DNA of 64,000 bases, from NCBI GenBank assembly GCA_038740345.1, contig JAVYMA010000001.1:87992-151991 (forward strand). Direction: 5' to 3'. Under the pieces are notes generated by a model that was given only the letters and a program-made list of their open reading frames with translations, had not been told where the DNA came from and did not search any database. A program made the translations under genes and the position numbers. This document shows positions 1 to 64,000 of this stretch, piece after piece. Numbering within the stretch: position 1 is the stretch's first letter; each line of letters starts with the position of its first letter. The stretch comes from Methanomassiliicoccales archaeon. Lineage in GTDB: Archaea; Thermoplasmatota; Thermoplasmata; Methanomassiliicoccales; UBA472.

Positions 1-741
1 GCTGCGCACATCGAAGTCGAACCATGGTGAGCTAAAAGCTTCTTCCACCGCCCGAAGTATTCTATCCAGGCCAGATGATATGCCTACGCCAGCGCGAACG
101 TGCTTACAGCTGCCGAAATCGGAACGAAGCTGCTGGATATCCTCCACCGTGAGGGCATTGGCCAGCTCTAGAACAGGAGCTAGCATGATGATGTCCATGG
201 CCCCGAAGGCTTTTCGTAGGGGGAGATTGGGGGCTATTTTGAGCAAGGAATCGTTGTGATAGGTGATGACCATGTCGGAATGCTCCATAACCTTAGTCAT
301 GGCCAAGGCCGCAGTGTGCTTGCGTTCCCCTCCCTCCACAGAAAAGGGCAGCGCAGCCGATACTATCACCAGCTTGCAATGCTTGCGACATATATTGGCC
401 AGGGCTGGAGTGACGCTGCTCCCTGTCTCTCCCCCCAGACCTGTAAAGATAAACATGATGTCCGCCTCGCCTATGCAACTGAATATCCCGCTCTTGAGGG
501 TCCCTCCAATGGCGTGGAACATCTGGGGGGAGGTGGTCTTGAACAATCTGACGTGCTCGCTGGTCAACACGCATCTTTTGGCCAGGGGGATCTCGTGCGC
601 CTCCTCGTCCCTAAGCACCGCCACCGCCTCCATTCCCGAGTCGGCGATAATGTTGCAGCCGGCGCCCCCGACGCCCACTAGCTTAATGCGCGGCCGGGTT
701 CTGGCCTCTCCATGACCTAGCCGCGACACCTCCTGAGCCAT
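1..741 (-). CDS. divergent FtsZ/tubulin-superfamily GTPase (3' end outside window)
   Basis: The frame starts at the ATG at 741 (reverse) and stays open to the window edge, so the C-terminus is missing. The N-terminus has the nucleotide-binding G-box GVGGAGCN at residues 23-30, as in FtsZ. The tubulin/FtsZ T4 signature is present but altered: GLGGETGSS at about 101-109 instead of the usual GGGTGTG type. Near the visible end, a GISSGLDRILRAVEEAF stretch followed by SPW matches the FtsZ helix leading to SPLL. In the expected catalytic T7 loop I read LTVEDIQQL rather than a clear NxDxxD. It is therefore an FtsZ-family paralogue that may be weakly active or regulatory rather than the main division FtsZ. 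It is divergent from herA. The family call is firm; the function is inferred. Confidence 0.75.
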   Translation of the reverse strand, partial: MAQEVSRLGHGEARTRPRIKLVGVGGAGCNIIADSGMEAVAVLRDEEAHEIPLAKRCVLTSEHVRLFKTTSPQMFHAIGGTLKSGIFSCIGEADIMFIFTGLGGETGSSVTPALANICRKHCKLVIVSAALPFSVEGGERKHTAALAMTKVMEHSDMVITYHNDSLLKIAPNLPLRKAFGAMDIIMLAPVLELANALTVEDIQQLRSDFGSCKHVRAGVGISSGLDRILRAVEEAFSSPWFDFDVRS

Positions 742-827
742 GCATGGATTATAGGAAGGAGATTGTAATAGCCTTTCGGTCCGCTGGTGCTTCCTTTTTA
801 TCGAAAACGCTGGGCCAGTAGGAATCG

Positions 828-835
828 TTTATTAT
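828..835 (+). promoter_or_regulatory. TATA-like box for herA
   Basis: TTTATTAT lies 28 bp before the herA ATG at 864, the usual archaeal TATA to start distance for a near-leaderless transcript. No Shine-Dalgarno sequence is visible between it and the ATG, which supports a very short leader. Assigned by pattern only. Confidence 0.35.
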
Positions 836-863
836 CTCACCGCTGATTAACCCGCGACTAGAC

Positions 864-2426
864 ATGAACGAAACAGGGAATGAGGGAGAAAGGATAGGCA
901 TAGTTTTCGGCGAGCGCGTCATGGACATTCGCTTCCGCTCGCTCCCAGATGCGGCCATCCAGGTGGGGGAGATGTTCATGATAGAGGATGGTTCCGAGGA
1001 TCGCTACCTCGTTAGAGTCACGGATGTGCAGCACGGCGCTGACCTTGAGCCCTTCGATAGCCTAGAGAGAATGGCCGGGAAGCTGATCCGGAGAGAGTCT
1101 GAGGTGGGAGTTGCCGACGAACTCGTGGTGCCGCTTTACAAGGTGGGGGTGTGCACTCCTCTGGGATGCATCCGCGCAGGGGCGTTCAAGAAGGCCAAGT
1201 CCATCCCTTCGCATTTCTCTTTGGTGCGAAGGACGGCTGACTCAGACTACGAATTCCTCCGCTCATATCTGGGGGATGTGGAGGTAGGCAGGCTACGCTC
1301 GGGCGACCAGGTGTTGCGCATGCCCGTGGGATTCTGGGGATGGTCCATGCCCCATCATATCGGCATCTTCGCCACCACTGGCATGGGCAAGAGCAATCTC
1401 ATGAAGGACATCGCCCTCAGCTGCATGCGCCTGCGTCGCTATGGATTCCTGATCCTCGATCCTCACGGCGAGTACTATGATGGGGGCATAGCGGGCAAGA
1501 AGGGATTGAGGGATTATGTTCAGCAGGAGGGATTGGAGGTGTTCTCCTCCCGGCGCCTGGATGGGCCTCACAACCCCCTCAAAATCTCTGCCACAGAGAT
1601 TGAGATAGATGACCTGGCCAATCTATACGAGTTCACTCAAGCACAGTTAGAGTGCTTACAGGCGGCGCAATGGCGCTATGGTCCTTCCTATCTCATCGAT
1701 CTCCACCGCAAGGATCCTGAAACCATCGGGCTGGAGCTAGGAGGACGATTTCATGAGGGTTCCATAAATGTAATAAAGCGGCGCCTGGAGAACATCTTCC
1801 GTTTCGATCTCATCACCACCGATCCCCAATATTCTATCACCTCCAGGGTGATATGCGCTCTTCACTCAGGGAAAGTGGTGCTCATTGACACCAGTAACAT
1901 GTTCGAGGCCGAGGAGCTTCTGGTATCGACGGTTCTGGCACGCGCGGTGTTCGAGAGGAACAAATCTCTTTACGCGGACAAGCAGAAGTTCGATTCCATC
2001 CCTCCCCTCCTGATAGCTTTGGAGGAGGCGCAGCGCGTGCTCTCTCAATCCAAAGGTACCGTCTTCGCGCAGATCGCACGGGAAGGGCGTAAGTTCAAGG
2101 TAGGGATATGCGCAGTATCCCAACAGCCTAAGCTGATTAACGAGGAGATCCTCTCCCAGTTCAACACGCTCTTTGTTTTGGGCCTTTCGGACAAGCGGGA
2201 CCGCGATATCCTGCGCAACAGCGCCAAGCACGACCTGTCGGTATTGGACAACGAAATACAAATGCTCATGCCGGGAGAGGCTCTGTTGGCCTCGCCCTTC
2301 ACGCCTTTCGCCGTACCCATCAAGGTGCATCTGTTCGAGGAACTATTGGAAAGGGAGAATGCCAAGGCCTTGGAGGAGAAGGCGAGAAAGCCGAACCTGA
2401 CGAAAGTGGATGCGGGGTTTTTCTAG
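864..2426 (+). CDS. herA: HerA-type bipolar DNA helicase/ATPase
   Basis: A hexameric FtsK/HerA-family ATPase that acts in DNA end resection with Mre11-Rad50. The N-terminus (IGIVFGE, then a beta-rich region) fits the HAS-barrel domain of HerA. Walker A is TTGMGKSN around residues 171-178. Walker B is LLIALEEAQR near residue 387, with the acidic pair typical of HerA. An arginine-rich AREGRKFKVG segment and SQQP follow, as in the family. At 520 residues it has the normal length. The ATG at 864 sits 28 bp after a TATA-like box. Downstream are an antiporter, mre11 and rad50 on the same strand. In many archaea nurA is in this cluster, but no NurA is seen here. Confidence 0.9.
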   Translation: MNETGNEGERIGIVFGERVMDIRFRSLPDAAIQVGEMFMIEDGSEDRYLVRVTDVQHGADLEPFDSLERMAGKLIRRESEVGVADELVVPLYKVGVCTPLGCIRAGAFKKAKSIPSHFSLVRRTADSDYEFLRSYLGDVEVGRLRSGDQVLRMPVGFWGWSMPHHIGIFATTGMGKSNLMKDIALSCMRLRRYGFLILDPHGEYYDGGIAGKKGLRDYVQQEGLEVFSSRRLDGPHNPLKISATEIEIDDLANLYEFTQAQLECLQAAQWRYGPSYLIDLHRKDPETIGLELGGRFHEGSINVIKRRLENIFRFDLITTDPQYSITSRVICALHSGKVVLIDTSNMFEAEELLVSTVLARAVFERNKSLYADKQKFDSIPPLLIALEEAQRVLSQSKGTVFAQIAREGRKFKVGICAVSQQPKLINEEILSQFNTLFVLGLSDKRDRDILRNSAKHDLSVLDNEIQMLMPGEALLASPFTPFAVPIKVHLFEELLERENAKALEEKARKPNLTKVDAGFF

Positions 2427-2433
2427 GAGGTAC

Positions 2434-4206
2434 ATGGACACCGCCACGCAATATATTTTGGAGATAGCTCTCATCGCCATCATCGCCGGCGCCTGCTCAG
2501 TCATTTTCGCCAAGTTACGCTTCCCCTCTGTCATCGGATATGTGGTGGCGGGGATGCTTTTGGGGCCAGGCATCCTAGGCTCTTTGGTATATTTCGATGT
2601 GGATATCATCGACTTCCTGAGCAACATGGGAATCGCCCTGCTCATGTTCTCCATAGGTCTGGAATTCAACCTTAGGAGACTGCACAAGATAGGTGGCTTC
2701 GCCATCGTCGCTGGAAGCGTGGAAGTGGCATTGATGATGCTCACTGGTTACTGGTTAGGCCAGATCATAGGTCTAGGGGATGTGGGGAGCGTCTTCCTGG
2801 CCGCCATCATGGCCATCTCTTCCACGGCGGTCATAATCAAGGTGCTGCACGACACGGGAAAATTGAAGGAGGAGTGGACGGAGCCGGTGATCGGGGTGCT
2901 CATCGTGGAGGATCTGATAGGTGTCATCCTCCTCGCCCTCACCTCGCCCTTGCTCACTGGCCAGGTCGTCAATTTAGGCAGCATCCTCCTGATAGCGATC
3001 TCTATAGCGGCATTCCTCATATTCAGCTTGATATTAGGGCTCGCGGTCGTACCTAATTTGATAGACCGCGTAGCACTCAGGCATTCCTCCGAGACCCTGC
3101 TCTTGGTATCTCTGGGGCTAGCCTTCGGATTCGCCCTCACCGCCGTGGGACTGGGGCTCTCTCTCACTATCGGCGCCTTCGTCATGGGCGTGCTCATCTC
3201 TCATTCCCAGCACAGCGAGGATGTGGTGCGCAAGATCGAGCCCATCAAAGAGATGTTCATGGCCGTCTTCTTCGTATCGGTGGGGATGCTCGTCGACCCA
3301 AGGCTGGTCCTGCAGGGCCTGCCGTTAGCGCTGCTCATAGCGGCGGTCTTTTATCTAGGCAAGACCGCCTTCGTGGCAGTCGGATGTTACACCGCCAATC
3401 TGCCAGCGCGCACCTCCTTTTTGGCTGGCGCTAGCATGGTGGCCATGGGGGAGATCTCCTTCGTTATCGCCAACTCCGGCATGCGCGCTGGAATCCTACC
3501 CCCTGAGTTGTATTCCTCCATCATCGGGGCAGCCATCCTCACCATGATACTGCTGCCGCTAAGTGTACAAAGGGCCACTCGGGAGTTCGCTTGGATCGTG
3601 CGTCACACCCCTCCCCGAGCCCTTCGCTCCCTCCAGACCATAGAAGGGGTGCGCATGGAGCTACGCCAGCGTCTTAGCTCCTCAGTCCAGCGCCGTAAAG
3701 AGATAGGACGTCAGCTCTTCCTGCTAATGATTGACGTCACCCTTCTACTGCTCATTCAGTTCCTGGGCCTGATCATGTTCCTGGCCATCCAGGATTTGAG
3801 GCAATGGGCCCAAGGCCTTGGAGTCAGCGTGACCGCTGTAGCCTTAGTGCTCAGCGTGGCTCTGTCACTGCCTGTCATCGTAGACTTGATCTCGCGCCTC
3901 CGCAAGGTGGTGGCACTAATGGCCTCTGCGCTCACCGATAGCAAAACTTTCAAGGCCGTGAGCCAAACCTTAGCATTCCGCCTCCTTCGGAGGCTCACCT
4001 ACATCACTGTTCTAATCATCCTCATCTTCAGCCTGGCGCCAATAGAGTTCTTTGTGGATGAATACGCTCGGGCTTTTAGCCTCGTATTCATCATATTGGG
4101 CCTGATACTAGGTTACCTCATATGGGATACGCTTAGAAGGGGCTATGAGAAGTGGTCGATGGCTTTGGAAAAAAACTTCATAGAGGAACGTAGAGAGAAA
4201 GGTTAG
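2434..4206 (+). CDS. CPA2/Kef-type cation:proton antiporter
   Basis: A polytopic membrane protein of the monovalent cation:proton antiporter-2 family, predicted to exchange Na+ or K+ for H+. The first ~390 residues form a chain of hydrophobic segments. Family-like stretches are FPSVIGYVVAGMLLGPG near residue 27, a membrane segment with SSTAVIIKVL, and GEISFVIANSG. The C-terminal part has further hydrophobic spans and charged linkers but no recognisable TrkA-N/RCK domain. The start is the ATG at 2434, preceded by AGGAGGT, 7 bp after the herA stop, so it is co-transcribed with herA. It occupies the position where archaeal DNA-repair operons often carry nurA. A functional link to repair is not established. 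Confidence 0.88.
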   Translation: MDTATQYILEIALIAIIAGACSVIFAKLRFPSVIGYVVAGMLLGPGILGSLVYFDVDIIDFLSNMGIALLMFSIGLEFNLRRLHKIGGFAIVAGSVEVALMMLTGYWLGQIIGLGDVGSVFLAAIMAISSTAVIIKVLHDTGKLKEEWTEPVIGVLIVEDLIGVILLALTSPLLTGQVVNLGSILLIAISIAAFLIFSLILGLAVVPNLIDRVALRHSSETLLLVSLGLAFGFALTAVGLGLSLTIGAFVMGVLISHSQHSEDVVRKIEPIKEMFMAVFFVSVGMLVDPRLVLQGLPLALLIAAVFYLGKTAFVAVGCYTANLPARTSFLAGASMVAMGEISFVIANSGMRAGILPPELYSSIIGAAILTMILLPLSVQRATREFAWIVRHTPPRALRSLQTIEGVRMELRQRLSSSVQRRKEIGRQLFLLMIDVTLLLLIQFLGLIMFLAIQDLRQWAQGLGVSVTAVALVLSVALSLPVIVDLISRLRKVVALMASALTDSKTFKAVSQTLAFRLLRRLTYITVLIILIFSLAPIEFFVDEYARAFSLVFIILGLILGYLIWDTLRRGYEKWSMALEKNFIEERREKG

Positions 4207-4279
4207 GGCAGTTTCGCTACTGTCTCAGCAATCCCTTTTAAACAGACATAGGTTGTGGTGGGTATAATGGAGATAAGAC

Positions 4280-5398
4280 ATGAAATTGGTGCACATCTCC
4301 GATTCGCATATCGGCTACTCTGCCTTCTCCAAGGTGGATGAAGCGACTGGCCTTAATCTCCGAGAGGTCGATTTCTATGAGGCCTTCAGACGTCAGATCG
4401 ACCGTTGCCTGGAAATCAGGCCTCGCGTGGTGCTGCACTCGGGTGATGTGTTCGACTCCGTCCGTCCGACTAATCGCGCAATATCTTTCGCCCTGGAGCA
4501 GTTCCTCAGATTAAATGAGGCAGGCATCGATACCGTGATCATATCCGGAAATCACTCTTCCCCAAAACTGCGGGAGACGGGGTCAGTATTCAAGATCTTC
4601 GAGCATCTGGAGCATGTGCATCCGGTATACAAAGAGAGTTATGAGATAGTGGACTTGGGAGACCTGGCGGTGCACGCGCTGCCCCATGCTGAGGGGGAGC
4701 ATCTGCAAAAGGAGGCGGCAAGGATGTCTCCCCTTCAGGGAAAATATAATGTGGCCATGATGCATGTGGGCATATCCTCGCTCAACGTATTCCGCATGAA
4801 TGAATTTAATGAGCAGATCCTCCCCGCCTCCTATCTAAAGCCTGAGTTCGACTACATCGCCCTTGGCCATTATCATGACTTCTCTCAGGTGACCAGGAAC
4901 GCCTACTACGCCGGCTCAGGCGAGAGATTGTCCTTCGCTGAGGCAGGCTCCGATAAGGGCCTGTTGGAGGTGGAACTCTCCCCTCTCAAGGTGAGGTTCA
5001 GGAAAATGCCCACCCGACCCATGGTAGACCTTGAGCCCATAGACGCCAAGCACATGGATTTGGCACAGCTGAGGAAGGAGCTGATGAGGGTCTTGGAAGC
5101 CCATGAACTGGAGGGGAAAATAGTGAGGCTGAGGATGACCAATCTCAGCCAGGAATGCTATTCCAGTCTCGACTTCCATTGGCTGAGACAATTGGCGGCG
5201 AGAGCAGCGCATTTCGAGATCAAGGCAGAACTCCTGCCCAGGGAAGCGGGGGCCGTCGCGGCCTATACTGGCTTCGCCTCACTGGACCGGGAATGGATAG
5301 CTTTCCTGGAGAGCTATCCCCTGGAGAAGGTAGACAAATCCAAGGTTCGCGCCAAGGGATTGGAGTACTTGGCCAAGGGGGTGGAAGAATCAGATTGA
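4280..5398 (+). CDS. mre11: DNA double-strand break repair nuclease Mre11
   Basis: A metallophosphoesterase-fold nuclease that, with Rad50, processes DNA double-strand breaks. Phosphoesterase motifs appear in order: HISDSHIG at residues 4-11, SGDVFDSVRPT near 54, ISGNHSS near 93, MHVG near 161 and ALGHYHDF near 193. These supply the Asp/His/Asn ligands for two metal ions. The 372-residue length fits archaeal Mre11, with a C-terminal capping and Rad50-binding region. A short gap follows the antiporter. The stop codon overlaps the proposed TTG start of rad50 (TTGA), showing translational coupling. Confidence 0.92.
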   Translation: MKLVHISDSHIGYSAFSKVDEATGLNLREVDFYEAFRRQIDRCLEIRPRVVLHSGDVFDSVRPTNRAISFALEQFLRLNEAGIDTVIISGNHSSPKLRETGSVFKIFEHLEHVHPVYKESYEIVDLGDLAVHALPHAEGEHLQKEAARMSPLQGKYNVAMMHVGISSLNVFRMNEFNEQILPASYLKPEFDYIALGHYHDFSQVTRNAYYAGSGERLSFAEAGSDKGLLEVELSPLKVRFRKMPTRPMVDLEPIDAKHMDLAQLRKELMRVLEAHELEGKIVRLRMTNLSQECYSSLDFHWLRQLAARAAHFEIKAELLPREAGAVAAYTGFASLDREWIAFLESYPLEKVDKSKVRAKGLEYLAKGVEESD

Positions 5399-7809
5399 GG
5401 CATTTGGAGCTGCGCAATTACCGGAGATTCCGCTACGCCTCACTGGACATCCCTGAGGGCGTGGTAGGCATATTGGGCCCTAATGGGTCGGGGAAGAGCA
5501 CGCTCATGGAAGCCGTGGCCTGGGCGCTCTACGGCAACGAGGGGGATATCGTTCGTCAGGGGAAAGCAGGCGTGAGATCGGCACTTGCTAGCATGAATGA
5601 TGAGTGCTCGGTCACCCTAGACTTTGAGATATCTGGCGATCAATACAAAGTGTATCGCGCCATGAAGGGTAAAAGCCTGAGCGTGGAGGCACAACTCACC
5701 GTCAACGGCAAACAGTTGGCACGGGGCGATAAGGGCGTCACCGAGGAGGTCCGACGCATTTTAGGCATGGATTACAAATCCTTCTTTATCTCCGTCTTTG
5801 CCAGGCAAAAGGAGCTGAACGCTCTCTCTGCCCTCAAGCCTGCGGAGAGGGGGAAGGTGGTGCGGCGAATGCTTGGCATAGAGTCCCTTACTAGGACAGT
5901 GGAGGAGATAGACCGCGATCGCAACCGCCTGCAGGACCGCTTTTCCGATTTGCAAAAAGACCTTCAGGACGAGGAGGGTAGATACTATTCCAAAAGGCTG
6001 CGGCAAGAGCTTGACTCGATGCGTCTGGAGATAGAGCGCGCAGAAGAGGTCCTTCGCAATCTTGCCATTCAAGAGCAGGGCATGTCCGCAGCGATGGCGC
6101 AAGCGACATCCAGAAGGGATTTGCTCACTAAGAAAGAAGAGAGGTACCGAAGCCTTCAGACCTCCCTTCTCATGCACCGCAAGGATAAGGAGGCAGCGGA
6201 GGCGGCGCTCACCCGAGCGGTGGAGATGATAGAAGAGTTGAAAAGCAAGGCCAGGCAAGCGGCAGCGCTGCAGGCCGAGGCAGAAGAATATGAGAAATCC
6301 CAATCAAGAAAGGAAGAGCTGGACAGCTTGGCCAAGGAGAACGCCAGGAAGAATGAGTTGGAAAGGCAGCATTCCTCGCTAGTACAGAATATTTCCCGAC
6401 TCAGAGAATCATTGCGCTCCTTCGAAAATGCCGAAAAACTCCGTCAGGAGCTTAATGACCAATTGGCCGCTGTGGAGGCGAGCATAGAACAGTTGAAAGC
6501 GGAACAAGGAAGCACGCGTGAAAGTCTCAAGGTGAGGATGGCAGAAGCGGAGCGCCTGACCAAAGAGATCGATAAGGCTAGATTGCGCTTAAAGGAGATC
6601 GAGAGGTTAGGGCCAGAAGGTGTATGCCCTACCTGCGAGCGCAAGCTTTGCGACCAGCACTCCTTCCTCACGGAGAAATTGAGGAAGGAGATGGAGGACA
6701 TGGAGCGGGAACGTTCTCGCTTGAACTCCGAAGCGGAGCGGGAAAGGGAAGAGTTGGCCCAGAAGGACAAGAGATTAGAAGCTCTCAACAAGCGCCGAAA
6801 GCACCTACAAGGACAGTACGAGCAGCAAGTTAAGGCAGTGACGAATAAGAAAACGCTACTGGAGCAACTCCTGACCATGGAAAGGGATAAGATGCGACTG
6901 GAACAGGAGCTCTCTCCTCTATACTCGTTGAGATACGATGAAAAAGAATATCTTAGGCTTAAGCAGAGGCTCGCAGACCTCAAGCCCAAGTGGGAGAGGA
7001 GAAAAGAGCTGTTGGCAGAGGTTCAGTCTTTGGAGCGCTGGCAGAAGGAGCAGGAGGAGCAGACGAGGAGGATAGCTAGATGTACCTCCCTCATCGAGCG
7101 CCTGGAGGAAGAGATCACTCAGCTAGGATACAAGGAAGGGGAACGGCAGGAGGCCCAGCGAGCATTGGACGAGCTGTTGCGGCAGAAACAGGAATTGGAC
7201 AAGGAAATTTCTAGGGTGCAGAATGAGCTTTCCCGTCTTAGGGCAGAGTCAGGCATGAAGGAGAACAGGCTCTCGGAGCTCCTGGAGAAGGAGGCGAAAC
7301 TGGCTGAGCTGACGGTGCAGGTGATGGAGCAGACCGCCTTGGGACAGGCCATGCGGGCCTTCAGGGAGAGTATGATGGCGCGGGTGGTGCCCACGCTGTC
7401 TGAGCTGTCCTCGCGCCTGCTCTCAGAGCTAACCGATGGACGATACGTAGGCATGAAGCTGGACAGCGATTACGAAATCAGCATACTGGACAGAGGAGAG
7501 GAATATCCCCTGATGCGCTTCTCCGGAGGGGAAGTAGATCTGGCTAACCTCTGCCTTAGGTTGGCCATCTCCAAGGTCATCGCCGAGAGGGCAGGCAGCG
7601 CGCTCAACCTGCTGATATTGGACGAGATATTCGGTTCTCAGGACCAGATGCGCAAGCGCAACATAATGGAAGCTTTCTCTCAGTTGTCCAGGCAGTTCTC
7701 GCAGATCCTTCTCATCACTCATATAGACGATGTCAAGGACATGGTGGGAGCGGCCATCGTGGTCAGGGAGAACGAGGATGGAAGCAGCTCCGCCAGCGTG
7801 GTTATTTGA
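5395..7809 (+). CDS. rad50: DNA double-strand break repair ATPase Rad50
   Basis: An SMC-like ABC ATPase that partners Mre11. I choose the TTG at 5395, which overlaps the mre11 stop by TTGA and gives MRHLELRNYRRF, the canonical Rad50 N-terminus; the longer open frame from 5155 lies inside mre11. Walker A is GPNGSGKST (residues 28-36). Long heptad coiled coils surround a zinc hook with CPTC at residues 411-414. The C-terminal lobe has the ABC signature FSGGEVDLANLCLRLA and Walker B LLILDEIFG, then an H-loop region ITHIDD. About 804 residues, slightly short but normal for archaeal Rad50. Confidence 0.93.
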   Translation: MRHLELRNYRRFRYASLDIPEGVVGILGPNGSGKSTLMEAVAWALYGNEGDIVRQGKAGVRSALASMNDECSVTLDFEISGDQYKVYRAMKGKSLSVEAQLTVNGKQLARGDKGVTEEVRRILGMDYKSFFISVFARQKELNALSALKPAERGKVVRRMLGIESLTRTVEEIDRDRNRLQDRFSDLQKDLQDEEGRYYSKRLRQELDSMRLEIERAEEVLRNLAIQEQGMSAAMAQATSRRDLLTKKEERYRSLQTSLLMHRKDKEAAEAALTRAVEMIEELKSKARQAAALQAEAEEYEKSQSRKEELDSLAKENARKNELERQHSSLVQNISRLRESLRSFENAEKLRQELNDQLAAVEASIEQLKAEQGSTRESLKVRMAEAERLTKEIDKARLRLKEIERLGPEGVCPTCERKLCDQHSFLTEKLRKEMEDMERERSRLNSEAEREREELAQKDKRLEALNKRRKHLQGQYEQQVKAVTNKKTLLEQLLTMERDKMRLEQELSPLYSLRYDEKEYLRLKQRLADLKPKWERRKELLAEVQSLERWQKEQEEQTRRIARCTSLIERLEEEITQLGYKEGERQEAQRALDELLRQKQELDKEISRVQNELSRLRAESGMKENRLSELLEKEAKLAELTVQVMEQTALGQAMRAFRESMMARVVPTLSELSSRLLSELTDGRYVGMKLDSDYEISILDRGEEYPLMRFSGGEVDLANLCLRLAISKVIAERAGSALNLLILDEIFGSQDQMRKRNIMEAFSQLSRQFSQILLITHIDDVKDMVGAAIVVRENEDGSSSASVVI

Positions 7810-7816
7810 AGGACCT

Positions 7817-8812
7817 TCAGCTCCAGATGGCCTGGATATCGACGTTCTCTTTCACCAAGCCGCGGATCCTATCGATCTTGACCTGGTCCTCAGGGTCTAT
7901 GCGGGCGATGAGATGATCCACCGCCTCGGCCGCACTCATGGTGTCCAACGAGGTAAGCAGGATTGGCACTCTGCGCTCATAGGCCTTGGCCACCACCTGC
8001 TTCTCAGGATACAATCCTCCGGTCAGGATGAGGCAGGAGGTATCGGTGCTTAGGGCCGCCATATGAAGGTCCGAGCGGTCTCCGCAGGTGATGAGCGCCT
8101 TGTGACTGGCTCTGCGCATGAACCTGATCGCCGTCTCAGGGCTCATAGCTCCTATCATCACCTCCTCCACCCGATTGTCTAGGCCCTCTTCCACCACCAC
8201 CTCCGCGCGCAGAGCCTCCACCACCTCCCTTACCCTGAAATGCCTAAGCTCTGGCGCTTCCGGTATGCTGCCTAAGACTCTGATGCCCCTTCGTTCCAAC
8301 AGCTTTCTCTCCTCATCACCGCATCCGAAGTTAAGGATGGCTCCTTTGAACCTGACCTTGTAGGAACGCATCAGCTGCACTAGCATAGCCAGCTTGTCGA
8401 AGGAACCAGTCTGCTTGGAGGATATCAACACCACCTCGGCCCCTATGGCCTCAGCAATAGTCAGGCCCGAGACGTTATGGAGGAAACCAGTGAGCACATC
8501 CCTGGTTCCCTCCACTAGCATATCCTCGCAGGAGCCCTTGACCTCTTGGTAAGCGCGCACTATCCGCTCTATGTCCAACGGCCTATGGATGTCGTAAGTG
8601 AAGGGGGAGAGCTTCTCCTCCTCCACATCGAGGCGCAGCGCTCGCTTCATGAGATATGCGTCCTGATCTACCAGCCTTTCGCGGTCATTGCGCAGGGTCT
8701 CCCTAAAGGGCTTGAAATACCCCACCTTTCTCGAATGGTTCAAGGCCAAGCCCAAAGATACCATGCTCTTGCCTGACCTTTCCGTGACCGACCCTAGAAA
8801 TAAAGTGCTCAT
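7817..8812 (-). CDS. BioD-like P-loop protein with DRTGG domain (phosphotransacetylase N-domain type)
   Basis: 331 residues. The N-terminus SVTERSGKSMVSLGLAL (residues 8-24) is the P-loop of the dethiobiotin-synthetase/CobB-like superfamily. The middle and C-terminal parts (from about 215) resemble the DRTGG domain found in the N-terminal half of long phosphotransacetylases. No phosphotransacetylase catalytic domain follows, so this is the stand-alone regulatory-type protein, not Pta itself. Its start overlaps the stop of the acetate-CoA ligase gene by 4 bp on the same strand, so the two are translationally coupled. That context suggests a role in controlling acetyl-CoA/acetate metabolism. 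The substrate is unknown. Confidence 0.75.
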   Translation of the reverse strand: MSTLFLGSVTERSGKSMVSLGLALNHSRKVGYFKPFRETLRNDRERLVDQDAYLMKRALRLDVEEEKLSPFTYDIHRPLDIERIVRAYQEVKGSCEDMLVEGTRDVLTGFLHNVSGLTIAEAIGAEVVLISSKQTGSFDKLAMLVQLMRSYKVRFKGAILNFGCGDEERKLLERRGIRVLGSIPEAPELRHFRVREVVEALRAEVVVEEGLDNRVEEVMIGAMSPETAIRFMRRASHKALITCGDRSDLHMAALSTDTSCLILTGGLYPEKQVVAKAYERRVPILLTSLDTMSAAEAVDHLIARIDPEDQVKIDRIRGLVKENVDIQAIWS

Positions 8813-10914
8813 GCGCTCTCCCTCCTTATAGTGACCAGCGCGTCCACCGCACCAGCCCCCTCCCCCACGTCGCCGACGATGAGGGGGTTTATCTCTAATT
8901 CTGTGATTTCGGGGAAGTCCTGCGCCACCTGCGCCACCTTGAGTATCACTTGCCGCAAGGCTTCCAGATCCGCAGGCTTCCTACCTCTGACGCCTGTTAA
9001 GATAGGATAGGCCCTGATGGAGCGGATCAGATCTGTCACGTCCGCGTTCGAGAGGGGTACGATCCTCTGCGCCACGTCCTTGAGGACCTCTACGAAAATG
9101 CCCCCCAGACCGAAAGTGACCACTGGTCCGAACTGGTCGTCGCGAACCATCCCCACTATGACCTCCCTGCCCGATATCATGCGTTGCACTAAGACGCCCT
9201 CCACCCTGGCCCGGGGGGCCATAGCCCTTACCCTGGATAGGAGTAGGTTGAATTCATGGCGGACCTCTTCCTCGCGGCGCAGCCCCACCACCACTCCTCC
9301 CACATCAGTCTTGTGCGCGATGTCGGGAGATTCCACTTTCAGGACGATGGGGTATCCTATCCTTCTCGCCAGCTCCACCGCCTCCTCTTCGGTCCTGGCC
9401 ATCCCCTCATCGGGTACAGAGATGCCATATGCCCGGAGGATTTCCTTGCCTTCGCTCTCGCTCAGCCCCACCCTTCCCTGGGACTTGACCTTAGCCAGCA
9501 ATGCCCTGACCCTCTCCTTGTCGCCCTCGAAGGTGGGGAATGTCTCGGACACGTTGCGAGAACGCGCTTTCTGATACTCCACCATGGCGCTCAGGGCCCG
9601 AACCGCTCGGTCCGGTGATTCGAAATCAGGTATACCCGCCTGCCTGAGTATCTCCAAGCCCTCATGCACATCATTGCCGCCAGCGAAGCACGCCACCACG
9701 GGCATAGCGCTGCTTTTCCCATGCGAGGCCACAATGCGCGCCACGCTCGGAATGTCCACCAGATCGGTAGGCGCTAACAGTACTAGCACGGAGGACACTG
9801 CCGGGTCTTGCATGACCGTGCGTATGGCGAAGTCATAACGGTCCGCAGTGGCATCCCCTATCACATCTACGGGATTGTATACATTGGCTTCAGCGGGGAG
9901 GTAGGAGCGCAGGCGTTCTACCGTCTCATGGGAAAATGTGGCTAGGGCCAAGTCATGATCCCCGCAGGCATCTGCGGCCATCACTCCCAACCCTCCTGCG
10001 TTGGTGACGATGGCCACGCCTCCCTCGGTCCGGGGCATGCGGGCGCTGCTGAAGATCATGAGCAGATCGAAGAGCTCTTCGATATCATGCGCCCTGATCA
10101 CACCAGACTGCTCCAGCGCCGCCTGGTAAACCTTATCCCCAGAAGAGATGGCGCCCGTGTGAGAGGAGGCGGCCTTGGCCCCGCTGCTTGTCCTCCCTGC
10201 CTTCAAGGCTATCACCGGCTTCACCTTGGAAGTGGCCTCTGCCTGCTGCATAAAATCGGCTCCTCTGGTTATTCCTTCGATATACATCCCGATGACCTTG
10301 GTCTTGGGATCATCGCGAAGATATCGCAACACATCCGCCTCTTCGATATCCATCTTATTCCCCAGGCTGACGAATTTGGAGAAGCCCGCTTTCGTTCTCG
10401 AGGCCCAATCCAGGAGCACGGAGCATATGGCCCCGGACTGAGAGGATATTCCTATGCTACCCTCTCGGGGATAGTTATTGGTGAAAGTGGCATTCATACG
10501 CCTCTGAGTGTTGATTAGCCCGAGGCAATTGGGGCCCAGCACCCTTATGCCATACGCCTTGGCTATTGAGTCTGTCCGCCTCTCTAGCTCCGCACCCTCC
10601 TTTCCCGTCTCCTTGAAGCCAGCGGAGATCACGATTGCCGCTTTTACCCCCTTATTGCCCATTTGCTCCATGACATCCGGCACGAGGATGTTAGGGACGC
10701 ATACCAGCCCCAGGTCTATCCTCCCGGGGACCTCCAGCACGCTAGGATAGCACTTTATGCCCAGTATCTCCTTGGCCTGGGGGTTGATGGGATAAAGGGC
10801 TCCGGCGAAGCCTGATGAAATGAGGTTCCTCAGCACGATATGACCGACTTTCTTCTCCTCCCTGGAAGCGCCAATGATAGCGATGGAATCCGGCTCGAAC
10901 AGCTCCCTTACCAT
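8809..10914 (-). CDS. acdAB: acetate-CoA ligase (ADP-forming), fused alpha-beta
   Basis: Interconverts acyl-CoA + ADP + phosphate with acid + CoA + ATP, allowing substrate-level ATP synthesis from acetyl-CoA in archaea. The N-terminal CoA-binding Rossmann domain begins FEPDSIAIIGASREE. The ligase-CoA domain includes SSHTGAISSG near residue 257, where the active-site His is expected. The C-terminal ATP-grasp domain contains EEAVELARRIGYPIVLK and the VGGVVVGL loop. At 701 residues it is the single-chain form with both subunits fused. It is followed, with a 4 bp overlap, by the BioD/DRTGG protein. An ATTAATATT element about 25 bp upstream of the ATG could be its TATA box. Confidence 0.9.
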   Translation of the reverse strand: MVRELFEPDSIAIIGASREEKKVGHIVLRNLISSGFAGALYPINPQAKEILGIKCYPSVLEVPGRIDLGLVCVPNILVPDVMEQMGNKGVKAAIVISAGFKETGKEGAELERRTDSIAKAYGIRVLGPNCLGLINTQRRMNATFTNNYPREGSIGISSQSGAICSVLLDWASRTKAGFSKFVSLGNKMDIEEADVLRYLRDDPKTKVIGMYIEGITRGADFMQQAEATSKVKPVIALKAGRTSSGAKAASSHTGAISSGDKVYQAALEQSGVIRAHDIEELFDLLMIFSSARMPRTEGGVAIVTNAGGLGVMAADACGDHDLALATFSHETVERLRSYLPAEANVYNPVDVIGDATADRYDFAIRTVMQDPAVSSVLVLLAPTDLVDIPSVARIVASHGKSSAMPVVACFAGGNDVHEGLEILRQAGIPDFESPDRAVRALSAMVEYQKARSRNVSETFPTFEGDKERVRALLAKVKSQGRVGLSESEGKEILRAYGISVPDEGMARTEEEAVELARRIGYPIVLKVESPDIAHKTDVGGVVVGLRREEEVRHEFNLLLSRVRAMAPRARVEGVLVQRMISGREVIVGMVRDDQFGPVVTFGLGGIFVEVLKDVAQRIVPLSNADVTDLIRSIRAYPILTGVRGRKPADLEALRQVILKVAQVAQDFPEITELEINPLIVGDVGEGAGAVDALVTIRRESA

Positions 10915-11121
10915 GACGCGCAGCGATTCGTCCTTAGAATATTAATACGATTTGGTCGCCTGGACGTGTAGGGGGTGGAACGAGCACCAGATTTTTTTTT
11001 CCCATCGCGCTCTGTTTTCTTTGAATACGAGCACTCTAAGTAGCCTCCTGTTCGGTCTTCGAACCGTGGCTCAGGGGCAGTGTGTATAATAGCGAAAACT
11101 AGAAAAATCGCCTACCAAATG

Positions 11122-12006
11122 CTAAAAGTTACCCAGAGTGTACTGGTCCTGCAACCTTATCTCCCTGGCCTTGTGCGGGATGCCCAGCATGTCCATGAGA
11201 TCGAAGGCGTTCCTCACGGCCTTGGAGCGCCCATGGTTGTTGAAATAGATGCGCACCTTCTCATGGTCCCTAGCCGCTTCCTGGATGCGCGGTACCCAGG
11301 GCCACAGCTGCTCCTTGGTGTAGAGATAATCATAGCGGTTCAGGCGGTGATCCTCCTCTCCCTCTTCCCTGAACCAAATGTCATAGTTGCGGCCATGGAA
11401 TCGGATGTAGGCATGTTCTGCTGTGGTGGCTTTAATCACGGGAAATCCTGGCCCGTCGACCATCACCGTGGCTGCCTTATTCCTCTTCAACAGATCCAGA
11501 GCCTCAGGGTCGATCTCTTTGCCCTCCTCTCCCAGCCAGCTCCGGTGCCTGAACTCGACGGCATAGTGGTAGGCCTGGGTATCCAAGGCCTCCAGAGTAG
11601 CATCTAGTACCGCCATGGAGCGGGAATCTTTCTTGAAATAAGGGGAGAGCTGCAGCAGGCAGGCTCCCATTCGTGCCGCGGCCGATAACTCCTTCACGCA
11701 CATGCGCTCGAATGAGACTGCCTGAGTTGCCGATGTCTGGCTATCAAGCTGAACCATTGACTCGTGCGTCACCAGCCTAGGCATCTTCAGCGAATATTCG
11801 AAGCCCTCTAATCCCTCTGCTTTCTTGATCCAGAGACGGACCATTGGTGGCGGGGGAGGACGGTAGAAAGTGGAGTTTATCTCTACGGTGTGGAAATGCT
11901 CAGCATAGAAGCGGAGCCACTCTCCTCTCTTGTTGGCCAGCTCCCATGGATAGAATCTTCCCAACCAATCCTCATATGACCAGCCACTACAGCCCACCAG
12001 GATCAT
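11122..12006 (-). CDS. DUF72 (YecE-like) protein
   Basis: A TIM-barrel-like DUF72 protein of 294 residues. It begins ILVGCSGWSYEDW, continues with WLRFYAEHFHTVEINSTFYRPP and has YIRFHGRNYD in the C-terminal half, all typical family motifs. The biochemical role of DUF72 is not settled. It follows the FN3 surface protein gene on the same strand with a 27 bp gap, so it could be read from the same transcript. Confidence 0.85.
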   Translation of the reverse strand: MILVGCSGWSYEDWLGRFYPWELANKRGEWLRFYAEHFHTVEINSTFYRPPPPPMVRLWIKKAEGLEGFEYSLKMPRLVTHESMVQLDSQTSATQAVSFERMCVKELSAAARMGACLLQLSPYFKKDSRSMAVLDATLEALDTQAYHYAVEFRHRSWLGEEGKEIDPEALDLLKRNKAATVMVDGPGFPVIKATTAEHAYIRFHGRNYDIWFREEGEEDHRLNRYDYLYTKEQLWPWVPRIQEAARDHEKVRIYFNNHGRSKAVRNAFDLMDMLGIPHKAREIRLQDQYTLGNF

Positions 12007-12033
12007 GAGGCATCATTGCGCCCCCGAGCATAT

Positions 12034-14337
12034 CTACTTCACGCCTGGACCCTTTTTAAGAGCCGCGGCTTTGGCTGACTTTTTCAGCCTTTCCGCGTTC
12101 TTCTTCGCCTGCAGCTTGGCCTTGCGCTTCTCCCTGATGTACCATATTATCACCGCTAGGGCTATGATTAGCACCACAGCGAGGAATACGGAATTGCTTA
12201 GAAATGCCATGATGTCGAAAGAGGCAGGCGTGGGCTGAGGCGGCTGGGGATTAGGTTGGGTGGTGGCATAGACCTCCTCCGATTGCGGCCCCGTGCCGAC
12301 TTCGTTGTATGCTGCCACACGGTAGTAGTACGTGGTGTCGTTCTCCAGAGCTGTGTTGTTATAATAATTGGTGGATACGGTGGCGAGATAGACCTCGTTT
12401 CCGGAGAATAGACCACGATAGATTTTGTAGCCCAGGATAGGTTTGTTGCCATCAGAGAGGGGAGGATTCCAAGTTATGAGAATGTGCTTGTATCCTCCCA
12501 CCGCCTGTACATTCAGTGGCACGGAGGGCGCGCTCCCAGGGGTGCTTGGTTTAGCGCTTACCTCGCTAGAAAAAGGTCCTTCTCCTATGGCGTTTTTGGC
12601 TTTAATCTTATAATAATACATTTGGCCGTTTGTCAGCCCAGTGTTATTGTACGTCGTGGTGGTGACTTCAGCTATAGGCTCGGGAGCTTCCTTCCCTGGC
12701 TCCAGGCCGCGGAAGATGAGATAGGAAAGTACTGGCCCGCTTCCCGAGATGGTGGGCGCACTCCAAGAAAGATATACGAACTGATCACCGGCCCGAGCGT
12801 TCAGGTCTAAGGGGGCGCTTGGTACCAAACCCGAGATTTCAGAGACCGCTGCGCTCAAAGGCCCCTCACCTGCCTCGTTATAGGCCGAGACCTTGAAGTA
12901 GTAGGTCTTACCATTGATCAGGCCAGCGGCGATGAAGCTATTGACGTTACCCGCGTCTGCCAAGAAGGTCTCAGAGCCTGGAGCCAAGCCTCGGTAAATC
13001 TTGTATCCCAGGACCGGGGAGCCACCGTCTGACTGAGGTTTGGTCCAATTGAGCTTTATGAAGCGTTCACCGGGGGTGGCTGTGAGCCCCACGGGCGCGG
13101 ATGGTACGGTGCGTGGCGTGCCACATACCTCGTTGGAGAGACCGATACCCACGGCATTCTCTGCCGCGATGCGATAGTAATAGGTCTGACCATTGGTAAG
13201 GCCGGTGTCAGTGTAGGAAAGCACATTATCCAGGGTGATCAGTAGTTGGGTCTGGCCCGCCTTGGTACCGCGGTAGACCCAGTATCGCAGGACCTCAGTG
13301 CCGCCGTTGTCGTAGGTGTTCCAGTATAAGGTGATGCGGCGATTCCCTTCCAGGATGCTTAGGACCACGGGAGTTGGCACATCCCAACAGGTAGCAAAGA
13401 TCTCATTGCTCTCTGCCCCATCGCCAACGGCGTTGTACGCCACCACTTTATAATAGTACGTGACGTTGTTAGTTAAGCCAACATCCTCGTACTTGGTGGT
13501 CACACTGACGTTGGTTAGAAGTTTCTCCTCTCCTGGAGCCAAGCCACGAAGGATGCGGTAGCCGAGGATAGGGGATCCTCCATTGGGCTCTGGGGGGCTC
13601 CAGGTCAGGGTGATTTGGCGTACACCCTCTTTCGCCACCAGAGCGATGGGGGCTCCCGGGACCACATCCGGAGCGGCGGCCACCTCATTGCTCTTTAGCC
13701 CCTCTCCTACAACATTGTAGGCTGAGACCCTGAAATAGTAGGTTCTACCGATCTGCAGCCGTGAACAGATGTAGAAAGTGAAGTTCCCCGCATCTGCCAA
13801 GAAGGTCTCACTGCCTGGCGATGTGCCTCGATAGATGCGATAGCCGAGGATGGGAGCGCCACCATCGAAGGCGGGAGGCTTCCAGGTCAGGTTGATGAAT
13901 AGATTCCCGGGGATGCCGCTGACCTCCAAAGGAACCGAGGGGGTGGTGCGGGGGGTAGCGCTAACCTCACTAGAACGTGGGCCGATTCCGAATGCGTTTC
14001 GGGCACAGACGCTATAGTAATATGTCTGGCCATTGGTGAGGCCTATATCAGTATAGGTGGTCACATTCCCCAGCGTAGTCCAGAGAGTGCCTCCTCCAGG
14101 CTCGGTCCCCCGGTAAATCCAATATTCGCTGATAGCAGAGCCGTTATAGTATAACGGAGGGCTCCAGGTCAGGGTTACCTTACCATTACCGGGTGAGGCG
14201 GTTAGGCTCCGAGGAGCAGATGGCAACTGAGATGGTAAGGGATCTGCTGCCTGTGCATCGTGTGTATCTATGCAAAGGGTGCAGATTAGGACTGCAGTGA
14301 AGATGAATGCTGATATTTTAAGCGTGTTAGCTCTCAC
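12034..14337 (-). CDS. secreted, membrane-anchored protein with seven fibronectin type III repeats
   Basis: 767 residues. A signal peptide (ISAFIFTAVLICTLCI then AQA) is followed by seven consecutive FN3 domains of about 95 residues. Each starts like APxxLxAxxGxxxxxLxWxPP and contains GYxIYRG and TGLTNGQTYYYxVxAxNxxG. After a proline-rich spacer there is one hydrophobic helix (VFLAVVLIIALAVIIWYI) and a lysine-rich cytoplasmic end of about 35 residues. The topology is that of an outward-facing cell-surface or adhesion protein. No enzymatic domain is seen. Confidence 0.85.
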   Translation of the reverse strand: MRANTLKISAFIFTAVLICTLCIDTHDAQAADPLPSQLPSAPRSLTASPGNGKVTLTWSPPLYYNGSAISEYWIYRGTEPGGGTLWTTLGNVTTYTDIGLTNGQTYYYSVCARNAFGIGPRSSEVSATPRTTPSVPLEVSGIPGNLFINLTWKPPAFDGGAPILGYRIYRGTSPGSETFLADAGNFTFYICSRLQIGRTYYFRVSAYNVVGEGLKSNEVAAAPDVVPGAPIALVAKEGVRQITLTWSPPEPNGGSPILGYRILRGLAPGEEKLLTNVSVTTKYEDVGLTNNVTYYYKVVAYNAVGDGAESNEIFATCWDVPTPVVLSILEGNRRITLYWNTYDNGGTEVLRYWVYRGTKAGQTQLLITLDNVLSYTDTGLTNGQTYYYRIAAENAVGIGLSNEVCGTPRTVPSAPVGLTATPGERFIKLNWTKPQSDGGSPVLGYKIYRGLAPGSETFLADAGNVNSFIAAGLINGKTYYFKVSAYNEAGEGPLSAAVSEISGLVPSAPLDLNARAGDQFVYLSWSAPTISGSGPVLSYLIFRGLEPGKEAPEPIAEVTTTTYNNTGLTNGQMYYYKIKAKNAIGEGPFSSEVSAKPSTPGSAPSVPLNVQAVGGYKHILITWNPPLSDGNKPILGYKIYRGLFSGNEVYLATVSTNYYNNTALENDTTYYYRVAAYNEVGTGPQSEEVYATTQPNPQPPQPTPASFDIMAFLSNSVFLAVVLIIALAVIIWYIREKRKAKLQAKKNAERLKKSAKAAALKKGPGVK

Positions 14338-14492
14338 TTTTTTCTCCTCTGCCCTTTACCGTCTCAAAAGGAACTTCCCGAATCGATTATAAGAGTGAGG
14401 ACATGGTTATCGGCTTTTGATACCATCATGCTGAGGAGTCAGGAGGCTTGTTGCTCTTGGGTAGAAGAGATGCTGGTGGGTTATCGAGAGCC

Positions 14493-14736
14493 TTAAATAC
14501 ACAATCGCCCTAGTAACCTCTGCCTCCAACGAACGCGAGGGTGACGTGTGATCCCTAGAATAGGCTGGGGGCGAACAGTGCACCGTACAATGGGTCCCTG
14601 CAGGAACGGCGACGGGACGTCGCGTCATGACTGGAGGACAACCCCGGAGCACAACAAAACCCCCCCGGCCTGGGTCAGTGCGGGGAGATTAGGGCTATGC
14701 CCGTCCATGAACCGATCTGTTAGGGTTCGGGGGACA
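14493..14736. other. intergenic stretch with strong local hairpins; candidate structured RNA
   Basis: The 439 bp between the FN3 gene and the Cys-cluster gene has no convincing coding frame. A TATA-like CTTAAATAC (about 14492-14500) is followed by several perfect inverted repeats: GCGAC/GTCGC near 14608-14623, GGGC/GCCC near 14691-14702, and a nested GTCC..GAACC/GGTTC..GGAC between about 14703 and 14735. I compared it by eye with archaeal SRP RNA and RNase P RNA and did not find their conserved cores. It may be an unassigned non-coding RNA on the + strand, or simply structured spacer. Confidence 0.25.
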
Positions 14737-14776
14737 CCTCATCTATTTATCCTTGGCAGATGGTTAAGGCCGTTGA

Positions 14777-15046
14777 ATGCCACGCTATATTAGGAGTGGA
14801 GAGTGTAATAGATGCGGCGACTGCTGCAAGCCGCGCTTTCCTGTGGATGAGGATGCCAGGGAATGGTACCGTGCCAACGGACTGCCGGAGAATGGGCAGT
14901 GTCAATTCCTTGCTCTGATCGACGGACAGTGGACTTGTACCATTCATGCACGACGCAGTGAGCACTGCCGCGCCTTCCCTTGGCACCCTGACAACCTCAA
15001 GGGCCTGCCCAATTGCTCCTATCGCTTCACCGAGATTCCCGATTAG
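14777..15046 (+). CDS. small YkgJ-family cysteine-cluster protein
   Basis: 89 residues with the pattern ECNRCGDCCKP near the N-terminus, then QCQF, WTCTIH and EHCRAFPWHP. This spacing of cysteines is that of the YkgJ family, proposed to bind zinc or an Fe-S centre. Function unknown. A TATA-like TCTATTTATCC at about 14741-14750 places the transcript start next to the ATG, suggesting leaderless translation. Its stop overlaps the stop of the convergent OB-HD gene by 4 bp. Confidence 0.75.
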   Translation: MPRYIRSGECNRCGDCCKPRFPVDEDAREWYRANGLPENGQCQFLALIDGQWTCTIHARRSEHCRAFPWHPDNLKGLPNCSYRFTEIPD

Positions 15047-16026
15047 TGAAGGTATATGTGGCCTAATCTACGGTCATAGATCCAAGGGTCCTCAGTCTGA
15101 GCATTCTCTTTGGCAGATATATACTGTTCCAGCTTGGCGTCCGCCTCGTCCGCAATATGAACTGCCAGAGCCTCGGGGAATTGAGGTCTCTTGGGCGAGC
15201 CATATTCTGGCTCGGCATGGCTGGCCAGGACCATATGCACCACCTTGAGCTTTAGATTCTTGGGCATTCCCTCTATCCTGTCGCAGGCTCGGGACACCAT
15301 CTCGGCTCCTATGGTCACATGTCCCCTCAGCATTCCGTCCTCAGACACATCGATGTTCGTCGTTACCTCGTATTCCTCCACCTTACCGATGTCGTGCAGC
15401 AGAGCACCGGCAATGAGCAGGTCTCTATCCAGCTTGGGATAGCGCTTAGCCAGGAACTCGCATATCTCCAGCACGTTGAGGGTATGCTCCACCAGGCCCC
15501 CCATCCAATTGCAATGCATCCACATGGAGGCGGGCGCACTCTTAAACCTTTGCACAAAGGACTCGTCGCCGAAAAAGGATGCCAGGAGCAGCTGCAAATG
15601 ACGATTCTGCACCCTGCGCACCGCGGAGTTTAATGATGTCATCATCTGATCCACATCCCTGGAGGAGCTGGCGACGAAATCAGTGAGGCGATAGTCTCCC
15701 TTGGGGACCTTCTCCACTGTCCCTCCTTTATCAGGGCTGATGCTTATCTCCACCGTTTCTTTATAAGAAGATACCGAACCCCTGACTCTCACCACATCGT
15801 TGGAATCGAAGGAATTGTACACACTTTTCACTGCCTCCTCATCCTTCGACCCCCAATACTTGGCCGTCATCTCGCCGGTGCGATCGGCCAGCCTTACCTC
15901 GAATACCGAACCTTTGGAGTAGGGTTTAGGAGGCTTCTTGAATTTGACAGAGAAGAGAGAGTCAACATCTTCTCCCACCTTGAGATCCCGCACGAACTGC
16001 CGCTTGCCCTCAGGTTCCATGTGCAT
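15043..16026 (-). CDS. OB-fold/HD-domain 3'-5' exoribonuclease (YhaM-like)
   Basis: The N-terminal OB-fold nucleic-acid-binding domain (FVRDLKVGEDVDSLF, then KGSVFEVRLADRTGEM) is followed by an HD phosphohydrolase domain with HCNWMGGLVEHTLNVLE and LLHDIGKVEEYE, and later a SHAEPEYG motif. This arrangement is that of YhaM/CBF1-type metal-dependent 3'-5' exoribonucleases. I take the ATG at 16026 (MHMEPEGK); the frame extends to 16176 but would overlap the upstream gene. It is the last gene of a DUF429, SprT-like, OB-HD co-directional group. Confidence 0.82.
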   Translation of the reverse strand: MHMEPEGKRQFVRDLKVGEDVDSLFSVKFKKPPKPYSKGSVFEVRLADRTGEMTAKYWGSKDEEAVKSVYNSFDSNDVVRVRGSVSSYKETVEISISPDKGGTVEKVPKGDYRLTDFVASSSRDVDQMMTSLNSAVRRVQNRHLQLLLASFFGDESFVQRFKSAPASMWMHCNWMGGLVEHTLNVLEICEFLAKRYPKLDRDLLIAGALLHDIGKVEEYEVTTNIDVSEDGMLRGHVTIGAEMVSRACDRIEGMPKNLKLKVVHMVLASHAEPEYGSPKRPQFPEALAVHIADEADAKLEQYISAKENAQTEDPWIYDRRLGHIYLH

Positions 16027-16066
16027 GCTATCACTTCTCGATTGTTTATGACTATCGCCTCGTAGC

Positions 16067-16768
16067 TCAAGCAGATCCTTCTCCAGCCAAATGGCTGCTG
16101 GATAAGAGCCTAAGCCAATTTTCCGCTTCTCTCCAGCGAGGATATTTCCGCTCCAGGCGTCTGAATTCCGCATCATGATAAGAGCGAAGGGGATCGGAGC
16201 GCGTTAGCAGATGAAGCATCTCATGATAAAGGACATACTCGGCGACGTACCCTGGCACCTGACTTGAGTCCAAGGCAGAGGAAATGGCCACCACTCTCAT
16301 AATCAAGCTACAGTAGCCCAGGCGGAAGCGATTAGGCTTTTCCGTCCAGGTAAGGAAAGCACCGTGGCAATCGCCCACTAATCCCCGATCCTGCAATGAA
16401 GTGAGAAGGGAACTCAGATCATATTCCTTGCCCTTTGCGTCCAGAGTGAGATTGCGGCTGCGTTTCAAATATTTCTCTCGATTCGAACGCAAGAAGGCAT
16501 CAGAGCATAAATACTCAGATACCCTAGCGGTGTACAGCTCCCTCCTTCTCCTTTGCATACGCTCGAAAAGACAGAAGGCGAAATCATTTATCACCTCTTC
16601 AGCCGCGCCTTGTATGTAATCCGTCACCTTGAAGCTGACAGTGGTGCCAATGCGCTTCCAAGTGGTCTTGAATTCTTTGAAAGGATAATAGCTGGCCTGG
16701 ACATGATGGAAGCCAAATCGAGCCCCCACACGCTGAAAGGCGTACTGCATCTCCCTCTCATCCATCAT
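16067..16768 (-). CDS. SprT/YgjP-like zinc metallopeptidase-fold protein
   Basis: About 233 residues from the ATG at 16768. The C-terminal part carries the zinc site VLYHEMLHLLT (HExxH) followed by YHDAEFRRLERKYP, which supplies the third His, as in SprT, WLM and YgjP proteins. The N-terminal two thirds is basic and not recognised. The start overlaps the end of the DUF429 gene (ATGATGGATGA), indicating coupling. A protease acting on DNA-protein crosslinks is a family possibility, not something shown here. Confidence 0.65.
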   Translation of the reverse strand: MMDEREMQYAFQRVGARFGFHHVQASYYPFKEFKTTWKRIGTTVSFKVTDYIQGAAEEVINDFAFCLFERMQRRRRELYTARVSEYLCSDAFLRSNREKYLKRSRNLTLDAKGKEYDLSSLLTSLQDRGLVGDCHGAFLTWTEKPNRFRLGYCSLIMRVVAISSALDSSQVPGYVAEYVLYHEMLHLLTRSDPLRSYHDAEFRRLERKYPRWREAENWLRLLSSSHLAGEGSA

Positions 16769-17468
16769 GCATATTCCTCTCGGTCGGCAAGAGCACATAT
16801 CCATGCTCTACATCGCCTAGCAATTGAGTGTTCTTTCCATTCTTTATGTAATGACAATACAGGCAGGCTGCGGCTAGGGCTGCATCTAGGATATCGCATA
16901 ATCCTTTGATTCTATGCAACTTCATATTCTCGATTTCTTGACGCAACGAAAGGCAGAGGTCAGGAGGGGAATGCCAGGAATCCATGGCCTCGATCACCTG
17001 TTCCAAGGCTTTGCGCCGGTCGCATAGCCTTCCTCTTTTATAAGATGGGATCTTCCCGCACAGGATGCGGAGGGCACCGCTAGGATAGACCTCGAAGTAA
17101 ACCTTTTCACCCCTCACCTCTGGCGAAGCGGGCACGAACCCCCGGCCACGCAATGCTCTGGCGAGGTCTTCTCCTCTCCTACCACCGAAATGACGCTCCA
17201 TGAAGCGCTGGTTAGAAGGGAGGCAGGGAAGGCCCATTCTCATCATAATTCGCTCGCATCTGCGCATTCCTGTGAGGTTAGGAACGCAAAGCGGTGCGTC
17301 TATCCCCACCCACATCTGATTATCCTTGTCAAGCAAGGACAGGATTTCTTCATTCGTGGTGACCAGTCCTAACAACACCACCTCACCGCCGGAGTCAATC
17401 AAGCATGCCCCTGTAGAGAGGGGATAAGGATCTGAGCGCCATGCCAAATCCAGTCCCAGGAACATCAT
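16758..17468 (-). CDS. DUF429 family, predicted RNase H-like nuclease
   Basis: 236 residues. It starts MMFLGLDLAWR with an acidic residue in the first strand, then WVGIDAPLCVPN near residue 54, then CERIMMRMGLPCLPSN and YFEVYPSGALR. This order is characteristic of DUF429, an RNase H-fold family. An acidic DILDAALAAACLY helix near 208 probably supplies another metal ligand. It is the first gene of a three-gene unit with the SprT-like and OB-HD genes and is divergent from the DHH gene. Confidence 0.75.
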   Translation of the reverse strand: MMFLGLDLAWRSDPYPLSTGACLIDSGGEVVLLGLVTTNEEILSLLDKDNQMWVGIDAPLCVPNLTGMRRCERIMMRMGLPCLPSNQRFMERHFGGRRGEDLARALRGRGFVPASPEVRGEKVYFEVYPSGALRILCGKIPSYKRGRLCDRRKALEQVIEAMDSWHSPPDLCLSLRQEIENMKLHRIKGLCDILDAALAAACLYCHYIKNGKNTQLLGDVEHGYVLLPTERNMHDG

Positions 17469-17555
17469 ATATTCTTACCTCACTCTCCTGTCCAAATAGT
17501 ATTTTACATACAAAGTGTTGATATATGTAGCGAGTGCATATACCAACTGGAAGGG

Positions 17556-18524
17556 ATGGATAGCTTCTCCAGGGATGACCGGGACAAGCACCTGATAACT
17601 CGGGGCAACGTCGACGGTATAGTCTCCGCTGCCCTTTTCCTTAGCGTTTTTCCCTCCGCCAAGGTTACCTTCGTGACCTCTCCTGCGGCAGGTGCAAGAG
17701 TTGTGGCCAGAGATCACTCCTCCTCCGCCATATACCTCAGCGACCTAGCTCTGGTACCTGAGCTGGAGGCGCGCATCTGTGAGGCCAATGAACGTTCTGA
17801 GGTGGTGGCCTTCGACCACCATCAGCAACACGACTCGCCTGTAAGGAAGATGATGATATTGCGCGAGGGTATGAGCGCGGCCTCTATAATGTATCACTAT
17901 TTCCACATCGGGTCCCGCTACAAAGGGTTGGTGGCCATAGCGGATATGGTAGAGTTCTGCGACACCCCCCTGCTACGAGAGATGAGCGCTCTTTATGGAT
18001 TGAGCAAGATAGAAGAGGAAGCTCGCACGCTCGACTTCTCCTGGCGTTTGGACATAGATGACGATAGCTACCGCATGCAAGCTGCCTTGCACCTTTCTCG
18101 TGGGAGCTGGCCCTCGGAGGTAAGTTGCGTGCGCCGACGATATCTTCAAGTGTTGAATGAACAGCGCTGGCCGAAGGCGCTGGCCAGGGTAAAGAGCAAT
18201 ATGCGCATCCGAGGCAGCGCGGCCATCTTGCACTCACGTGATAAGAACCGCTCCCTATACGGATTCGGCACTCGCGCTCTGGTAGAGGTGGCTAAGGAGA
18301 AAGGATGCGCATATGCGGTGATGATCAATGAGCGCCGACAGCATTCCTCAGTGAGCATGCGTGGCCTACAACCAGGAGGTGTTAATTTGGGCCGTTTCGT
18401 GGAAGACTTCACCTTAGAACACGGCCTGGAAGGAGGTGGCCACCCCACAAGCGCTGGCGCCCGGATACCAGTGCAGGTGACAGGTCTCTTCCTGGATAGG
18501 TTTATGGCTATTTCAGCCCGCTAG
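17556..18524 (+). CDS. DHH/DHHA1 phosphoesterase with altered first motif
   Basis: 322 residues of the RecJ/NrnA-like DHH superfamily. The DHH motif is in VVAFDHHQQHD near residue 89. The DHHA1 C-terminal domain ends with GGHPTSAGARIP, the substrate-binding glycine motif. The first metal motif, usually DxDG, is here RGNVDG near residue 17, so the first Asp is Asn. This could reduce or change metal binding. Family roles include nanoRNA, c-di-AMP or ssDNA hydrolysis, and the substrate here cannot be assigned. The 3' end overlaps the convergent permease gene by 17 bp. Confidence 0.75.
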   Translation: MDSFSRDDRDKHLITRGNVDGIVSAALFLSVFPSAKVTFVTSPAAGARVVARDHSSSAIYLSDLALVPELEARICEANERSEVVAFDHHQQHDSPVRKMMILREGMSAASIMYHYFHIGSRYKGLVAIADMVEFCDTPLLREMSALYGLSKIEEEARTLDFSWRLDIDDDSYRMQAALHLSRGSWPSEVSCVRRRYLQVLNEQRWPKALARVKSNMRIRGSAAILHSRDKNRSLYGFGTRALVEVAKEKGCAYAVMINERRQHSSVSMRGLQPGGVNLGRFVEDFTLEHGLEGGGHPTSAGARIPVQVTGLFLDRFMAISAR

Positions 18525-20856
18525 TCCGTTCCAGGGTTCTTTCCAACCTCTCTTCTTCCAGCTCCTCCGCCTCTTCTCTCTCCTTCTGCCTCTTCTCCTC
18601 AGGAGTGGTAGTCACCACCCGTTTGTATATGAGGACAGGGCACTTGGCATTCTTGATTATCTTATCTTGTATTGGTCCGAAATCGAAATGCTCCCAAGGC
18701 CTCACCGCGGAAGTTCCCATGACCAGCAGATCATAGTCCAAGGACTCGGCCACCACTCCTCCCACTATGGTCTCAGGATGTATCTCCTTGATGATCACGG
18801 GCACTCCCGCCGCCTCCACGATGGCGGTCAGCCTTTTGGCATAGTCGCGCGCTTTGGAGAGGTACTTGTCGTGGATCATGGCGTTTAGGATTGTGACACG
18901 TGAGGCATTGGCCACTGCGATATCCGCAGCCACTTGAGTGGCGGCGGAAACGTGCCACAGCCCACCAGATAAGATCAATATGTTCTTCGGGGCGAGACGG
19001 TCCTCTGCCCTCAGGACTATCACATCGCATACAGCCCTCCTGACGATCTCATCTATCTTGCGACCTAAAACCCTCTTCTTGGTCCGTGTATAGCCCTTCC
19101 ATCCCATGAGGATCATGTTGGCCGCTTCTTCCTTCGCGGTATCAATTATAGCCGTAGCCACGTCATGCGAGACCGAGACCAACGCCCGAGTGGGTATTCC
19201 ATGCGCCTCTACTTGTCGCTTTATCTTCTCTAGCATCCTCTTCTTCTCTTCTATGCGCTTAGGGTCGATAGCATTCAGAGGGACAGCGGTGGGCACTTCT
19301 ACGATTGAGGTCAGAAGAATCTCTCCCTCATGCCTTTGGGCCAATATCTGACCTATGTCTATGATTGCCTGATTCGGCTCGTCAAGAGGGATGAGTACGC
19401 GGTATTTGCTGCGCTCCTCCTCTGACATAGGAGCACGCGCAGGCAAAGGAACGCGCTCGATCTCCTCTTTTCCCTTGGCGAAATAGTGCATGAGGAGGCC
19501 AATCAGTATGATGGCGATCGCCAGCCACCAGGCATAAGGCTCATAATCAAACAGCGTCACGGCCAGGAAGAATTTCGCACTGATGCCAGCTAGAGGGAAG
19601 AGGGGGAACAGGGGCATGATGAAGCTGCGCTTCAGGTCAGGCCTTCTACGACGCATCTGAATCGCCGCGACATTGACCAATATGAAGAGGATAAGGATGA
19701 AAATATCCGCCACGGCCGCCACTTGATTGATAGGAAGGCTGACACAGGCTAGGATGATTATCGCCCCGCTTATGAAGAGAGCGAAGGAAGGAGTTTGCCT
19801 AACAGGATTCAACTTTCCGAAAAGGGAGGGGAGGTTGCCATCCCGTCCCATGGCGAAAGACACTCTAGAGGTGGAGAAGACCACTGAGTTGACAGCGGCT
19901 ATGGAACCGATTATGATGCCGATGGAGATGAGCAGCCCTCCCACCACCGGAACCACCGCATCGGCAGCCACCACCAGGACGTCCTGGCCTCGGTTCATGA
20001 GATCCAATTCCAATATTCGCTCGAATCCCAGTATCATGAGTGTGGCCATGGTCATGATCAGAAAGAGAGAGCCAGAGATGAGGATGCAGAGAAACATGGC
20101 CCGCGGGACGGTGCGGTGAGGATTCTTGACCTCCTCCCCCGTCTGGGCCACGATCTCATAGCCCTCGAAGATCATGAAGGTAAAACCCATGGATGTGGCC
20201 ACCGTCATGAGCGCCGGCTCTATGAAGAAAGGCTCGAAGGCATCGGATGCAATATCGCCCTTCATAAGATATAGGGTGGCGAAAAGGAGAAAAGTGATTA
20301 TTATGCCAAGGAGGACCATGGATATCAGGATTTGAGATCGCCCCGCTCCTTTCACCCCTCTCCAATTCAAGTAGATGAAGAACAGGGAAATAAGAGCAGC
20401 GAAGATCTTTGATATGATATCGCTGGAAAACCCAAAGAAATCCACCCCGAGGTTGGAGAAGATGCCTGCCACCCCGAAGCCAAACCCTACCGCGTACACG
20501 GCGCACGCGATGCAATGCCCTACCCAGGACATCCATCCTCCCAAGAAACCGAAGGGAGGGAAGAGAGCCTCTTTTATCCAGAGATAGCCTCCTCCCGTCT
20601 CAGGCATGGCACTGGCCAGCTCAGCATAGGACATGGCGGTGAAGAGGGTGACAATAAGATTCAGGGTCAAGGCCAGCATTATGGCTGGCCCGGCAATCCC
20701 GATGGCTATGCCCACCAACACGAAGATGGTGGAGCCGATGTTAGGGCCTATGCCGATCATCAGCACCTCGAGCATGCCCAGGTCTCTCCTTAGGGTGACC
20801 TCGACGCCGCTCGTTCCTGAGCCGGCAGGCTTGGTGACCTCTGCCACATTCTCCAT
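18508..20856 (-). CDS. APC-superfamily permease with two C-terminal UspA domains
   Basis: 782 residues. Residues 20-470 form an amino acid/polyamine permease with about 12 membrane segments; GIGPNIGSTIFVLVG near residue 36 is the APC substrate-binding helix. The C-terminal 300 residues carry two universal-stress-protein domains. The first starts YRVLIPLDEPNQ and has ANMILMGWKGYTR. The second starts KNILILSGGLWH and has DLLVMGTSAVRPWEH. The fusion suggests nucleotide-controlled amino acid or cation-amino acid transport. No close neighbours on the same strand. Confidence 0.87.
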   Translation of the reverse strand: MENVAEVTKPAGSGTSGVEVTLRRDLGMLEVLMIGIGPNIGSTIFVLVGIAIGIAGPAIMLALTLNLIVTLFTAMSYAELASAMPETGGGYLWIKEALFPPFGFLGGWMSWVGHCIACAVYAVGFGFGVAGIFSNLGVDFFGFSSDIISKIFAALISLFFIYLNWRGVKGAGRSQILISMVLLGIIITFLLFATLYLMKGDIASDAFEPFFIEPALMTVATSMGFTFMIFEGYEIVAQTGEEVKNPHRTVPRAMFLCILISGSLFLIMTMATLMILGFERILELDLMNRGQDVLVVAADAVVPVVGGLLISIGIIIGSIAAVNSVVFSTSRVSFAMGRDGNLPSLFGKLNPVRQTPSFALFISGAIIILACVSLPINQVAAVADIFILILFILVNVAAIQMRRRRPDLKRSFIMPLFPLFPLAGISAKFFLAVTLFDYEPYAWWLAIAIILIGLLMHYFAKGKEEIERVPLPARAPMSEEERSKYRVLIPLDEPNQAIIDIGQILAQRHEGEILLTSIVEVPTAVPLNAIDPKRIEEKKRMLEKIKRQVEAHGIPTRALVSVSHDVATAIIDTAKEEAANMILMGWKGYTRTKKRVLGRKIDEIVRRAVCDVIVLRAEDRLAPKNILILSGGLWHVSAATQVAADIAVANASRVTILNAMIHDKYLSKARDYAKRLTAIVEAAGVPVIIKEIHPETIVGGVVAESLDYDLLVMGTSAVRPWEHFDFGPIQDKIIKNAKCPVLIYKRVVTTTPEEKRQKEREEAEELEEERLERTLERTSGLK

Positions 20857-20935
20857 GGTATAAATTGGGCTTATCAGGAGAGATGCTGATAATGCTTTCC
20901 ATACGCCAGGAGGGAGAATGTTGTGGACTATGTTT

Positions 20936-21793
20936 TTAGAGCAATGGCTCCGGCTGCTTAGCCTCGTCCAGACAAGGAAGTCCGCACCTTTGTATTATGA
21001 TCGGTTCCTTGATTTTGAAGGCGCGATTGAGAGCAATCCTCTTACCTTCCTGGGTAAGGGCAAAAACAGGGATGCCTGTGCCCACTTGCATCAGCGCCCT
21101 GGGGCCGATTATCCTGCGTACATGCAAGGAAGCGCACGCCCACACCAGGTCGCAATGGCGGGAGAGACTCCTCGCCGTCCTTTCGCTTATGCCCGTGGTA
21201 TGCACCGCGAGAATCGTGGCCCTTTGGCCCAGGTAGCGCCCCATTCTTCTCAATTTCAAGGCCTCTTCGGGTTTCAAACCTGTGACGGTCACCGCTACCT
21301 TTCGATATCCTTTCTCCACCGCCAAAGCGAAGCCCGCCACCTGATCGATGCGGCATTCTCCCAGGGTCGTGGCCCCCATCCTTTCCAAGCGCCGGCGAGT
21401 GTCGCGAATCTCCTCTGTGTAGATTATACCAGTCATGTGAGCGCCCACGGCCTGAAGGACCTCTGGCCGATCGATTATCACGCTGCCTACGCCTTCACAG
21501 ACCACCACTGCAGCGTCAAGCAGACCTTCTTGGAGGGCATCGCTCAGCATCTCGGAGGCGCCGAAGCTAACAGGGTCCTCGCGCAGCCTCAGCACCCGCT
21601 TGGAAGTGTACATTCCCAGATCCTCGATATGAGAGGATAGAACTCTCCGCACGGTCCACTCATCCTCGCTCTCGCAGCCATAAAGGCTGCGCCTGAGGGG
21701 GCACCTGCGAATCCTAGGTCTTTCGATCACCTTAACTTTGCCATCCTCGACCTCGATCACGCTCTTGGCCATCTCCACCACATGTCTGGCCAT
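20936..21793 (-). CDS. methanogenesis marker protein 8 (DUF2099)
   Basis: 285 residues. The protein matches my memory of the marker-8 family along its length: N-terminal RHVVEMAKSVIEVEDGKV and CPLRRSLYG, then EDLGMYTSKRVLRLREDPVSFGASE, AAVVVCEGVGSVI, RIDQVAGFALAVEKGYRK, LAVHTTGISERTA, and a C-terminal ALMQVGTGIPVFALT. The family is found mostly in methanogens and relatives; its role is unknown. The ATG has GAGGAGG 9 bp upstream, inside the end of the GNAT gene, so the two form an operon. This is the strongest lifestyle marker in the window. Confidence 0.82.
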   Translation of the reverse strand: MARHVVEMAKSVIEVEDGKVKVIERPRIRRCPLRRSLYGCESEDEWTVRRVLSSHIEDLGMYTSKRVLRLREDPVSFGASEMLSDALQEGLLDAAVVVCEGVGSVIIDRPEVLQAVGAHMTGIIYTEEIRDTRRRLERMGATTLGECRIDQVAGFALAVEKGYRKVAVTVTGLKPEEALKLRRMGRYLGQRATILAVHTTGISERTARSLSRHCDLVWACASLHVRRIIGPRALMQVGTGIPVFALTQEGKRIALNRAFKIKEPIIIQRCGLPCLDEAKQPEPLL

Positions 21794-21794
21794 T

Positions 21795-22253
21795 TCAATT
21801 TCCTCCTCGCAACAGCTTCCTCATGACTAGATTGTTGCGCACCCTGGCTACCGTCCGATATCCAAGGTGCTCATAGAATCCGATGGCTCTCTCATTGGTT
21901 ATCTGTACGCATAGCTCGATTCCCTCCAGGCCAGCCCTGACCGCCAGGCTTTCGATGCGTTGCATCATGTCTCGACCTAGGCCCTTACGCTGCGCTCTTT
22001 TCGACACCTGTATGGAAACCACGAAAAGAAAATCTCCCCGCTGATCCAAGCAATAATAACCCAAAATCTCTTCCCCCGCTTTTAAAACCTCGGTGATGAG
22101 ACTCTTATCCAGCAGCAGTTCGAGCAGAGCCTCATCATTCCAATCTACCCCCCAAGCTGAGCGAATGATAGGGGCCATATTCTCCCTCGTCATCCTGAGC
22201 AGATAGGGGATATCTCCCCGTTCCAAAGGTACGTAGAGCAGCCCTGACGACAC
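21795..22253 (-). CDS. GNAT-family N-acetyltransferase
   Basis: 152 residues from a GTG start. The acetyl-CoA-binding motif is VSKRAQRKGLGRDMMQRIE near residue 78, followed by ELCVQITNERAIGFYEHLGY, the standard GNAT motif A and B region of RimI-type enzymes. The substrate is unknown. Its stop is one base before the start of the marker-8 gene, so they are co-transcribed. Acetylation of a protein linked to that marker is possible but speculative. Confidence 0.8.
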   Translation of the reverse strand: MSSGLLYVPLERGDIPYLLRMTRENMAPIIRSAWGVDWNDEALLELLLDKSLITEVLKAGEEILGYYCLDQRGDFLFVVSIQVSKRAQRKGLGRDMMQRIESLAVRAGLEGIELCVQITNERAIGFYEHLGYRTVARVRNNLVMRKLLRGGN

Positions 22254-22351
22254 GACAGAACAACGGACGAGTGCGAAATTAATGCTTTGGGTGCTACAGA
22301 AGCACTGGCGAAGCCAAAGTGAAGATTATTGACGATGATATAGTGGCAATG

Positions 22352-22361
22352 TTTTAAATAT
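22352..22361 (+). promoter_or_regulatory. TATA box and Shine-Dalgarno for the HesB/IscA gene
   Basis: TTTTAAATAT at 22352-22361 gives an expected transcript start near 22385. GAGGTG at 22384-22389 is spaced 8 bp from the ATG at 22398, which decides that start over the upstream TTG/ATG pair at 22371/22374. Confidence 0.45.
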
Positions 22362-22397
22362 CCCTCATGGTTGATGAGGTGCGAGGTGCAAAGTTAC

Positions 22398-22718
22398 ATG
22401 GTCACCATAACGCCTGAGGCGGGGAAGTACATCAACGAACTCATCCAGAAGAATAACAAGCAGGGCTACGGCATTAGGATCTATCTATCCGGAATGGGGT
22501 GCTCTGGACCACAGTTCGGGATGTCCTTCCAGCAAGGCAAGAAAGAGGGAGATATCGAAGAGAAGGCCGATGGCTTCTCCATATATTACGATCAGGAGAC
22601 TAAGGAGCTGCTAGACAGCTGCACTGTGGACTTCATCGAAACCCCCTATGGTTCTGGTCTCATTGTGAATAATCCCAACGCTACCGGCTGTAGCAGCTGT
22701 GGCGGCGGCTGTCATTGA
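22398..22718 (+). CDS. HesB/IscA-like iron-sulfur cluster carrier
   Basis: About 106 residues from the ATG at 22398 (MVTITPEAGKYINELI). The A-type carrier pattern is present: a first Cys in SGMGCSGPQFGMSF, then a C-terminal Cys-rich end GCSSCGGGCH, which replaces the usual CGCG. The predicted role is to hold and pass on Fe-S clusters. It could also belong to the wider HesB-like group in anaerobes. It precedes the Hef-like helicase but has its own promoter and a small gap. Confidence 0.8.
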   Translation: MVTITPEAGKYINELIQKNNKQGYGIRIYLSGMGCSGPQFGMSFQQGKKEGDIEEKADGFSIYYDQETKELLDSCTVDFIETPYGSGLIVNNPNATGCSSCGGGCH

Positions 22719-22762
22719 GATTCGCCCATCCTGGGCAAACCCTTTTCTATTATTGTCCTTAA

Positions 22763-24400
22763 TTGCTCATCGTGTTCGTGGAGCATCCACTGATCAAACC
22801 CCAGGCATTGGAGGAGCGCGATTACCAAAGGGCACTCTCTGATATCGCCTCCAAAGCGTCAACATTGATCGTATTGCCTACCGGGATGGGCAAGACGGTC
22901 ATAGCCCTGCGGGTCATGGCTGAAGTTCTGCGCAAGGGGGCCAAAGTCCTATTCCTAGCGCCCACCAAACCGTTGGTCGAGCAGCATGCCGCCTTCCTTC
23001 AACAATTCCTTATGGGAAAAAAGGTTGGGGTTATGACAGGGGAGTTCCCCCCTGAAGAAAGAGAGGCCATATGGATTGAGAACGATGTCATAGTCTCCAC
23101 CCCGCAAGTGGTTGCCAATGATCTCCATTGTGAACGCGTCAATTTCTCTAAGTTCAAACTCCTGATTTTCGATGAGGCCCACAGGGCAGTGGGCAACTAC
23201 GCCTATGTGCAGGTGGCCAGGGAGTATCGTGAACAGGGAGGGGAGCTAATCCTGGGCATGACTGCTTCGCCAGGCAGCAAGAGGGCTCGGATCGAGGAGG
23301 TATGCGCCAACCTAGGCATCGAACGCATTGAGCAGAGGAGCGAGTCCGACCCTGACGTGGCCAAGTACATCCATGAGATACAAATGGACGCTATAGAGAT
23401 GGAGCTGCCCATTGAGCTTAAACGCTTGGTCCTTATCCTGCGCTCTCTCTTGGCAAAATATGTGGAGGAGCTGATGCGATTGAAGGCCATAGAGCCAGGA
23501 CGCCCCATCAATCGCAAGCATCTCCTGGAGCTGGGGAATGCCCTTCAGGCTCGATATAAGGCTGGAGAGAGACATAGGAATCTGTTCAGGGCCATGAGCC
23601 TGCAGGCCATGGCGGTGAAGGTGGATCATGCCCTGGAAATGGCAGAGACACAGGGCACCAGCGCCCTCCTTGATTACCTCGAGCGCCTCAAAGAGGAGGC
23701 GGAGTCGGAAGAGGGGACACGCGCCGCCAGGGAGATCATAAATGCACCCGAATACCAAAAAGCTTGGAATCTGGCGAAAGCCACCAAGGTGGAGCATCCC
23801 AAGCTAGGTCGTTTGATGACTATAGTGGCAAGACAAATAGGGGAGAGGCCAGATGCACGAATCATCGTCTTCACGCATTTCCGCACCACCTGTGATTTGG
23901 TGGCCTCCAAGCTCGCGGAGGTAGAAGGGGCGAGGGTAGCAAAGCTGGTGGGACAAGCCGACCGATGCGGAGACAGAGGGCTGAGGCAGAGAGAGCAGGT
24001 CGATGTGCTCGAGCGCTTCCGCGAAGGACACTTTAACGTCCTTGTGGCTACAAGCGTGGGGGAAGAGGGGTTGGATGTGGCCAATACCGACCTGGTCATC
24101 TTCTATGAGCCAGTCCCATCCGAGATACGCTCCATCCAAAGGCGCGGGAGGACAGGTCGTAAACGAGCGGGGAGGATAGTGGTGCTAGTGACCAAGCGTA
24201 CCAGGGACGAGGCTTATTTCTATGCCAGCATGAACAAGGAGCGGGCCATGAGAAAAGGCCTATCCCGGCTTCAGAGGGAGTTGGAACCCAAGCCCGAGGA
24301 GGATAGAAAAGAGGAGATGAAACAGGATAAGAAGCAGCCGGAGGCACTGGAAGGCCGGAAGACCAGAAAGGGGCAGCGTGAGATATTGGATTTTGCCTGA
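22763..24400 (+). CDS. Hef/FANCM-type superfamily 2 helicase without nuclease domain
   Basis: 545 residues. Helicase motifs: Walker A PTGMGKT near 39-45, TPKPLVEQH, DEAH in LLIFDEAHRAVGNY, GMTASPGS, and motif VI QRRGRTGR. The long helical insert between the two RecA lobes is typical of the archaeal Hef/FANCM branch that remodels stalled forks. The XPF-type nuclease and HhH domains of euryarchaeal Hef are absent: the chain ends with a charged tail and GQREILDFA, which resembles a PCNA-interacting (PIP) box. The start is uncertain (TTG 22763, GTG 22772 or GTG 22778). Confidence 0.85.
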   Translation: MLIVFVEHPLIKPQALEERDYQRALSDIASKASTLIVLPTGMGKTVIALRVMAEVLRKGAKVLFLAPTKPLVEQHAAFLQQFLMGKKVGVMTGEFPPEEREAIWIENDVIVSTPQVVANDLHCERVNFSKFKLLIFDEAHRAVGNYAYVQVAREYREQGGELILGMTASPGSKRARIEEVCANLGIERIEQRSESDPDVAKYIHEIQMDAIEMELPIELKRLVLILRSLLAKYVEELMRLKAIEPGRPINRKHLLELGNALQARYKAGERHRNLFRAMSLQAMAVKVDHALEMAETQGTSALLDYLERLKEEAESEEGTRAAREIINAPEYQKAWNLAKATKVEHPKLGRLMTIVARQIGERPDARIIVFTHFRTTCDLVASKLAEVEGARVAKLVGQADRCGDRGLRQREQVDVLERFREGHFNVLVATSVGEEGLDVANTDLVIFYEPVPSEIRSIQRRGRTGRKRAGRIVVLVTKRTRDEAYFYASMNKERAMRKGLSRLQRELEPKPEEDRKEEMKQDKKQPEALEGRKTRKGQREILDFA

Positions 24401-24438
24401 CGGCTAATTTTATTTGCTCGTATCATCTAAGCGTTGGT

Positions 24439-26199
24439 ATGCTTTTCAGGGAATTGGCCAGGGTTTATGAGGAGGTGGAGTCCAGATCCTCGCGGCTGGA
24501 GATGACTGAACTCCTGGCAAATTTCTTGCGCCAAGTTGATTGCGCCTCCATCGACAAAGTGGTTTATCTTACCCAAGGCCAACTGTATCCTGATTTCTAC
24601 CCTAACAAATTGGGCCTGGCGGACCGTCTGCTCATGAAGACTATGGTCATGGCCACGGGGATGAAAGAGGAAACAATAAAGACTATCTGGCTCAAGGAGG
24701 GGGATCCCGGCAAGGTAGCGCAGCAGGTATTCCAGAGCCGCAAGCAGATGACCTTGTTCTCCGAGCCTCTGACTTTGGAGAGGGTTTACGCGAACCTTGT
24801 GTCTATAACCGAAGCGGAGGGGGCTGGTTCCCAAGAGTTGAAGATGAAGCTGCTATCCAAGCTCCTAAGCGATGCTACTATGGAAGAAGCGAAGTTCATC
24901 TCCCGCATCGTCACGGGAAAGATGCGTTTGGGCGTGGCCTCCATGACGTTGGTAGACGCTCTTGCCCTGGCTTTTGCCTCCAAAGAAGAGCGAGATGAGG
25001 TGGAGCGAGCCTTTAACATCACCTCGGACCTGGGTAAAGTGGCCAAAGTGCTGTGCTCTCAAGGGATCGAGGCTGTTAGGGGCATAAAAGTGACGGTAGG
25101 AAGCCCTTTACGTTCAATGCTGGCAGAGAGAATGCGCTCGCCCCGAGAGATATTGGAGAGATTGGGGGGGAAGGCCGCTTTCGAGTACAAATATGATGGG
25201 GTGAGAGTTCAAGCTCACATAACCCAAGAGGGCATAAAATTGTATTCGCGCCGGCTGGAAGATCTGACGTCGCAATTCCCCGATGTGAGCGTATCTCTGC
25301 GAGCCTCCTTTCGGGGCTCTACTGCCATTGTGGAGGGCGAATGCGTTCCAGTGGACGTGAACACGGGAGAGCTCCTCCCTTTCCAGGAGGTATCCCATAG
25401 AAGGGGACGCAAACATGGACTTGAGGATGCGGTGGAAGAGTATCCCGTCAAGGTCTTCCTCTTCGACTGCGTGTATCTAGATGGCGAGGATTTGTCCTCC
25501 AGGCCATTCTTGGAGAGGCGGAGGGCACTGGAGTCCGCCTTCACCAAGGACGAGCGAGTGGCCTTCTCCGAGATGAGGATATTGTCCCACGAGAAGGAGG
25601 TCGATGAGTTCTTCCAGGAGGCTTTGAAGGACGGATGCGAAGGGCTCATGGCGAAGTCAATAGGGCCAGATTCGGTGTATCGTGCAGGGGCGCGGGGTTT
25701 CCTTTGGATAAAATACAAGAAGGAGTATCGCTCGGAGATGACGGACACCGTGGACCTGGTGGTGGTGGGAGCCTTCGCTGGGAGGGGCAAGAGAGCGGGA
25801 TTGTACGGTGCCCTGCTCATGGCCACTTACAATGAGCTTGAGGATGTGTTCGAGACGGTATGCAAGCTGGGCTCAGGTTTCGACGACGCCACGCTTGCAT
25901 CTCTCCCTGCCCTGTTAGAGCCCTATAAGCTGGGCCAACGCCATCCGCGAGTGCGCTCCCGCATGGAAGCGGACCATTGGTTCGAGCCGGCGGTGGTATT
26001 AGAGGTCCTTGGCGCGGAGATCACCGTGAGCCCCATCCATACCGCCGCCATGTCCAAGGTGCGTGATGGATCTGGTCTAGCCATAAGATTCCCTCGATTC
26101 AGCGGAAGGGTGCGCACCGACAAGGGGCCAAGAGAAGCGACGACCAGCCAAGAGCTGGAGGAAATGTACCATAAACAATTGAAGACCATCGAGGGCTGA
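24439..26199 (+). CDS. lig: ATP-dependent DNA ligase
   Basis: Joins DNA nicks using ATP. 586 residues with three regions: an N-terminal helical DNA-binding domain, the adenylation domain with EYKYDGVRVQAH (K251 is the adenylated lysine in KxDG), SRRLED and later FLWIKYKKEY (motif V), and an OB-fold C-terminal domain with IRFPRFSGRVRTDK. This is the normal archaeal replicative LigI type. A TATA-like AATTTTATTTG about 30 bp upstream suggests a near-leaderless mRNA. Confidence 0.93.
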   Translation: MLFRELARVYEEVESRSSRLEMTELLANFLRQVDCASIDKVVYLTQGQLYPDFYPNKLGLADRLLMKTMVMATGMKEETIKTIWLKEGDPGKVAQQVFQSRKQMTLFSEPLTLERVYANLVSITEAEGAGSQELKMKLLSKLLSDATMEEAKFISRIVTGKMRLGVASMTLVDALALAFASKEERDEVERAFNITSDLGKVAKVLCSQGIEAVRGIKVTVGSPLRSMLAERMRSPREILERLGGKAAFEYKYDGVRVQAHITQEGIKLYSRRLEDLTSQFPDVSVSLRASFRGSTAIVEGECVPVDVNTGELLPFQEVSHRRGRKHGLEDAVEEYPVKVFLFDCVYLDGEDLSSRPFLERRRALESAFTKDERVAFSEMRILSHEKEVDEFFQEALKDGCEGLMAKSIGPDSVYRAGARGFLWIKYKKEYRSEMTDTVDLVVVGAFAGRGKRAGLYGALLMATYNELEDVFETVCKLGSGFDDATLASLPALLEPYKLGQRHPRVRSRMEADHWFEPAVVLEVLGAEITVSPIHTAAMSKVRDGSGLAIRFPRFSGRVRTDKGPREATTSQELEEMYHKQLKTIEG

Positions 26200-26617
26200 G
26201 GTCGAACCACCTCACCTTCTCCATGGTCTGATGGGATAACTAAAACCGGATGGGGGAGCGCGGACTGGGATATGAATTCGCATCGGACCACCTATGCTAA
26301 AGTGAGCATGAGATCGAATCAGCCTCTTTATCATCCCTCGAGAAGATGCAATGTATTGAGATGGCGCTCAGAGAATGCATTCAACACGCACGGTAGCGCA
26401 GGTTAATGATGTCATATGAAGGAAATGACGATGGCTGCTATTTTGACTTCCCTCGTCCTGCCTTTCATGTTTAAAACATAGGGCTGGCTCAGAATTGTTT
26501 TGAGGCGGCCCTCGTTACGAGATTTAGCACACATTCCTATCTTAAGGCCAGTGATTATCCTGCGAGAATGCTGTTTTATGAAAAGCTTTATTAACGCGCC
26601 CCTTATAAGCGGGGAGC
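26200..26617. other. 418 bp intergenic region upstream of rpoL
   Basis: No convincing gene. Visible elements are an ATGTTT-A-AAACAT inverted repeat near 26468-26480 and a TATA-like CTTTATTAAC near 26584 that would start transcription just before the rpoL ATG. A GTTAATGATGTC segment near 26402 recalls a C box but lacks a matching D box, so I do not call a C/D RNA. Confidence 0.3.
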
Positions 26618-26893
26618 ATGGAGATTCAGCTTCTCGATAAGGAAAAGGACTCCATCAAGATCCAGATCAAGGATGCAGATATGACCTTGATCTCACCTTT
26701 GGTCAAGGAGCTCTTAGAAGATGAGCTGGTTACCGAGGTCAAATACACTGCCGCTCATCCTGAGCTGGGCTTTCCCACCCTTTACGTGAAGGTCAGCAGT
26801 GGAAAGCCCCAGACTGCCCTCAAAAGGGCTGCTAAAGCCCTCTCCAACAACTTCAAGGAGGCCAAGGAGAAGTTGGCCAAGGAATTGAAGTGA
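26618..26893 (+). CDS. rpoL: DNA-directed RNA polymerase subunit L (Rpo11)
   Basis: 91 residues, the archaeal counterpart of eukaryotic Rpb11/AC19 that pairs with RpoD in the assembly platform. The central region YTAAHPELGFPTLYVKVSSG corresponds to the conserved HPLL/xxP stretch, and the C-terminus is the usual long amphipathic helix. Its stop overlaps the start of truD (GTGA), so the two are coupled. Confidence 0.9.
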   Translation: MEIQLLDKEKDSIKIQIKDADMTLISPLVKELLEDELVTEVKYTAAHPELGFPTLYVKVSSGKPQTALKRAAKALSNNFKEAKEKLAKELK

Positions 26894-28254
26894 AATTCAT
26901 TCCCATGGGATACCTGGAGTGTTCCACGGCTGAGGCCTGCATCGGGCTTGAAGTCTTTTATACAGACACCCCAGGAACCGGAGGAGTGCTGAAGCGTAAA
27001 GTAGAGGACTTTGTGGTGGAGGAGATTTCCCGACCTCCTCCTGAGGATCCTGAGGGGCGATTCACCATCGCTAAAGTGACCTCGACGAATTGGGAGACCA
27101 ACCGTTTGGTGCGAGCTCTGGCACACCAGCTGGGCATATCTCGCCACCGCATCTCCTTCGCTGGTACCAAGGACAAGAGGGCAGTTACTTCTCAACTGAT
27201 GTGCTTCGAGGCCCCTTTAGAGAAGGTGCGTGAGCTACGATTGCACCAGGTGAGCGTGGAGAATGCATACCGCTCGAGAAGGAACATCACCATCGGCGAT
27301 CTCATCGGCAATGCATTCAGGATTCGGATATCTGGTTGTACGGTCGAGGGGAAAGAGCTCAAGGCTCGAGCGCGCTCCACCTTCTCTCTCCTTGAGGAGC
27401 TTGGGGGTTTCCCTAACTTCTTCGGCGTGCAACGCTTCGGCTCCCTGCGCCCTATAACGCACATAGTTGGTCGACATATTGTAAGAGGTGAGTTCGAGCA
27501 GGCCTGCCTGACCTATGCCGCTAACCCCGTGCCCCAAGAAGGGGAGGAGGCCAAAGAGGCTCGACTTTATCTGCAAGAAACAAGAGACTGGAAAGGAGCC
27601 CTATCAAAAATGCCTCGTCACCTGGTATTCGAGCGGATGGTGGTGGAGCATTTAGCTCATCGACCGGGGGACTACGCCGGTGCCATTCGTGCCCTTCCTA
27701 GAAACTTGCAGATGATGTTCGTTCATGCATACCAATCCTACATATTCAATCGCATACTCAGCGAGCGCATCCGTCGAGGGCTTCCTCTGCATGAGCCTCT
27801 CGAAGGTGATGTGGTACTGCCGATAGATAAGGACGGGCTTCCGGATCATGACAAGTCTGTGCCAGTGACGCGTGGTAATCTAGACTTGGTGTGGGCGCAA
27901 GTAAAGAGTGGCAGGGCGGTAGTAAGCGCTGTTCTTTTCGGCTCGGAAAGCGTTTTGGCGGAAGGATTGCCCGGGGAGATCGAAAGCATGATGATCGAGA
28001 GGGAGGGCGTCAAACGAGAGGACTTCGTGATACCATTAATACCAGAGTGCAGCTCTACTGGCTCCCGCAGGGAGATCGTGGCGCGCTTCAACGATCTGCT
28101 TTATGAGGCGCAGGGCGACTCTCTCCTCTTATCCTTTTCCTTAGGCAAAGGTTGCTATGCCACCTCCCTTCTGCGCGAAGTCATGAAATCGGATATGCTG
28201 GAGGCGGACAGGGCGGTGTATGAGATGGAGAAAGAGTCGTCAGCTGCAAAATGA
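26890..28254 (+). CDS. truD: tRNA pseudouridine(13) synthase TruD
   Basis: 454 residues. Makes pseudouridine 13 in tRNA. The catalytic motif FAGTKDKRAVTSQ is at residues ~89-101, with the catalytic Asp in TKDKR. Other family motifs are GNAFRIRISG, NFFGVQRFGSLRP and QSYIFNRILSERI. The TRUD insertion is present between catalytic halves. The start is GTG at 26890, overlapping rpoL, with an in-frame ATG at 26905 as alternative. Confidence 0.92.
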   Translation: MKFIPMGYLECSTAEACIGLEVFYTDTPGTGGVLKRKVEDFVVEEISRPPPEDPEGRFTIAKVTSTNWETNRLVRALAHQLGISRHRISFAGTKDKRAVTSQLMCFEAPLEKVRELRLHQVSVENAYRSRRNITIGDLIGNAFRIRISGCTVEGKELKARARSTFSLLEELGGFPNFFGVQRFGSLRPITHIVGRHIVRGEFEQACLTYAANPVPQEGEEAKEARLYLQETRDWKGALSKMPRHLVFERMVVEHLAHRPGDYAGAIRALPRNLQMMFVHAYQSYIFNRILSERIRRGLPLHEPLEGDVVLPIDKDGLPDHDKSVPVTRGNLDLVWAQVKSGRAVVSAVLFGSESVLAEGLPGEIESMMIEREGVKREDFVIPLIPECSSTGSRREIVARFNDLLYEAQGDSLLLSFSLGKGCYATSLLREVMKSDMLEADRAVYEMEKESSAAK

Positions 28255-28269
28255 GTAAAGTTGAGAGCT

Positions 28270-31200
28270 TCAGAGCCTGCTCCAATCCCGTGGCTGCGGC
28301 TCAGGCTCCGGTGCCTGTTCCTCTTGCTCCTCCTTCGAGTTTTCCACCTCTACTCCTTCCTCGCCTGCTTCCCTCTCAAGCATCGGGGTCCTCTGTTCCT
28401 TCTGCTTCTTCGCAGGTGCGGTGCCGAGGTCGGCCTTGCACCTTGGACACGCTCCGGATATGGTACAATCCTTGCAAAGCACGGAGGAACAGGAGGGGCA
28501 TTTCATGACCGCTATGCCTCCATGGAACAGGCACCTTCTCCCTTTCAGCTCAGGCTGTTGGGCTTTGCGCTCCGCTGCTCGCTTCTCCTCTTTGTAGGCC
28601 CTGGAGTAGATATCTGGCTCCTCGTATGGGGACTTGCGCCGCGTGCGCGTCTCCTGTGCCATCTCCTGCTCAGCCTGCTGCGTCGCCCTTTCCACTAGAT
28701 CTTGAGCCGGCACTTCCACCTCCTCCGTGCTTGCCTGATGCATCTCCCTGAGTTTCACCTTAGGTGCCCGATATCCACGTCTGCCACGGAAGGTGTCCGA
28801 ATAGGCCATGAGGTGGCGTGCCGTGTAAATGCCTACACGCATGTTATGCATGATCCCGATGACTGACCTCTGATCCTCTGGTAGAGACATGACCTGACGC
28901 AACAACCTCTCTGTCTCCGCATCAGGTTTCTCCGCGGTGAACTCCATGGAGTTTACGGCCTCGATATATGCCAGAACTTTCTTTGCACCTATGACGTCTA
29001 CGCCTGGCAGATAGGCTTTCACATCTGCCAAGTTCAGGCCGTGCTGGGAGACGAAGGGGTTGCTATATGCCTCCAACAGCACGGTTCGCGAAGCCTCCTC
29101 GAATTCCGCCATTTCCTCTTTCGATAGGGAGCCTATGTCCACCGTATCTCTCTGCTCCAAAAAAGCGAATACGTCATCTAAGTCCGCATAGGGGATGCCG
29201 CACTCGCGGAATGCCTCTTCCTTATCTATCTCCATTCCCTTATGGAACTCTACTTCCAGCACCTTTTCTGCATATTTGGTGATGGTCTCTTTTCGACTCT
29301 GCTCCTCAACTATGCGTAGCCCCTCTCTCGCCAACTCAAGGCTAGGATCGAGCTCAAGGGCCTTCTGGAAGCACCGCCGTGCTTGCTCATGAGAACCAAG
29401 ACGCAAAAGAACCATACCCTTTCCATTCCAGGCCAAGGCATCAGTGCCATCCAATCCAATGGCCGAGTCGTACGCCTTTATGGCCTCATCCTCCCTTCCT
29501 AGCTTCTCCATTATATTGGCCTTAGCTATCCAGGCTCTTTGGTTATTAGGGTCCAGCTTCAGGGACTGCTCCACAGAGTGCGATGCTTTCTCGAAATCCC
29601 CGAGCTTGACCTGCACCCCACACAGCCGGGCCCACAGTCCAGCGTCCTTGGGCTCGAGGGCCACCGCTTTCTCATAAGATTCCACCGCATCCTGAGGCCG
29701 GTTCATCTCCTCCAACGCACGACCCTTCGAGCCATAAACCGCAGCATCCTCCACGCCCACGCCTATGGCGCGGTCAAAGCACTGCACGCTCTGGGCGTAC
29801 TGCCCTAATTTGAGCAGTGCCAAACCCTTATATTTCCAGATCTGCCCATCCTTGGAATCTAGGGACAGGGCCTTGTCAAAAGCGCTCACCGCCTCATCAT
29901 ATCGCTCCAGGGATGCCAGGGCCCTCCCCCTGTCAGAATGGTATTGTGCAGTCTCCGGCGACATGGATGTGCAGCGCTCGAAGGTCTGCAGCGCGGCCGC
30001 ATAATCATGCTGAAGCAGCTGTGCTCGTCCCATATTATCGAGGGTTCGAGCGTCGCTGGGATCCATATTGAACGCAGTCTCGAAGGCTTGCACCGCCTCA
30101 GGGTAGCGCCCTAGAGAAACCAAGGCCACCCCTTTCTTATTCCACAGCAATTTGTTCGTTTCGTCAAGGGCCAACGCAGCTTCATAAGCCCGCACCGCTT
30201 CTTCGCTCCTGCCCAACTTGTCCAAGGCCAGTGCTTTATCCACCAAGGCCGCTATGTTCTTCGGATCCAAACGCAGAACTTCCTCGCTCACTTGGACCAC
30301 TTGTTCAAGATCTCCCTTACTCATCACCACCGCTTTCTTGAGCTCCAAAATGTTCAAGTTGTCCGGCTCCAGCTCCAAGGCTCGGTCGAAGGACCTCAGC
30401 GCCTCATCCAGCCTATTCATCTTCTGCTCAGATATGCCTCGATCCACCCAAGCTTTGGCATTCCTTGGGTCTAGCTTTACTATACGCTCCGCCACCTTGA
30501 TTATGTCCTCATATCTGCCCAGCTGCTTGAGGCCATCCTTCTTGGCCTCCAGCACCCCTACATCCTTAGGGCTGAGCTTGAGAGCTTCGTCAAAGGCGTT
30601 CACCGCCTCCTCGAATCTACCCAGCTTGGCGAGAGTATGGCCCTTTCTAACCAAAAGGAAATGATTGTCCTGGTCCATCTTCAACACCTGCTCGTAGCAG
30701 CTCAGCGCCTCTTCATAGCGCTCGAGGCTTTCCAGCGCCACTCCTTTCGAGATCAGAAGGTTCTTATCCGCAGGATCCAGCTGAAGCGCTTGCTCGTAGC
30801 AGCTCAGCGCCTCCTCGAACCTATGCACTCCCTCCAAGGCCAGGCCCTTGGAGTAAAGTAGATGCTTGTCTTGAGGGGATAGCTCGCAGGCCTTGGAGAA
30901 AGCCTCCACGGCCTCTTCCGCACGAGACAAGGAGAACAGGCTATCCCCCATCACGCGCCAGAATATCACATTCTGGGGGAACTTTTGCACGCCCTCCTTT
31001 GAACGCTCCAATGCTAGTTCGAACTTCTCTGTCGTATAATAAGCGATGCTCAAATCTGCCAATATCTCCTCGTCGTCCGGCCATCTCTGCAGCAGAGAAT
31101 TGTAGGCCTCGATGGCCTCCTCCTTGCGCCCCAATCTATCCAAGGCTATGGCCTTGTCCTCCCAGGCCTCTTTATTGTTAGGATTCAACGCCAGGATCCG

Positions 31201-32607
31201 CTCGCAGCTTCGTAATACCTCCTTATCTTCTCCCAGATGTTTATACGCTTCTTTCACCGCGATTGCCGCGCTCTCCCTCTCTGGCTGCATCTTGAGGGAT
31301 TTCTCCAGCGGTTTGATGGCCTTTTCATACTCGCCTTTTAAGAAATGCGCCATGCCTAAATCATAAAGGATGCTGGCATCCTCTGCATGGTGGGTAGCGG
31401 TATGGCTCGCTACGGCGATGACATCATCATGCCTGCCCAGCTCTTTAAGCACTGTTCTCTTCCTTTCCAGAAGATCTCGATCGTTGGGATGTTTGGCCAA
31501 GGACTCATCTATGGCTGCGAGTGCATCCTCATACCTCTCTAGTTTCATCAGGGCCCCTATCATGATGCTCTCGATGAGAATGTCCTCCTTCTTAATCGAA
31601 AGGATGCGCGCGGCGGTGGATACGACCTCATGGTGACGCCCCAAAGCGCGTAGCACACTGCACTTCCCTTCCAGCCCTTCAAGGTAATCAGGGTCGAGCT
31701 CGAGCGAGCGATCGTAGGCCTTAAGGGCTTCCTCCAGACGGTTCAAGTATTCGAGAAGAGAGGCTACCTCCATCCAAGTATGCTTGTCGGCGGGATTGGA
31801 GCGGAGTGCTTCCTTATAATGCTGTATCGAACCTTGGAAATCCTTCTTCTCCCGCATTATCCTGGCCCGGTTAAGGTTGGCTAGGAAATTACGGGGGTCT
31901 ATCTGAAGGACTTGACCGAATGTGTTAGATGCTTCGTCATAACGCTTCGCCAGCATCAATGCCCTTCCTTTTCCCAGCAGGCTTTGAACGTTGGCCGGTT
32001 CGGCGGATAGCGATTCATCGAAGGCGCGCAGGGCTTCCTCGTATCTCTCTTTGGCCAGGAGTTCCTCTCCTTTTCTTCTCATCCAAGCCGCTCTCTGGCC
32101 CGTTTTGATGGCCAAGACCTCGTAGATGCTGGCATCCAATGGATCCAGTTCCTGCACCTTCTTAAAACACTCCAAAGCTTCAGGTCCTCTGCCTGCACGG
32201 TCAAGAATCCAGGCCTTTTCCAACCAGAGGGACTTATTGTTGGGGTTATGCGCTATCGACCATTCTAAGGCGATGATCGCATCCTCAATCTGTCCAGCCG
32301 CGGCATTCGCTCTGGACTTGGCAATTACGGCGTTGACATTCTCCGGCATGAACATGATCGCCCTATCTGCTGCTCTTCCCGCTTCTTCCATTCTTCCCAT
32401 CCGTGCATATAGCTCAGACAGTTTTGCATATGAGTCGGAGAATTCCTGGCGATGGATGACGTTAGGATTTACGCTGGCTTCTGCCAATGCCTCTTCGGCT
32501 CGTGCCAACGAGTCGTAATTGAGAACTGCCTCAGGCCCTTCCATGAGCTTTTGGGCTTTTTTAATCGCTTTTATTTCTTTATCAGTAAGTGAATCCAAGA
32601 TGCCCAC
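28270..32607 (-). CDS. giant tetratricopeptide-repeat protein with C-terminal zinc-binding domain
   Basis: About 1445 residues. From about residue 35 to 1120 it is almost entirely 34-residue TPR units (for example GRFEEAVNAFDEALKLSPKD), on the order of 30 copies. Next is a helical region of about 180 residues that I do not recognise, then a charged linker. A compact Cys/His cluster follows (CLFHGGIAVMKCPSCSSVLC, CKDC, CPRC), reminiscent of a B-box zinc finger, and then an acidic, proline-rich tail. No signal peptide or membrane segment, so it is probably a cytoplasmic scaffold. GGGGTG 7 bp upstream favours the GTG at 32607 over the GTG at 32622. It converges on truD with a 15 bp gap. Confidence 0.88.
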   Translation of the reverse strand: MGILDSLTDKEIKAIKKAQKLMEGPEAVLNYDSLARAEEALAEASVNPNVIHRQEFSDSYAKLSELYARMGRMEEAGRAADRAIMFMPENVNAVIAKSRANAAAGQIEDAIIALEWSIAHNPNNKSLWLEKAWILDRAGRGPEALECFKKVQELDPLDASIYEVLAIKTGQRAAWMRRKGEELLAKERYEEALRAFDESLSAEPANVQSLLGKGRALMLAKRYDEASNTFGQVLQIDPRNFLANLNRARIMREKKDFQGSIQHYKEALRSNPADKHTWMEVASLLEYLNRLEEALKAYDRSLELDPDYLEGLEGKCSVLRALGRHHEVVSTAARILSIKKEDILIESIMIGALMKLERYEDALAAIDESLAKHPNDRDLLERKRTVLKELGRHDDVIAVASHTATHHAEDASILYDLGMAHFLKGEYEKAIKPLEKSLKMQPERESAAIAVKEAYKHLGEDKEVLRSCERILALNPNNKEAWEDKAIALDRLGRKEEAIEAYNSLLQRWPDDEEILADLSIAYYTTEKFELALERSKEGVQKFPQNVIFWRVMGDSLFSLSRAEEAVEAFSKACELSPQDKHLLYSKGLALEGVHRFEEALSCYEQALQLDPADKNLLISKGVALESLERYEEALSCYEQVLKMDQDNHFLLVRKGHTLAKLGRFEEAVNAFDEALKLSPKDVGVLEAKKDGLKQLGRYEDIIKVAERIVKLDPRNAKAWVDRGISEQKMNRLDEALRSFDRALELEPDNLNILELKKAVVMSKGDLEQVVQVSEEVLRLDPKNIAALVDKALALDKLGRSEEAVRAYEAALALDETNKLLWNKKGVALVSLGRYPEAVQAFETAFNMDPSDARTLDNMGRAQLLQHDYAAALQTFERCTSMSPETAQYHSDRGRALASLERYDEAVSAFDKALSLDSKDGQIWKYKGLALLKLGQYAQSVQCFDRAIGVGVEDAAVYGSKGRALEEMNRPQDAVESYEKAVALEPKDAGLWARLCGVQVKLGDFEKASHSVEQSLKLDPNNQRAWIAKANIMEKLGREDEAIKAYDSAIGLDGTDALAWNGKGMVLLRLGSHEQARRCFQKALELDPSLELAREGLRIVEEQSRKETITKYAEKVLEVEFHKGMEIDKEEAFRECGIPYADLDDVFAFLEQRDTVDIGSLSKEEMAEFEEASRTVLLEAYSNPFVSQHGLNLADVKAYLPGVDVIGAKKVLAYIEAVNSMEFTAEKPDAETERLLRQVMSLPEDQRSVIGIMHNMRVGIYTARHLMAYSDTFRGRRGYRAPKVKLREMHQASTEEVEVPAQDLVERATQQAEQEMAQETRTRRKSPYEEPDIYSRAYKEEKRAAERKAQQPELKGRRCLFHGGIAVMKCPSCSSVLCKDCTISGACPRCKADLGTAPAKKQKEQRTPMLEREAGEEGVEVENSKEEQEEQAPEPEPQPRDWSRL

Positions 32608-32834
32608 TAGAGCACACCCCACTATTCAGGCATCAATGCCATCTTCTACTAAAATATCTTTCTGCCTGAAATATAAATTAAGAAATTAGTACCCTCATAT
32701 TCCATCGTTTTTCTTAAAAAAATTAGAGAGAGTGGACACTTTTTAATATGATTCTTTCACACGAGTCTATGATCTTGAGGGGCAAAGGATGGGAAAGTTT
32801 GACTTTTAAAATGAGAAGAGAAGGAAGAAAACTA

Positions 32835-32882
32835 TTTATAATGTATGACATAATATGATTTTTTGTCTGACGTTAGTCGGAC
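32835..32882 (+). promoter_or_regulatory. promoter with near-palindrome at the predicted transcript start
   Basis: TTTATAAT at 32835-32842 is a TATA-like box. GTCTGAC at 32865-32871 and GTCGGAC at 32876-32882 form an inverted repeat with a 4 bp spacer and one mismatch (a G-T pair in RNA). It sits where transcription would begin, so it may be an operator or a 5' leader hairpin for the small gene at 32954. Confidence 0.4.
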
Positions 32883-32897
32883 ATTCGACAAAACTCA

Positions 32898-32949
32898 TTA
32901 GGGATGGGATGCTTCAAACCTATTAGCAAATCTCTTAGGGATGGGATGC
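32898..32949 (+). repeat. tandem direct repeat TTAGGGATGGGATGC (two copies)
   Basis: Identical 15-bp copies at 32898-32912 and 32935-32949 are separated by 22 bp. The second ends 4 bp before the ATG of the small gene at 32954. They could be regulator-binding sites, or a duplicated ribosome-binding region, since GGGATGGGA can pair weakly with 16S rRNA. Confidence 0.6.
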
Positions 32950-32953
32950 ACAC

Positions 32954-33196
32954 ATGAGGACCAGACCAGAGGACGTTTACCTAGAGGGCATGGAATTCGA
33001 ACCAGACGTCGTGGAGTGGATGAAGCAGCACAAGGTTCGGGAGATCAAAGCTCTAGCCAAAGAAGTGGAGGAGCACGGCGAGGACGCCAGCGAGCTGAAG
33101 GAATTCTATAAAGAGCTTAAGAAAATAGAGAAGGAGTGGCATCAGATAGTATCATCTAAGGAAGGAGAGACAAAAAGAATGCCTCCTGCGGTCTGA
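32954..33196 (+). CDS. small, highly charged protein of unknown function
   Basis: 80 residues, rich in Glu and Lys, predicted almost wholly helical (VREIKALAKEVEEHGEDASELKEFYKELKK). I do not recognise the family. It has its own promoter with a TATA box and near-palindrome and a duplicated 15-bp repeat just before the start. It lies upstream of acs on the same strand, 237 bp away, with a separate acs promoter likely in between. Confidence 0.6.
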   Translation: MRTRPEDVYLEGMEFEPDVVEWMKQHKVREIKALAKEVEEHGEDASELKEFYKELKKIEKEWHQIVSSKEGETKRMPPAV

Positions 33197-33255
33197 GAAT
33201 TATCAGCAAGGAAGAGTCTCATACCTCCGCTCTCCCTCGGTCTTTTATTTCATTT

Positions 33256-33307
33256 TTACGATTTTCGTAAGGTATTCTTAAAGTAATCAATATTTCGTCA
33301 TTTGACG
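33256..33307 (+). promoter_or_regulatory. two short perfect inverted repeats upstream of acs
   Basis: TTACG-atttt-CGTAA at 33256-33270 and CGTCA-tt-TGACG at 33296-33307 lie just before a TATA-like TTATAT (about 33327). Two further CGTAA motifs occur at 33319 and 33408. This arrangement suggests regulator sites for acs; no regulator can be named. Confidence 0.35.
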
Positions 33308-33433
33308 TGAGTAGTATCCGTAACGATTATATGAAACTCGGCTTTACCCTTTACGACCCTCGCGGGCGCTACAGAACTCTTCATCAAATCCTATGTAGAA
33401 GCGTTTCCGTAAGGTCCAGTCAGAGGTTATTGC

Positions 33434-35413
33434 ATGAGTGAGAAGACGATCGAATCGGTGATGGCAGAGGAGAGGAGGTTCGAGCCAAGTCCTGAGTTTC
33501 GGGCCAAGGCCAGGGTTAAGAGCATGGAAGAGTACGAACGCATGTACCGCGAATCCATATCCGACCCTGCGGGCTTCTGGGCGAAGATGGCTAAGCAGGA
33601 GATAGAGTGGTTCTCACCTTGGACCAACACATTCTCATGGGATGAGGAGAACGTCATCATCAAATGGTTCGAGGGGGGCAAGCTCAATGCCTCTTATAAT
33701 TGTCTGGACCGGCATGTCAAGAGCGAGCGCAAGAATAAGGCCGCCATCATTTGGCAGGGAGAGCCAGAAGAAGACGTTAGGACCCTGACTTACCAGCAGC
33801 TGCATCGAGAGGTATGCCGATGCGCCAACCTGCTGAAGGAGTTGGGCGTCTCCAAGGGAGACAGGGTTTCAATCTATCTTCCCATGATACCCGAGCTGGC
33901 AATCTCCATGCTGGCCTGCGCCAGAATCGGTGCTATCCATAGCGTTGTGTTCGGCGGCTTCAGCTCCGAGTCTCTGCGCGACCGCATAAACGATTCGAAT
34001 TGCAAGGTTCTCATTACGGCGGATGGGGCCTATCGATCCGGCAAGCATGTGCAGTTGAAACAGAATGCGGATGTGGCCATGGAGAAGGGGACCAGCATCG
34101 AAAAGGTTGTAGTAGTTAAACGAGCTGGCTTCAATATCGAGATGAAAGAAGGCAGGGACATTTGGTACCATGAGGCCATCGCCAGGCAATCTGACAAGTG
34201 TGAACCCGAATGGATGGACGCTGAGGACCCGCTTTTCATCCTCTACACCTCAGGCTCCACGGGAAAGCCCAAAGGGGTCCTGCACACCACCGGCGGCTAC
34301 ATGGTTTACGCCACAACTACTTTCAAGTACATCTTTGATTACCGCGATGAGGACACATACTGGTGCACGGCGGATATAGGGTGGATCACAGGACATTCTT
34401 ACATATTATATGGTCCTCTTAGCGCTGGGGCCACCAGCCTCATGTTCGAAGGCGTTCCCACCTATCCACAGGTGGATCGCTTCTGGCATATAGTGGAGAA
34501 GTTCAAGGTCAACATATTCTATACCGCGCCCACCGCGATCAGGTCATTGATGCGCGAGGGAGAGAAATGGCCTGCAGCGCATGACCTGAGTTCCTTGCGC
34601 TTGTTAGGTACCGTGGGCGAACCCATCAATCCTGAAGCCTGGATCTGGTACCATACTCATATCGGCAGGGAAAGATGTCCTATCGTGGACACGTGGTGGC
34701 AGACGGAGACTGGAGGCATATTGATCACCCCCCTTCCCGGTGCTACCACCACCAAACCGGGTTCTGCCACGAAACCATTCTTTGGCGTGGAACCTGCGAT
34801 TTACAAGGATGACGGTAGTGAGGCGGCAGTAAATGAAGGTGGATACCTGGTGATAAAGAGGCCATGGCCAGGCATCATGAGGACGGTGTTCGGTCAGCAC
34901 GAGCGATTCAAGGAGATCTATTGGTCGCGCTGGCCTGGAGTATACTTCACTGGAGATGGGGCACGTAAGGATGAGGATGGATATTTCTGGATCATGGGCC
35001 GAGTGGATGATGTAATCAAAGTCTCGGGCCATCGTATCGGTGCCGCGGAAGTGGAATCTGCCCTGGTTTCCCACCCCAAAGTGGCAGAAGCAGCAGTAGT
35101 TCCTATACCACATGACATAAAGGGAGAGGCCATCTATGCTTATGTAACCTTAAAGGCAGGGGTGCACGGAACTGAGGATTTAAAGAAAGAACTAGTTCAG
35201 CATGTACGCAAGATGGTAGGGCCGATTGCAACGCCAGAGGTCATACAATTCGCCGACGGCATGCCCAAGACGAGAAGCGGGAAGATCATGCGACGGATCT
35301 TGAGAAAGGTGGCCACAGGGGAAACGGAGAGCATAGGCGACACCAGCACCTTAGCTGATCCCTCTGTGGTGGACCGTCTCATCGAAGGGAGGATCGAGCT
35401 GAGAAAAGGCTGA
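33434..35413 (+). CDS. acs: acetyl-CoA synthetase (AMP-forming)
   Basis: Activates acetate to acetyl-CoA via acetyl-AMP. 659 residues, full length. Motifs: [15 protein letters not shown] (P-loop, about residue 270), [10 protein letters not shown] (acetate pocket region with the conserved Trp), [14 protein letters not shown], the hinge near [13 protein letters not shown], and the C-terminal [10 protein letters not shown] whose Lys is needed for adenylation and is the classical acetylation site in Acs. It converges, with a 16 bp gap, on a CoA-transferase/GNAT fusion gene. The upstream region has inverted repeats and a leader of roughly 80 bp after the best TATA box. Confidence 0.94.
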
Positions 35414-35429
35414 GCTGATTTGCTTAGCC

Positions 35430-37298
35430 TTAGAACTCCGCCCGCACCATGATGAGGTCGTCCACCATCCTAGTCTCAATCTTCAGCCCGGAGCGGTGGA
35501 AGATGTTCAGCATGCGTATGTTGGTGGCCAAGATCTCCGCCGTGAAACCCTTTATCTTCACTTCCTTTGCATAATCTAAAAGCGACTTGAACAGCTCGGT
35601 GCCAAGGCCAACATTCTGCCAATCGTCGCGCACGGCCAGTGCTACTTCCGCATAGCCTGTCTTAGGATCCGTATGATAGGTTCCTATCCCTATGATCATC
35701 GGACCCTCCTCTCGTCGGATCAAGGCTACTACGGCCATACGCGCATCATAGTCTACATTCATGATGACTTCACGGATTTCCTTAGGCATCATCTTCTCAT
35801 AGGACATGAACCTCTCATACACACTCTTCTGCGAGAGAGAATAGAAGAAATCCTTCACCATCTCTTGATCAGTAGGCTTTAAAGCTCTTATGCGCACGGG
35901 TTGGCCACGAAGCCATATAGTCCGTTGTAGGTGCTCTGGATAAGGACGTCCTAGGAAGGGTGCAGGAGATACCTCTGACCTCACATACCCTCGTCGCTTC
36001 GCCTGCGCCAGCAGGGCAGCGCGGAACTTGGGGTGGGCGACCTCGATTAGCTCGAGAGCACGCTGCTCTATGCTTTTACCTCTCAACTCCGCTATTCCAT
36101 ATTCCGTGACGACATAGTGCACATCGCAACGGTTCACCGTTACGGCACTGCCCTCAGGCAAGGTCGGAACGATGCGTGATATGGAGCCATTCTGAGCCGT
36201 CGATGGCAGAGCTATAATCCCTTTACCGCCTTTGGACATGGAGGCACCGCGCATGAAATCCGCAAGACCTCCTATCCCCGAATAGAACTCATACTCCAAC
36301 TGATCGGCGCAAACCTGTCCGGTCAAATCCACAGAGAGGGCAGAATTTATCGCTACCATTCTTTTATTGGCTCTTATAGTGCATGGATTGTTGATATAGG
36401 AAGAGGGATAGAACTCGAATAATTCGTTCCCGTTCACATATTCATACAATCTGCTGCTTCCCATGGCGAAAGAGGCGAGAACCTTTCCGGGATGGATCGA
36501 TTTCTTGGCGCATGTCACCACCCCTTTTTCAACCAGTTCTATCAGCCCGTCAGAGAACATTTCCGTGTGGACGCCCAGGTCCTTCTTATCTCTCAGATAG
36601 GCCAGAACCGCGTCGGGTATGGAACCGTATCCGATTTGGATGGTATCCCCATTCTCTACCAACGCAGCCACATGCCTGCCTATTTCGTTTATGCGCTCCA
36701 ACTCCTCCGGGATGCGCTTCCACTCCAGAAGAGGTTCTTCATGCCAAACGAGGGCGTCAATTTCTGATATATGGAGGTACGAATCCCCAAAGGTGCGCGG
36801 CATCCTAGGATTCACTTGAGCGATGACGTGTTCTGCGGCCTTAGTGGCGCTCTTGGTGATGTCCACGCTTACTCCTAAAGAACATCTTCCCTCAGAGTCT
36901 GGAGGGGCCACTTGGATGAGAGCATAATCAATGTGAATTAAGCCTTCCTCAAAAAGGCTGCCCATCTCGGAGAGATGGGTAGGGGTGTATTCTCCCCGAC
37001 CCTCCCTGACAGCCAGCCTCACCTCCGGACCTACGAATAGGGCGTTGAATCGGAAGTTATGTTTCATCATCTCTCCGCGCTGCGGAGATAGGAATAACGA
37101 AAGAGCTTGGATTATCTCGTTGTCCCCCATCTCACTAGCCGACTTAACTAGTTCTTTGACCAGCGCTTGCGGCTCTCCTGCTGCGGTACCGATGAAAACA
37201 GTCCTGCCAGGAGCTATCATTCGTACCGCTTCCTCAGCGGTTTTGACTTTGCTCTTATAAGGCCCCAAGAGCTCTGGTCCCATCCCTGACATCCACAT
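35430..37298 (-). CDS. acetyl-CoA hydrolase/CoA-transferase family protein fused to a GNAT domain
   Basis: 622 residues. Residues 10-440 are the acetyl-CoA hydrolase/4-hydroxybutyrate CoA-transferase fold: IQIGYGSIPDAVL, the VHTEMFSDG motif with the Glu expected to form the covalent CoA intermediate, and GIGGLADFMRGA (usual GGQxDF, here GGLADF). After a short linker, about 460-622 is a GNAT acetyltransferase with VALAVRDDWQNVGLGTELFK as the acetyl-CoA motif. It lies 27 bp after the sensor kinase gene on the same strand and converges on acs. Regulating Acs by lysine acetylation is an attractive inference. The start could be the ATG at 37283, given the TATATAT box at about 37300-37306. Confidence 0.85.
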   Translation of the reverse strand: MWMSGMGPELLGPYKSKVKTAEEAVRMIAPGRTVFIGTAAGEPQALVKELVKSASEMGDNEIIQALSLFLSPQRGEMMKHNFRFNALFVGPEVRLAVREGRGEYTPTHLSEMGSLFEEGLIHIDYALIQVAPPDSEGRCSLGVSVDITKSATKAAEHVIAQVNPRMPRTFGDSYLHISEIDALVWHEEPLLEWKRIPEELERINEIGRHVAALVENGDTIQIGYGSIPDAVLAYLRDKKDLGVHTEMFSDGLIELVEKGVVTCAKKSIHPGKVLASFAMGSSRLYEYVNGNELFEFYPSSYINNPCTIRANKRMVAINSALSVDLTGQVCADQLEYEFYSGIGGLADFMRGASMSKGGKGIIALPSTAQNGSISRIVPTLPEGSAVTVNRCDVHYVVTEYGIAELRGKSIEQRALELIEVAHPKFRAALLAQAKRRGYVRSEVSPAPFLGRPYPEHLQRTIWLRGQPVRIRALKPTDQEMVKDFFYSLSQKSVYERFMSYEKMMPKEIREVIMNVDYDARMAVVALIRREEGPMIIGIGTYHTDPKTGYAEVALAVRDDWQNVGLGTELFKSLLDYAKEVKIKGFTAEILATNIRMLNIFHRSGLKIETRMVDDLIMVRAEF

Positions 37299-37325
37299 TA
37301 TATATGCGACTCTGTCAAATAATCA

Positions 37326-39188
37326 TTATCCCTTTTTAGCCTCGATGCGGCGGTAGCGGGCGGCAGGCACGGTTATAATGAATCGAACCCCCTTGCCCGG
37401 AACTCCGTTCTCTTTAATAGCGATATCAGTTATGCTCAAAATCTCTCTGCTAAGGAAGAGGCCAAATCCCAAATTTTGTCCCACTCCTCTTTGGAAGATG
37501 CGTTCCTTATCACTCTCAGGAATCCCCAGGCCATCATCCTCATAAATCAACCTCAGCTCTTCATTCTCTATTACGCAATAAAAAACGGCCTTACTAGCTC
37601 TTACCCCATGGCGCAGTGTATTATCAATCAAATTATAGATTACCTTAACTAACATAGTGTCAGCGCAAACCTCGTAACCGCTAACTTCGTTCAATACTCG
37701 TATCTTAGCATTCTCCACCAATTCGCTCGTAGCCTTTTCTATAATTTCTCTCAGATTCAGCCAAACAGGCTCTTGTGAATATAGTTCCTGATACATATTG
37801 GCAAAATCGAAGACCTTCTGGAGGTTTACAGCCTGACGATCTATAGAACGGAAAAGTTCCATAGTGCTCTTTTCCGAAGATCGCATCTTGCCCAATTCCG
37901 CCTGTCCCCTTATGACGGTGAGGATGTTATAGCTATCATGGCGTGTTATGCTGCCTAAAAGATTCAATTTCTTGTTCGCCAAGGCCAATTTGTTTAATGC
38001 TTCTCTTTCCTCTGTGATATCCTGAATGAATCCCTCCAGGGCCACCACTTCGCCATTCTCCGACAATATTCCCCTGCCCTGCTCCCGGACCCAACGAATC
38101 TTTCCATCCGCTCTTCTTATACGGTAAAGAATAAAGAACGGAACATTTTGCTGGATGGCTTCCTGAACTTTTGTCCACACCATATCGAGGTCCTCGGGAA
38201 GGATAAGATCGGCATAAGCAACCTTGTTGTTGTGGATGAGATCCGAGGATGTGTAGCCAGTCAATGGCAGACAGCCCTCGCTTACGAACTCCATAGTCCA
38301 ATAGGGATCGTTACGGCACCGATAGGCCATTCCAGGAAGATTGCTCATGAGAGTCTGCAATCTGCGATTGCTTTCCCTTAGCTCTCTTTCCACTCTTATC
38401 CTATCACTGATATCTCTTGATACGCCTATGACCCTGCATGGCTTACCATTCTGGTCCAAGACGATGGATGCCGTAACTTCAACGTCAATCAGGTTTCCGT
38501 CCTTTCTTTTTTGCTTTACGACGGTCCTATAAGGCTGCATCAGTTCAGGGTGCTCATGGAAGTTTTGCAGCCTCCGCCTCATTTCTGCCATGAGGCGCTC
38601 GGATGATTCCTGATCTATGGCATCAACAGCGCTCTCCTGCATAGCTTCCTCAGGAGTCATTCCTCTTAAGTTCATGATGCTAGGAGAAATGTACGTGAAA
38701 CGCAGAGTGTCTATATCCAGCTCAAAAATAACATCTTTAACGTTTTCCGCTAAAAGACGATATTTTCTTTCGCTGTCCCGCAAAGCTTTTTGTGCGCAGC
38801 TCCTCTCTGCAGCCTTCTTAATCATGTTCCCTAATTCGATGAATTGGACTCGTGGCTCTGCTCCCTTCTGCAGGTAGAAATCCGCGCCCTCGTTTAAGGC
38901 TTGTATCGCCACCTCCTCCCTGCCTTTTCCGGTGAATAGTATGAAAGGCACCTCAAGACCTGATTGCCTAAGCCATTTGAGCAGGGAGATGCCGTCCTCA
39001 ACTGGCATCTGGTAGTCACAGACTACAGCATCGAATTGCTGGCTGAGCAGGAGAGCTTTTGCCATATTCGCAGACGAGCACACCGAAACCTCATATTTGA
39101 AAAGGTCTTCAAGGAATACCTTCGCTACTTCGCATAATGATGGCTCATCGTCCACCAACAGCACTTTGAGGCTCGAAGCGTCTGACAT
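37326..39188 (-). CDS. hybrid sensor histidine kinase (REC-PAS-PAS-kinase)
   Basis: 620 residues. The N-terminal response-regulator receiver has LLVDDEP at the start, the phospho-acceptor in VVCDYQMP near residue 59 and FTGKG. It is followed by two PAS/PAC domains (about 135-280 and 285-405), a dimerisation helix with SITRHDSYNILTVIRG carrying the candidate phospho-His, and a HATPase domain with NLIDNTLRHG and DDGLGIPESDKERIF and GFGLFLSREI. No membrane segment, so it is a cytoplasmic sensor. It precedes the CoA-transferase/GNAT gene by 27 bp, likely one transcript. An ATAATATAAC about 35 bp upstream could be its TATA box. Confidence 0.9.
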   Translation of the reverse strand: MSDASSLKVLLVDDEPSLCEVAKVFLEDLFKYEVSVCSSANMAKALLLSQQFDAVVCDYQMPVEDGISLLKWLRQSGLEVPFILFTGKGREEVAIQALNEGADFYLQKGAEPRVQFIELGNMIKKAAERSCAQKALRDSERKYRLLAENVKDVIFELDIDTLRFTYISPSIMNLRGMTPEEAMQESAVDAIDQESSERLMAEMRRRLQNFHEHPELMQPYRTVVKQKRKDGNLIDVEVTASIVLDQNGKPCRVIGVSRDISDRIRVERELRESNRRLQTLMSNLPGMAYRCRNDPYWTMEFVSEGCLPLTGYTSSDLIHNNKVAYADLILPEDLDMVWTKVQEAIQQNVPFFILYRIRRADGKIRWVREQGRGILSENGEVVALEGFIQDITEEREALNKLALANKKLNLLGSITRHDSYNILTVIRGQAELGKMRSSEKSTMELFRSIDRQAVNLQKVFDFANMYQELYSQEPVWLNLREIIEKATSELVENAKIRVLNEVSGYEVCADTMLVKVIYNLIDNTLRHGVRASKAVFYCVIENEELRLIYEDDGLGIPESDKERIFQRGVGQNLGFGLFLSREILSITDIAIKENGVPGKGVRFIITVPAARYRRIEAKKG

Positions 39189-39328
39189 ATATTACAACGG
39201 CCACGGTCAAGATTCCCATGGTGTTATATTATCTTGATGCGCTTAATATCAATTGTAGGTCGATTAGAACGTTATTCTCTCTATCTTTTCGATATACTAC
39301 TCAATTACAAAAAGGAACAATTTTTATA

Positions 39329-39349
39329 GGCCACGTGGATTACGTGGCC
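39329..39349. repeat. 8-bp perfect inverted repeat between the tRNA-Gly TATA box and the tRNA
   Basis: GGCCACGT-ggatt-ACGTGGCC at 39329-39349, directly after TTTTTATA (39321-39328) and 5 bp before the mature tRNA. It covers the region where RNA polymerase starts, so it could be an operator or a 5' leader hairpin of the tRNA precursor. Confidence 0.6.
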
Positions 39350-39354
39350 CGCCT

Positions 39355-39426
39355 GCAGGTGTAATCTAGCGGTCAGGATTTTAGCCTTCCAAGCTAAATA
39401 CCCGGGTTCGAATCCCGGCACCTGCA
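39355..39426 (+). tRNA. tRNA-Gly (anticodon TCC)
   Basis: A complete 72-nt cloverleaf. The acceptor stem is GCAGGTG/CACCTGC with discriminator A. The D stem is ATCT/GGAT, with one G-T pair. The anticodon stem TTAGC/GCTAA encloses the loop CTTCCAA with anticodon TCC, and the T stem CCGGG/CCCGG has loop TTCGAAT. No CCA is encoded and no intron is seen. A TATA-like TTTTTATA lies 27 bp upstream. Confidence 0.96.
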
Positions 39427-39457
39427 CTTATCAACAAACATCCTAGTTGTTGGCGTC

Positions 39458-40333
39458 CTAAAGGTTTATGGAGCAAATCTCATAATTATTACCGTCCGAC
39501 GATATCATTATGCAACCTTCCTCGTCAGTAATGAGTACACTGTTGCAATTCCGCTGCAAACGGTCCAATATAATTGGATTTGGTAGGCCATAATCGTTCG
39601 GCCCCACGCATATCACCGCCACATCAGGCGTAGTTGCCTCTAACCACTCATAAGAAGAGGCGCTGATACTGCCATGATGAGATACCTTGAGCACCTCTAT
39701 GTCCAACTCGTTCCCATAATGGTGAATCATATAACTCTCTTTTTTCCAAGAAGCATCGCCCTCAAGAATCATATCGAAATTGCCATAACTGACCTTCAAA
39801 ACTATGCTGGCATCATTCGAATCTTGGGCCAAGGGATCGACAGAGAGAACTTTGAACCTCACTTTTGAGCTAATAGGCAATATTTCTCCAGGACCGAAAT
39901 CATCACGGTCATATACAGCGCAGCCTTCCTTTTGCAGAGAATCTATGAAATCATAGTATGTCTGAGTCGTTTTCACGAATCCGGAGTGGTAGACGACGAG
40001 CACATTGAACTCGGCAAAGAGTTCAGGAACGGCGCCGATATGATCGGGGTCAGGATGCGTCGCTATGAATGTATGTATTTCCCTCACTCCTAGTGATTTC
40101 AAAAAGTAGATGAGATCTTCCGCATAATCAAAGTGCCCACAGTCTACCAAGATGTCTTTGTGGTCAGGTGTGCGTATCAGAATCGCATCTCCTTGGTCTA
40201 CATCAAAGAAGTAGACTTTTAGTCCTGGTTCGAGTAGTTTTCCGATATATGAATAAGCTAAAAATGCTAAAAGAACGGAGCTAAAAATCATTATTGCGAT
40301 AGTCAAAAATACGAAAAGGGTGCGCGAACGCAT
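39458..40333 (-). CDS. ComEC/Rec2-like metallo-beta-lactamase-fold hydrolase, membrane-anchored
   Basis: About 291 residues. One N-terminal hydrophobic helix (LFVFLTIAIMIFSSVLLAF) is followed by a metallo-beta-lactamase domain facing outside. Metal motifs are THPDPDHIGA (HxDxDH), DCGHFD, LEGDAS and VSHHGS. This resembles the stand-alone competence ComEC C-terminal domain, a predicted nuclease or hydrolase; DNA uptake is not implied here as no other competence gene is seen. The ATG at 40333 is preferred over the TTG at 40336. Confidence 0.82.
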   Translation of the reverse strand: MRSRTLFVFLTIAIMIFSSVLLAFLAYSYIGKLLEPGLKVYFFDVDQGDAILIRTPDHKDILVDCGHFDYAEDLIYFLKSLGVREIHTFIATHPDPDHIGAVPELFAEFNVLVVYHSGFVKTTQTYYDFIDSLQKEGCAVYDRDDFGPGEILPISSKVRFKVLSVDPLAQDSNDASIVLKVSYGNFDMILEGDASWKKESYMIHHYGNELDIEVLKVSHHGSISASSYEWLEATTPDVAVICVGPNDYGLPNPIILDRLQRNCNSVLITDEEGCIMISSDGNNYEICSINL

Positions 40334-40422
40334 CAAAATAATAAGTTGATAATATTATATAAAAAAGTAATCCAAATTTTTATGTATTCGAAGTAATGAA
40401 AATTAAAACCAAAGAATGGGCA

Positions 40423-40575
40423 TCAAAACCATGCACTAGAATAGATATTGGTGAGGGGAGCGGGGCAGCTCCCATTCTCACCTAGGGATGGCTGTGCATC
40501 GTCAATGATGTCCTTGCAAACACCATACAATCGGTAGATATCCTCCCAACCATAATCGGCCGCTTCAGACCCCAT
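40423..40575 (-). CDS. possible small acidic protein (50 aa)
   Basis: In the otherwise empty 433 bp between arcS and the ComEC-like gene, one reverse frame starts at the ATG at 40575 and reads MGSEAADYGWEDIYRLYG, continuing to a stop at 40423. The composition is protein-like (acidic, with aromatic residues). TTTTAAAT near 40598-40605 is a TATA-like box about 25 bp upstream, consistent with a leaderless start, and GTGGTG lies 6 bp before the ATG. No homologue is recognised; it could be a chance frame. Confidence 0.3.
   Translation of the reverse strand: MGSEAADYGWEDIYRLYGVCKDIIDDAQPSLGENGSCPAPLTNIYSSAWF
40450..40482. repeat. strong nested stem-loop
   Basis: GGTGAG (40450-40455) pairs with CTCACC (40477-40482), and inside it GGGAGC (40456-40461) pairs with GCTCCC (40468-40473) around a GGGGCA loop, leaving a 3-nt bulge ATT. 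It falls inside the candidate 50-aa reading frame, so it is either a coding coincidence or evidence for an RNA element instead. Confidence 0.5.
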
Positions 40576-40766
40576 GACGTTCACCACATGCGAAAATGTA
40601 ATCCGATTTAAAATCGAATCGTTAAGAGGTCAGTGAAAGTGCCAAGCCTAATTAAAATCTGGCTAGGGGCGATTGTAATAAAAGTGCCTTAAATCGAATA
40701 TTGTCAACGGAACGTTTCATTAGAACCTTATTGTTCCAAAATTTCTTTTGTTAAATTTAAGTTTGG

Positions 40767-42491
40767 CTAATCCTTCGTTCTTCTCTTGTGCCTAATACGT
40801 ACCGCCTCTCCTTTTTTCATTTGCACCATTTCGATACCGCTCATTACAGCTACGCCCACGCCTTCCAATCTTCCATTCCTAAACACTATGGCCTCATCCC
40901 CAATGCGTAGCCCTTCATGTGCACTCTTGATGCCCACAGCGAAAAGATTTCCCTTCAGATCAAAATCCTCCATCTCCACCCAGTTCACACCTAGGTCAGA
41001 GAGCCTCTCTGCACCTTCTAATGTTAGGGATATCATCCCGCGCTCGGGCGTCAAGATACCCATTTGCGTCCCACCATGCATTATTTTGGAATAAGGATAG
41101 TTGCCAGTTATCAAGCAACCGGCTGTGAGACGTTCTCCCCCTTCTCCGAATTGGAATAGGGCAGCGGAGGTGAGGGCAGAGACTCTATCCTCACCTTTCG
41201 CAGGTTTAACATAATGAGGACAAATGCTTGAGAGCTCATTCACCAATTTTTCAAGGGATGCGCGAGAAGTTGGGTTACCTTGGCATGTTTCAATCGTGTC
41301 CAATTTTTTCCTAAGAAAATCGTATCCATGGCCCAGATGACAAACGACTTTTTCGAATCCTTTAGAGATGACAGCAGAGACCATCTCCTGCACCATATTC
41401 TGCTCATCCAAATCCCAATGCCCCGTGACAGGAATTTCATATTGGGCGGCGGGATAAAATAGCTCTAGCTCCCTTGGCACGATACCTAGCGGCGAGGTAA
41501 CAATCAATTCCTGCACCACCTCGTGATTAGGCACTTGAAGCAAGGCCTCTCGGAAAGCCTTATGACTCTTCGAAGTGAAGTAGGGCTTCTTCGCCGAGCA
41601 AGGTAGGAGCAGCAACACCTTCTTATGAGGGGCCGGTCTCCACCGCTCCATCACCCTTCTTCTCCACCTAATTATATCTGGCCTTTGCAAGGATTGCTTC
41701 GAATTGGCATAGAATCTAGGACCCGTGAGCTGAGCTTGAATTTCCTGATGCTCATAGCCTTCGAGATCGAAAAGCCGCAGAGCGGCTACCCCCCAAGGAG
41801 TAGCGTTGGCTCTTATCTCCACCAATTCACGAAGCCGCCCTATCCTGATCATGTGGCGAACCAGCTGGAGCTCTTCCCACGCAGCTCGCAGATTAGCCTC
41901 TCGTACTCTTTGCGCATCTTTCCTAAGTTCCGACCAAGGTGCTTCCTGAGCCATGATAGTACCCTCAGGACGAGAAAGGACCATACGGGCTGAATAATAC
42001 TCTAAAAGGGAGGAGTCGAGAAGGTCCACACCCATGTAGATTAATAGGGCAAGATTGCTTAAATCCATGATTCCTGGCGCGTAGATAAGACGTGCAAAGC
42101 CCACCTGTCGACGGGCTTTCTTGATTGATTCGATGAAGGCTCGAGCGTCCCGTCGCAACTCGAAGCTAAAAGGAAGTATGGCTACTTCTCCATCATCTAG
42201 CTTGACGGTAGAGATATCAAGAGATGAATCTATTTCGACTGGATCCATGTCTTTTTTAAGTGACATGGGGGGAAAAATTCTGATTGGGAGATCTGCCACT
42301 TTGCCACTCCTTTGCCAGATGCTTATGGTGTGCTCCAAGTTTCTTTGCTCTTCGATCCAAGCCTCAGAATATGGGGGAAGCTCATAGCCTTGGCTTTTTA
42401 CGAATAGAATCGATGGAGTCTGCAGGATAAAACCAGGGCCGGTCCATACAGTGGTCCGTCCGTGAAATGAGCGCCCCGTTACCTCAATCAT
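40767..42491 (-). CDS. arcS: archaeosine synthase ArcS
   Basis: 574 residues. Converts preQ0 at position 15 of archaeal tRNA to archaeosine (recently described as the lysine-adding partner in that step). The N-terminal half is a degenerate TGT-like barrel (FARLIYAPGIMDLSNLALL). The diagnostic ArcS motif LLLLPCSAKKPYF lies near residue 302, and a C-terminal PUA RNA-binding domain (about 490-570) contains GIKSAHEGLRIGDEA and FRNGRLEGVGVAVMSG. Length and domain order fit the family. It is preceded upstream by a strong hairpin at 42584-42618. Confidence 0.9.
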   Translation of the reverse strand: MIEVTGRSFHGRTTVWTGPGFILQTPSILFVKSQGYELPPYSEAWIEEQRNLEHTISIWQRSGKVADLPIRIFPPMSLKKDMDPVEIDSSLDISTVKLDDGEVAILPFSFELRRDARAFIESIKKARRQVGFARLIYAPGIMDLSNLALLIYMGVDLLDSSLLEYYSARMVLSRPEGTIMAQEAPWSELRKDAQRVREANLRAAWEELQLVRHMIRIGRLRELVEIRANATPWGVAALRLFDLEGYEHQEIQAQLTGPRFYANSKQSLQRPDIIRWRRRVMERWRPAPHKKVLLLLPCSAKKPYFTSKSHKAFREALLQVPNHEVVQELIVTSPLGIVPRELELFYPAAQYEIPVTGHWDLDEQNMVQEMVSAVISKGFEKVVCHLGHGYDFLRKKLDTIETCQGNPTSRASLEKLVNELSSICPHYVKPAKGEDRVSALTSAALFQFGEGGERLTAGCLITGNYPYSKIMHGGTQMGILTPERGMISLTLEGAERLSDLGVNWVEMEDFDLKGNLFAVGIKSAHEGLRIGDEAIVFRNGRLEGVGVAVMSGIEMVQMKKGEAVRIRHKRRTKD

Positions 42492-42583
42492 GACTATGGC
42501 TATCCTTAATGAATATTATAGATTTTGGAGTGTGAGCATTGGAGTATGGGATAGACATTAAAATGGGCGTAAAATATCAAAGC

Positions 42584-42618
42584 GGATGGGCCTTCTGTAA
42601 AAGTCAGGAGGCCCATGC
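42584..42618 (-). terminator. long perfect hairpin, probable transcription terminator or leader element
   Basis: ATGGGCCTTCTG (42586-42597) pairs with CAGGAGGCCCAT (42605-42616) through 12 base pairs (one G-T) around a 7-nt loop, with further partial pairing outside. It lies 29 bp after the stop of the 45-aa reverse gene and about 95 bp before arcS. On the reverse strand it is followed by T-rich sequence (TTTGATATTTTA), so termination of the small gene is the simplest reading; an arcS leader is the alternative. Confidence 0.5.
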
Positions 42619-42646
42619 GCTCGATATTTTCTCAGGAAGAATAGAG

Positions 42647-42784
42647 CTACTTACTTCCTTTTGCGGAGCTCCTCTTCCTCAGAGATTTAAAGAATGCCCT
42701 TATGCCCTTTCTCTCGCTTCTCTCTTCCTGGCTTGTCGCGCTCAATTCACCTGCGCTTTTCTTTTCGGCATTCAGGTTGTCCAT
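42647..42784 (-). CDS. small basic protein of unknown function (45 aa)
   Basis: The ATG at 42784 has an excellent Shine-Dalgarno, GGAGGTGA, 5 bp upstream. The product begins MDNLNAEKKSAGELSATSQE and ends with a basic cluster FFKSLRKRSSAKGSK. A longer frame to 42841 exists but has no ribosome-binding site. The gene is followed by a strong hairpin. No family is recognised. The ribosome-binding site and the flanking elements are the main evidence that it is real. Confidence 0.55.
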   Translation of the reverse strand: MDNLNAEKKSAGELSATSQEERSERKGIRAFFKSLRKRSSAKGSK

Positions 42785-42997
42785 TCTCCTCACCTCCTGA
42801 TTCTCCGTAATTATTGCATAAAATAAATTTTTTGTTTTCACACAACCCTAGGGGCGGGATGTGAAATCAATACATTCCATGCTTTTTTTGGAATTCTGGT
42901 CGTCAAAGGAGAGAAGAAGAGAGCGAACTAATATCGCTGAGAGCCAAGCAACTAAATTAAAATCCAATGCTGATAAAAATTATAGGTTTTAAGACTC

Positions 42998-43357
42998 CTA
43001 GAAAGTTGTAACCACTTGATGTTCATCAACCAATTGCCTGGCTCTATCCCAAGATATCATTTTTACTCCTTCGACTATGGGAACGCTGCCTAGGCGGGAT
43101 TCTAGGTCTTCAGCCACGCAATAGACCTCTCCTTCGAAATCGGCTAGGTCGTTTATGGCCTCGACGTTTGAAGGCATACCTATGGCCTGTGCATCCTGGG
43201 AGGCTACTGCATTCAATGTGCCATCACCCACCAACAATAGGGTGGACCTTCCTATCAGCCCGCTGGCCAACATGGCCAAAGAAGCTCTTGCGCCCGCGAA
43301 GAATTCCTCAAAACCGTAGGGAGGCTTCGTCATGATGAATAGTATGCTGTCAGCCAT
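42998..43357 (-). CDS. DsrF/TusC-like sulfur-relay protein
   Basis: 119 residues of the DsrE/F-like fold: ILFIMTKPPYGFEEFFAGARAS, then STLLLVGDGTLNAV. The segment NDLADFEGEVYCVAEDLE occupies the place where DsrE-type partners carry the active Cys; here a Cys is present in YCVAED. Last gene of a six-gene reverse operon with DsrE-, DsrH- and TusA-like genes. The start ATG at 43357 has AGGTGATG upstream. Confidence 0.8.
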   Translation of the reverse strand: MADSILFIMTKPPYGFEEFFAGARASLAMLASGLIGRSTLLLVGDGTLNAVASQDAQAIGMPSNVEAINDLADFEGEVYCVAEDLESRLGSVPIVEGVKMISWDRARQLVDEHQVVTTF

Positions 43358-43361
43358 AACA

Positions 43362-43724
43362 TCACCTGGCGATAGTCACGAGTCTGTCACCCTCGCTTAT
43401 AAACTTGCTAAAATCATTAGTCAAAGAACCGATCTTGGTGCCCTTTATTTCCTCACCGCGGTGTATTCCTCTGGCAGCACAGCATGTCTCGCATACCGTT
43501 ACGACCAATCCCTTTTGTTCGACGAGCTCCTTTATCTCTTTACCCACATTTGGGAATCTTTTAGGGTCTTGTCCGTCCTTTATAACCGTCACTCCTTCCC
43601 CGTAGCCGAACATGCGCACGTTGTAGCCCTTCTCCAGTGCCGCCCTTGCCAACTTAATGGCTACGTTGGAGTCCATGCTCATCATGCTTCCCGTCCTTAG
43701 TTGTATTACCATGGTCTTAGCCAT
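43362..43724 (-). CDS. DsrE-family sulfur-relay protein
   Basis: 120 residues. Begins MVIQLRTGSMMSMDSNVAIKLA, with VRMFGYGEGVTVIKDGQ in the middle and a Cys-rich loop VVTVCETCCAARGIHRG that matches the active-site region of DsrE/TusD proteins, which carry a persulfide. Together with the neighbouring DsrF- and DsrH-like proteins it probably forms a hexameric DsrEFH/TusBCD-type sulfur carrier. Separated by 4 bp from the DsrF-like gene. Confidence 0.82.
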   Translation of the reverse strand: MAKTMVIQLRTGSMMSMDSNVAIKLARAALEKGYNVRMFGYGEGVTVIKDGQDPKRFPNVGKEIKELVEQKGLVVTVCETCCAARGIHRGEEIKGTKIGSLTNDFSKFISEGDRLVTIAR

Positions 43725-43733
43725 ATCAGCACC

Positions 43734-44036
43734 TCAAATGGTTATCGTGCGTTCGTACTTTTCCATGATTAAATCCACAGCTTCTTGGTAATCAATCTCC
43801 TTGAATCTCCCTCCTGCCTTACCCCTGAATCCTCGAGCAGCCAAGTCGTCCTTAATTACGAAGACTTCGTCAACGCGCTCTTCTAGATTCTTCCTTTCCT
43901 TTTCATTCACAGCATAATATACTGCGTCCTCAATGAGCAAGGCACCCTTCTTGGAATCTTGACCAAGTTTATTCACCAAATCCAAGTTCACGTTCTCATG
44001 GGGAGACTTTAACATGATGAAGAGGATGGAGGGCAT
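43734..44036 (-). CDS. DsrH/TusB-like sulfur-relay protein
   Basis: 100 residues, starting MPSILFIMLKSPHENVNLDL, then KGALLIEDAVYYAVNE and VFVIKDDLAARGF, the usual DsrH order. No Cys is present, unlike some TusB proteins, so it is likely a structural subunit. Between the DsrE2-like and DsrE-like genes with short gaps. Confidence 0.75.
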   Translation of the reverse strand: MPSILFIMLKSPHENVNLDLVNKLGQDSKKGALLIEDAVYYAVNEKERKNLEERVDEVFVIKDDLAARGFRGKAGGRFKEIDYQEAVDLIMEKYERTITI

Positions 44037-44043
44037 GATAGTA

Positions 44044-44454
44044 TCACCCGATGAAAAATTGCATATCAGAATCTGCTGCGATGTTCAGGAACCCAGCTGC
44101 CCCTAAAATCTTCACCCCTGGATACAGATCCTCTTCTTTCACGTTCATTACCCCCATGCTGGTTCCGCAAGCATATAGATTGACGCCTAAATCCATAGCC
44201 ATCTTAACCTGCTCCGGATAATCCTCAACGCCCACAGCTTTCATTTTCTTCCTGAACATGCCTGTGAACAAACGGAATAAGCCAGGGGCTTTGGGGCGAT
44301 ATCCCTTCTTTAAAAGATTCAAACCGAAGAAAGTACCGAAGACATGAACTTCCATGCCCATGCTTGTAGCGGTGTTGGCTATCATCATAGCCATCATACC
44401 TTTGTCAAATGTTCCTTCAGAAACTACAATAGCGATTTTCTTGACATCTGTCAT
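44044..44454 (-). CDS. DsrE2-like (DsrE/F-like, peroxiredoxin-type) sulfur-transfer protein
   Basis: 137 residues from the ATG at 44454, chosen because GAGGTG lies 7 bp upstream; the frame could extend to a GTG at 44463 inside that ribosome-binding site. Motifs: KKIAIVVSEGTFDKGMMAMM, MGMEVHVFGTFFGLNLLKKG and GVNLYACGTSMGVM, where the Cys is the likely sulfur carrier. This is the DsrE2 family that often accompanies TusA. Confidence 0.82.
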   Translation of the reverse strand: MTDVKKIAIVVSEGTFDKGMMAMMIANTATSMGMEVHVFGTFFGLNLLKKGYRPKAPGLFRLFTGMFRKKMKAVGVEDYPEQVKMAMDLGVNLYACGTSMGVMNVKEEDLYPGVKILGAAGFLNIAADSDMQFFIG

Positions 44455-44469
44455 ACCTTTCACCTCAAA

Positions 44470-44703
44470 TCATAACTTCCTATTTTCTATCGACGTTACA
44501 ATCCATGACCCATTAAACATTCCTAAATGAAGCTGGCCAAATCTCTTAGCGCATAAATTCCATGGATTGATTATACATCGAGCCCTCTCAAACATATGAT
44601 CCATCATTCGAATCATTCTCATTACCATCTCATTTTTCATGAAGATAAAAGACTCCTTGCTCAACCTCAGAGATTTGACCTGATTCAAATATCTGGTGCG
44701 CAT
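44470..44703 (-). CDS. unknown 77-aa protein inside the sulfur-relay operon
   Basis: The ATG at 44703 lies 6 bp after the tusA stop, with AGGAAGG at the end of tusA as a possible ribosome-binding site, and the stop lies 15 bp before the DsrE2-like start. The product (MRTRYLNQVKSLRLSKES at the start) is basic, rich in Met, Arg and Phe, with two Cys (ARCIINPWNLC). No family recognised. The tight fit between the flanking genes is the main evidence; it could also be a decayed gene or spacer. Confidence 0.45.
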   Translation of the reverse strand: MRTRYLNQVKSLRLSKESFIFMKNEMVMRMIRMMDHMFERARCIINPWNLCAKRFGQLHLGMFNGSWIVTSIENRKL

Positions 44704-44709
44704 TTATTT

Positions 44710-44940
44710 TCAAACCTTCCTTTTGATATAGAAATAAAATATCTTGCCCTCTTGTTTTGTTTCCAGGAGCTCATTTTGAGTCCTTTGGCACCAGGCAGGA
44801 ACGTCCTCTTTTGCCCCAGGGTCATCAGCGATCAATTCTAAGACCTGGCCTATTTGAAGTTCCTTGATTTTTTTGGCCAATTTAACGATGGGCATAGGGC
44901 ACATTAATCCTCTCGCATCCAAACTTGCATCTTTTTGCAT
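44710..44940 (-). CDS. tusA: TusA-family sulfurtransferase
   Basis: 76 residues. The signature DARGLMCPMPIVKLAKKI near residue 8 contains the CPxP motif whose Cys carries sulfane sulfur, followed by IADDPGAKEDVPAWCQ. First gene of the operon, transcribed from the shared divergent promoter. It would pass sulfur to or from the DsrE-type proteins encoded next. Confidence 0.88.
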   Translation of the reverse strand: MQKDASLDARGLMCPMPIVKLAKKIKELQIGQVLELIADDPGAKEDVPAWCQRTQNELLETKQEGKIFYFYIKRKV

Positions 44941-44966
44941 TTTCGCATCACCACCGGTTTTGCACG

Positions 44967-44990
44967 GTTGTGCGACAACTATATATAACC
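44967..44990. promoter_or_regulatory. shared divergent promoter with GTTGT-gcg-ACAAC palindrome
   Basis: CTATATATAACC (about 44979-44990) can act as a TATA box in both directions, for tusA (reverse) and for the HTH regulator (forward). Next to it, GTTGTGCGACAAC at 44967-44979 is a 5+5 bp palindrome placed near the tusA transcript start. It is a good candidate operator for the adjacent regulator. A second TATA-like CTTATAAGC near 44998 may serve the regulator gene. Confidence 0.45.
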
Positions 44991-45044
44991 AACTTTCTTA
45001 TAAGCCTTTCGTAGAAGAAGACCTGAATGCCCGGAGGTTATGAG

Positions 45045-45410
45045 ATGCTTCCCGAGCGTGTTTCAGACATCACCACTTGTCAGGATCTCATACAATGCGC
45101 CTATAATTTGGGAGAGTTTGAGGTCCTCGTCTATTATGCCTTAGTGGAATCGGGGCCTATGCGAGCGGACGAGCTAGCCGTTATTATAGGACGAGACCGA
45201 AGCACAGTATACAGATCACTCCAGAAGCTGATGACTTGTGGAATGGTGTATAGAGAAACGAAGAGCATGGAAAAGGGCGGCTATTATCATATTTATAAGG
45301 CCATTAGCAAGAAGGACTTAAAGGAGAAATTGGAAAAATGCGTTAACGATTGGTATTCACGCATGCAAGACGTTTTGAAAAAATTTCTAGAAGAAGCTAG
45401 GACCAGATAG
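45045..45410 (+). CDS. winged-helix (TrmB/MarR-like) transcriptional regulator
   Basis: 121 residues from the ATG at 45045, chosen because GGAGGT lies 7 bp upstream (the frame extends to 45027). The winged HTH is AYNLGEFEVLVYYALVESGP, then ADELAVIIGRDRSTVYRSLQKL, the recognition helix. A basic helical tail follows (LKEKLEKCVNDWYSRMQDVL). It is divergent from the sulfur-relay operon across an 86-bp gap with a palindrome, so it probably controls that operon. The signal sensed is unknown; C93-type cysteines may respond to redox state. Confidence 0.8.
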   Translation: MLPERVSDITTCQDLIQCAYNLGEFEVLVYYALVESGPMRADELAVIIGRDRSTVYRSLQKLMTCGMVYRETKSMEKGGYYHIYKAISKKDLKEKLEKCVNDWYSRMQDVLKKFLEEARTR

Positions 45411-45470
45411 TCCAGCAAAGGTAGCTTGAATAAGTATTTTAGTGCCCCGTGTGATTCACAAGAGAGCACC

Positions 45471-46403
45471 ATGAATTTCAAGGGAAAGGACATAGTGTCC
45501 ATCCGAGACCTTACTAGAGCTGAGATGGATAGAATACTTGACCTAGCGGAAAAAATGATACCATACGCAAAAGGTGAGTCTTTCACGAAGGTGCTCGAGG
45601 GGCGTATTTTGGCCAACCTCTTTTTCGAGCCGTCCACACGTACGCATATGTCCTTTACTACGGCCATGTCCCGTTTGGGGGGGCGCACGATGGAAATGGC
45701 TCATCCCTCAATGTTATCTGTCGCCAAGGGTGAGACCCTAGCAGATACCATCCGAATGGTGGAATCCTATTCTGATGTCATTGTCTTGAGACATCCATAT
45801 GAAGGGTCAGCCAGATTGGCTGCTCACTTCTCCTCGAAACCTGTCATTAACGCTGGAGACGGCGCGGGTCAGCATCCCACCCAGACCCTTTTAGATCTCT
45901 TCACGATAAGGAGGGAGTTCAACCGCATTGAAGGTGTCAAGGTAGCCTTAGTGGGTGATCTAAAATATGGCCGCACAGTTCATTCCCTGGCAGAAGCATT
46001 GACGATGTTTGGAGCGGAGGTCACTTTCGTCGCTCCGGCAAATCTCCAAATGCCGCGTGAGACTGTACGTCAGGTAGAAAGACTCGGTGGAAAGCCCAAG
46101 CTGACCTCAAAATTAGAGGATGTGATTAAAGATCTTGATGTATTGTATGTCACTCGCATACAAAAGGAGAGGTTTCCAGATCCGACTGAATACCAAAAGG
46201 TAGCGGGGTATTATCGAATAGATAACGACCTTCTACGTGAGGCCAAGAAAGATCTTATCGTTATGCATCCTCTGCCTCGAGTGGATGAGATTGCTCCTGA
46301 AGTTGATGGGACTGCGCACGCGCGCTATTTCGTACAAGCATTCAATGGTGTACCTGTAAGGATGGCGTTATTACTGCTCGTTCTCGGAGGTGAGCTTGAA
46401 TGA
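45471..46403 (+). CDS. pyrB: aspartate carbamoyltransferase catalytic subunit
   Basis: Second step of pyrimidine biosynthesis. 310 residues from the ATG at 45471 (MNFKGKDIVSIRDLTRAE). Carbamoyl-phosphate site FEPSTRTHMSF, aspartate/carbamoyl region HPTQTLLDLFTI and HPLPRVDEI are all intact. The frame extends to 45426 but without a ribosome-binding site. Overlaps pyrI by ATGA. Confidence 0.94.
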   Translation: MNFKGKDIVSIRDLTRAEMDRILDLAEKMIPYAKGESFTKVLEGRILANLFFEPSTRTHMSFTTAMSRLGGRTMEMAHPSMLSVAKGETLADTIRMVESYSDVIVLRHPYEGSARLAAHFSSKPVINAGDGAGQHPTQTLLDLFTIRREFNRIEGVKVALVGDLKYGRTVHSLAEALTMFGAEVTFVAPANLQMPRETVRQVERLGGKPKLTSKLEDVIKDLDVLYVTRIQKERFPDPTEYQKVAGYYRIDNDLLREAKKDLIVMHPLPRVDEIAPEVDGTAHARYFVQAFNGVPVRMALLLLVLGGELE

Positions 46404-46858
46404 AGGAGTTCAAGGTAACGCCGATAAGGAATGGGACAGTGATAGACCACATCGATTGCGGCATGGCCTTGAAGGTCTTAAGAATAATCGGTGTTTCTGG
46501 TAATAATGTCCATTCACCTGTTAGTGTACTGATGCACGTCCCTTCCTCAAAGGTTGGATTCAAGGATGTAGTGAAGGTAGAGGACAGGGAACTGGACCCA
46601 AAAGAAGTGGATAAGATAGCTTTGATTTCTCCAAATGCGACCATCAATATTATTAGAGATTTTAATGTCGCAGAGAAATTTAAAGTCTCCTTGCCCAGTG
46701 TGGTAAAGGGTATAGTCCGTTGCGGCAATCCCAGCTGTATAACGAATCTTAAAGAACCAGTTGAGCCTGAGTTCACCGTTGAGTCAAAGAATCCTCCCTT
46801 GCTCAGATGCATATACTGTGATAGGATTCTGGAGGATATCGGGGAACAATTGATTTGA
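46400..46858 (+). CDS. pyrI: aspartate carbamoyltransferase regulatory subunit
   Basis: 152 residues. The N-terminal nucleotide effector domain starts VTPIRNGTVIDHIDCGMAL. The C-terminal zinc domain has the four-Cys site CGNPSCITN and LRCIYCDRIL. Translationally coupled to pyrB, so the window carries a complete allosteric ATCase. Confidence 0.93.
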   Translation: MKEFKVTPIRNGTVIDHIDCGMALKVLRIIGVSGNNVHSPVSVLMHVPSSKVGFKDVVKVEDRELDPKEVDKIALISPNATINIIRDFNVAEKFKVSLPSVVKGIVRCGNPSCITNLKEPVEPEFTVESKNPPLLRCIYCDRILEDIGEQLI

Positions 46859-47043
46859 GCATATGAACCTCATTACTAATAGGAGTTCTGTTTGATGTTG
46901 ATTAACGCCTATTCTTTATTTGCTGCATTAAAAACATTTATAATTTAAAAATCTGGCTAATGACCATGAAGGATTTTAGACCATCCAAAAAAATCCTTTT
47001 GAAAACTGAGTGTAAGGGCGAGATCGCTATCACGGGTAACGAT

Positions 47044-47481
47044 TCAGCGAAGCCAGACCAATTCCTGTTTCGTCCTTGTTATTACTTTATTCATATTTTC
47101 TAAGATTTTTTCTGTCTCAATATTACGGTCTGCAGTGACCACGATCAGAAGTGATGAGCTTACTTCACAAATGACAAGCTTGCTATTGCGGAAAATGCCA
47201 AGAATGTATTCCAATTTGTCCTTCAGAGCGTCTGTGCGAGTGGCTTCTGCGGATGAATACATTATCGCGGCCATTGCTGAGAAGGTCTCTGGCTTAGATG
47301 GTGAGGCAGAACGTCCAGCTATCATCAAACCAGTCTTAGAGACGATAGAGACGGAATAGATACCAGGATCGGAAACGAACTCTTGCTGGATTATCTCATC
47401 GAGAATCCCTTCTACTGATTTAGTCTGCTGCACTTGGACATCCCCTCTGACAGACCTGGCATTATCAGCGTCCGATATCAA
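47044..47481 (-). CDS. Roadblock/LC7-domain protein
   Basis: About 145 residues. From residue 22 it reads VEGILDEIIQQEFVSDPGIY, then VSIVSKTGLMIAGRSAS, FSAMAAIMYSSAEATRTD and a strand pair SKLVICEVSSSLLIVVT. This alternation is the Roadblock/LC7 (MglB-like) fold, which usually regulates small GTPases or links to signalling proteins. No MglA-like GTPase is in the window. The start is uncertain: the TTG at 47481, or the GTG near 47433 that has GAGGGG upstream. Confidence 0.75.
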   Translation of the reverse strand: MISDADNARSVRGDVQVQQTKSVEGILDEIIQQEFVSDPGIYSVSIVSKTGLMIAGRSASPSKPETFSAMAAIMYSSAEATRTDALKDKLEYILGIFRNSKLVICEVSSSLLIVVTADRNIETEKILENMNKVITRTKQELVWLR

Positions 47482-47748
47482 ATCGGATACGCATCTCCCA
47501 TTTTAATTCTTTTGGGAAAGCCTCTCAGATTTGATATCCGTTCACTGGACCAAATCGATTAAAAACCCAAAAAGATGATCACTAAAAGTCAGTTCCATAT
47601 CAAAAATAGCCAGACATCATTCCTCTCTAATTGCTTTTCTAGATATTGCAACATAATTTTATAACTTGATTAAAAGCTAGTATGAACTGCTTCTTGGTTT
47701 TTCGCGCAAAATCTATTCATATGAATGAATTGCATGAATTGATCAAAA

Positions 47749-48285
47749 ATGCGGATAATAGTTCTCACCGGGATGCCCGGTTCAGGAAAGGAAGAGTTTG
47801 TGCAGGTCGGAATATCGATGGGCTACGATGTCGTAAGGATGGGAGACGTAGTGAGGGAAGAAGCGAAACGCCTTGGTGTGATAAATAATGACAAGAATAT
47901 AGGTGGTTTCGCACATTCCGAGCGCTTGAAATATGGGTATGATATCTGGGCCAAAAGAACCATACCACACATACACCATGAGAAGACCATAATTGATGGT
48001 AGCCGAGGCCTTGATGAGCTATCTGTGTTCAAGGAAGCTTTTAAGGATGCTGTAAAGGTAGTGGCAATCCATACTTCTCCTAAACCTAGGTTCGAGAGAT
48101 TGCAAAGGCGCGGAAGAGCAGACGCACCAAATAATTTTGAAGAATTCGAGGAAAGAGACAAAAGGGAGCTATCCTGGGGAATCGGGAGCTTAATCGCTCT
48201 GGCAGATATTATGCTAGTGAATGAATCCACCCTGGAGTGCTTCAAGAGAAGTGTAAGATCGTTGTTGGAGGAGCTCAGTAAATGA
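47749..48285 (+). CDS. UPF0200 P-loop nucleotide kinase-like protein
   Basis: 178 residues. Walker A LTGMPGSGKEEF at residues 5-16, then YDVVRMGDVVREEAKRLG, IIDGSRGLDEL, and RLQRRGRADAPNNFEEFEERD near 114. This is the archaeal UPF0200 family related to dephospho-CoA kinase. It may be the archaeal enzyme of CoA or another nucleotide pathway, not proven. Overlaps the following gene by 4 bp (ATGA). Confidence 0.78.
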   Translation: MRIIVLTGMPGSGKEEFVQVGISMGYDVVRMGDVVREEAKRLGVINNDKNIGGFAHSERLKYGYDIWAKRTIPHIHHEKTIIDGSRGLDELSVFKEAFKDAVKVVAIHTSPKPRFERLQRRGRADAPNNFEEFEERDKRELSWGIGSLIALADIMLVNESTLECFKRSVRSLLEELSK

Positions 48286-48560
48286 AGTTCAAAGTGGTTC
48301 AATTATGCCAAGCGAAGGGGTTTTCAGTGGTTCCTCAGCAAGTTAAAAGGTATGATTTAGAGCGTGCAGCCAACATTTTAAGGGAGAGAGATTTCGAGAT
48401 CGAGATGAGGGATGTAATGCTATTGGCGAATAAAGATGACCTACAAATCACATTCTACACAAATGGAAGGATGACTCTTCAGCCCTTAAAGGATAAAGAA
48501 TCAGCAAAATCCTTGGCTGAAAGGCTCTATCTTATTCTTGAGGAAGTGTCAGGGTTTTAG
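48282..48560 (+). CDS. small conserved-looking archaeal protein of unknown function
   Basis: 92 residues translationally coupled to the UPF0200 gene. It reads VVQLCQAKGFSVVPQQVKRY, DLERAANILRERDFEIEMRD and LQITFYTNGRMTLQPLKDKE, a compact alpha/beta fold. The ITFYTNGRM strand and the following helix resemble the repeats of TBP-like or nucleic-acid binding domains, but I cannot assign a family. Confidence 0.65.
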   Translation: MKFKVVQLCQAKGFSVVPQQVKRYDLERAANILRERDFEIEMRDVMLLANKDDLQITFYTNGRMTLQPLKDKESAKSLAERLYLILEEVSGF

Positions 48561-48570
48561 ATAGCGTGCA

Positions 48571-48936
48571 TTAGATAGCACCTACTGTAGTCAGGTTGCT
48601 TTGGTTTGGGGTGCGCGGTGAAAATTCAAAAACTCTCTTGCCACCATCATTGAATTCAACATTTATACATAATTTATCCGATTCGATTTTAAAATTAATG
48701 GTGCGAAGGTTTGATTGATAAATAGCCACATCGTTATCCGCGCTTTCAAATTTCTTAAGCATTCCGCGTTTCTCCATTTGCCTAACAAGGCGATAGCATT
48801 TTGTTATAGGTATATCGAGGGCATTTGAAATGCTCTTGACGCACAGCGCAGTATTGGTGGTCAATGAAAGAATTCGACGAACGTCATCATCGAAAGTTAA
48901 TTTCGTGATCTTGAATTCCGTTCCACCAATAGTCAT
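48571..48936 (-). CDS. winged-helix DNA-binding protein
   Basis: 121 residues. The HTH is DDDVRRILSLTTNTALCVKSIS, then ALDIPITKCYRLVRQMEKRGML, ending in a beta-wing and a short C-terminal domain with KLCINVEFNDGGKRVFEF. Resembles ArsR/HTH regulators of archaea. It converges on the UPF0200 operon with a 10 bp gap and is divergent from the giant PKD gene, so it could control that promoter. Confidence 0.72.
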   Translation of the reverse strand: MTIGGTEFKITKLTFDDDVRRILSLTTNTALCVKSISNALDIPITKCYRLVRQMEKRGMLKKFESADNDVAIYQSNLRTINFKIESDKLCINVEFNDGGKRVFEFSPRTPNQSNLTTVGAI

Positions 48937-49152
48937 CTGTTCTCATGATTTCATGATAGAACAAATATAAACGGCAATCCATCCGACTATCAGATTTGAT
49001 TCTCTGGATAGGTTTTTCTAATTTAATTTGGTTAATTTAGTTTTTAAAGAATGTTCATATTACTAGTAGAAAAAATAAGAGCAAAGCACTGAACAACGTC
49101 TGGCATATGGCCAAGTTTTATATCGCAGGAAATAAATTCAATACTATCAGGG

Positions 49153-52100
49153 ATGGGACCCATGGGTTGGTTGGTGAGATGGGGCATCGTAGCGTTAGCT
49201 GTAGCTATGTTCCTATCCTCATCCATCGTCATTCCTTCATCAGCATTAATTTCATCAACAATAATAGGTGAATTGCCTAAACCATGTTCTTTTTCAGTCG
49301 AGACACCTTTCCAATATTCTGCCCAAACTATTTTCCAACAGGAAGCGGTTTTCGGGAACTATTCCTTTGTGATGAAACTAGACCCATGGACCAAGGATTT
49401 TGCCTTAGGAGATATGAATAATGATGGGCTTGCGGACTTGGTGACGATTAGTAATTACACGAGGAGCATTTGCATATATAATCGAACAAGTCAAGGTTCT
49501 TTTGATAATACACCGAGGAGAATAACCAATCCATCGTTTTCGGATGTTAGAAGCATCGTCCTTGGTGATCTACTTGGGAAAGATGGATTGAATGACATAG
49601 CTGTTAGCTATAATGAAAGTTATGAAGGGAAGATTGCGATTTTAGACCAATCTACTTCCTTCGCCATAGCTAAAACTCTTCCCACTTCATTGGAGCCTTT
49701 TGAAATTGTAATTGGTGTCTTTTCCAATGATGATAACTGCCTTGCTGTAGTATGCAGAGGAGATCCCAACGCGAAATATGATGATTTTGTCGATATCTGG
49801 AAATATCCTTTTTCTTTTTATGATCGTAGAACTCATCCCATAGGAAGCATAAGCTCATTCTCACGGAGTGAGTTCCTTACTGTTGGAGACATCAATGGCG
49901 ATAATAGGGATGACATTGTCGTGGCGAATAAAGGAGGGGCAAATGTTTTTATAATGTATCAGCCAGATGCATGGAAGTCTGATTGGAGCACTTATCTGAT
50001 GCCAATCAATTTTTTGGAGACGAGAGCGGCAGATATTATTTTGGGCGATATTCTCGGAAATGGCCGCAATGATCTGGTCTTCGCCAACTCGGCTGAGATT
50101 GGTGGATACTCCCAGATCGTGATTTTCGAAAATAATGGCAGCGGTTTCAATTCAAATCCACATTCGATAATCCAGACTTCAATTGGGTTGTCTTCTCTCG
50201 CAATAGGGGATCTAGCAAACGATTCGATGACAGATGTCATCGCCCTCAGCCGAACTGCTAGACATGCGAGCCTATACTGTCAGAGTCCTGCCCGTACTTT
50301 TAGCAATGTTCCTAGCGCAAAGATTCCCTTGGATGTCAATCCTATAAAAACGGTTATAGATCGTTCTACTGGCAGTCCTGAAGGGATTCTTGTATTGTGT
50401 CAAGGTGAAAACAATCAACCTTCGACGATTACATTTTTCCTTAGCAGACCAGAAGGAGTCGGTAATGCGGATTTAAACGCTTTCACAACTCCAAATGGAC
50501 CTGGTGATTTAGATGTTGGTAAGACACAAAAAGGTGATGTAATTGTCGCTACGGTCCTTTCTTCCAGCAACCAGATTATGATTTACGATTTAAAAGGGGG
50601 AAAGACTAAGATACTTCCAACCCAAGAGGGGCCAATCTCATTATGTTGGGGAAGATTCGACCTTGATGAGGATGATGATCTTGCGATTTTGAATTCTGTT
50701 TCGGGGTCTGTGAGCATATACCGCGGTGGAGATATCTTCAACTCCTCCTATCCCACCGCCAATCTAAGCCTTGGAATAGTTGGTGGGAAAGAAATCGCCA
50801 AATTAAGCGTACGCGGTGACGGATTTGATGATATTGTAATAACACATTCTCTAGGCTCCACAATCTTGTTCAATTCTGAAAATGGACAATACTTCAATCC
50901 AATGGTTACTGAGGAATTGGGTACTGGAATTGCAGGACAAAGAACATGGGTTACAATCGGGGATTTCAACGGAGATGGGATAAAAGCAGACCTCGGTATA
51001 ATTAATCAGCTTTCGAATAGGGTTGAAATTTATATACGCAACTCTACTGGTTCGCCAGGTCAATACTATGACTTGATGCCTAGAGCGATGCTTGCCCGCA
51101 CAGGCGAGAAGTTCTCTGGGTTGGCCGTTGGTGACTTTGGGGGAAGCGTAAGAGATGATATCGCTATTCTTACAGAATCTGGAAAAATTCTTGTTTATTT
51201 ACAACAAGCTATCGGTTTCGATAATTATTATGTGTTCACGGAGGCAAATGCAACGATCTTGCTTAAAGGAGCAGGATCCAGTATAACCTCAGAAGACCTG
51301 AACGATGATGGTCTTGATGACATAGCTGTCGGTCTGTTAGATTCGCCAGAAGCAATTGTTTTACTTAGGACTGGATCTTCTTCCTTCGACAAATTTTTCT
51401 TTTTCACGACTGGTTCTAACCCCTCTAATTTAATTGCTTGCGACCTTAATGATGATGACCGAATGGATCTGATGGCTTCGTCACCCAACAGCTTTTGTCT
51501 CAGCTTTTGGCTACAAAAGAATCTGAGACCTTTGGCAGTCGCCTCAGCTTCATCTTATCTCGAGCGGGAGGGCGCCATCATAACGTTTAACGCAAACGGG
51601 TCCTCTGATTCATTCTCTGATTTGGCCTTGCTCAACTATACCTGGAGTCTGGAAAGTGGTATGATAAGATATGGAAAATATTTCACCTACGCCTTTATGA
51701 AAGATGGCTCGAAGTTCGTATCATTAAAAGTTACGGATCGCTCAGGATTGAGCGCTTACAGCAACATTACTTTAAACATCTTGGACAACAGTCCGGTCGC
51801 ATCATTCGACTTTACTCCAATTAGTCCCTTTGAAGGTGAGGCTGTCGTCTTCATGGACAAGTCTTCATCCTATCCTGATAATATTACTAATTGGACCTGG
51901 AGCTTTGGAGATTCCACTTTCGCATATGTTAAAAATCCAATACATGTTTTTCAATCTCAGGGCACCTATGAGGTATCTTTGGTCGTGAGAGATGCGGATG
52001 GATCCATCAGTCCAATTTACCGCAGAACGATTGTTGTTTCTGATACTAATCCCCATGTGACCTTCGTTGCGAATCGCACCAGTCTATTAGAGGGCGGTAG

Positions 52101-55100
52101 CGTCGCATTCACTTCCACTTCCATTGCAGGGTATGATCCAATTATCAACTATACATGGAATTTCGGTGATGGAGGGGTGGCTTACGGCCCTGAGGCAGTT
52201 CATACATTCATTCAAAATGGAAATTACATCGTAACTTTGACCGTTTTTGACTCGGATGGTTCCAGCAACTCATCGAGAATTTCCATCCAAGTTCTTGACA
52301 CCTCCCCAAAGGTCTCCTTCATTTTCTCGCCCGATAATGCGCCTGAAGGTACTACCATAACCTTTACAGACACTTCGGAAAGCTATGACCCCATCTCAAA
52401 TTGGACCTGGAACTTCGGTGACGGTACTCTTGGCTACGGTAGGACAATTCAGCATATCTACCAAAGAAATGGTACATATTCTGTAGGCCTGACTGTACGC
52501 GATGGGGATGGCTCAATAGGGTTTGCCGTGCTCTTCATTAGCGTCACTGATACTTCACCTATTCCTTTGTTCGATTGGGAGCCGATTCTTCCAGATGAGG
52601 GTATTCCCGTCACCTTCTACTGCAATAGTATTTCATGGGATCCGCTTGTCAATTGGACGTGGGATATCAATCATGAAACGCTGTTTGGGAAAGCAATCAC
52701 CTATATTTTCCCAGACTCAGGAACATATACAATAAGGCTAACGGTACGTGATTACGACGGAAGCATTGCCTCGTTATCCAAAAACATCATAATTAGTGAG
52801 GCTGACCTCGACACTGATTTCACTTACTTTCCGGATGAGATATTCGAGGGGACCGTGGTTCATTTCCACGACTCATCCTATACCCCTGTAGACCCCATAG
52901 TGGCCTGGCACTGGGACTTTGGTGATGGTTCCTATGGCTATGGAAAAGAGATTACACACGTCTTCACCTGCTCTGGTGAATTCATTGTTAGTCTGACTAT
53001 TATGGATAGCGATGGCAGTATTGGCAAGGCACAAAGAAAACTATTGGTGCTTGAGGTTATTCCAGCTCCTTCTTTCACCATCGAGCCCTTAGAAATCATT
53101 GAGGGACAATATGTATTCCTGAACGCCACCGCCAATACGTTCGACCCAATTTCAAAATGGATATGGAGATTCGATGACGGCACGATATTTTATGGGCAGA
53201 ACATAACCCGAGCCTTCAAGGATGGTCAATGTTGGGTCAATCTTACGGTAATAGATTCAGATGGCACTTTAGGTTATGTCAATCGAACTTTCTCGGTACA
53301 GGATACCAAGCCAATAGCCTTAGTAGAAGTAGGAGATGTGATTGAAGGTATTGCCACGGTATTCAAGGACCGCTCCCTAACACAATGGGATCCCATAGTC
53401 TATTGGTTCTGGGACTTCGGGGATGGGACCATTGTGGAGGGCATAAAGAACGTCACACACACTTATAACATGGGCGGGATCTTCCATCTTATCCACAAAG
53501 TGCGAGATAGCGATGGCAACGAGGATGTGGTCGAACTCACCATTGAGGTTGTTAGGGTTCTGCCAAGATTGTCTTTATACATCCCTAAAAATCTAATCGA
53601 AGGCATTCCCGTATATCTTAATAGCTCGATTCAGAGCTATAATCAAATCGTATATGTGAATTGGTCTTTTGGCGATGGTACCTATTCCGCGGGCGGATAT
53701 GAAATGAGCCAGATGACAAAAAAATACGCCTCTCAAGGATGGTACAACATCACCTTAACAGTTCAAGAGGCAGATTTGGATGTTAATTCAACCACAGTTA
53801 AAATCTATGTCCAAGATACTTCCCCCATTATAATCTCTTTCGGGACCCAGGATCGATTAACTTCATATTACGAATATGATCAAGTCTGGTTCCAAATCAC
53901 CGCTACCCCAGGGCATGACCCCATTATCCGATACAGCTGGGATTTCGAGGGAACGGGGGTTTTCGTATCCTCTGACCCACCTCTGGCTAACATGAGTTCT
54001 CACCGCTACACACGATCTGGAATATATATCGCAAGAGCATTAGTAACTGATTCTGATGGGACGGTAGTTTACTCGCAAACATATCAGGTGAAGATAATTA
54101 ATGTTCGCCCCGTAGCTCGATTCACATGGCGAAATGATTCTTCCATACCGGGAATGGTATGGTTTAATGCAAGCTCCTCTAGTGACACACCCAATGACAT
54201 TAACAGCCTCCGCTATCGCTGGGATTTCGGTGATGGAGAGGGGACCTCTTACATCTATAATCAATTAATATCTCACACCTTCTCCGCAGACGGCAGCTAT
54301 CGGGTATCGCTTCTAGTCAAAGACGATGATGATATGGAGTCTTCCCCTGCGTATGTCTACATCGTCGTAGATAGGATTCCCCCCCACGTGGTGATGGTGC
54401 AGGATGGGATGAACGCGACTGTCGGCTCAGCGATACATATCGCAGCCCTAATCACTGATGCAGGGAGCGGTATTCAATCTGTCATGCTAGTCTACCGCAT
54501 CGGCGATGGCCCTGAGCTGAGCGTACCCATGACGCCAAGCCAATCACCCAATCTCTTCACCGCTATAATCGAAGCTCAGACGAATGCCACTAGAATAGTC
54601 TACAAGATAGTGGTGAAGGATAATGCCAACAATGAAAAGACTACACAGGAATTCGCTCTTCTGGTACGTGAGCCTCCAGGATCATCCAATATATTATTAC
54701 TGGGAATGGTCTTGGCAGCGTTGCTCATCACCTTAGGGTATTTATTCGCTCGCGCAGCGGTGGCGGTGGACGAAGTATTCATTATATATCATGATGGTCG
54801 ACTTATAGCGCATCAGACACGCCGGTTGAAGCCGGGGATGGATGATCATATCTTGAGCTCTATGCTGATTGCCATCCAATCATTTGTTAAGGACTCCTTC
54901 AAGGATGAGAGCTCCACCCATCTCCAGAGGCTCGATTTCGGCGAGAAGAAAATATTAGTTGAAAAGGGCAAGCACATATTTTTAGCGGTTGTGTTACATG
55001 GGAAGAAAGCTGGTAACATTCCAAGACGTATGCAGAAATTGCTCGAGGATTTAGAGAAATCCTATGAAACCGCCCTTTCCGATTGGGATGGTGACCTAGA

Positions 55101-55209
55101 GAAGGTCCGAGGTATTAAGAACGAGATAAAAAACGTCTTTAGCAGAAAGCCCCTCCCATTCTTGAAGTATTGTGAAAAGAGTAAGGAATCGAAGAGCGAA
55201 ACAGGATAA
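49153..55209 (+). CDS. giant cell-surface FG-GAP/PKD-repeat protein with cytoplasmic tail domain
   Basis: 2018 residues. A signal peptide (WGIVALAVAMFLSSSIVI) leads to an N-terminal region to about residue 790 with repeated calcium-type FG-GAP/VCBS motifs such as DMNNDGLADLV, DINGDNRDDIV and DLNDDGLDDIA, likely a beta-propeller. Next come about 11 PKD domains with motifs like NWTWNFGDGT. A fibronectin-like region is followed by one membrane helix near 1845 (ILLLGMVLAALLITLGYLF). The ~150-residue tail starts VDEVFIIYHDGRLIAHQTRR, continues LSSMLIAIQSFVKDSF and faces the cytoplasm. The tail resembles Roadblock/longin-like folds in its strand order; that is inference. The ATG at 49162 is also possible. 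Confidence 0.88.
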   Translation: MGPMGWLVRWGIVALAVAMFLSSSIVIPSSALISSTIIGELPKPCSFSVETPFQYSAQTIFQQEAVFGNYSFVMKLDPWTKDFALGDMNNDGLADLVTISNYTRSICIYNRTSQGSFDNTPRRITNPSFSDVRSIVLGDLLGKDGLNDIAVSYNESYEGKIAILDQSTSFAIAKTLPTSLEPFEIVIGVFSNDDNCLAVVCRGDPNAKYDDFVDIWKYPFSFYDRRTHPIGSISSFSRSEFLTVGDINGDNRDDIVVANKGGANVFIMYQPDAWKSDWSTYLMPINFLETRAADIILGDILGNGRNDLVFANSAEIGGYSQIVIFENNGSGFNSNPHSIIQTSIGLSSLAIGDLANDSMTDVIALSRTARHASLYCQSPARTFSNVPSAKIPLDVNPIKTVIDRSTGSPEGILVLCQGENNQPSTITFFLSRPEGVGNADLNAFTTPNGPGDLDVGKTQKGDVIVATVLSSSNQIMIYDLKGGKTKILPTQEGPISLCWGRFDLDEDDDLAILNSVSGSVSIYRGGDIFNSSYPTANLSLGIVGGKEIAKLSVRGDGFDDIVITHSLGSTILFNSENGQYFNPMVTEELGTGIAGQRTWVTIGDFNGDGIKADLGIINQLSNRVEIYIRNSTGSPGQYYDLMPRAMLARTGEKFSGLAVGDFGGSVRDDIAILTESGKILVYLQQAIGFDNYYVFTEANATILLKGAGSSITSEDLNDDGLDDIAVGLLDSPEAIVLLRTGSSSFDKFFFFTTGSNPSNLIACDLNDDDRMDLMASSPNSFCLSFWLQKNLRPLAVASASSYLEREGAIITFNANGSSDSFSDLALLNYTWSLESGMIRYGKYFTYAFMKDGSKFVSLKVTDRSGLSAYSNITLNILDNSPVASFDFTPISPFEGEAVVFMDKSSSYPDNITNWTWSFGDSTFAYVKNPIHVFQSQGTYEVSLVVRDADGSISPIYRRTIVVSDTNPHVTFVANRTSLLEGGSVAFTSTSIAGYDPIINYTWNFGDGGVAYGPEAVHTFIQNGNYIVTLTVFDSDGSSNSSRISIQVLDTSPKVSFIFSPDNAPEGTTITFTDTSESYDPISNWTWNFGDGTLGYGRTIQHIYQRNGTYSVGLTVRDGDGSIGFAVLFISVTDTSPIPLFDWEPILPDEGIPVTFYCNSISWDPLVNWTWDINHETLFGKAITYIFPDSGTYTIRLTVRDYDGSIASLSKNIIISEADLDTDFTYFPDEIFEGTVVHFHDSSYTPVDPIVAWHWDFGDGSYGYGKEITHVFTCSGEFIVSLTIMDSDGSIGKAQRKLLVLEVIPAPSFTIEPLEIIEGQYVFLNATANTFDPISKWIWRFDDGTIFYGQNITRAFKDGQCWVNLTVIDSDGTLGYVNRTFSVQDTKPIALVEVGDVIEGIATVFKDRSLTQWDPIVYWFWDFGDGTIVEGIKNVTHTYNMGGIFHLIHKVRDSDGNEDVVELTIEVVRVLPRLSLYIPKNLIEGIPVYLNSSIQSYNQIVYVNWSFGDGTYSAGGYEMSQMTKKYASQGWYNITLTVQEADLDVNSTTVKIYVQDTSPIIISFGTQDRLTSYYEYDQVWFQITATPGHDPIIRYSWDFEGTGVFVSSDPPLANMSSHRYTRSGIYIARALVTDSDGTVVYSQTYQVKIINVRPVARFTWRNDSSIPGMVWFNASSSSDTPNDINSLRYRWDFGDGEGTSYIYNQLISHTFSADGSYRVSLLVKDDDDMESSPAYVYIVVDRIPPHVVMVQDGMNATVGSAIHIAALITDAGSGIQSVMLVYRIGDGPELSVPMTPSQSPNLFTAIIEAQTNATRIVYKIVVKDNANNEKTTQEFALLVREPPGSSNILLLGMVLAALLITLGYLFARAAVAVDEVFIIYHDGRLIAHQTRRLKPGMDDHILSSMLIAIQSFVKDSFKDESSTHLQRLDFGEKKILVEKGKHIFLAVVLHGKKAGNIPRRMQKLLEDLEKSYETALSDWDGDLEKVRGIKNEIKNVFSRKPLPFLKYCEKSKESKSETG

Positions 55210-55243
55210 CGAAAGGCATGAAAAACCGCCAAGATTATAATGA

Positions 55244-55996
55244 ATGACAGATTCATCCTCGACAATGAGCCTCCTGATAGATATGGCTCTAGTGCTATCG
55301 ATTTGCCTACTGCTTAGCGTGCTCTCTTATCGCTTTGGCCTTCTCACGAAAAGCGGCGGAGCCGCCTCTTTCTTCGTAGGCGTAGTGATAGGAGTGTTCG
55401 GTTCAGTAAATTGGCTTATTCTTCTGATAGCCTTCACATTAGCTGGCTTTGTGGTAACAAAATTCAGGCTGAATATGAAGATCGAACGTGGGGTGCAAGA
55501 GGGCAGGAAGGGCGAGAGAACATGGAAGAACGTCCTGGCAAATGGCCTTGTACCAGCGCTAATCGCGATCATATCTTGGAGGCTAGATGCAAGCCGTTCG
55601 ATAGAAGCAGGTATCGTTTATCTAACGGCGATAAGTGTCGCCGCTTCAGACACTGTAGCAAGTGAGCTAGGAGTTTTGAGTGATAAGGCCTTTCTCATCA
55701 CCAGTGGGGTGCCAGTAGCGGCAGGAACAGATGGAGGGGTGAGCATCTGGGGAACTTTTTGGGCTTTTATGGGGGCGGTATTAGCATCTTCCTTGGGTTG
55801 GGCCGTCATCTTTCCAGGTACATGGCCTGAATTCAGTATAATTATCCCCATCTTCATGGGATTTATAGGTTGCAATATTGATAGCTTAATCGGAGCAACA
55901 TTGGAAAGAAAGGGCTTGATATCCAAATTAGGTACCAACCTTTCATCTATGGCTATCGCTACGACGCTAGCGGTTTTACTTCTTATGCTCTTCTGA
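55244..55996 (+). CDS. DUF92 family integral membrane protein
   Basis: 250 residues with about seven hydrophobic segments. Typical DUF92 features: LLTKSGGAASFFVGVVIG, RTWKNVLANGLVPALIA, AASDTVASELGVLSD, and VPAGTDGGVSIWGT. A plant homologue is a phytyl-phosphate kinase, so a CTP-dependent polyprenyl-phosphate kinase role is possible. It lies about 1.4 kb upstream of the isoprenoid operon and 34 bp after the giant surface protein gene. Confidence 0.85.
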   Translation: MTDSSSTMSLLIDMALVLSICLLLSVLSYRFGLLTKSGGAASFFVGVVIGVFGSVNWLILLIAFTLAGFVVTKFRLNMKIERGVQEGRKGERTWKNVLANGLVPALIAIISWRLDASRSIEAGIVYLTAISVAASDTVASELGVLSDKAFLITSGVPVAAGTDGGVSIWGTFWAFMGAVLASSLGWAVIFPGTWPEFSIIIPIFMGFIGCNIDSLIGATLERKGLISKLGTNLSSMAIATTLAVLLLMLF

Positions 55997-56147
55997 GTAA
56001 AACTCAAGCCTTGAGCAATAGTTGCAAATACCAGACGAGAGAAACATCGAAGAACCATCGAATGATAAATTAAAGAGCCCTTTATCGATCTCGGTCTGTT
56101 TTAACCTGATTCTAATAGGACTCATATTTGGTGGTTCTAAAGTAAGG

Positions 56148-56155
56148 TATAAATA
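56148..56155 (+). promoter_or_regulatory. TATA box of the 5S rRNA gene
   Basis: TATAAATA at 56148-56155 lies about 27 bp before the predicted 5S start, with AAGG just upstream fitting a BRE-like context. Confidence 0.6.
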
Positions 56156-56180
56156 CAAAAATAACTTTCGAGGCAAATAA

Positions 56181-56313
56181 GAAGGGTATGACGGCCATAG
56201 CGTCGGGGAAACACCTGGTCTCATCCGAACCCAGCAGTTAAGCCCGATTGCGTTCCCTGTTGTACTGTGGTGCGCGAGCCCACGGGAAGCTTGGAAAGCT
56301 GTCAGCCCTTCTT
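56181..56313 (+). rRNA. rrf: 5S ribosomal RNA, unlinked
   Basis: Recognised by its conserved core: CGGCCATAGCG, GGGAAACACC, TCATCCGAACCCAGCAGTTAAG and a 3' part with TGTGGTGCGCGAGCCCACGGGAAGC. The ends pair: AAGAAGGG (56179-56186) with CCCTTCTT (56306-56313), and TGAC with GTCA inside. The exact ends may differ by 1-3 bases. No 16S or 23S gene and no other rRNA is nearby, so it is a solitary transcription unit with its own TATA box. Confidence 0.93.
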
Positions 56314-56447
56314 GTGTCTTTTCATTCCCTCCTCTGATTATCCTGCATTCCTTATCTAACTCGATGGTCGGAGTTTTCGTGTAATTATACCTAGAGACGA
56401 ACATTTTAAAACTTGGGACGCCTAGTGTTTGCCAGTTTGGTGAAACC

Positions 56448-57317
56448 ATGGCTGATGTCCTGGCCGACCCCACCATTTACGCCATCATGATAATTTTGGT
56501 TATCCTTGGCGCTGTGACTTACTATGAGATAAAAATCATCCGCAAGAGGAGTAAAGAGCGCCAGATAGCCCAGATACAGGTTGATAGTGTCTATAATCAG
56601 ATAGTGACCTCGAAAGCGGTATCGAACGCCCTGAAGCGCCAAGGTCGAAATACCAAAGAAGCAGATCTCGCTCTTTTGGAGGCTGATTCAGCCTTCAGCC
56701 GTCATAATTATTCTGAAGCAAGAGCGGCATTGGAAAGAGCTAAAGAACTTCTACGAACGGCAAAGGAGCAACAACCCGCTAAAATGGAATTGAAGAGTGT
56801 TGAGGAAATCGCGGCCCCAGGAGATACGAATAAAGAGGAGAAATCTTGCGAGGTCCCCTTCCAGGAAGTAAGAAAGATGCCGAAGAACTTTATGGAGTCG
56901 AAATTCATGATATGCTCCGTTAGAGATGAGCTAGAGGGGGCCGAGAGAGGAGGGAAGGACGTTACCTCCGCTAAAGAGAGTCTAGAACAGGCGGAACGGG
57001 CATTTGCGGCGGAAGAATATACCGAGGCTTTGAAGTACGCTTTAAGAGCACGCAAGATTTTACAGGAGCCGAAGGATGATGAAAAGCGGTCTCAAAGCAA
57101 TTTAGACAGCGTTGAGAAAGTTCCTCCCTCAGTGGTGATCCAGCCTCCTCCTTCTCATTGCGCCAAATGCCAAGCGGAATTGGACCCTGGAGATATCTTT
57201 TGCTCTCGCTGCGGGACGAAAATAGATAGAGACATCCGCTGCCCTCGCTGCTCCAGTAAGGTAAGGGTAGATGACGCCTATTGCCGTAAGTGCGGGCTAC
57301 CGTTGAGATCAGACTGA
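56448..57317 (+). CDS. membrane-anchored coiled-coil protein with double zinc ribbon
   Basis: 289 residues. An N-terminal membrane helix (IYAIMIILVILGAVTYY) is followed by two similar helical segments (around 60-105 and 145-205), each with a pattern like EADSAFSRHNYSEARAALE, resembling TPR-like hairpins. At the C-terminus a double zinc ribbon has CAKCQAELDPGDIFCSRCG and CPRCSSKVRVDDAYCRKCG. GGTGAAACC lies before the ATG. Function unknown; possibly a membrane scaffold. Confidence 0.75.
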   Translation: MADVLADPTIYAIMIILVILGAVTYYEIKIIRKRSKERQIAQIQVDSVYNQIVTSKAVSNALKRQGRNTKEADLALLEADSAFSRHNYSEARAALERAKELLRTAKEQQPAKMELKSVEEIAAPGDTNKEEKSCEVPFQEVRKMPKNFMESKFMICSVRDELEGAERGGKDVTSAKESLEQAERAFAAEEYTEALKYALRARKILQEPKDDEKRSQSNLDSVEKVPPSVVIQPPPSHCAKCQAELDPGDIFCSRCGTKIDRDIRCPRCSSKVRVDDAYCRKCGLPLRSD

Positions 57318-57328
57318 ATCGAAGAACG

Positions 57329-57338
57329 TTTTAATAAT
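57329..57338 (+). promoter_or_regulatory. TATA box of the isoprenoid operon, leaderless start
   Basis: TTTTAATAAT at 57329-57338 centres about 25 bp before the GTG at 57359, and no Shine-Dalgarno precedes that codon, so transcription probably begins at or next to the start codon. Confidence 0.45.
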
Positions 57339-57358
57339 CTGGCATTAATCTGTAAAGC

Positions 57359-58144
57359 GTGTGCGCAGTTCTGGTTAAGCTTGGTGGCAGCGTGATTACT
57401 GATAAAGCTACCTACCGTCGCTTCGACCAACGGAGTATGGAAAGGCTAGCGAAGGAGATAGCCTGCGCCTCGCATGAGGTGTTTTTAGTCCATGGAGCTG
57501 GTTCATATGGTCATTTATTAGCAGCGGAACACCGATTGCATGAAGGATATCAAGAAAGGACGCAACTGGAAGGTCTATCGAGAGTGCATATGGATGTGCG
57601 CGAGTTAAATCTCATGGTAATGCGCTGCTTGAATAATGCTGGAGTAAGTGCTGTTTCCTTACCACCCGGGGCCATGGGCCTGATGAAAAATGGCGAACTA
57701 GTGAGGATGGACATAGAGATGTTTCGGCTTTACCATGATCTTGGCCTTTTACCAGTTACCTTTGGCGACGTCATGCTCGATATGGAGCGCGGCTTCGGTA
57801 TATGCTCTGGCGATCAACTGATGTTCATTCTAGCCAAGGAGTTCAGGCCAAAACGCGTCATATTTTGCGCCGATGTCGACGGAGTTTTTACCTCTGACCC
57901 CGCATTGGACCGCGATGCTAAGCTGCTGGAAACTATCGACCGTTCTACGCTGGAAAAGATCCCCCGCACCTCTCGAGTGACCGATGTCACGGGATCGATT
58001 TATGCCAAGTTAGAGTTTATGCTGCGTCTGGCTGATCTAGGCTTGGAGACGTTAGTTATAAATGGGCGAGTTCCAGGCAGGCTAGAGGCAGCTATTAAAG
58101 GGGAGAAGGTTAAAGGGTCAGTGGTGCTTGGAGGCTCGAGATGA
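57359..58144 (+). CDS. ipk: isopentenyl phosphate kinase
   Basis: 261 residues from a GTG. Converts isopentenyl phosphate to IPP in the archaeal alternative mevalonate route. Amino-acid-kinase fold: LVKLGGSVITDK at the start, VHGAGSYGHLLAAEHRL with the catalytic His and Gly-rich loop, GDQLMFILAKEF, DVDGVFTSDP and DVTGSIYAKLE. First of three overlapping genes with the isomerase and prenyl synthase. Confidence 0.92.
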   Translation: MCAVLVKLGGSVITDKATYRRFDQRSMERLAKEIACASHEVFLVHGAGSYGHLLAAEHRLHEGYQERTQLEGLSRVHMDVRELNLMVMRCLNNAGVSAVSLPPGAMGLMKNGELVRMDIEMFRLYHDLGLLPVTFGDVMLDMERGFGICSGDQLMFILAKEFRPKRVIFCADVDGVFTSDPALDRDAKLLETIDRSTLEKIPRTSRVTDVTGSIYAKLEFMLRLADLGLETLVINGRVPGRLEAAIKGEKVKGSVVLGGSR

Positions 58145-59196
58145 AGCAGATAGAGAAGCGCAAGGCGGACCATATCGACATAACGTTGCAAGAGGATGTT
58201 TCCTCTGGATTTAACTATTGGGATGATGTCAAACTAGTCCATTGCTCCTTGCCTGAAGTGGACCTTGATGAAATAGATACATCAACTAAGCTGTTCGGTA
58301 AGCATATCAGCATGCCTTTGATAATCACGGCGATTACTGGTGGCCATCCCCGAGCAAGGAAGATCAATGAGAATTTGGCCGCCGCCTGCACTGAGCTGCA
58401 AATAGGCATGGGAGTCGGCAGTCAAAGGGCAGGATTGGAGCATGGAGATGATGGCAGCTATAAAGTTCTCAAGGATTATGATCTGCCTCTGCGCATCGGC
58501 AACGTTGGGGCTCCTCAGCTCATCCCCCAAAAAGGTCGTTCTCCCTTCGATATTGATTCCCTGTTCCAGGCTATGGAGATGGTAGACGCGCATTTAATGG
58601 CCATTCATCTAAATTTCCTCCAGGAGGTGGCCCAACCTGAGGGAGATACGCGAGCAAGAGGGTGTCTGGAAGCCATAAGGGCAGCTTGCCGCGAGCTGCC
58701 CATTATCGTTAAAGAGACAGGTGCTGGTATCTCCCGAGAAATGGCAAAAAAATTGCAAGGGGTTGGAGTACGAGGTTTGGACGTAGCAGGAACGGGAGGG
58801 ACCTCCTTCTCTGCTGTGGAGAAGCATCGAGCCCTCAAGGCTGGGAATTTGAGCCGTGCCATGCTGGGCGATACTTTCCATGATTGGGGGATACCTGCGC
58901 CTGTGGCAGTAATCTGGGCGGGAGTGGGAGTTCCGGTGATCGCCTCGGGTGGCGTGATGGATGGACTCCAGGTGGCCAAAGGGTTAGCCCTCGGAGCTAG
59001 TGCTGCAGGAATAGCCAGAGGCATATTATCGGAAGCTCTGGAGTCCAAGGAAAAGGTGATTGCGAGACTCCGCCTCATACAAGATGAGCTGAGGGCAGCT
59101 ATGTTCCTCACTGGGAGCAAGGATGTAAAAGAGCTGGGCAGGCAGAGGTTCATCCTTACAGGTGAGACTAAAGCGTGGCTTGAACAGGTGATGTGA
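58141..59196 (+). CDS. fni: type 2 isopentenyl-diphosphate delta-isomerase
   Basis: 351 residues of the FMN- and NAD(P)H-dependent isomerase that interconverts IPP and DMAPP. Family motifs: MPLIITAITGGHPRARKINE, GVGSQRAGLE, HLNFLQE, VKETGAGISRE, DVAGTGGTSFSAVE and VIASGGVMDG. Overlaps ipk by ATGA. Confidence 0.94.
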   Translation: MKQIEKRKADHIDITLQEDVSSGFNYWDDVKLVHCSLPEVDLDEIDTSTKLFGKHISMPLIITAITGGHPRARKINENLAAACTELQIGMGVGSQRAGLEHGDDGSYKVLKDYDLPLRIGNVGAPQLIPQKGRSPFDIDSLFQAMEMVDAHLMAIHLNFLQEVAQPEGDTRARGCLEAIRAACRELPIIVKETGAGISREMAKKLQGVGVRGLDVAGTGGTSFSAVEKHRALKAGNLSRAMLGDTFHDWGIPAPVAVIWAGVGVPVIASGGVMDGLQVAKGLALGASAAGIARGILSEALESKEKVIARLRLIQDELRAAMFLTGSKDVKELGRQRFILTGETKAWLEQVM

Positions 59197-60191
59197 GAAT
59201 GGATGTTTCAAGGGAATTGATGAGAAGGGCAAAGATGGTGGATGAATCTCTCCTAAGGTATTTGGAGGTGGGGAAGTACGAGAAGTTGCGAAAGGCGATA
59301 CGGCACTATCCCGAAGCAGGTGGTAAGCGCCTAAGACCCTCCATGGCTTTTGCGGTGGCAGAGGCTGTGGGAGGGAGAGGGAAGGACGCACTGCCATTCG
59401 GCTGCGCCTTAGAGCTGATACATAACTTCACCTTGGTGCATGACGACGTGATGGATGAGGATCCTGTTAGAAGAGGGAGACCGGCGGTGCATGCCCTCTT
59501 CGGACAGCCTACCGCGATCATCGCGGGAGATGCTCTATTTGCCCTCGCCTTCAAAGTTTTAGCCACCACTCCCGTGGATGGTGAGCGCTTGCGACGGCTG
59601 CTTTCGCTGACCTCTGAGACCGTCTATTTAGTCGCCGAGGGGCAGCAAATGGATATCGATTTCGAGCAAAGGCAGGATGTCACCAAAGAGGAATACTTGG
59701 AAATGGTGGAGAAGAAGACGGCAGTGCTCTTCGCCTGCGCTGCAGAGGGGGGTGCGATAATCGGCGGGGGAACTGAGGATCAACTTCAGGACATGTATGA
59801 GTATGCTAGATTGGCTGGCATAGGCTTTCAGATCTGGGATGACGTGTTGGGCCTGATAGCTGATGAGAAGACGCTGGGAAAACCCGTAGGAAGCGACATA
59901 CGCAACGGAAAGAGGACCCTTATCGCAGTGCATGCCTTCGAGACCTTGAGCAAGGAAGAGGCGAAGAAGTACGCACCCATTCTCAAGGCATTCGGTAATG
60001 AAAGCGCGACCGATGAAGAGGTCAAAGATGTGATCGCTCTATTCGAGGAACTGGGCAGTATTAAGTACGGGAAAGAGGTGGCGCTAGATTATGCAAAAAA
60101 GGCTAAGGAGAAGCTCTGCTGCTTGAAACCGGGGCCTGAAAAGGAGTTTCTGCGGGAATTGGTGGACTTCTCTGTTGGAAGGCAGAGCTAA
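59193..60191 (+). CDS. idsA: polyprenyl diphosphate synthase (GGPP/FPP type)
   Basis: 332 residues. The first aspartate-rich motif is LVHDDVMDEDPVRRG near residue 88 and the second is QIWDDVLGL near 213. GGKRLRPSM near residue 49 binds IPP. Likely makes geranylgeranyl diphosphate for ether lipids. Overlaps fni by GTGA; the ATG at 59199 is an alternative start. Confidence 0.92.
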   Translation: MRMDVSRELMRRAKMVDESLLRYLEVGKYEKLRKAIRHYPEAGGKRLRPSMAFAVAEAVGGRGKDALPFGCALELIHNFTLVHDDVMDEDPVRRGRPAVHALFGQPTAIIAGDALFALAFKVLATTPVDGERLRRLLSLTSETVYLVAEGQQMDIDFEQRQDVTKEEYLEMVEKKTAVLFACAAEGGAIIGGGTEDQLQDMYEYARLAGIGFQIWDDVLGLIADEKTLGKPVGSDIRNGKRTLIAVHAFETLSKEEAKKYAPILKAFGNESATDEEVKDVIALFEELGSIKYGKEVALDYAKKAKEKLCCLKPGPEKEFLRELVDFSVGRQS

Positions 60192-60243
60192 AACCTCAAG
60201 GAAAAGACTTTATCGCCTTCACCTAACAATGCTATTCTTTCAG

Positions 60244-60912
60244 CTAGCACTCGATACCATTTTGCACTAGGCGGAATTCAGCGCTCCTTCCCTCCTCGAT
60301 ATGCCGGTGCTTCATCAACGTGGCACGTCTCCTTCCCAAGGACACCTTCTCCAATCTGAGAAGCGTCTTGGCATTGTGCATGAGAGAATGTCCACCCAAG
60401 GGCTCGAAGGTGCCATGCTCCACATCGGTATAAACCTGAGACGTGAGTATGATGGGAATGCTCCTCTTTCGCGCCACTCCTAAAAGCTTCAGGCTCTGCG
60501 AAGTCAGTGACTTCCTCTCTACCCTATCCTCCTCACGACTGGTTAGGCGATAGTGCATGGAAATAGAGTCTACCACGATCAAACCTACATCGGGATTGAC
60601 CTCCGCCAGCTTGACGGCTCGATCCACCATCTTCTCTTGGTCTTCGAAGGAATGAACCTCAGAAATCAAAGTCGCCTTCAGAATTTCATCGAAGTCATGA
60701 CCACAAATCTGGCGATAGCGCTCCAGGCTAATCCCTTCCGTATCCAGGTAAAGCACTTTCCTACCTTGCAAGGCGATGTTTCGGGATAGCACCAAACAAA
60801 GATTGGTCTTTCCCGTCCCAGCCTCTCCATAGATTAGGGTCACGCTACCTAATTCGATCCCGCCCTCTAAGAGCTCGTCCAAAGTTCGGCAGCCAAAGGG
60901 AACTTTATCCAC
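60244..60912 (-). CDS. radB: DNA repair and recombination protein RadB
   Basis: 222 residues, the short RecA-family paralogue of archaea. Walker A GEAGTGKTNL near residue 30, then VLYLDTEGISLERYRQI, Walker B VGLIVVDSISMHY and LTSQVY. The N-terminal DNA-binding domain of RadA is absent, as expected for RadB. Starts at the GTG at 60912. Confidence 0.9.
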   Translation of the reverse strand: MDKVPFGCRTLDELLEGGIELGSVTLIYGEAGTGKTNLCLVLSRNIALQGRKVLYLDTEGISLERYRQICGHDFDEILKATLISEVHSFEDQEKMVDRAVKLAEVNPDVGLIVVDSISMHYRLTSREEDRVERKSLTSQSLKLLGVARKRSIPIILTSQVYTDVEHGTFEPLGGHSLMHNAKTLLRLEKVSLGRRRATLMKHRHIEEGRSAEFRLVQNGIEC

Positions 60913-60961
60913 GGAATAGGTAGCGCCTACATTAATGATAATCGTTGCCCATGCTGGTCGA

Positions 60962-61228
60962 TTACTTCTTTTCCTCTTCTTTAATCGGCCTTATCTCATC
61001 GATATTGTAAGACCTAGGCTCTGGCTCCCTCCCTCCCTTGAGAAGATAGAAAGGAACTGCGGCTATCAATCCTATGAGACCTAACACTACCACCACGACA
61101 AGAGCTAATAGCACTAGCAGGATCGCGAGGGTGAGGAACAACTCAAGGTTCATGAATATGGCTATGACCAGGAGTATGGCCATGACCACCACCCCTATCA
61201 AGATGGCCCCCTCAAGCAATTTAGACAC
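60962..61228 (-). CDS. small membrane protein of unknown function
   Basis: 88 residues with two hydrophobic helices (AILIGVVVMAILLVIAIF and LVLLALVVVVVLGLIGLI) and a charged C-terminal tail (REPEPRSYNIDEIRPIKEEE). It starts 4 bp after the AIM24 gene on the same strand, so it is probably co-transcribed. Confidence 0.65.
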   Translation of the reverse strand: MSKLLEGAILIGVVVMAILLVIAIFMNLELFLTLAILLVLLALVVVVVLGLIGLIAAVPFYLLKGGREPEPRSYNIDEIRPIKEEEKK

Positions 61229-61232
61229 TCAA

Positions 61233-61937
61233 TCACCCTATCCTTATGCCTCTCGAGTTATCAGGCTTGGGCAAATATGGTATGAGGGAATTGGCCAGCT
61301 TCTGCAGGGTCATGGACTGAATGATAACTTTTCCTGGGCCTCTAAGGGTGGTGAGGAACAGCCCCTCTCCTCCGAAAAGTGCAGTCTTTATTCCTCCAAC
61401 AGGAGCGATGTCATATTGCACACTCGCCTCCCAGCCGACCACATGTGCGGTGGAGACGCGCATTAGCTCTCCTGGGGCAAGCTGTTTCTCTATAAGGTCC
61501 CCGCATGCGCTGATGAATATAGTACCTTCCCCCCATGCTTTTTGAATTATCAAACCCTCACCGCCGAACAGCGCCGCTCCCAGACGCCTCTGGAAGGCGA
61601 TGTCTAAATTCACTGCCCCCTCTGCCACCAGGAAAGAAGATTTCTGCAAAAAGAAAACTCTCCCTCCTCTGAGATCCAAAGCCATTATCTTTCCTGGAGC
61701 ATCACCCGCAAAGCCAACAATTCCTGGTCCTCCTTGAGCCTGGAACTCGGTGACGAAGAAGGACTCCCCCATCAAAGCCCTGCCTAGCCCCTTCATAATG
61801 CCCCCGCGGGCACGAGCCTGCATCTGGATATTTCCAGTCATATATGCCATGCTACCTGCTTCTGCATAGACCATCTCGCCAGGCCCGATTTCGATATTGG
61901 CGAACTGTAAGTTGTCTCCCGTAATGGTGTATCTCAT
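61233..61937 (-). CDS. AIM24/TIGR00266 family protein
   Basis: About 234 residues of the AIM24-like beta-helical fold. The ATG at 61937 (MRYTITGDNLQFANIEIGPG) matches the usual family N-terminus and has GGGGTG about 9 bp upstream; the frame extends to 61964. Glycine-rich repeats: AEAGSMAYM, GPGIVGFAG, LFGGEGLIIQKAWGEG, LFGGEGLFLTTLRGPG. The function of the family is unknown. Middle gene of an MFS, AIM24, small-membrane unit. Confidence 0.83.
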   Translation of the reverse strand: MRYTITGDNLQFANIEIGPGEMVYAEAGSMAYMTGNIQMQARARGGIMKGLGRALMGESFFVTEFQAQGGPGIVGFAGDAPGKIMALDLRGGRVFFLQKSSFLVAEGAVNLDIAFQRRLGAALFGGEGLIIQKAWGEGTIFISACGDLIEKQLAPGELMRVSTAHVVGWEASVQYDIAPVGGIKTALFGGEGLFLTTLRGPGKVIIQSMTLQKLANSLIPYLPKPDNSRGIRIG

Positions 61938-61971
61938 GAATCTCAGCACCCCATATTCAAGCATACCTAAA

Positions 61972-63255
61972 TCATTTTGTGCCTAATTCAGCCACCATTT
62001 TTACTTCTAAGCTCCTTTGTTTGCTGAGCTCACCGAAGCGCAGAAGCAGGAGCGATGAAAGAACTTGTAGCCCCGCCATGATAACAAAACCCGCCTCAAA
62101 AGAGCCACTGGCGGCCACCACCGTACCTAGCAGAATTGGACCAATGGCCCCCATGCCCACGGCGATGCCGTTCATGATCCCTGTGGCGCTTCCTATTATT
62201 TCAGGAGGGGCCACGTTCTGCAACAGGGTGAAGGCGTTGGGTGGCAGCAGGGCGATGCAGAAGAAGAGACATGCTAGCACTGCCATGGTCGCGATTGGTG
62301 AGTTCACACCTACCATTAAAAGGAGAGTGATAGCTCCAGCCGCCTGAAATAAGACCGTTATGACCAGCACCTTCCCCGTCCGGTCACTTAGATAAGAGCC
62401 TATCAATAGGCCAGCAATGCCTCCAAAATAAGGCAGGGAAGCAACCCACATTATCTCCGAGGGGGCCATGCCTTGGGCTTTGAGATAACTCGGCAGCCAT
62501 AAGGAAATGCCCCACCAAACCATGTTACCAGCGGCATCTGCCCCCGATAGCGAGAATAATCCTCTGATGCGCGATGCCTCACGCAAATCGTTAATCACTT
62601 TCAATCGCAAGGGGGTGTGAGCAGCGCACGACGTAGATTCATTTTGGGAGTGGTTGGGAGAATCCTTCAAGTAAAGATTTATCGGTATTAATGTCAAAGC
62701 ACACATTCCTGCCACCACCAAGAAGGCGTAGCGCCAATCGGTCATGACTATCACAGGAATGAGGATTATCGGCACGAGAAGGTTAGACCAAAGCATAGCG
62801 CTGAGATGCAGGGAATTGACTTTGGATCTCTTTCCCTGAGGGAACCACGCTTGAGTGGCCTTACTTGCGGACGGATATACTATCCCTTGGGCCACGCCCA
62901 GGAGCACACGGGCAAGGAGAAGAAAAGAAAACATCAATCCCACTAGCCCCATGAAGAAAGTCAGTAATGAGAAGGTGGCTATGGCTACGAGAAGGCTACG
63001 CCTGGCCCCGAATCGATCTACCAATGGACTCAGGAAAATATTGGATAGTCCATATCCAACTAGAAATATTCCTAACAGCAACCCGCCATATAGACCTTCT
63101 TGGACCCTGTCCCATCCGAAATCCTCACTCATGTAAGGAAGTGCCACACTGATGTTCACTCTCGCGATGTAAGCTGCCATCGTGGCCAGGAACACTAGTG
63201 ATGCCATGCTCCATGCCTTCTTCGACGCTTCGATGGATGCAGAGGAGTGTCCCAT
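61972..63255 (-). CDS. MFS transporter
   Basis: 427 residues with about 12 membrane segments. The loop between helices 2 and 3 has LVDRFGARRSLLVA, the standard MFS motif A, and a second copy lies at YLSDRTGKVLVI. It resembles the anion/sugar-phosphate:cation symporter (ACS) group in WWGISLWLPSYLKAQG. The substrate cannot be read from the sequence. First gene of the unit with AIM24. Confidence 0.88.
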   Translation of the reverse strand: MGHSSASIEASKKAWSMASLVFLATMAAYIARVNISVALPYMSEDFGWDRVQEGLYGGLLLGIFLVGYGLSNIFLSPLVDRFGARRSLLVAIATFSLLTFFMGLVGLMFSFLLLARVLLGVAQGIVYPSASKATQAWFPQGKRSKVNSLHLSAMLWSNLLVPIILIPVIVMTDWRYAFLVVAGMCALTLIPINLYLKDSPNHSQNESTSCAAHTPLRLKVINDLREASRIRGLFSLSGADAAGNMVWWGISLWLPSYLKAQGMAPSEIMWVASLPYFGGIAGLLIGSYLSDRTGKVLVITVLFQAAGAITLLLMVGVNSPIATMAVLACLFFCIALLPPNAFTLLQNVAPPEIIGSATGIMNGIAVGMGAIGPILLGTVVAASGSFEAGFVIMAGLQVLSSLLLLRFGELSKQRSLEVKMVAELGTK

Positions 63256-63348
63256 TGTGCGGGTAAGCAGGGTTTGAGGATAAGTTCCTTCGCAGGAAGC
63301 TTGCAGGTAAAAGGAAGGTATTCCATTGCAGGTTGAGCTCGGTCTAGC

Positions 63349-64000
63349 ATGGAAGCTAGCGAGCGGGTAAACCTCATTCTTCCGTCAAATGCAGACCTCT
63401 TTCCTTTCGAGCTGCCAAGGGCGAGCCAGAACCAATTCCTGGAAGATGCGCGCAACTGCCTCGCTTCAGGGACTCACCTCTTTGCCAACGCACCCACAGG
63501 ACTGGGAAAGACTGCAGTCTCTCTCGCCGCTGCCCTGGAGAGGTCGTATGAAGAGCAGGGCTGCGTTCTTTTCCTTACTGCCAAGCAATCGCAGCACCAT
63601 GCCGCAATTGAGGCCTTGCGCCTCATAAACAAGAAGCGTCGAATCTTGGTCGTGGATCTCGTTGCACGAGAGGATATGTGCCTTGCCAAGAAAAGGAATG
63701 GGATGCTCTGTCTCCAAGGACAGAAATGCTACTTCCATAACAATCTTGAAGAAGAAGCAGTGCAGCGCATCCTGGCCTTTCCTCTACACACGCAAGAAGT
63801 GATACGGTTATGTCTTCGCATGGGCACTTGTCCATATTTGGCTAGCCTAAAAGCTTTGCAGAGCGCTGATTGCGTGGTGGCAGATTACAATCAGGCTTTT
63901 ATGCTGCAAGGGAATGGTGCCTTATGGAGAACTGGCAGGACTCTTTCGAAATCCATATTGATCGTGGATGAGGCCCATAACCTTCCTGACAGAATCTCAG
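63349..64000 (+). CDS. XPD/Rad3-like DEAH helicase with Fe-S cysteines (3' end outside window)
   Basis: Open from the ATG at 63349 to the window edge; an in-frame stop lies just upstream. Walker A ANAPTGLGKTAVSL near residue 54. Four cysteines spaced between motifs I and II (DMC, LCLQGQKCYF, MGTCPY) match the 4Fe-4S domain of XPD/DinG-type helicases. The DEAH box LIVDEAHNLPDR is near the end. A DNA repair helicase is expected. Further C-terminal domains cannot be judged. Confidence 0.85.
   Translation, partial: MEASERVNLILPSNADLFPFELPRASQNQFLEDARNCLASGTHLFANAPTGLGKTAVSLAAALERSYEEQGCVLFLTAKQSQHHAAIEALRLINKKRRILVVDLVAREDMCLAKKRNGMLCLQGQKCYFHNNLEEEAVQRILAFPLHTQEVIRLCLRMGTCPYLASLKALQSADCVVADYNQAFMLQGNGALWRTGRTLSKSILIVDEAHNLPDRIS

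Follow-up and report, generated by a model that had tools for sequence, protein, structure and literature searches.

A Methanomassiliicoccales genome carrying mcrA encodes, tail to tail with its acetyl-CoA synthetase gene acs, a fusion of a CoA-transferase (CoAT) with a Pat-like GNAT acetyltransferase. With moderate confidence, we read its sequence as that of a lysine acetyltransferase that would be directed at Acs, the CoAT part taking the place of the usual sensor domain. In bacteria, acetylation is a well-established means of controlling Acs. The pairing of the fusion with Acs across related archaea suggests an unstudied on/off switch for acetate use.

Gene layout in the window

The window (the whole stretch of DNA analysed, 64,000 nucleotides) contains acs and the fusion gene as a convergent pair with a gap of 16 bp. 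A sensor kinase gene lies upstream of the fusion, in the same direction and 27 bp away (Table 1). The ORFs and Pfam domains confirmed the gene order and domain order described for these three genes in a sequence-only reading. The motifs it had pointed out were all present: HTEM (E246) and GGLADF (L345) in the fusion, and SGKIMRR (K617) in Acs.

Table 1 Features of the acs–fusion locus, in window coordinates.
Feature	Position	Strand	Description or basis
acs	33434..35413	+	659 aa; acetyl-CoA synthetase of the AMP-forming type, tail to tail with the fusion; putative target
Codon of Acs Lys617	35282..35284	+	alignment counterpart of Lys609, the target of Pat in Salmonella Acs
Codon of Acs Leu649	35378..35380	+	aligned with Leu641 of Salmonella Acs
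CoA-transferase–GNAT fusion	35430..37298	-	622 aa; Pfam; full-length homologues in other genomes
Pat-like GNAT acetyltransferase part (aa 451–622)	35430..35948	-	best PDB matches
GNAT P-loop Q-N-V-G-L-G (aa 561–566)	35601..35618	-	fusion alignment
Codon of GNAT Glu551	35646..35648	-	aligned with Glu at residue 809 of the 9it0 chain
4-hydroxybutyrate/acetate-type CoA-transferase part (aa 14–439)	35982..37259	-	PF02550 and PF13336; PDB 9vag
Codon of Leu345 (GGLADF; GGQ usual)	36264..36266	-	alignment of 54 fusions
Codon of catalytic-type Glu246 (HTEM)	36561..36563	-	alignment of 54 fusions
REC-PAS-PAS sensor kinase	37326..39188	-	620 aa; neighbour, judged outside the system (place not conserved)

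Domains and catalytic residues of the fusion

Pfam recognized AcetylCoA_hydro (aa 16–188), AcetylCoA_hyd_C (aa 280–433) and GNAT (aa 470–606), an acyl-CoA-type domain thus preceding the GNAT. The closest solved relatives of the CoAT part were 4-hydroxybutyrate CoA-transferases (PDB 9vag against aa 14–439, E 2e-130). It has the AcetylCoA_hydro domains and catalytic-type Glu of butyrate/4-hydroxybutyrate CoA-transferases, and its score against the curated equivalog TIGR03948 was below the cut-off (262.9 vs 674.8 bits). Residue 246 was Glu in 52 of the 54 aligned fusions and Asp in both CoAT-GNAT-HDAC proteins.

The window CoAT departs from the GGQxDF motif and reads GGLADF. This change, noted in the earlier reading, is real, but it carries little weight for the family, since position 345 holds Leu in just four of the 54 rows and Gln in 39 (His 4, Ser 4, Met 3). 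GGLADF was considered as a sign of lost activity and rejected; based on the 54-row alignment, it is a lineage-specific detail. At two loci (L057 and L074) the fusion ORF has a long extension at its N terminus; both extensions were of low complexity, had no Pfam domain and were discarded as spurious starts.

The best PDB matches of the GNAT part were PatZ (9it0, 9isq), 4nxy and 4u5y (SlPatA), mycobacterial Pat (4orf, 4ava) and 3f8k. Glu551 was conserved in all 52 rows covering its position in the 54-row alignment, and the P-loop, QNVGLG in the window, follows the Pat-type pattern Q/R-x-x-G-x-G/A. By PDB matches and alignment this is a Pat-related GNAT domain with a catalytic Glu, and the relation to Pat proposed earlier stands, in that Pat enzymes are the nearest among solved structures. 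The P-loop glycine 564 was replaced by Arg in 10 of the 54 aligned relatives, which counts against the acetyltransferase reading.

The common archaeal GNAT form is single-domain, according to PMC12607858. Set against the five-type scheme of GNAT architectures in PMC8556138, the N-terminal domains of the fusion are CoA-transferase domains (Pfam). A literature search, mainly covering sources other than subscription journals, retrieved no paper on a CoAT–GNAT fusion.

Comparison with known systems

PatZ/SePat (type I) has a C-terminal GNAT of the same subgroup as that of the fusion, preceded in both by an acyl-CoA-related domain, and it targets Acs, as proposed here for the fusion. The N-terminal domain of PatZ/SePat is an inactive ADP-forming acyl-CoA synthetase (ACD), whereas that of the fusion is a CoA-transferase with a catalytic-type Glu, and only the fusion is encoded beside acs. 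In mycobacterial Pat (type III), a ligand-binding domain precedes a GNAT that acts on Acs, a layout that the fusion would share; this domain binds cAMP, where the fusion has a CoA-transferase. In the AcuA–AcuC system of Bacillus subtilis, the GNAT writer gene adjoins acsA, as the fusion adjoins acs; AcuA, unlike the fusion, has no CoA-transferase. With the 4-hydroxybutyrate/butyryl-CoA:acetate CoA-transferases (3gk7, 9vag, TIGR03948), the fusion has in common the CoAT over its full length and the HTE Glu; it differs in its GGLADF, its additional GNAT and its TIGR03948 score far below the cut-off.

Acs and its putative acetylation site

The window Acs has the Pfam domains ACAS_N, AMP-binding and AMP-binding_C, and scored above the cut-off for the acetate--CoA ligase equivalog (TIGR02188, 1042.9 vs 724.95 bits). 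In Salmonella Acs, Lys609 is the target of Pat and Leu641 is required for recognition by Pat, as stated in PMC11254643. Both equivalents are retained in the window (Table 1), which counts in favor of the acetyltransferase reading. The SGK motif with the Lys617 equivalent was present in all Acs-family proteins listed, as expected for a catalytic residue, and the motif alone is therefore no evidence of acetylation.

Co-occurrence and linkage of the fusion with Acs

Co-occurrence was scored in 96 genomes of the order with completeness of at least 85%. Fusion and Acs were found together in 28 genomes, Acs only in 4, the fusion only in none, and neither in 64. Counted per genus, the numbers were 11, 4, 0 and 10 (Fisher p 5e-4). 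Genome G016 was scored from acs pieces, and G433 from the tail of a GNAT located where a contig ends.

The genes were also close to each other. An Acs-family gene lay within 25 kb of the fusion in 30 of 34 fusion genomes, 24 times tail to tail and six times in tandem with an Acs paralogue. All 24 opposite-strand pairs were convergent, and 12 pairs lay within 1 kb. In family f5 the fusion stands in tandem with an Acs paralogue (44–49% identical), and in family f27 (G065, G074) the series is fusion-ACD-PtaN-acs; the linkage to Acs-family genes has been re-made in both. The co-occurrence of the fusion with acs in other genomes, which the sequence-only reading had put forward as a check, was thus borne out, and so was their proximity. 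The acs–fusion pair being conserved across genomes, chance is excluded for the pair, the kinase excepted.

Three genomes with Acs (G004, G024 and G030) gave neither a fusion nor a full PatZ-type match, which counts against the acetyltransferase reading. A GNAT trace in G024, a 57-residue match in a short frame that lies 2.2 kb away from acs, was rejected. There, acs adjoins a gene for a 231-aa protein with no listed match to the fusion, and G024 was counted as Acs without fusion.

Proposed switch and candidate eraser

When acetyl-CoA is plentiful, the GNAT would acetylate the catalytic Lys617 of the neighboring Acs, and the costly activation of acetate would stop. The regulatory domain would be a CoA-transferase, in place of the ADP-forming synthetase-like domain of PatZ; it might tune the GNAT by binding acyl-CoA, which could take the form of a Glu246-CoA thioester. 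A zinc-type enzyme of the histone deacetylase (HDAC) family, encoded elsewhere, may act as the eraser, the part played by AcuC in Bacillus. The domain make-up of the fusion, its conserved catalytic residues and its repeated tight linkage to acetate-activating enzymes were observed directly, as were the PatZ-type protein of a genus without the fusion and the deacetylase domain fused in two relatives; we infer the modification of Acs by acetylation and the direction of its effect, as well as the acyl-CoA sensing and the eraser.

HDAC genes were found in 24 of 25 fusion genomes, and SIR2 in none of the 25 searched. Of 36 genomes lacking the fusion, 17 also had an HDAC gene, and in the window genome the gene lies on contig C3, unlinked to the fusion; both points count against an HDAC eraser. 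An acuABC-type cluster would include the deacetylase, which is absent next to the window acs. In contrast, two relatives only (G069 and G094) encode CoAT-GNAT-HDAC tri-domain proteins, and the fused HDAC domain counts in favor of the acetyltransferase reading.

Comparative genomics suggests that a methanogen order possesses a two-domain candidate enzyme of its own, together with a defined putative target site and a candidate eraser. If the proposal is true, the sensor domains known on Pat GNATs gain another kind, and there is a handle on the gating of acetate assimilation in energy-poor methyl-reducing methanogens.

Alternative readings

Conservation of Glu246 in 52 of 54 rows goes beyond the needs of a mere sensor, and catalysis may therefore be the main job of the CoAT. 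The fusion could then be mainly a metabolic CoA-transferase, making or draining acetyl-CoA by exchanging CoA between acetate and some other acyl-CoA, in the same flux as Acs or ACD; the GNAT would be accessory, with the CoAT of the same protein or a small molecule as its substrate. The prevalence of GGQ, the similarity to 4-hydroxybutyrate CoA-transferases and the several types of acetate/acetyl-CoA enzymes found as fusion neighbors agree with such a role. The tri-domain proteins of G069 and G094 do not: their GNAT retains its Glu, but their CoAT has Asp for Glu and lacks the GG motif, so the CoAT is not the essential point there. A full ACD-GNAT (PatZ-type) protein was found only in genus g6 (G007, G010, G013), itself without the fusion, where it would replace the GNAT function and not a CoA-transferase; this too counts in favor of an acetyltransferase. 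The exchange between PatZ-type protein and fusion comes from this single genus, and no Acs was found in its member G013 (63% complete). On balance we consider a mainly metabolic role unlikely, while giving it appreciable weight.

If the GNAT is a lysine acetyltransferase, its chief target might still be ACD or another protein, the adjacency to acs within the order reflecting shared regulation only. Of the 25 fusions outside the order, 17 have an ACD next to them and 16 of these 17 also a Pta-N-like gene, and most fusion genomes there have ACD as neighbor rather than Acs, which counts against Acs as the target. Sixteen of the 17 ACDs have an ASHTG stretch, which we take to be the site of the phospho-His. 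ACD is near-universal (query matches in 60 of 61 relatives), yet all 64 genomes of the order without a true Acs were also without the fusion, and the re-made linkage in f5 and f27 is to Acs-family genes. We consider a chief target other than Acs quite improbable. Least probable by far is a single signaling operon of kinase and fusion controlling acs, although the two are codirectional and closely spaced in the window. The kinase (Pfam: REC, two PAS, HATPase_c) had matches at E ≤ 1e-60 in just 5 of the 61 genomes; the four besides its own showed 31–40% identity, and none belonged to the same genus. In the same-genus G001 there was no kinase between the fusion and a metallo-beta-lactamase gene. 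Near the fusion of G014 there is a relative of REC-PAS build (35% over 275 aa), although downstream and on the opposite strand, and a 125-aa piece adjoins the fusion in G008; in none of the other neighborhoods examined was a kinase seen upstream of the fusion and in the same direction. The matches being few, weak or differently built, we rejected the kinase as a conserved partner of the fusion, and dropped it from the unit in which it had been placed.

Wider distribution of the architecture

A bolder and, in our judgement, rather doubtful extension of the acetyltransferase reading is that of a sixth lysine acetyltransferase architecture, old in the archaeal phylum. A chemically live CoAT would read the acyl-CoA pool via covalent enzyme-CoA and pass its state on to the GNAT, which would switch Acs or ACD. 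The CoAT-GNAT-HDAC proteins of two lineages would combine reader, writer and eraser in a single chain and form a self-contained reversible acetylation switch.

In a plasmid search 318 records matched the fusion, none covering >80% of the query. A scan of named genomes with a narrow pattern set gave only two loci, both in the genus of the window genome. Some bacterial proteins carry NCBI names combining a bifunctional acetyl-CoA hydrolase/transferase with a GNAT; going by these names, the CoAT–GNAT architecture probably extends beyond archaea.

Gene layout and fusion protein

The window genome (1.79 Mb, 47 contigs) encodes mcrA, a methanogenesis marker. Coordinates, domains and gene order were re-derived, and the genes are as the sequence-only reading had described them. 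The gene of the AMP-forming acetyl-CoA synthetase (Acs) and that of a 622-aa CoA-transferase–GNAT fusion stand tail to tail, with a 16-bp gap. A sensor kinase gene on the same strand as the fusion gene precedes it by 27 bp.

Genes at the acs locus of the window
Gene	Position	Strand	Basis
TPR protein (1450 aa), adjoins acs	28270-32622
acs	33434-35413	+	ORF + domain calls
CoA-transferase–GNAT (fusion)	35430-37298	-	ORF + domain calls
REC-PAS-PAS-HATPase	37326-39188	-	ORF + domain calls

TPR-protein relatives of 1431–1529 aa were found near acs in genomes G002 and G006, and in G065 and G074 shorter relatives lie close to the fusion. A 1441-aa ORF beside acs in G007 looks similar.

Residues 14–439 of the fusion make up an entire 4-hydroxybutyrate/acetate-type CoA-transferase (PDB 9vag, E 2e-130; 3eh7, E 1.7e-118), and residues 451–622 a GNAT domain. 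In the alignment to 9it0, Glu551 falls on residue 809, which we take to be the catalytic Glu of SePat. At E<=0.001, the solved relatives of the GNAT part were PatZ-type 9it0 and 9isq, 4nxy/4u5y, the Pat structures 4orf, 4oll, 4onu and 4ava, and 3f8k; 4u5y is described as SlPat with Salmonella Acs (PMC12607858). From 56 fusion-like ORFs, 54 were aligned, two with <400 aligned residues being excluded. At CoA-transferase position 246, 52 rows have E and two have D, and GNAT position 551 was E in all 52 rows covering it. Position 345 varied (Q 39, L 4, H 4, S 4, M 3), with GGL at this motif being a trait of the window's own genus and genus g5. Two Methanomassiliicoccales MAGs, both from the window's genus, had fusion relatives of 85% and 78% identity. 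The fusion of G434 (stretch L093, 6240-8043) is broken into two pieces that overlap, perhaps by a frameshift, and convergence with acs is kept.

Co-occurrence and proximity of the fusion and Acs

The fusion query matched 29 of 61 relatives, 25 across the CoA-transferase and four in the GNAT only (G007, G010, G013, G024). Among 96 genomes of the order Methanomassiliicoccales (completeness >=85%), the fusion was found in 27 (E<=1e-60) and Acs in 31 (E<=1e-150). Two corrections were made: G016 was counted as having Acs, found in pieces, and G433 as having the fusion, whose GNAT tail lies convergent to acs at the end of a contig. The corrected table had 28 genomes with both, four with Acs only (G004, G007, G024, G030), none with the fusion only and 64 with neither. 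The Fisher p was 3e-20 with genomes treated as independent, which they are not, and 5e-4 by genus (both 11, Acs only 4, fusion only 0, neither 10), genera not being fully independent.

In 30 of 34 fusion genomes of the order, the fusion and an Acs-family gene share a contig and are at most 25 kb apart, measured between match ends. Convergent pairs lay within 1 kb in 12 genomes, at 4.4–5.7 kb in eight and at 7.5–24 kb in four. In six genomes of family f5, the fusion stands in tandem with an Acs paralogue, 160–237 bp away. These also keep a separate true Acs match (in two pieces in G040), so the fusion moved to the paralogue there. Fusion and Acs were on separate contigs in four genomes: in G016, G017 and G419 the contig with the fusion is short, or the fusion is at its edge; in G054 the fusion is split across two contig ends, one adjoining acs. 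Separately, G275, G419 and G420 have a more distant acyl-CoA synthetase, 27–28% identical to Acs, directly tail to tail with the fusion. On genome evidence, fusion and Acs are strongly linked. In f5, the true acs overlaps a 231-aa gene on the same strand by 4 bp (L098, 7300-7995; L099, 8461-9156), perhaps another Acs partner.

The sequence-only reading was half right: its fusion–Acs link stood at genome level, and the kinase as a partner did not. At E<=1e-60 the kinase query matched five of 61 genomes: the window genome and four others, these at 31–40% identity over part of the length. Same-genus G001 had no kinase between the fusion and a metallo-beta-lactamase gene. A 527-aa REC-PAS protein of G014, related to the kinase (35% over 275 aa), is encoded on the other strand, downstream of its fusion gene; G008 has a 125-aa piece at that place. 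We regard the kinase as a local neighbour.

The fusion outside the order

The fusion was found at E<=1e-50 in 46 of 391 sampled Thermoplasmatota genomes, and 25 of the 46 do not belong to the order. Its gene is next to that of an ADP-forming acyl-CoA synthetase (ACD) in 17 of the 25. In 16 of the 17 there is also an AAA_26-DRTGG gene resembling the phosphate acetyltransferase N-terminal part (PtaN); stop and start codons often overlap. G065 and G074 have the gene order fusion–ACD–PtaN–acs. The stretches fetched for G259, G382, G327, G347, G355, G069, G094 and G091 had neither ACD nor a PtaN-like gene. What the fusion neighbourhoods share is the acetate/acetyl-CoA step, whichever enzyme does it.

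NCBI records already include bacterial proteins named as CoA-transferase plus GNAT combinations. In a CoA-transferase tree of 51 fusions and five bacterial stand-alone enzymes, the order formed one clade (support 100/100), compatible with mainly vertical descent; the placement of the long bacterial branches was not relied on.

Possible signs of reversible acetylation

In genus g6 (G007, G010, G013), where the fusion is absent, there is a full PatZ-type ACD–GNAT protein (in two contig pieces in G010), an exchange representing one genus and one event. Of the 61 relatives, the 25 with the fusion had no match to both parts of this protein. In the g6 protein encoded at L079, 1018-3744, the synthetase part retains an SHTGSLAG stretch, although the corresponding domain of bacterial type I and II enzymes is described as inactive (PMC8556138).

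HDAC genes occurred in 24 of 25 fusion genomes vs 17 of 36 without the fusion. SIR2 was found in none of the 25 fusion genomes and in one of all 61, G030. In that genome, which has acs and no fusion, the SIR2 gene (L092, 16414-17130) and acs are ~8 kb apart. In two of 389 phylum genomes, G069 and G094, CoA-transferase, GNAT and HDAC form one chain (1011 and 1041 aa), with the GNAT Glu kept and the CoA-transferase Glu and GG motif absent. The HDAC part in G094 matched HDAC1/2 best; that of G069 shares with the window genome's HDAC-family protein (contig C3) the HHA, DIDxHHG and GGGGY stretches, which presumably hold the catalytic and zinc-site residues. A gene at L113, 1170-1805, close to that of the window genome's HDAC-family protein, gave a Csa3-type CARF match that fell below the family cut-off.

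Lys617 and Leu649 of Acs aligned with Lys609 and Leu641 of Salmonella Acs, described as the acetylated and the Pat-recognition residue, respectively (PMC11254643). This is a weak sign of acetylation, since Acs proteins in general have the motif.

Comparison with known acetyltransferases

In the Lammers review, the domain make-up of bacterial protein acetyltransferases defines five types: I and II with an inactive NDP-forming synthetase domain missing the catalytic His, III with a different ligand-binding domain, IV with GNAT and almost nothing else, and V with tandem GNATs (PMC8556138). The available part of its scheme has no CoA-transferase type. The main text of an archaeal-fusion survey (PMC11237513) mentions neither GNAT nor CoA-transferase, and PMC12607858, in the part available, concerns single-domain archaeal Pats. 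Pat–Acs pairing is described as influenced by domain order and Acs sequence (PMC4053389), which calls for caution in inferring that the fusion acts on Acs; we consider this biochemical step somewhat more probable than its absence. In Bacillus, acsA lies beside acuABC, with AcuA as writer and AcuC, of HDAC type, as eraser (PMC8556138). From this comparison and the five-type scheme, the predicted working of the fusion is most like that of PatZ or AcuA, although it has the architecture of neither.

Follow-up and report, generated by a model that had tools for sequence, protein, structure and literature searches.

Sulfur mobilisation and routing are poorly understood in methanogens, and a compact set of sulfur-transfer genes in a Methanomassiliicoccales archaeon raises the question of where such a set delivers its sulfur and how it is controlled. 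The stretch of DNA that we analysed (64,000 nucleotides, here called the window) carries this set at positions 42998-45410. The genes for TusA, DsrE2, DsrH, DsrE and DsrF follow one another in this order of transcription on the minus strand, and a winged-helix gene is divergent from them on the plus strand. The first-pass annotation had read the region as a tightly packed sulfur-relay operon divergent from a regulator gene, a reading borne out by the profile matches and the layout, and had counted six genes. There are indeed six minus-strand frames with gaps of 4-15 bp beside the divergent HTH gene, but one of them, an open frame of 77 aa, does not stand as a gene (discussed below). The operon is one of five genes, not six, and encodes a protein relay for sulfur atoms.

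Domains were called with Pfam and NCBIfam profiles, and scores were compared with the curated cut-offs. The tusA gene (44710..44940, minus strand) encodes a sulfur-carrier protein of 76 aa with a CPxP motif (PF01206, 3.3e-27), and dsrE2 (44044..44454, minus strand) encodes a DsrE2-type protein of 136 aa (PF13686, DrsE_2, 4.1e-32). As listed, the dsrE2 reading frame begins with a GTG at 44463; the ATG at 44454 lies in a better ribosome-binding context, coincides with the starts of homologues and is from the sequence the more likely start. The dsrH/tusB subunit (43734..44036, minus strand, 100 aa) matches TIGR03011 at 2e-16, over its curated cut-off, and the dsrE/tusD subunit (43362..43724, minus strand, 120 aa) matches PF02635 at 1.8e-15. 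The last gene of the conserved five-gene order, the dsrF/tusC-like subunit (42998..43357, minus strand, 119 aa), matches PF02635 at 5.8e-6 and TIGR03010 at 4e-5, the latter under its cut-off. When family profiles were compared with the chains of 2HY5, the crystal structure of Allochromatium vinosum DsrEFH, the E family matched chain A at 1e-5 with the active-site cysteine aligned, and the H family matched chain C at 2.3e-10. The best match of the F family was to chain B and was weak (E=0.0078); we accept it as DsrF because the operon position agrees. These matches are to a type I structure, the one type that the comparison covered. Among solved structures the relatives of DsrE2 are 2QS7, the best, and 3PNX; 2QS7 has been cited as a DsrE2B structure (PMC4175335). 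The cysteines expected of a relay are conserved, including the TusA CPxP cysteine (38 of 38 orthologues), the DsrE active-site cysteine at the Cys78 position (35 of 35) and a single cysteine in DsrE2 (32 of 32). None of 36 DsrH orthologues has a conserved cysteine, and Cys20 of Allochromatium vinosum DsrH is missing.

The system is not peculiar to this genome. The operon is order-wide in Methanomassiliicoccales, and one family, f2, which includes records labelled Methanomethylophilaceae, has mostly lost it. In 147 genomes of the order, we found the cassette in 40 of the 45 outside f2 and in 7 of the 102 inside it; three of the five negatives outside f2 are incomplete genomes. The f2 positives include names of sediment and soda-lake isolates, and it is plausible that the cassette was lost in gut lineages. 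Every named locus that the DsrE profile found in the genome collection carries a Methanomassiliicoccales or a compatible name. The five-gene order is kept across the order, with variants that have or lack dsrE2 and some with an extra DsrE gene. In every locus with enough sequence dsrE, dsrF and dsrH are contiguous, except in L045, where dsrE is truncated. The whole arrangement is also present in L124, from the same class but outside the order.

The protein families are known and their setting is new; two features are themselves new, a 36-nt element and a regulator whose Cys-x5-Cys pair is invariant. The candidate regulatory element (44955..44990, minus strand) lies between the regulator gene and tusA, and its consensus on the tusA strand is RGTTATATATARTTRNYGCACAACCGTGCAWAACCG. 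It comprises a TATA box (44980-44988, minus strand) and then, toward tusA, an inverted repeat, TCGCAC-AACC-GTGCAA (44960-44975, minus strand; GCAC-N4-GTGC in the consensus), which is the candidate operator, with the core AACCGTGCAAAACCG at 44955-44969. On the plus strand CTTATAAG (44997..45004) recurs in place in relatives and may be the TATA box of the regulator gene. The core is present in 30 of 33 loci, with the tusA start 7-27 nt past it, and across these 30 loci the mean pairwise identity is 0.93 within the element, against 0.44 upstream and 0.40 downstream. In the window the core occurs once, with 0 expected. A scan of 46 genomes gave 29 occurrences, spread over 28 genomes; 28 of the occurrences lie at tusA, and a reversed control pattern had zero matches in the same scan. 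The sole occurrence elsewhere is a weak two-mismatch site in genome G009; apart from it, the search for an operator regulon as a route to the sulfur recipient returned the tusA site alone. Conservation of this degree, with essentially one site per genome, is what a local regulator and its operator would show, the inverted repeat being the candidate operator. Nine further loci that we checked lack the element; most of them have no linked regulator, and L055 has a diverged one. Cassettes without regulator and element also occur in f2, a point against the control proposed below. L124 and L092, whose regulators are more diverged, have in common another near-palindrome, symmetrical at 16 and 14 of its 17 positions, respectively.

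The regulator (45027..45410, plus strand) is of the Lrs14/Sta1/TrmB type (PF01978, 2.5e-19; NF053606, 1.2e-18, below its cut-off). The TrmB Pfam profile is over its cut-off, while the Sta1 profile, at 67.1 against 80 bits, and the Lrs14 profile, at 54.1 against 90 bits, do not reach theirs. Its likely start is 45045, preferred, like 44454 for DsrE2, because homologues begin there. The N-terminal Cys-x5-Cys is present in 37 of 37 sequences, distant homologues included, and two further cysteines are present in 33 and 35 of the 37. Of the pair, only the second cysteine is present in 3R0A, the solved structure closest to the regulator. A divergent homologue of the regulator adjoins DsrHEF-TusA in another Thermoplasmatota lineage as well. 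Archaeal SurR (PMC7278568) and SoxR of Hyphomicrobium (PMC12423496) have sulfur-reactive cysteine thiol switches, and we therefore favour sulfane sulfur as the likely signal; the regulator sequence would fit a metal sensor or a plain redox sensor equally well. Like SurR of Thermococcales and bacterial SoxR/sHdrR, it is a winged-helix protein encoded next to sulfur genes and has a pair of conserved cysteines. Unlike these, the regulator here belongs to another HTH family, has Cys-x5-Cys instead of a CXXC or distant pair and seemingly has one target.

We propose that the operon is a sulfane-sulfur relay under its own local thiol-switch regulator and that the 77-aa frame is uninvolved, with a probability of about 0.55. 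Our starting points are the gene identities, their conserved order, the catalytic cysteines, the element and the absence of known acceptors. Persulfide sulfur, derived from polysulfide or supplied by a cysteine desulfurase, would be taken up by TusA and passed to the cysteine of DsrE within a complex of DsrE, DsrF and DsrH; DsrE2 might serve as a loading partner or carry sulfur on the side. From there a biosynthetic acceptor, neither DsrC nor DsrAB nor a clear MnmA, would receive the sulfur. As a repressor, the divergent regulator would bind the conserved element over the tusA promoter, and sulfane sulfur or oxidation would bridge its cysteine pair and release it from the DNA. It could instead activate, coordinate a metal through its cysteines or respond to another signal. 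A desulfurase is available as a sulfur source, since genes for a cysteine desulfurase and an IscU-like protein directly follow another TusA-DsrE2 pair in this genome. Two other candidates were rejected: IscU/NifU_N as a co-occurring partner is found in many cassette-free genomes and missing from some cassette-bearing ones, and YeeE as a sulfur source is represented in none of the 147 genomes of the order (PF04143), though it is present in the cluster of the distant L125. Transfer of sulfur from TusA to DsrEFH (type II) through one DsrE cysteine has been obtained in vitro with proteins of cable bacteria (PMC13293266), and in TusBCD Cys78 of TusD/DsrE is essential, while Cys20 of DsrH is unnecessary for transfer (PMC3397948). 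The proteins of the window have the residues that these studies call for. More speculatively, and with a low probability in our view, the operon may be a sulfane-sulfur assimilation or defence system whose regulator represents a new archaeal class of persulfide sensors with one operator per genome, the relay serving a new acceptor and a paralogous relay serving YcaO in the maturation of methyl-coenzyme M reductase.

The absence of a visible sulfur recipient, reported for the surroundings of the operon by the first-pass annotation, holds on a larger scale. No NIR_SIR (sulfite reductase) domain was found in the whole genome or in family f1, which extends the earlier statement that no dissimilatory sulfite reductase is nearby, and DsrC/TusE was found in 0 of 147 genomes of the order. 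Matches to the MnmA family are weak, at best 25.7 bits in this genome, and are probably due to related ATPases. As acceptors, DsrC, DsrAB and a clear MnmA are excluded or unlikely.

The neighbouring genes bear on the alternative that the relay is an archaeal counterpart of TusBCD feeding tRNA thiolation. The next gene on the same strand (40767..42491, minus strand) is arcS, for archaeosine synthase alpha (NF040592, 1e-117, below its cut-off). The earlier statement that no tRNA thiouridylase is nearby leaves out this archaeosine tRNA-modification gene and is to that extent incomplete. In most relatives arcS likewise follows dsrF on the same strand, often within 40-70 bp. By a hand count this is so in 25 of 31 named-set loci with enough sequence, and the other six also lack the regulator and pyrBI. 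Co-transcription of arcS with the relay operon is possible, and the adjacency could indicate a tRNA-modification operon. Also, a DsrH without Cys20 beside a DsrE with Cys78 is the pattern that sufficed in TusBCD and DsrEFH in vitro (PMC3397948). On the regulator side, pyrB and pyrI (45426..46858, plus strand), read from sequence as aspartate carbamoyltransferase subunits, keep their order in relatives, and are probably unrelated synteny. Both arcS and pyrBI are absent around the f2 cassettes seen, which sit elsewhere, including one in a complete genome (L134) where the surroundings are different, and the two therefore look like inherited gene order. Archaeosine, moreover, requires no sulfur atom. 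The order lacks TusE/DsrC and matches the MnmA family only weakly, and tRNA thiolation is expected to be general, yet 95 of 102 f2 genomes have no cassette. We consider this alternative unlikely. Relatives thus have arcS and pyrBI as conserved neighbours, neither of them a known sulfur taker, and the possibility that a known target would lie next door in relatives did not materialise.

The first-pass annotation had suggested Fe-S, cofactor or methyl-sulfur chemistry, any of which the relay may serve. A second alternative has methanogenesis cofactors, or the thioglycine in methyl-coenzyme M reductase, receive the sulfur. The mcr genes occur in this genome together with TfuA and with YcaO, the thioamidation enzyme of McrA. 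In genome G031 YcaO is directly preceded by a paralogous DsrE-DsrE-TusA-DsrE2 cluster, which has an AsnC-type regulator on its other side. This linkage involves a paralogue in one genome, however, a second genome being only compatible at contig ends, and the operon of the window is not near the mcr, YcaO and TfuA genes. YcaO is also present in 38 of 41 relatives, cassette-free f2 genomes included. The alternative is doubtful.

As to the 77-aa frame (44470..44703, minus strand), which fills a 250-bp spacer between tusA and dsrE2, its product had been put forward as a new component of the relay, a claim that could be abandoned if relatives did not conserve it. They do not. The frame has no Pfam or NCBIfam family match, no homologue among 30 relatives (best E 0.02, in different places) and none in viral contigs. 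In the operons of 17 relatives the gap between tusA and dsrE2 is 9-107 bp, too short for the gene to fit, and in the one operon of the same genus that has both its ends it measures 22 bp. Four relatives have a DsrE-family gene of 119-122 aa with Cys-x2-Cys between tusA and dsrE2, as do two more loci (six in total). Judged by this lack of conservation, the frame does not belong to the conserved system and is probably not a conserved gene. It could still be a young orphan gene, encoding a genuine small operon protein specific to this lineage. It takes up nearly the whole spacer, a purine-rich stretch precedes its ATG, the chance of so long a frame arising in such a spacer is about 0.9%, and a single-sequence model has one confident helix. 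We think this improbable, given the absence of homologues and the 22-bp gap of the same-genus operon. The model as a whole has a mean pLDDT of 67 and a pTM of 0.37. The codon score of 0.042 is ambiguous within this genome, at the 17th percentile of real 77-codon stretches and exceeded by 16% of spurious frames. The GC content of the frame (0.37) is lower than that of its neighbours. Other origins of the spacer were rejected: its similarity to an extra DsrE gene, TusA or DsrE2 is not above that of shuffles, a genome search for a repeat returned only the spacer itself, and for a structured RNA the fold z is -0.73 with no Rfam match. Finally, a role of the relay in dissimilatory sulfur oxidation or reduction, as for DsrEFH in most surveyed genomes, is very improbable: DsrEFH types I and II mostly accompany dsrAB (PMC13293266), and Metallosphaera has DsrE2 and TusA alongside Hdr-like sulfur oxidation (PMC4175335), but the lack of NIR_SIR in this genome and family f1 and of DsrC in the order disfavours the DsrAB route.

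The sulfane-sulfur relay proposed here shares parts with several known systems. With DsrEFH of A. vinosum it has in common three DsrE-fold subunits encoded with tusA, the 2HY5 chain matches and the DsrE cysteine; it differs in the absence of dsrAB from the genome and of dsrC and yeeE from the order, in the missing DsrH Cys20, and in the addition of dsrE2 and a dedicated regulator. The E. coli TusA-TusBCD-TusE relay for tRNA 2-thiouridine likewise has TusA, TusD-, TusC- and TusB-like proteins and the TusD Cys78 position, whereas here TusE is absent from the order, there is no convincing MnmA and DsrE2 is extra. The dsrE3A-dsrE2B-tusA set of Metallosphaera cuprina (PMC4175335) also combines an archaeal tusA with a DsrE2-type gene with one conserved DsrE2 cysteine, but, unlike the operon here, adjoins genes for Hdr-like proteins and dihydrolipoamide dehydrogenase and is without DsrEFH. 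A 2026 survey ties DsrEFH types mostly to DSR genes or yeeE, and archaeal DsrEFH type II genes were accompanied by dsrMK or qmoAB (PMC13293266). The YTD cluster (DsrEFH type II) has yeeE/yedE beside tusA and dsrEFH, in contrast to the order without PF04143. The limited set of papers searched contains no description of an order-wide, DsrC-free relay with such a regulator and element. A conserved relay without known acceptors and with a single near-invariant element makes both inducer and recipient directly testable. In two more distant Thermoplasmatota, the genes for the regulator, DsrH, DsrE, DsrF and TusA are followed by those for a YeeE-type transporter and a four-rhodanese protein.

The gene content of the sulfur-relay operon is variable among the loci compared. 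In six loci (L039, L046, L052, L054, L085 and L090) an additional DsrE-family gene carrying a Cys-x2-Cys motif is placed between tusA and dsrE2. The dsrE2 gene is itself missing from the operons of L088, L101/L135 and L141, and is therefore dispensable in some lineages. At 10367-10841 of L045 (genome G009) dsrE is a truncated frame of 84 aa that continues into dsrF, the result of either a deletion or an assembly error.

Related genes are also found in other contexts. In a paralogous cluster, L139 (positions 1-3313; contig C205 of genome G031), an AsnC-type regulator gene, two DsrE-family genes, TusA and DsrE2 are followed directly by YcaO, the McrA-thioamidation gene. This order suggests a sulfur relay serving the maturation of methyl-coenzyme M reductase. 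An arrangement compatible with this cluster, broken across contig ends, is present in G032. The window's own genome has a second TusA-DsrE2 pair (L059, contig C6, 7918-10375), which immediately precedes genes for a cysteine desulfurase of the NifS/IscS type and for a protein with the NifU_N domain. In distant Thermoplasmatota (L125, 360-5780, and L128) a homologous regulator, DsrH, DsrE, DsrF and TusA occur in that order, and beyond TusA are a Sulf_transp (YeeE-type) gene and then a gene whose product looks exported and carries four rhodanese domains.

Further frames lie beside the operon. Between arcS and dsrF the window has a 45-aa frame with a strong Shine-Dalgarno sequence (42647-42781), and the matching position in L053, of the same genus, holds a 48-aa basic frame (1920-2066); their likeness was assessed by eye only, and a Pfam search with the small arcS/dsrF frame gave no match. 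An extra frame of 231-232 aa sits between dsrF and arcS in L036, L037 and L071, and in L036, the one examined for family, it encodes a DUF116 protein. On the other side, L042, L044 and L084 share a conserved 352-aa frame between the regulator and pyrB.
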